Shown here one piece after another: positions 1-10,243 of a stretch of DNA of 10,243 bases. The notes under the pieces were generated by a model, which saw nothing but the letters and a program-made list of their open reading frames with translations, was not told the DNA's origin and searched no databases. How positions within the stretch are numbered: position 1 is the first letter of the stretch; each line of letters opens with the position of its first letter. The DNA lies in NCBI GenBank assembly GCA_016871655.1, contig VHCR01000039.1, positions 1 through 10,243 on the forward strand, written 5' to 3'. Source of the DNA: Verrucomicrobiota bacterium. Lineage in GTDB: Bacteria; Verrucomicrobiota; Verrucomicrobiia; Chthoniobacterales; UBA6821. The position numbers and the translations under genes were made by a program.

Positions 1-496
1 ATGCCTTGAGTTCTTCTGGAGTTTCTATTGAACCTGTAGAGCTCAATATAGCTGCCGTATCTTCAAATTCATTAGTAGGCTCCCATGCTCCTTTCTCAGG
101 GTGTTGCTCTTCCCACTTATCATCTCGACCAAGACGATAACGTGGTCGTGCTTGTTCCGGAACAGCAGTCACAGCATGTTCTCCCAAAGACCCTACAGAA
201 TCTACTCCAGGAGCCTTAGCAGCTTTGTCAGTTGGCTCCGCGCCTGCTACGGCCGCTGTTGTTGTTGCCGATGTCGATGACGGTAAAGTGTCGATGTGTT
301 CCATGGAATCTGTTTCTGTTATTGATGGGTGCCTCTCAGAAAGCCTGCGTCCAGCCTCTTCTTGTTGTTGGGCTGCGCCAGCCCGCTGTTCCCGCTTAGG
401 ACGTTCTGCTCCCCCTCCTAACATCGGAAGCGCTTGCAGAGAAAAAGTTGTTCCTACTAAAAATAGAATGAGACTAAGTACCGGGGGGAATTTCAT
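1..496 (-). CDS. Partial exported low-complexity protein, N-terminal part
   Basis: This reading frame starts at the ATG complementary to 494-496 and stays open for 165 codons to the left edge, so the C-terminus lies outside the window. The first 22 or so residues look like a signal peptide: MKF, a hydrophobic run LSLILFLVG, then a cleavage-like SLQA before LP. The mature part is rich in Ala, Glu, Pro, Ser and Thr. It has a QQQEE segment near residue 45, an ATTTAAVAGAE stretch near residue 80, and a more charged, possibly folded part with RPRYRLGRDDKWEEQ from about residue 117. No family is recognised. The composition suggests an exported or surface protein with a flexible linker. No Shine-Dalgarno motif precedes the start; GAGG lies about 24 bases upstream, too far to serve. 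An open frame also runs on the opposite strand here, but it has no signal or domain and is probably a shadow. Confidence 0.6.
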   Translation of the reverse strand, partial: MKFPPVLSLILFLVGTTFSLQALPMLGGGAERPKREQRAGAAQQQEEAGRRLSERHPSITETDSMEHIDTLPSSTSATTTAAVAGAEPTDKAAKAPGVDSVGSLGEHAVTAVPEQARPRYRLGRDDKWEEQHPEKGAWEPTNEFEDTAAILSSTGSIETPEELKA

Positions 497-555
497 TTTG
501 CAAAGTATCTATGTCTTTGCCTCAGATATCAAATAAAAATTATTTGTGAATGCTT

Positions 556-788
556 ATACCATCTTCACTCATTATCTCGACTATAGAGCTTGTTGCAACT
601 CGCTCGCTCCCGCTCGACTCGCCCTTGCTGGGCTGCCTTCGGCACTTGATCCAGCGGCCTCCCAGCTAGCTGTATTTTATTGGCATCTGACTGCGTTGTC
701 ATCACTCACGTTACAGAAGATAGCGCTCGTTCTTCCGCCTTTTCAATTTAATAAACTATATAGTCCAGCTAATTCATGAAGATGGTAT
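556..788. repeat. Intergenic repeat element with 12-bp inverted ends (copy A)
   Basis: The 364-base gap 497-860 holds no convincing gene. Most of it is this element, bounded by a perfect 12-bp inverted repeat: ATACCATCTTCA at 556-567 and TGAAGATGGTAT at 777-788. Its right part (735-760) has a CAATTTAATAAACTATA core nearly matching the arms of the element at 2461-2722. The adjoining stretch 692-739 read in reverse shares AGCGCTATC, TAACGTGAG and AACGCAG, in that order, with 2572-2612 of that element. The left half is GC-rich and structured: GTTGCAAC at 592-599, and GCTGGG at 627-632 facing CCCAGC at 661-666. Together this indicates a diverged member of one repeat family. It could be a MITE relic or another palindromic intergenic repeat. 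The 77-codon open frame across it is not credited as a gene. Confidence 0.5.
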
Positions 789-860
789 TACTCTTATCCA
801 AAATAGAAATTTCCAACTGAAGTAGAGCCTGTCCAAAAGTGAGTCGTTTTTGCACAGTCT

Positions 861-1184
861 TTAGCTAATTGTGCATGATGATGAACTTGATGTCGCATGA
901 TCTTCAAGTTCTTTTGCCCTTCTTAATAGATCATCGATGTGTTATTGGCGTGGTTGAAGGTATTGTGCTTCTAAAGCCGCCCAAGAAAGAGCGTTGCTTG
1001 CCCATTGCTTTGGATAAAGCAAAGTGTTTTTTGCTGCTTCAACTGTCCCGTACGCCATTTGAGGTTTTGATACGCCTGCATAAAAACTATCCCTCATTTT
1101 ATTTACTCCAGCCGAACTCTTCATATCCATTGTCTCTGGTGAATTCGGAGCATGTGCAATTTCTGCAGGCATTTCTCCCTTCAT
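861..1184 (-). pseudogene. Probable decayed gene remnant with in-frame stop
   Basis: From the ATG complementary to 1182-1184 a protein-like frame runs 80 codons to TAA at 942-944, with residues such as NKMRDSFYAGVSKPQMAYG and KQWASNALSWAALEAQ. The same frame then continues for 26 more codons (HIDDLLRRAKELEDHATSS...) to a second TAA at 861-863. The residues on both sides of the first stop look like one continuous amphipathic, helix-forming sequence, and that stop is one base from CAA (Gln). Upstream of the ATG the frame is open only to a TAA at 1209-1211, inside a heptamer repeat, so a longer 5' part may have been lost. No ribosome site fits the first ATG. The family is not recognised. It could instead be a short functional gene ending at 942, or a fragment of a larger secreted or effector-like protein. 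Confidence 0.4.
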
Positions 1185-1200
1185 CCAATTAAATAGGCGC

Positions 1201-1221
1201 GTTGCTCGTTACTCTTTACCC
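1201..1221. repeat. TTACTCN-type heptamer tract, three units
   Basis: Three consecutive 7-base units, GTTGCTC, GTTACTC and TTTACCC, lie between the brnQ copy 1 stop codon and the remnant at 861-1184. They belong to the heptamer family found upstream of both brnQ genes and in the 7354-7468 intergenic region. This tract is an exception to the pattern seen there, because it reads in the opposite orientation to the minus-strand frame that follows it. It may mark an old boundary where the 5' end of the remnant was replaced. Confidence 0.55.
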
Positions 1222-1242
1222 GCTAGGCGCAGAGCACCTAGC
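1222..1242 (-). terminator. Hairpin overlapping the brnQ copy 1 stop codon
   Basis: On the minus-strand transcript the sequence GCTAGGTGC, TCT, GCGCCTAGC forms a 9-bp stem (one U-G pair) with a 3-base loop. The TAG stop codon lies within the 5' arm. No T-run follows, so it is not a classical intrinsic terminator. It could still mark the 3' end of the transcript or protect it from exonucleases. The corresponding position after the second brnQ gene shows no such hairpin. Confidence 0.4.
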
Positions 1243-2380
1243 CCTCCCAGTCACTACTTTCGGGAACCATGGTCAACGAGACAGGGCGATGGCGGTAGAG
1301 CTTCCATAATTTCCATCCCATATTTACTAAAATATAAAAAATTAAAAAGGGATAGATCATAGAGATAATGGGTGCTAATGCTTTCATGATGCCGCCGAAG
1401 CCCAGCATTGCCATTGCGGTGGTGATGGCAATGGTGATGATTAAGGCTGGTAGGTAAGCGAGGCGTCCGCCGAGAAGATCTCGGTGAAGGTACATGCCGA
1501 AGACGGCGGTGAGCGCGATAGCTGTCGTGAGGCAGGCGATCGCAACGGTGATATTGGCCAATCCGCCACCCTCTTTTCCAAGAATTAAAATAGAAAGCGC
1601 GCTAAAAATATCAGCTCGCTCAACTCCAGCAATTGCCGCTCCATGAAAAGAGGCAACAAGGCAGAATCCAGCATAGACTAAAGAGAGCAGTCCGCCTCCA
1701 ATGACGCTGGCTTGCAATCCAAGTTTGATAATAGAGCGCGAGTCAGCTTGTTGCTCAGGGTGCATGCCTTTTTTAAGGCCACTCAAGATGAGTCCCGAAA
1801 GAAAAATAGTTCCTAGCAAATCACATGTTCCATAGCCTGAGAGAAAACCTTGGTTAAAACTTTCTACACGCGTCCATGAAACAGGAAGAAAATTTGTAGG
1901 AGAGAAAAGGCCCTTCACGATGATCGAGAGGAGGAGTGTGATTTTCAAAGGGCCTAAAATTTTTCCTAAAAGATCGATAACAAAACTATTTTTCATTGTG
2001 CAGCAAAACATGATGACCGCACAAAAAAGAGTGAATCCCAAAATAGAAAGAGAAGGAAGATACATTTTGCTAACAGCATAGGAAATTGTGACGCAGCGTG
2101 GAATCAGGCCAAAAGGGCCTATCAAGGTCATGCAGAGGAAGGTCAGTAAAAAAGCAGGGATTTTTCCAAGTGGCGCTAAGAGGAATTTGTAATCGCCATG
2201 ATTCAGTATCGTTCCAAAGAGTCCTAGCAATGGAACTAACACGGCAGTGAGACAAAAACCGAGCAGACTCCAAAAGACTTGATGGCCGCTATCGCGTCCT
2301 AGAATCAAGGGAAAGACAATGTTGCCGGCGCCAAACAACATGGCGAACATCGCAAAGCCGGTGGTTAATACTTTTTTCAT
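1238..2380 (-). CDS. brnQ: Branched-chain amino-acid carrier BrnQ, copy 1
   Basis: This 380-residue, very hydrophobic protein belongs to the LIVCS family of sodium- or proton-coupled symporters that import leucine, isoleucine and valine across the inner membrane. Family signatures are GFAMFAMLFGAGNIVFPL near residues 8-25 (the unwound first helix that binds ligand and cation), GP-x5-PRCVTISYA near residues 88-102, LGPLKITLL near 141, and FLSGYGTCDL near 180. About ten membrane segments are apparent. The protein is shorter than the roughly 440 residues of E. coli BrnQ, with the deficit at the C-terminus, and ends in a hydrophilic tail finishing SDWEG. It shares about 70% identity, without gaps, with its neighbour at 2742-3884. 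The ATG lies inside a perfect inverted repeat (2365-2399), and no Shine-Dalgarno motif precedes it. Family is secure; exact substrate preference cannot be read. Confidence 0.93.
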   Translation of the reverse strand: MKKVLTTGFAMFAMLFGAGNIVFPLILGRDSGHQVFWSLLGFCLTAVLVPLLGLFGTILNHGDYKFLLAPLGKIPAFLLTFLCMTLIGPFGLIPRCVTISYAVSKMYLPSLSILGFTLFCAVIMFCCTMKNSFVIDLLGKILGPLKITLLLSIIVKGLFSPTNFLPVSWTRVESFNQGFLSGYGTCDLLGTIFLSGLILSGLKKGMHPEQQADSRSIIKLGLQASVIGGGLLSLVYAGFCLVASFHGAAIAGVERADIFSALSILILGKEGGGLANITVAIACLTTAIALTAVFGMYLHRDLLGGRLAYLPALIITIAITTAMAMLGFGGIMKALAPIISMIYPFLIFYILVNMGWKLWKLYRHRPVSLTMVPESSDWEG

Positions 2381-2399
2381 GAGATGAAAAAAGTATTAA
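2365..2399 (-). promoter_or_regulatory. Perfect palindrome enclosing the brnQ copy 1 start codon
   Basis: TTAATACTTTTTTCAT (2365-2380) and ATGAAAAAAGTATTAA (2384-2399) are perfect 16-bp inverted arms around a 3-base spacer GAG. In the mRNA the 3' arm is the first five codons of brnQ (MKKVL) plus one base, and the 5' arm would pair with it, burying the AUG in an A/U-rich stem with loop CUC. There is no Shine-Dalgarno motif in the loop. The opposite strand also reads ATG-AAA-AAA-GTA-TTA and ends after eight codons at TAA. The structure is seen directly. A role in translation control or as a protein-binding palindrome is inference, supported by the equivalent at 3870-3902. Confidence 0.65.
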
Positions 2400-2427
2400 G
2401 TAACGAGTAACGAGTAAAGAGTAATGG
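2400..2427. repeat. Heptamer tract upstream of brnQ copy 1, four units
   Basis: On the plus strand the units are GTAACGA, GTAACGA, GTAAAGA and GTAATGG, directly adjoining the start-codon palindrome. On the brnQ-sense strand they read as TTACTCN-type units running towards the start. The remaining part of the 361-base gap 2381-2741 is about 33 bases of unassigned sequence (2428-2460), the palindromic element at 2461-2722, and a short A/T-rich link to the second brnQ stop. Confidence 0.75.
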
Positions 2428-2460
2428 GTGGAGAATAACTAGTGCGTTGGGAATTCGCTA

Positions 2461-2722
2461 ATGCGGATGAAGAGCAAGGAGCGACGGCGCACAGCGGCTG
2501 AGTGTATAGTGTATTAAATTGACAAGGGCATGTTAGAAGCGCTGAAATTTTTTCTTAGAACAAGGCCGAAGATCGAAGCGCTATCCGAAGATAACGTGAG
2601 ATCTGAGAACGCAGTTCTAGGGAAAAAGAGCAAGCTTATCGCGTGCCCTTTTCAATTTAATACACTATATATGGAAATACTCGATGACGCGAGCACCGAC
2701 GCGACGCAGATCTTCGCCGCAT
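2461..2722. mobile_element. Long-palindrome, MITE-like element between the two brnQ genes
   Basis: The sequence folds back on itself. The 28-base arms at 2505-2532 and 2642-2669 match in inverted orientation at 26 positions, with core TATAGTGTATTAAATTGA. Outside them ATGCGGATGAAGA at 2461-2473 faces its near-complement ending at 2722. Inside them TTTTTCTTAGAAC on the left faces a similar TTTTTCCCTAGAAC on the right. The element carries no transposase and no convincing frame. A diverged relative lies at 556-788. This size, structure and intergenic placement fit a non-autonomous miniature inverted-repeat element or a large palindromic intergenic repeat. A clear target-site duplication was not found, although the arms begin with TATA, so a TA duplication cannot be excluded. 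The outer boundary is uncertain. Confidence 0.55.
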
Positions 2723-2741
2723 CAGTAGAATTTACAATGTG

Positions 2742-3884
2742 CTATCCTTCCCAATCACTTGTTTCGGGAGTGATCGTCAACGAAACCGGACGATGGGTTT
2801 TGAGTTTCCACCATTTCCAGAGGAGGTTGCCAAGGATATAAACAATCAAGATTGGATAAAGTACCTCAATGATCGGGCTGACAAATTTCATGATGCCGCT
2901 AAACCCGAGAGAGGCGATGGCAGCGGTGATGAGAGTCGTGATGATCAAGGAAGCAAGATAGCTGAGTCGACCAGCCAAGAGATCTTTGTGTAGGTACATC
3001 GCGAACATGGCTGTCAACGCAATCGCTGTAGTGAGGCAAGCAATCGCAACAGTGAGGTTAGCGAAAGCGCCACCAGCTTCTCCCAAAATTAAAATCGTTA
3101 ACGAGCTGAAAATGTCAGCTCGCTCGACGGAGGCAAGCTGAGCTCCATGCAAGCCTGAGGCGAGACAAAAGCCCGCGTAGACGAGAGACAAAAGTAAACC
3201 GCCGATGAGGCTAGCTTGCAGGCCGAGTTTGATGATTGCACGCGCATCTTGTTGTTGCTCGGGGTGGAGACCTTGACGCAGGCGACTTAAAATCAGACTT
3301 GAAAGAAAAATAATGGCAATCAAATCACACGTGCCGTAACCAGAAAAAAGTCCCAAGCGAAAACCCTCCATTTTAGTCAATGTAACAGGCATCATGGCTG
3401 CTGGAGCAAAGATACCTTTGACAATAATTGAAAAGAGAAGCGTAATTTTCAAAGGCCCCAAAAATTTTCCCAGCAAATCGATGATGAAACTATTTTTAAT
3501 GGTGCAGAGAAAAATGAGCACGGCACATCCGCTGCTAAAAGCCCAGATGGGAATAGCAGGCAAGTACGATTTAATGGCTGCATAAGAAATGGTGACGCAG
3601 CGCGGAGTGAGTGCTAGTGGCCCTAGCAAGATCATGCATATAGTGATAACGAGGAAAGCGGGGACTTTTCCCAGTGGAGCTAAGAGGCATTTGTAATCGC
3701 CATGATTTAACATAATGGCGAAAAGCCCCAGGAGAGGGACAAGTACGGCGGTAATACAAAAACCAAGTAGACCAAAAAAAAGTTGATGGCCGCTATCGCG
3801 ACCTAAAATTAATGGGAAAACAACATTGCCAGCGCCAAATAACATAGCGAACATAGCAAAACCTGTAGTCAGTACTTTTTTCAT
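2742..3884 (-). CDS. brnQ: Branched-chain amino-acid carrier BrnQ, copy 2
   Basis: This LIVCS-family symporter of 380 residues is collinear with the copy at 1238-2380; about 109 substitutions were counted by eye. Conserved blocks include the first helix GFAMFAMLFGAGNVVFPL, PRCVTISYA near residue 94, LGPLKITLL near 141, FSGYGTCDL near 180, IIKLGLQAS near 219, VAIACLTTAIALTA near 280, and the terminal HRPVSLT...SDWEG. Differences concentrate in membrane segments around residues 100-130 and 155-200, so the copies may differ in preference for leucine, isoleucine and valine, or in affinity. They are tandem paralogs in the same direction, separated by 361 bases holding a palindromic element, so each may have its own promoter. 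The start codon sits in a second palindrome (3870-3902), without a Shine-Dalgarno motif. No truncation or frameshift is visible. Confidence 0.93.
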   Translation of the reverse strand: MKKVLTTGFAMFAMLFGAGNVVFPLILGRDSGHQLFFGLLGFCITAVLVPLLGLFAIMLNHGDYKCLLAPLGKVPAFLVITICMILLGPLALTPRCVTISYAAIKSYLPAIPIWAFSSGCAVLIFLCTIKNSFIIDLLGKFLGPLKITLLFSIIVKGIFAPAAMMPVTLTKMEGFRLGLFSGYGTCDLIAIIFLSSLILSRLRQGLHPEQQQDARAIIKLGLQASLIGGLLLSLVYAGFCLASGLHGAQLASVERADIFSSLTILILGEAGGAFANLTVAIACLTTAIALTAMFAMYLHKDLLAGRLSYLASLIITTLITAAIASLGFSGIMKFVSPIIEVLYPILIVYILGNLLWKWWKLKTHRPVSLTITPETSDWEG

Positions 3885-3902
3885 GGGATGAAAAAAGTAC
3901 TG
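3870..3902 (-). promoter_or_regulatory. Perfect palindrome enclosing the brnQ copy 2 start codon
   Basis: CAGTACTTTTTTCAT (3870-3884) and ATGAAAAAAGTACTG (3888-3902) are perfect 15-bp inverted arms around GGG. Compared with the palindrome at 2365-2399, two positions differ in the coding arm (Leu codon CTG here, TTA there). Both are matched by complementary changes in the non-coding arm, so pairing is preserved in each copy. The opposite strand again reads ATG-AAA-AAA-GTA and stops after eight codons. Compensated change argues for selection on pairing, or for arm-to-arm correction during replication. Confidence 0.65.
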
Positions 3903-3903
3903 G

Positions 3904-3938
3904 GTAATGAGTAATGAGTAAAGAGTAACGAGTAAAAA
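3904..3938. repeat. Heptamer tract upstream of brnQ copy 2, five units
   Basis: On the plus strand the units are GTAATGA, GTAATGA, GTAAAGA, GTAACGA and GTAAAAA. They begin one base outside the start-codon palindrome and keep the same order and orientation relative to brnQ as the tract at 2400-2427. The tract occupies most of the 75-base divergent gap to the plus-strand gene at 3960, so any promoters for both genes must overlap or adjoin it. Confidence 0.75.
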
Positions 3939-3959
3939 TTTGGGGAGAACGATGAACTA

Positions 3960-4505
3960 ATGATGATGAGATGCAAAACAAAAGCTCTTTTGCTGCTGCT
4001 CCTTTATTTTTTTTGTAGCTCGCTACAAGCCGTTCAGCAGCTCAAGATCCCTCTCGGATGCTCCTGGGGAGATGATCCTGCGAAGTTAGAAGAACTAATC
4101 CATGCAGGAGGGCTCACACTGGTCAATTCGGAGACGATTCCTTCGACTCAAAAAAAATTAATAACCGTCCGCGGCGTCATTGGGGCAGCCTTGAAGCAAA
4201 ACATTTTTGTTTTTCAAAAAGAGGAGCTCATAGAAATCGAATATCAGTATGGCGATCCAAAATGGGATGCGAAAAAATATCAGGATTTTTTCGACAACTT
4301 TCGGCGCATGTTTGAAAACAAATATGGCCCAGGAACGCCGCTCACCAAAACAGCCGGTTCTTCAACAGATGCCTACGGAGTCGCAACTTCGATCACCGGT
4401 TACGAATGGGCGCAATCCTTCTGCATCTTAGATCTTTTCTACTACACCGCGGAGAAAAAAAATCAGCAGTATCGCTTGATCAGCGTGCATTACAAGATGC
4501 CGTGA
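3960..4505 (+). CDS. Small exported protein of unknown function
   Basis: The 181-residue product has a clear signal peptide: MMMRCKTK, then a Leu-rich core LLLLLLYFF, then SLQA with likely cleavage after residue 24. A Cys in YFFCSS is not a good lipobox, so a soluble periplasmic or secreted protein is more likely than a lipoprotein. The mature part begins near IPLGCSWGDDPAKLEEL, resembling short exported proteins that open with a G-x-SWGD block and alternate strands and helices. Other features are IEIEYQYGDPKW near residue 91, an aromatic-rich helix YQDFFDNFRRMF near 107, and a terminal strand pair. Cys34 and Cys155 could form a disulfide. GGGGAG at 3942-3947, 12 bases before the ATG, is the only good Shine-Dalgarno motif in the window. 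The third Met (3966) is an alternative start. It is divergent from brnQ copy 2 and convergent with 4564-4977. Function is not recognised. Confidence 0.8.
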   Translation: MMMRCKTKALLLLLLYFFCSSLQAVQQLKIPLGCSWGDDPAKLEELIHAGGLTLVNSETIPSTQKKLITVRGVIGAALKQNIFVFQKEELIEIEYQYGDPKWDAKKYQDFFDNFRRMFENKYGPGTPLTKTAGSSTDAYGVATSITGYEWAQSFCILDLFYYTAEKKNQQYRLISVHYKMP

Positions 4506-4508
4506 TTA

Positions 4509-4529
4509 GGTTACGGGTTGCAGGAGAAA
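4509..4529. repeat. Degenerate GGTTACA-type heptamers, three units
   Basis: GGTTACG, GGTTGCA and GGAGAAA lie directly after the stop codon of the gene at 3960-4505, in the 58-base gap between convergent genes. They match the units at 9269-9296 and share the order perfect unit, GGTTGCA unit, purine-rich unit. Confidence 0.5.
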
Positions 4530-4563
4530 AGCAGAGAAAGTGGCTGAAGTGATCGCAAGGCAA

Positions 4564-4977
4564 TTACTTCGCTGCTGCCGGATCTTTAATATTCACGGTA
4601 AACGCGACGGCTTTGTTACAACTATAAACAGGATCAGTTCCGATATTAAAAAAAACTAAAACAATTTGACCCGAATTGACGCCTTTGTAAGTTAAGGTCG
4701 TTATGTTTGCATCTGCATCATGACTATCGCCGCTGAAAGTTATGACTGAGGCATTCGGGTCGGCGTTTGGAATTGCTGAATCGCTAAAAGTGACTCTGGG
4801 AACTGCAGCAAGAGCCCATCCTTGTGCTCCGCTAAAGCAAAAGGAAACTTTGTCTCCCTTGTTGATGTTAACGGGATTTAATGCGTCTGCTTCCGTTACT
4901 GTTACATCAGCACGCAAAGTGGTAGGGAGGATAGCTAAGCAGAGTGAGAGGAGGAGAGGTATTAGTTTTAATTTCAT
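4564..4977 (-). CDS. Small exported beta-rich protein of unknown function
   Basis: The 137-residue product has a signal peptide (MKLK, LIPLLLSLCLAILPTT, LRA) with likely cleavage after residue 23, giving a mature chain of about 114 residues beginning DVTVTEADALNP. The rest alternates short hydrophobic strands with polar turns: GDKVSFCFSG near residue 41, a GW dipeptide near 53, ITTLTYKGVNSGQIVLVFFNIG near 92-113, and AVAFTVNIK near 123. This pattern suggests an immunoglobulin-like beta sandwich of one domain. Cys47 and Cys120 are the only cysteines of the mature chain and could bridge the sheets. The layout loosely recalls chagasin-type inhibitors, but the NPTTGYxW loop of that family is absent, so no function is assigned. 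The AGGAGG next to the start lies on the opposite strand and cannot serve this gene, which is preceded by a C-rich leader. Confidence 0.75.
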   Translation of the reverse strand: MKLKLIPLLLSLCLAILPTTLRADVTVTEADALNPVNINKGDKVSFCFSGAQGWALAAVPRVTFSDSAIPNADPNASVITFSGDSHDADANITTLTYKGVNSGQIVLVFFNIGTDPVYSCNKAVAFTVNIKDPAAAK

Positions 4978-5035
4978 AGGAGGTTGTGTTTAAAGAAAAA
5001 TGAAAGCAGTGTCAATTTTAAAGGTTTTAAGAAGG

Positions 5036-5863
5036 CTAAAAAACAAACGGCACACCTTTTTGGGCAAATCCTATTTTTTGGTCACTGAGGAAACGATCGC
5101 CTAAGCGCTCGAATCCTTTTTCTTCGCGGAAGTTTTTGAGGAATTGGTTCACGCGCTCGCGTAGTTCCACGTCGGACAAGCGCAGGCCGATGGCCCACGA
5201 TTCCTGCTGCAAAGAGGAAAGCAGCGCTCGCGTTTCAAGAGGATGTTCATGATGATGTTTCCAGATACTCATTTCATCGTACAGAAAAGCATCGGCTTTT
5301 TTTTGGAGGACCTCCAAAACCGCAGTAGCCTCTTGATCAAAAACAAGGAGCGTTGCTTGAGGTAAATTTTTTTGGGCCCAAAGTTGTCCAGTTGTGCCTT
5401 GGCGCACGGCCACCTTGAAGGCGGGCTGGTTGAGATCGTTGATTGTTTGAATCGGCGTATCTTGTCGGACAAGCGCTCCCAACGCAATTGTCAAGTAAGG
5501 ATCCGAAAATGCAATGCTCTTTCGCCGTTCGGGTGTGTCGGTCATGGAAGAAATAATGAGATCGATTTTTCCTGTTTGTAGCGAGGGAAGAAGGCCAACG
5601 AAAGGAATGTTTTCAATTTGCAAGGGGCGGTGCAAATCTTTGCTCAAAGCCTCTGCCATGGCCACGCTGACACCATCAGGATCCCCGTGTTCGTTGATCA
5701 TTTCAAATGGAGGGTAAGACAAATCCATGCCGATGCGAATTGGTTGTGTCTGCGGAGCCCGTTGGCAAGCCGTAAGGAAGAGGAGAGAACAGCCGCAAAA
5801 GAATGCAAAGAGAGTAAAGAAAAAAGACTGAAAGCTGAAGGCTGAGGGACAAAGGTTTTTCAT
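5036..5863 (-). CDS. ABC transporter substrate-binding lipoprotein, polar amino acids
   Basis: This 275-residue family 3 solute-binding protein captures an amino acid outside the membrane and delivers it to the permease. A long N-terminal signal ends in LTAC, with Cys33 as the likely lipidated residue; C25 in FCGC is a less likely site. Family motifs are IGMDLSYPPFEM near residues 44-55, GLLPSLQTGKIDLIISSMTDTPERRKSIAFSDPY near 90-123 (the ligand-contacting SSM-x-T-x3-R segment), and VAVRQGTTGQLW near 151, whose Thr158 usually contacts the ligand. YDEMS near residue 195 carries the acidic residue that typically binds the ligand amino group. The length is normal. It is the last gene of the operon, 9 bases after the ATPase stop, with no Shine-Dalgarno motif. 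Arginine, glutamine, cystine or histidine are all possible ligands; none can be chosen by eye. Confidence 0.9.
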   Translation of the reverse strand: MKNLCPSAFSFQSFFFTLFAFFCGCSLLFLTACQRAPQTQPIRIGMDLSYPPFEMINEHGDPDGVSVAMAEALSKDLHRPLQIENIPFVGLLPSLQTGKIDLIISSMTDTPERRKSIAFSDPYLTIALGALVRQDTPIQTINDLNQPAFKVAVRQGTTGQLWAQKNLPQATLLVFDQEATAVLEVLQKKADAFLYDEMSIWKHHHEHPLETRALLSSLQQESWAIGLRLSDVELRERVNQFLKNFREEKGFERLGDRFLSDQKIGFAQKGVPFVF

Positions 5864-5872
5864 AAAGCCAAA

Positions 5873-6619
5873 TCAATAAGCAAAAACATTCGAAAGAAAT
5901 TTTTTGATGCGGGGATGTTGAGGATGATCAAAAAAAGAAGAGGCAGCGCCTTGTTCTAGAATCGATCCTTGTTCTAAAAAAAGAATTTGATCGGCGCACT
6001 TGCGCGCAAAGCCGATTTCATGGGTTACGAGTAAGATTGGCGTCTTCATCGTTTTTAATTCTGCAATCAAATCTAAAATTTCTGCTTTCATTTCCACGTC
6101 GAGCGAAGCGGTTGGCTCATCCAAAAGCAAAAATCGAGGCTCTGTCACCAAGGCTCGAGCAATGGCAACGCGCTGTGCTTCTCCGCCAGAAAGTTGATGA
6201 GGTTTTTTCTCAGCATGTTGAAAAATTTTCAGTCGCTCCATCATCTCAACTGCTTTTTTTTCCGCTGTTACTGGCATTTCGCGATGCACCAAGGTCAATG
6301 GCATGACGACATTTTCCAGCGCGGTGTAATGTGGAAAAAGATTTTGATGTTGAAAAACAAAGCCAAGATTTTTTTGATAATGCTGCAACCATCTTGTGGA
6401 ATGAAATTGGAGAGGCTCTCCATCAATGATGATTTCTCCTTCATCAGGCCGTTCCAGGCCTGCTAGCAAGCGGAGTAAGCTTGTTTTGCCACTGCCGCTG
6501 CGACCGATCAGAGCGAGTACATGATTGAACTCTACCGAAAATGAGAGGTCTTTGAAAAGCTCCACACTACGATGGTCAGCAGTGAAATTTTTTTTGAGAT
6601 GAGAAACAGAAATTTTCAT
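5873..6619 (-). CDS. Amino-acid ABC transporter ATP-binding protein
   Basis: This 248-residue cytoplasmic ATPase powers the importer encoded on either side. Walker A is GRSGSGKTS (residues 39-47), the Q-loop glutamine is Q90 in GFVFQHQNLFPH, and the signature is LSGGEAQR (143-150). Walker B is FLLLDEPT (163-170, catalytic Glu168), followed by the D-loop SLD (172-174) and the switch histidine H200 in LLVTHE. The family is that of GlnQ, HisP and ArtP. The frame is open upstream for another 98 codons, but that part overlaps the permease gene and has no homology-like content. The ATG at 6619 is preferred because it overlaps the permease stop as ATGA and places the first strand (MKISVSHLKKNF) where the family begins. 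The 4-base overlap predicts translational coupling. All catalytic residues are present. Confidence 0.93.
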   Translation of the reverse strand: MKISVSHLKKNFTADHRSVELFKDLSFSVEFNHVLALIGRSGSGKTSLLRLLAGLERPDEGEIIIDGEPLQFHSTRWLQHYQKNLGFVFQHQNLFPHYTALENVVMPLTLVHREMPVTAEKKAVEMMERLKIFQHAEKKPHQLSGGEAQRVAIARALVTEPRFLLLDEPTASLDVEMKAEILDLIAELKTMKTPILLVTHEIGFARKCADQILFLEQGSILEQGAASSFFDHPQHPRIKKFLSNVFAY

Positions 6620-7353
6620 GAAGATAATCTTTTTTCTAATAAGCGACTGCCCAGCGAGAGAGGGAGCGTGAGGAGAAGGTAGCCGCATGCTAACGGAAAA
6701 TAACTTTCCAACGTGCAGTAAGTTGCAGCGTTTACCTGTTGTGCGGCCATGGTAAATTCTTTGATTCCGATGATCGAAAGGAGCGAGGAATCTTTGATAA
6801 GAGAAGCGAATTGCCCAGTCAATGCAGGCGCTAAGTGGCGCAGTACTTGAGGCAAGATTACGTAACGATAGATTTGAAGCCGTGTGAGACCCAAGATTTT
6901 TGCTGATTCCCATTGTGATAATGGAATGGCTTCGATGCCGCCGCGAATCATTTCAGCTGTGTAGGCGCTGCTAAAAAGAGAGAGGATAAAAACGCCGACG
7001 ATAAAGCGATTTTCAAGACCGATGCCATGAGCGACGACATAAAAAAAGAAAAGAATTTGAGTGAGCAGCGGCGTTCCACGAATGATTTCAACGAGGCCAT
7101 GCGCAGTCGAACGCAGCACAACAAAAGAAGAACGACGAGCTGCAACAATCAAGGCTCCCAAAGCACTACTGAGGACCAGTGCAGCTAGCGCAATTATGAT
7201 CGTCTCAAGCCATCCCTGCCAAAAAACAGCGCGATAGCGCCAGATCGTTTCGCATCCAAGAGTTTGATTTCCTACTAAGAAAAAAAAGAGGAAACAAAAA
7301 AGTGCAAGGCCGATCAATGAGGCAATAACAGTAGAGCCAGAACGAAAAATCAT
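6616..7353 (-). CDS. Amino-acid ABC transporter permease
   Basis: This 245-residue inner-membrane subunit of the HisM/GlnP/ArtQ type has about five to six membrane segments. Motifs are VEIIRGTPLLTQILFFFYV near residues 88-106, a permease hallmark of this subfamily, and YTAEMIRGGIEAIP near 131. The cytoplasmic coupling loop ESAKILGLTRLQIYRYVILPQ near 149-169 docks on the ATPase. Only one permease gene is present, so the transporter probably works as a homodimer with two ATPase subunits. The N-terminal helix is longer than usual and Phe-rich. The gene is first in the permease, ATPase, binding-protein operon, 115 bases from the divergent Lrp-type gene. The leader shows no Shine-Dalgarno motif but contains four heptamer units (7365-7392). 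The shared intergenic region makes regulation by the adjacent regulator plausible. Confidence 0.92.
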   Translation of the reverse strand: MIFRSGSTVIASLIGLALFCFLFFFLVGNQTLGCETIWRYRAVFWQGWLETIIIALAALVLSSALGALIVAARRSSFVVLRSTAHGLVEIIRGTPLLTQILFFFYVVAHGIGLENRFIVGVFILSLFSSAYTAEMIRGGIEAIPLSQWESAKILGLTRLQIYRYVILPQVLRHLAPALTGQFASLIKDSSLLSIIGIKEFTMAAQQVNAATYCTLESYFPLACGYLLLTLPLSLGSRLLEKRLSS

Positions 7354-7364
7354 GCTGGAATATA

Positions 7365-7392
7365 GTGAAGGGTAAAGAGTGGATGGTAAATC
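7365..7392. repeat. Heptamer tract upstream of the ABC permease, four units
   Basis: On the plus strand the units are GTGAAGG, GTAAAGA, GTGGATG and GTAAATC, so on the permease-sense strand they read as TTACTCN-type units towards its ATG. GGGTAAAGAGT at 7370-7380 is the exact inverted match of ACTCTTTACCC at 7441-7451 in the facing tract. The divergent intergenic region could therefore fold into a cruciform-like or long stem structure. Confidence 0.6.
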
Positions 7393-7430
7393 TTAATTTA
7401 ACCGCAGCCTTCAGTACCCAGCCTTTAGCC

Positions 7431-7472
7431 TGTACTCTTCACTCTTTACCCATTACTCTTCACTCTTTATGG
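7431..7472. repeat. Heptamer tract running into the Lrp-type start codon, six units
   Basis: The units are TGTACTC, TTCACTC, TTTACCC, ATTACTC, TTCACTC and TTTATGG. The last contains the ATG of the gene at 7469. The tract is entirely pyrimidine-rich with A at fixed places and leaves no room for a Shine-Dalgarno motif. It has the same orientation relative to its gene as the brnQ tracts. Confidence 0.7.
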
Positions 7473-7948
7473 ATGCCTTGCTTCAGCTATTACAAAAAGA
7501 TGATCGAACTTCGCCCGCAGAATTAGCGCAACGACTCAATCTTTCAGAAAAAGAAGTTGTTTCCAAAATTCGCCAGTGGGAATCTGATGGAACAATCCTC
7601 GGCTATCACGCTGTCGTTGATCGAGAACGCGTCGATCCTGATCTGGTTACGGCAGTGATTGAGGTAAAAGTGACACCAGAGCGCGAAGGAGGATTTGATC
7701 AAACTGCGCAGCGTATTGCTCGATTTGAGCAGGTAGAGGATGTTTATTTAATGAGCGGCGGTTATGATGTGCTGGTGACCGTTCGTGGACAGTCCTTGCG
7801 TGATGTTGCGAATTTTATCACTAACAGGTTAAGCGCGATGGAAGGCGTGCAGTCCTGCACGACGCGCTTTCGCCTCAAGACTTACAAAGAAAATGGAATT
7901 CTCCATGGCATGGAGGAGAAATGCGAGCGACTTGCTGTGGCGCCATAG
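7469..7948 (+). CDS. Lrp/AsnC family transcriptional regulator, AlaR (YugG)-like
   Basis: This 159-residue regulator has an N-terminal winged helix-turn-helix at residues 14-48 (SPAELAQRLNLSEKEVVSKI, then a GTILGYHAVVD wing). A RAM amino-acid sensing domain follows at about 61-138, including AVIEVKVTPEREGGFDQTAQRI, VEDVYLMSGGYDVLVTVRG and FITNRLSAMEGVQ. The ligand-binding turn usually lies around the GGYD and the MEGVQ loop. The extended tail ending RLAVAP and the KVTP-x4-GFD block recall Bacillus subtilis AlaR (YugG), which controls the alanine transaminase next to it. The aminotransferase gene downstream supports that reading. Such proteins form octamers or larger oligomers that bind operators in the presence or absence of an amino acid. 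Operators here could lie in the 7354-7468 region shared with the ABC operon; autoregulation is likely but not shown. Confidence 0.9.
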   Translation: MDALLQLLQKDDRTSPAELAQRLNLSEKEVVSKIRQWESDGTILGYHAVVDRERVDPDLVTAVIEVKVTPEREGGFDQTAQRIARFEQVEDVYLMSGGYDVLVTVRGQSLRDVANFITNRLSAMEGVQSCTTRFRLKTYKENGILHGMEEKCERLAVAP

Positions 7949-7997
7949 AAAATTTACAGGGATGGAAGGGGTAAGAGATCTTTTGTAAAATAAAATT

Positions 7998-8013
7998 CCA
8001 TTTTAAAAAATGG
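7998..8013. other. A/T-rich palindrome upstream of the aminotransferase
   Basis: CCATTTT and AAAATGG form perfect 7-base arms around AA, 50 bases after the regulator stop and 94 bases before the aminotransferase ATG. It lacks a T-run on either side, so it is a weak terminator at best. Size and A/T content would also suit an Lrp-type binding site. Nothing else in the 158-base gap is identifiable. Confidence 0.35.
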
Positions 8014-8106
8014 CGTCAAAACTTGTTGAGTTTATTAAAAAAAATAAGGCTTAGAAAATTATTATTTCTTCATCACTTTCATCCCTGTGAATTCTTTTCT
8101 TTTTCC

Positions 8107-9330
8107 ATGAACACCCGCCTCTCATCAGTCGTCCAACAAATTCCTAAATCAGGCATTCGTGATTTTTTTGATATCGTTCAAACGATGAAGGATGTCATAT
8201 CGCTTGGTATCGGCGAGCCTGATTTTGTCACGCCATTGCATATCCGCGAGGCAGCGATCTATGCGCTAGAGCGCGGGAAAACTTCCTACACGGCTAATCT
8301 CGGAACGTTGCGTCTCCGCCATGCAATTGCGACTTATTTGGGGAAGCATCTCTGCGTTGACTATCATCCTAAAAATGAAATCCTTGTGAGCGTCGGCGTT
8401 TCGGAAGCAATCGACTTAGCCCTGCGAGCCTTGATCAATCCGGGAGATGAAGTCCTCTATCACGAGCCGTGTTATGTTTCGTATGGGCCTACTATCACGC
8501 TTGCCGGGGGGCATCCTGTGCCCGTGCCAACCCGGTTTGAAGAAAATTTTGAGCTTAACATCGCTGATTTAGAAAAAGCGGTGACAAAGAAAACAAAAAT
8601 CTTGATGTTGAATTTTCCGAGTAATCCTACAGGAGCCTCCATCACCGCAGAAAAATTGGAAGAGCTTGCTCGTTTTTGTGAAAAGCATGACCTCATTGTT
8701 TTATCCGATGAGATCTACAGCGAGTTGACGTACGATGGGGTGACACATCATTCGATTGCCGCGATGCCGGGGATGAAGGATCGAACGATCTTGCTGCACG
8801 GTGTTTCCAAGGCCTTCGCGATGACCGGATGGCGAATCGGCTTTGCATGCGGGCCAGCTGATATCATTGATGCGATGATGAAAATTCATCAATATGCCAT
8901 TCTTTGCGCTCCGATCATGGGGCAAGAGGCAGCAGTGGAAGCGTTAGAGCGTGGCGAATTTAGCGTGAAACAAATGCGCGACGAATATGAACACCGTCGC
9001 AATTTTGTCGTAGCTGCCTGTCGTGACATGGGCCTCCCTTGCTTGATGCCACAAGGAGCGTTCTACATTTTCCCAAACATCACCAAATATGGAATGAGTA
9101 GCAAAGAGTTTGCATTCGAATTACTCCAAGAGAAAAAAATTGCGGTCGTCCCAGGAAGTGCTTTTGGAGCGAGCGGCGAAGGTTTCGTTCGCTGCAGCTA
9201 CGCGACTAGCATGGAGAAGTTGAAAATTGCGATGGAACGACTGGAAGAGTTTTTGAAGGAAAGCTGTTCAGGTTACAGGTTACAGGTTGCAGGTAAAAGT
9301 AAGGCCTCCGGCAAGAATCAAGAAAAATAA
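8107..9330 (+). CDS. Class I/II PLP-dependent aminotransferase, AlaT (YugH)-like
   Basis: This 407-residue cytoplasmic aminotransferase transfers an amino group between an amino acid and 2-oxoglutarate using pyridoxal phosphate. Visible motifs are SLGIGEPDFVTP (32-43), GVSEAIDLALRAL near 97-109, and NFPSNPTGA (169-177, Asn173 on the cofactor ring). Next come DEIYSELTYDG (201-211, Asp201 and Tyr204), GVSKAFAMTGWRIG (232-245, Schiff-base Lys235 and Arg243), and GEGFVRCSYA (357-366, Arg362 for the substrate carboxylate). The start IPKSGIRDFF resembles B. subtilis AlaT, and the AlaR-like gene just upstream makes alanine, or aspartate, the best substrate guess. A TTG at 8023 would add 28 residues, but the ATG at 8107 matches where the family begins. 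The core ends near residue 384 (EEFLKE). The last 20 or so residues, starting SGYRLQVAGK, are encoded by a GGTTACA repeat and lie beyond the fold. No Shine-Dalgarno motif; a long pyrimidine run precedes the ATG. Confidence 0.92.
   Translation: MNTRLSSVVQQIPKSGIRDFFDIVQTMKDVISLGIGEPDFVTPLHIREAAIYALERGKTSYTANLGTLRLRHAIATYLGKHLCVDYHPKNEILVSVGVSEAIDLALRALINPGDEVLYHEPCYVSYGPTITLAGGHPVPVPTRFEENFELNIADLEKAVTKKTKILMLNFPSNPTGASITAEKLEELARFCEKHDLIVLSDEIYSELTYDGVTHHSIAAMPGMKDRTILLHGVSKAFAMTGWRIGFACGPADIIDAMMKIHQYAILCAPIMGQEAAVEALERGEFSVKQMRDEYEHRRNFVVAACRDMGLPCLMPQGAFYIFPNITKYGMSSKEFAFELLQEKKIAVVPGSAFGASGEGFVRCSYATSMEKLKIAMERLEEFLKESCSGYRLQVAGKSKASGKNQEK
9269..9296. repeat. CAGGTTA heptamer tract inside the aminotransferase 3' end
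   Basis: Units CAGGTTA, CAGGTTA, CAGGTTG and CAGGTAA lie within the coding frame and specify residues around GYRLQVAGK. They are the inverted counterpart of the tract at 9366-9396, 70 bases downstream, and pairing would give a stem of more than 20 bp. Confidence 0.75.
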
Positions 9331-9336
9331 AAGATC

Positions 9337-9364
9337 CACTCTATCAACGAGTGAATAAATTTTT
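9337..9364 (+). terminator. Weak terminator-like hairpin after the aminotransferase
   Basis: CACTC (9337-9341) and GAGTG (9349-9353) form a 5-bp stem around a 7-base loop, followed by AATAAA and TTTTT. It lies in the loop of the larger heptamer inverted repeat. The stem is short, so intrinsic termination is possible but weak. Confidence 0.25.
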
Positions 9365-9365
9365 G

Positions 9366-9396
9366 CTGTAACCTGTAACCTGTAACCTGTAACCTG
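9366..9396. repeat. CTGTAAC heptamer tract upstream of dedA, four units
   Basis: Four perfect units CTGTAAC (9366-9372, 9373-9379, 9380-9386, 9387-9393) and a partial CTG end five bases before the dedA ATG. The tract replaces any ribosome-binding motif. It is complementary to the tract at 9269-9296, so an aminotransferase-dedA readthrough transcript could form a long stem just upstream of the dedA start. Confidence 0.8.
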
Positions 9397-9401
9397 AGTC
9401 A

Positions 9402-10052
9402 ATGACTTTCATCCACTGGTTTCAAGAAAACTTTATCCACCTCGACAAAAGCCTCGCTCACATTGTGAGCCTCTATGGAGTTTGGGTTTACGCAATCCTC
9501 TTTGCCATTATTTTTTGTGAGACAGGATTGGTCGTGACGCCCTTTCTTCCGGGAGATGCGCTTCTCTTCGCCATTGGAGCTTTTGCAGCGGCTCATCCGG
9601 GAGGAGGTCTCGATTATAGCACTGCGCTCGTACTGCTCTGCATCGCAGCAATCATTGGCAATCTTGTTAATTTTGCTTTTGGGATCAGCATTGGCGGACA
9701 TATTTTCAAAGAAGAGGCTCTCATCCTCAAGAAGTCATACCTCGATCGCGCGCATCAATTTTTTGGTAAACATGGAGCCAAGGCAGTCATCCTCGCACGT
9801 TTCCTTCCTATTTTCCGCACAATGATCCCCTTTGTTGCTGGAATGGCACGCATGAATGGACGTTCCTACTTTCTCTACACCGTGCTAGGAAGTTTTTGCT
9901 GGGTCTTTTTAATGATGACCTCGGGCCTTTTCTTCGGTCGCGTTCCATGGGTGCAACAACATTTTGAAGCCGTTGTCATAGCGATCATTCTCGTTTCGAT
10001 GTTGCCGGTGGCCTACGAAGGGATAATGCAGTATTGCAAGAAAAGGTCATAG
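9402..10052 (+). CDS. DedA-family membrane protein
   Basis: This 216-residue integral inner-membrane protein of the DedA (SNARE-associated/VTT) family is linked to recycling of undecaprenyl phosphate and other lipid carriers and to proton-dependent membrane homeostasis. Signatures are FCETGLVVTPFLPGDALLFAIG (38-59), with Glu40 and Asp52 at positions equivalent to the essential acidic residues of E. coli YqjA. A second is FFGKHGAKAVILARFLPIFRTMIPFVAGMARM (120-151), with Arg133 and Arg139 matching its essential arginines. The usual GD after the second re-entrant region is GN here (GNLVNFAFG, near 86). Length is normal. The ATG at 9402 is chosen because the N-terminus fits the family; the heptamer tract ends just upstream and no Shine-Dalgarno motif exists. 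It follows the aminotransferase on the same strand by 71 bases and may be co-transcribed. Substrate not determinable. Confidence 0.92.
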   Translation: MTFIHWFQENFIHLDKSLAHIVSLYGVWVYAILFAIIFCETGLVVTPFLPGDALLFAIGAFAAAHPGGGLDYSTALVLLCIAAIIGNLVNFAFGISIGGHIFKEEALILKKSYLDRAHQFFGKHGAKAVILARFLPIFRTMIPFVAGMARMNGRSYFLYTVLGSFCWVFLMMTSGLFFGRVPWVQQHFEAVVIAIILVSMLPVAYEGIMQYCKKRS

Positions 10053-10064
10053 TTTCGTTACAAA

Positions 10065-10178
10065 AAGTTGAAGTTAAAAGTTGAAGTTGAAGTTAAGACT
10101 CGCCTTCGGCGAAAAGGTAAAAGAGCCTTTTTATTCGCGAAGCGCACAAAACTTAAACTTAAACTTTTAACTTCAACT
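10065..10178. repeat. AAGTTG/CAACTT hexamer tracts in inverted orientation after dedA
   Basis: The left tract (about 10065-10097) consists of AAGTTG and AAGTTA units. The right tract (about 10149-10178) is its near-perfect inverted complement, made of AACTTA, AACTTTT and AACTTC units. Pairing would give a stem near 28 bp with about three mismatches, enclosing the terminator-like hairpins at 10101-10133. This is a third short-repeat family, distinct from the two heptamer families, in the same kind of intergenic position. Confidence 0.7.
10101..10133 (+). terminator. Terminator-like double hairpin after dedA
   Basis: CGCC-TTC-GGCG (10101-10111) is a compact stem-loop. It is followed by AAAAGG (10112-10117) facing CCTTTT (10126-10131) with further T residues. 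The second stem with its T-run fits an intrinsic terminator for dedA, and A residues on the other side would allow bidirectional action. Confidence 0.45.
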
Positions 10179-10181
10179 CTT

Positions 10182-10216
10182 GCGAAGCAGCTGATTGCGA
10201 AGCGAGCAATGCTCGC
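10182..10216. repeat. GCGAAGC repeats and a 7-bp palindrome at the right edge
   Basis: GCGAAGC occurs at 10182-10188 and 10197-10203, with a third copy at 10137-10143. The last copy runs into GCGAGCA-A-TGCTCGC (10202-10216), a perfect hairpin flanked by CTTGCGA and TCGCAAG. No gene is visible from 10053 to the right edge; an ATG at 10238 could begin a downstream gene but cannot be judged. Confidence 0.45.
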
Positions 10217-10243
10217 AAGATGGCAGGACCTTCGTAAATGAAC

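Follow-up and report, generated by a model that had tools for sequence, protein, structure and literature searches.

Start codons of two tandem brnQ genes in a Verrucomicrobiota genome lie in covarying inverted repeats that may act as a lock on translation

What keeps the two arms of a palindrome matched when one of them contains the start codon of a gene is the question raised by two tandem brnQ genes. The window, i.e., the whole stretch of 10,243 nucleotides that was analysed, originates from a metagenome-assembled genome (henceforth G000), and the relatives used for comparison belong to Chthoniobacterales/Verrucomicrobiota. Encoded on its minus strand are the branched-chain amino acid permeases brnQ-a (1238..2380; Pfam PF05525, E 1.1e-58) and brnQ-b (2742..3884; PF05525, E 2.5e-60), which are 71% identical. 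The start hairpin of brnQ-a (2365..2399, minus strand) consists of a coding arm at 2365-2380 with the ATG at 2380-2378, a loop at 2381-2383, and an upstream arm at 2384-2399, and reads TTAATACTTTTTTCAT-CTC-ATGAAAAAAGTATTAA in gene direction; that of brnQ-b (3870..3902, minus strand) consists of a coding arm at 3870-3884 with the ATG at 3884-3882, a loop at 3885-3887, and an upstream arm at 3888-3902, and reads CAGTACTTTTTTCAT-CCC-ATGAAAAAAGTACTG. A repeat search returned both arm pairs (2365-2380/2384-2399, 16 nt; 3870-3884/3888-3902, 15 nt) at 100% identity with 3 nt between the arms, which confirms a preliminary description of this DNA that had placed both ATGs inside perfect inverted repeats with arms of 16 and 15 bp and a 3-base loop. 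Reading of the sequence likewise bore out its statement that each base in which a Leu codon differs (TTA versus CTG) has a complementary counterpart in the upstream arm. The mirrored arm does encode MKKVL on the opposite strand, as had been pointed out, and this is a mere consequence of the palindrome; both opposite-strand frames stop after 8 codons (MKKVLSNE* and MKKVLGNE*, read by eye).

In three species, i.e., G000 and two further ones (G004 and G005), every brnQ copy (six in total) has its ATG in this hairpin, with differing arm sequences. Three main arm versions occur (coding side ...GTACTG, ...GTATTAA, and ...ATAATGA), and each has an upstream arm to match. Upstream of brnQ-b, G004 and G005 carry an extra copy of the hairpin with a mini-ORF, MKKVL*, downstream of which lies a strong hairpin lacking a T run (by eye); pattern and covariance-model searches found no such upstream copy with mini-ORF in the window. 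Across the seven distinct hairpins all 13 interior pairs were kept (91/91 cells), and mismatches were confined to the ends (loop-closing C-A in three, outermost pair broken in three, next pair in two). Three pairs were changed on both sides (0.9 in shuffled data; 11 of 500 shuffles as high) and the covariation score was 0.182 compared with 0.099 +/- 0.021 for shuffled data (0/500 as high) and 0.006-0.088 when slid, numbers that come from three species with few independent hairpin histories and from shuffles which related sequences can beat without any structure. The four one-sided interior changes each left a G-U pair (p about 0.06 if all changes were transitions; about 0.19 for 4/5 if the C-A closing pair is counted).

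Identity at fourfold sites was 0.33-0.44 between the paralogues and 0.49-0.54 between the G000 genes and their G004/G005 orthologues, so that an unconstrained upstream arm should have drifted. In a neutral-drift simulation, the observed pairing was reached in 0/100,000 runs at the fourfold rate and at a frequency of 2e-5 at a tenth of it, and neutral drift of the upstream arm was therefore rejected. The comparison of arms in relatives, proposed as a check in the preliminary description, thus gave a positive result for both paralogues and two additional species, which argues that the structure is maintained. Orthologues with the coding arm and without the upstream arm had been named there as evidence against pairing; the more distant brnQ genes of two other genomes (three genes in G002 and G003) lack both arms, so that this objection does not apply to them, yet that they do without the hairpin counts against the lock proposed below.

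For comparison with the genomic background, perfect inverted repeats (arms of at least 12, loop of at most 12) were counted in 286,753 sampled bases, i.e., the window and 20 further stretches comprising 16% of the genome. This yielded 15 repeats, where three Markov-1 random versions had 1.3 on average; only the two at brnQ had the start of a listed ORF at their centre, and one other repeat (L075, znuA) had a start codon within its arm. In samples of six genomes, perfect stems of at least 10 bp over the start codon occurred in 6/949 genes, three of them brnQ, and at 1/944 control ATGs. Two apparent start hairpins were discarded: that of dnaA in G004, whose start is probably mis-called because the match to the four relatives sets in only at residue 51-57, and one in G000 (L089), which adjoins a tRNA-Gly gene at 855-928 and is not a real start. 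At znuA, the core palindrome TTGATAA..TTATCAA, which we take to be Zur/Fur-like, is present in G000, G004, and G005, and its extension covering the ATG in G000 only; the lpxA start palindrome of G004 (10 bp) is absent in G000 and G005.

Exact core patterns matched at brnQ only, both in 12 and in 213 genomes, these patterns missing variants and the 213-genome pattern in particular missing the brnQ-b hairpins of G004 and G005. A covariance model of the hairpin was run on 22 genomes of the family, scoring 150 of the 221-1654 first-look candidates in each; strong matches fell on the eight known copies only, and four matches were weak (E 0.13-0.92). A dispersed repeat or mobile palindrome is accordingly not supported by either search. 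A known RNA family was discarded as well, since no Rfam family reached its gathering score in the window; an Rfam scan of L002 and L003 returned miRNA families alone, far under their gathering scores.

Burial of the AUG in an mRNA stem, as put forward in the preliminary description, agrees with predicted folding, in which a leader of 60 nt left the AUG mostly paired and its G unpaired with a probability of 0.0001-0.0003 at 37 °C. The A of the AUG was predicted to be open in the brnQ-b genes of G004 and G005, because outer or loop-closing pairs of these hairpins are broken. At 37 °C the brnQ stems had predicted stabilities of -13.5 to -16.2 kcal/mol, and zero was reached only at about 75-87 °C. 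Tuning by temperature, which had also been suggested, is disfavoured by this predicted melting, and a thermosensor is unlikely.

Directly upstream of the brnQ-a hairpin lies a heptad array (unit TTACTCN in gene direction; 2399..2424, minus strand; TRF period 7, 3.7 copies), which is predicted to be unpaired, and a corresponding array (same unit; 3896..3936, minus strand; TRF period 7 and 14) is located directly upstream of the brnQ-b hairpin, overlapping its outer end. In G000, G004, and G005, pyrimidine-rich arrays with a period of ~7 mostly end 0-20 nt before an ATG, their units fall into the families TTACTCN, CCTGTAA, CCTACAG, CATCTTC, and CTTCAAC, and inverted heptad pairs flank many intergenic regions. 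The TTACTC repeats by brnQ are part of this system, which places inverted heptad arrays at gene edges and is widespread. A stretch, TTTACTCA, that the heptad array may have in common with the beginning of the coding sequence in distant brnQ genes was dropped as probably due to chance.

Taken together, we assign a probability of roughly 50% to the reading that the hairpin is a maintained RNA lock on the translation of leader-bearing mRNA. The leader of each brnQ gene carries the reverse complement of the first five codons, and an mRNA starting upstream of this mirror copy would fold back, burying its AUG in a stem of 15-16 bp next to a short loop of pyrimidines; this is proposed to nearly shut basal translation. 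It counts against this reading that a stem so stable could silence the gene. We infer a constraint on RNA pairing, with translational control as its effect. As to its operation we can only guess: the lock might be opened by loading of the ribosome or S1 on the adjacent unpaired pyrimidine heptad array as a standby site, or it might be bypassed by transcripts starting at the ATG, in which the RNA stem would never form, so that only read-through, e.g., from brnQ-b into brnQ-a, is silenced. Only tentatively do we extend this to a "start mirror", i.e., a new cis-regulatory arrangement that arose by fold-back copying, was then selected as a translation lock tracking the coding sequence, and opens once ribosomes or S1 load onto the adjacent heptad array. 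Under the start-mirror reading, the second mirror of G004 and G005 together with the MKKVL* mini-ORF would constitute a two-hairpin switch with exchangeable arms; the partner-exchanged fold of the two hairpins is the predicted minimum in G005, not in G004.

Possible, if doubtful, is homogenisation at the DNA level, by which fold-back copying (template switching) at the gene start would have created the palindrome and would re-perfect it repeatedly, the RNA stem being without selected function. Template switching is described as perfecting quasi-palindromes in E. coli (PMC7202029) and as homogenising inverted-repeat arms in yeast genes, with spacer inversion as another product (PMC8604942). The inverted heptad pairs bounding many intergenic regions make inverted repeats at gene edges widespread in the lineage and a DNA process plausible, and lineage-specific start palindromes occur at lpxA of G004 and around the start of znuA in G000. 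Furthermore, the brnQ-a orthologues differ by the clustered changes V4I/L5M/T6I, which could be a single multinucleotide event, and 7/20 differences of the G004/G005 block fall within the two hairpins (70 of 381 columns). However, the lpxA palindrome and the ATG part of that at znuA were not kept in relatives, and among the start palindromes seen only those of brnQ are retained in three species; their one-sided changes survive as G-U. All seven distinct hairpins have a CYY loop in sense orientation, and nothing indicates that the spacer has been inverted, as template switching is also described to do (PMC8604942).

Unlikely is a leaderless start with the hairpin as a shield, in which transcription from or just before the ATG leaves the gene's own mRNA open and only transcripts entering from upstream are silenced. 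This would suit the tandem arrangement, since read-through from brnQ-b would include the brnQ-a hairpin, and terminal inverted repeats shield the IS10 and IS50 transposases from read-through transcripts. Without leader, the AUG was predicted to be open in all six copies (G unpaired with a probability of 0.91-0.97); with a leader of 3 nt, however, the U of the AUG was still mostly paired in brnQ-a of G004 and G005 (unpaired 0.31-0.32 at 37 °C, predicted). The lack of a Shine-Dalgarno motif at brnQ, stressed in the preliminary description, is real and not special here, as SD-like 4-mers are depleted before called starts in the sampled genomes (in G000, 20 at -20..-4 vs 36 at -60..-44 of 255 genes), so that SD-independent starts seem to be usual. 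Against the shield stand the lack of promoter-like hexamers at the hairpins in a scan for sigma-70-type sites only (three found in 1.8 kb, 2.3 expected) and the ~300 nt upstream of brnQ-b that are nearly identical between G004 and G005, which resemble a leader or distant promoter more.

Even less probable is a double-stranded operator bound by a dimeric repressor, e.g., the Lrp/AsnC-type protein encoded nearby at 7469-7948 (AsnC family by Pfam scan). The site is symmetric and at the gene start, and the conserved znuA palindrome occurs in the same genomes, yet an operator would conserve letters, whereas in the outer half of each arm the letters vary and the symmetry is kept, and the strong covariance-model matches among the candidates scored in 22 genomes were confined to brnQ. 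That the hairpins are due to chance or assembly is highly improbable: every source is a metagenome-assembled genome, but the structure recurs with different letters inside contigs of three separate assemblies, and controls with random sequence, in-gene ATGs, and neutral drift reject chance.

Provided that the lock is real, mirroring the first codons into the leader is a simple, evolvable form of gene control, in which coding sequence and leader co-evolve, here with three main arm versions in two paralogues and three species. The brnQ hairpins also provide a clean natural test of RNA selection versus template-switch homogenisation behind covariation, a distinction that matters wherever covariation is taken as proof of RNA structure. 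Among the matches listed in a literature search of open-access titles and abstract beginnings, none dealt with start mirrors, nor with heptad arrays of Verrucomicrobiota, which is weak evidence of absence.

Several known systems resemble parts of this arrangement. RNA thermometers (ROSE, fourU) hide the start region in a stem; unlike in these, the brnQ stem involves no SD or anti-SD pairing and no Rfam match, and by prediction only, its melting at about 75-87 °C lies outside the growth range. An amino acid attenuator with leader peptide finds no counterpart in the window, which has no copy of the mini-ORF and no terminator-like site near either hairpin (two sites, both inside brnQ-b). Transposase leaders of the IS10/IS50/IS200 type fold back and bury the gene start. 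The brnQ hairpins share with such fold-back leaders, including that of ISPpu9 (PMC8450116), an inverted repeat spanning the start and a hidden start codon in transcripts containing both arms. Unlike there, the gene downstream is a transporter (a permease), no transposase family was found among the nine window proteins scanned, and the brnQ arm copies the gene's own codons, places the AUG at the loop, and covaries across paralogues.

In quasi-palindrome template-switch mutagenesis (PMC7202029, PMC8604942), inverted-repeat arms are made to match, as they do in all brnQ copies; template switching is, however, a mutation mechanism and not a regulatory element, and alone leaves unexplained that brnQ pairing was conserved with G-U intermediates; two other start palindromes were not kept. 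At tisB, a single-stranded stretch ~100 nt upstream is reported as a required standby site (PMC7708055); a sequestered region of ribosome binding with an unpaired upstream stretch where ribosomes may wait is common to both, whereas the brnQ array adjoins its hairpin, an adjacency known from sequence alone. Heptamer TAACTGA repeats precede start codons in Beggiatoaceae, Cyanobacteria, and Bacteroidetes, and have been proposed to act post-transcriptionally with S1, Csp, or Csr (MacGregor 2015, PMC4679880). As in that class, the direct heptamers described here end few bases before starts with few SD motifs; unlike in it, the lineage is Verrucomicrobiota, the units are TTACTCN and several other families instead of TAACTGA, inverted array pairs surround intergenic regions, and at brnQ a hairpin sits between array and ATG.

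A repeat search of the window returned both brnQ start codons within perfect inverted repeats, at the coordinates of the preliminary description (2365-2399 for brnQ-a, 3870-3902 for brnQ-b). In the mRNA, each is predicted to form a stem of 15-16 pairs with a CUC or CCC loop and the AUG as the innermost pairs. Across 286,753 bases of the same genome (G000), 15 perfect inverted repeats with arms of at least 12 bp were found (three randomised versions averaged 1.3), and only the two brnQ repeats among these had the start of a listed ORF at their centre. Its congener G004 yielded 11 such repeats in 331,074 bases. One of them covers the start of a doubtful 74-codon ORF, and no ORF of at least 100 codons had one over its start; this sample leaves out the brnQ-a start, and its brnQ-b hairpin (one G-U, one C-A) has no perfect 12-bp arm. 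Three perfect inverted repeats were present in 235,029 bases of G005, one being brnQ-a and one the core of a znuA palindrome, and three, none start-centred, in 297,192 bases of G001-G003. With genes called by a simple ORF rule, perfect stems of at least 10 bp covered 6 of 949 starts versus 1 of 944 control ATGs; the six comprise three brnQ, one dnaA (start doubtful), and two species-specific cases (znuA in G000, lpxA in G004). The znuA start of G000 (sampled stretch L075, 14737-14776) lies inside an 18 bp perfect palindrome, whose core, presumably Zur/Fur-like, is kept in G004 and G005 while the ATG-covering extension is not. A perfect 86-base palindrome with 43 bp arms and no loop, adjoined by short ORFs, was also observed in G000 (L076, 17704-17789).

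The window, taken as Verrucomicrobiota, Chthoniobacterales, is one of the 350 contigs of a 1.8 Mb genome, and its genus comprises six genomes in the comparison set. Pfam scanning of nine window proteins identified the tandem brnQ paralogues, a solute-binding protein, an ABC-type permease, an AsnC-family regulator, an aminotransferase, and a VTT-domain protein; two proteins had no Pfam match. Searching the genus recovered brnQ in five of the six genomes, G001 having none, and brnQ of this type was not found in 52 other relatives of the same family and order. Since protein matches beyond the genus were instead to MAGs of candidate TM6 (53%), Chlamydiae (38-42%), Legionellales (36%), and Bacillota (28%), sequence comparison suggests a horizontal origin.

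The brnQ orthologues of G004 and G005 carry the start hairpin as well. In brnQ-a, where they encode MKKIMI versus MKKVLT, the hairpin reads TCATTATTTTTTTCAT-CCC-ATGAAAAAAATAATGA, its upstream arm altered together with the coding side; in brnQ-b it reads CAGTACTTTTTTCAC-CTT-ATGAAAAAAGTATTG (G004) and CAGTATTTTTTTCAC-CTC-ATGAAAAAAGTACTG (G005). G002 and G003 together have three brnQ copies, which are 62-63% identical and, read by eye, apparently start with MSFTQI, MLFTQI, or MSLTEV; none of them has the hairpin. Covariation of the arms, proposed as a check in the preliminary description, was borne out over seven distinct hairpins (the 35-base a copies of G004 and G005, being identical, were entered once): the score was 0.182 versus 0.099 ± 0.021 for shuffled arms (0/500 as high) and 0.006-0.088 for slid structures. 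Standard pairs filled 92.9% of 112 cells (shuffled 89.7 ± 1.0; 3/500 as high), including all 91 interior cells (13 per hairpin), the unpaired cells being at the loop-closing (3), outermost (3), and next-to-outermost (2) pairs. Three pairs were altered on both sides (shuffled 0.9; 11/500 as high), and each of the four one-sided interior changes left a G-U. Drift of a neutral upstream arm was simulated for the six gene hairpins, the initial arm being drawn at random from three versions, with coding arms fixed as observed and tree distances set from fourfold-site identities (0.33-0.44 between paralogues, 0.49-0.54 for G000 versus G004/G005, and 0.72-0.73 for G004 versus G005). None of 100,000 runs reached all 78 interior pairs when the rate was full, halved, or quartered, and at a tenth of the rate the fraction doing so was 2e-5; by this model, the upstream arm is thus actively held in step with the coding arm.

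Selection on the RNA, to which we give a probability of about 0.5, ranks ahead of homogenisation of the arms at the DNA level. It is favoured by the G-U intermediates, the occurrence at brnQ only in the genomes searched, and the loss between species of two other start palindromes. Homogenisation, which we consider rather unlikely, would fit a lineage in which many gene edges evidently carry inverted repeats, and template switching typically produces clustered changes (PMC7202029; PMC8604942), but one-sided changes are kept as G-U intermediates. The G-U evidence is small (4/4, p about 0.06 assuming transitions throughout; 4/5, p about 0.19 counting the C-A closing pair; our own arithmetic).

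A 381-base stretch that reaches 60 bases into brnQ-b shows 20 differences between G004 and G005, and over roughly the nearest 700 nt upstream 90-100 of every 100 positions are identical. Either a conserved leader or a recent exchange of this tract could account for the similarity. The two hairpins of the stretch (70 columns) hold seven of the 20 differences, two in loops, one at a closing pair, and four leaving G-U. Both species have a third start hairpin about 140 nt upstream of brnQ-b (L002 1340-1374, i.e., G004:C52:89564-89598; L003, reverse strand, G005:C94:17334-17368), followed by a strong hairpin; its mini-ORF (ATG AAA AAA GTG/GTA CTT TAA) encodes MKKVL*. The minimum predicted fold is local in G004 and exchanges arms between these two start hairpins in G005. 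A CCTTCT..AGAG/CTCT..AGAAGG hairpin was seen at three G004 places (L057 19637-19672 and 19765-19796; L002 between the brnQ-b hairpins) and is perhaps a dispersed repeat.

Should the hairpin be transcribed, then with a 60-nt leader at 37 °C the predicted unpaired probability was 0.0001-0.0003 for the G of the AUG, 0.04-0.17 for the U, and 0.25 for the A, rising to 1.0 in brnQ-b of G004/G005 because the closing pair is lost. With 3 nt, the AUG was predicted open in four copies, and only brnQ-a of G004 and of G005 kept it partly paired; with no leader, its G was unpaired at 0.91-0.97. A shield against read-through at leaderless starts is improbable. No sigma-70-like promoter was detected at the hairpins by a promoter scan. 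Temperature tuning, as suggested in the preliminary description, is disfavoured, since the stems are predicted to persist up to about 75-87 °C and heat alone would not open them. The heptad array (a TTACTCN direct repeat) upstream of the hairpin is unpaired in predicted folds of the window copies, and ribosomes or S1 could plausibly land there.

Arrays outside genes with period 6-8, 14, or 21 numbered 85 in 287 kb (G000), 74 in 331 kb (G004), and 73 in 257 kb (G005, 22 kb N included), and were scarce in G001 (9/200 kb), G003 (3/52 kb), and G002 (2/50 kb, 5 kb N included); density is overstated where stretches were chosen for TTACTC arrays (some of G000, G004, G003, and G005, the last most), the remaining G000 and G004 stretches being chosen by contig number. 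In G000, G004, and G005, 147 arrays lay no more than 40 nt from a gene edge, of which 135 were G-rich at the left gene (70/75) or C-rich at the right gene (65/72), so pre-start arrays are mostly pyrimidine-rich and post-stop arrays mostly purine-rich. Of 70 neighbour pairs at most 250 nt apart, 63 followed the G..C order, and among these 63, 56 were mutual complements (random pairing of the same arrays 0.13 in G000, 0.28 in G004, and 0.48 in G005). The arrays thus flank intergenic regions as inverted pairs; those in the window lie at 2399-2424, 3896-3936, 7364-7469, 9268-9397, and 10063-10181. Upstream of lpxA, the repeat differs among close species (TTACTCG in G004, CCTGTAA in G005, TTTGTGTTC-like in G000; L145, L146, L147), and the arrays may therefore turn over fast. 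Heptad arrays with inverted symmetry may be a larger story than the start hairpin; they are of the heptamer-repeat kind that MacGregor (2015) described, here in another phylum and with inverted symmetry added.
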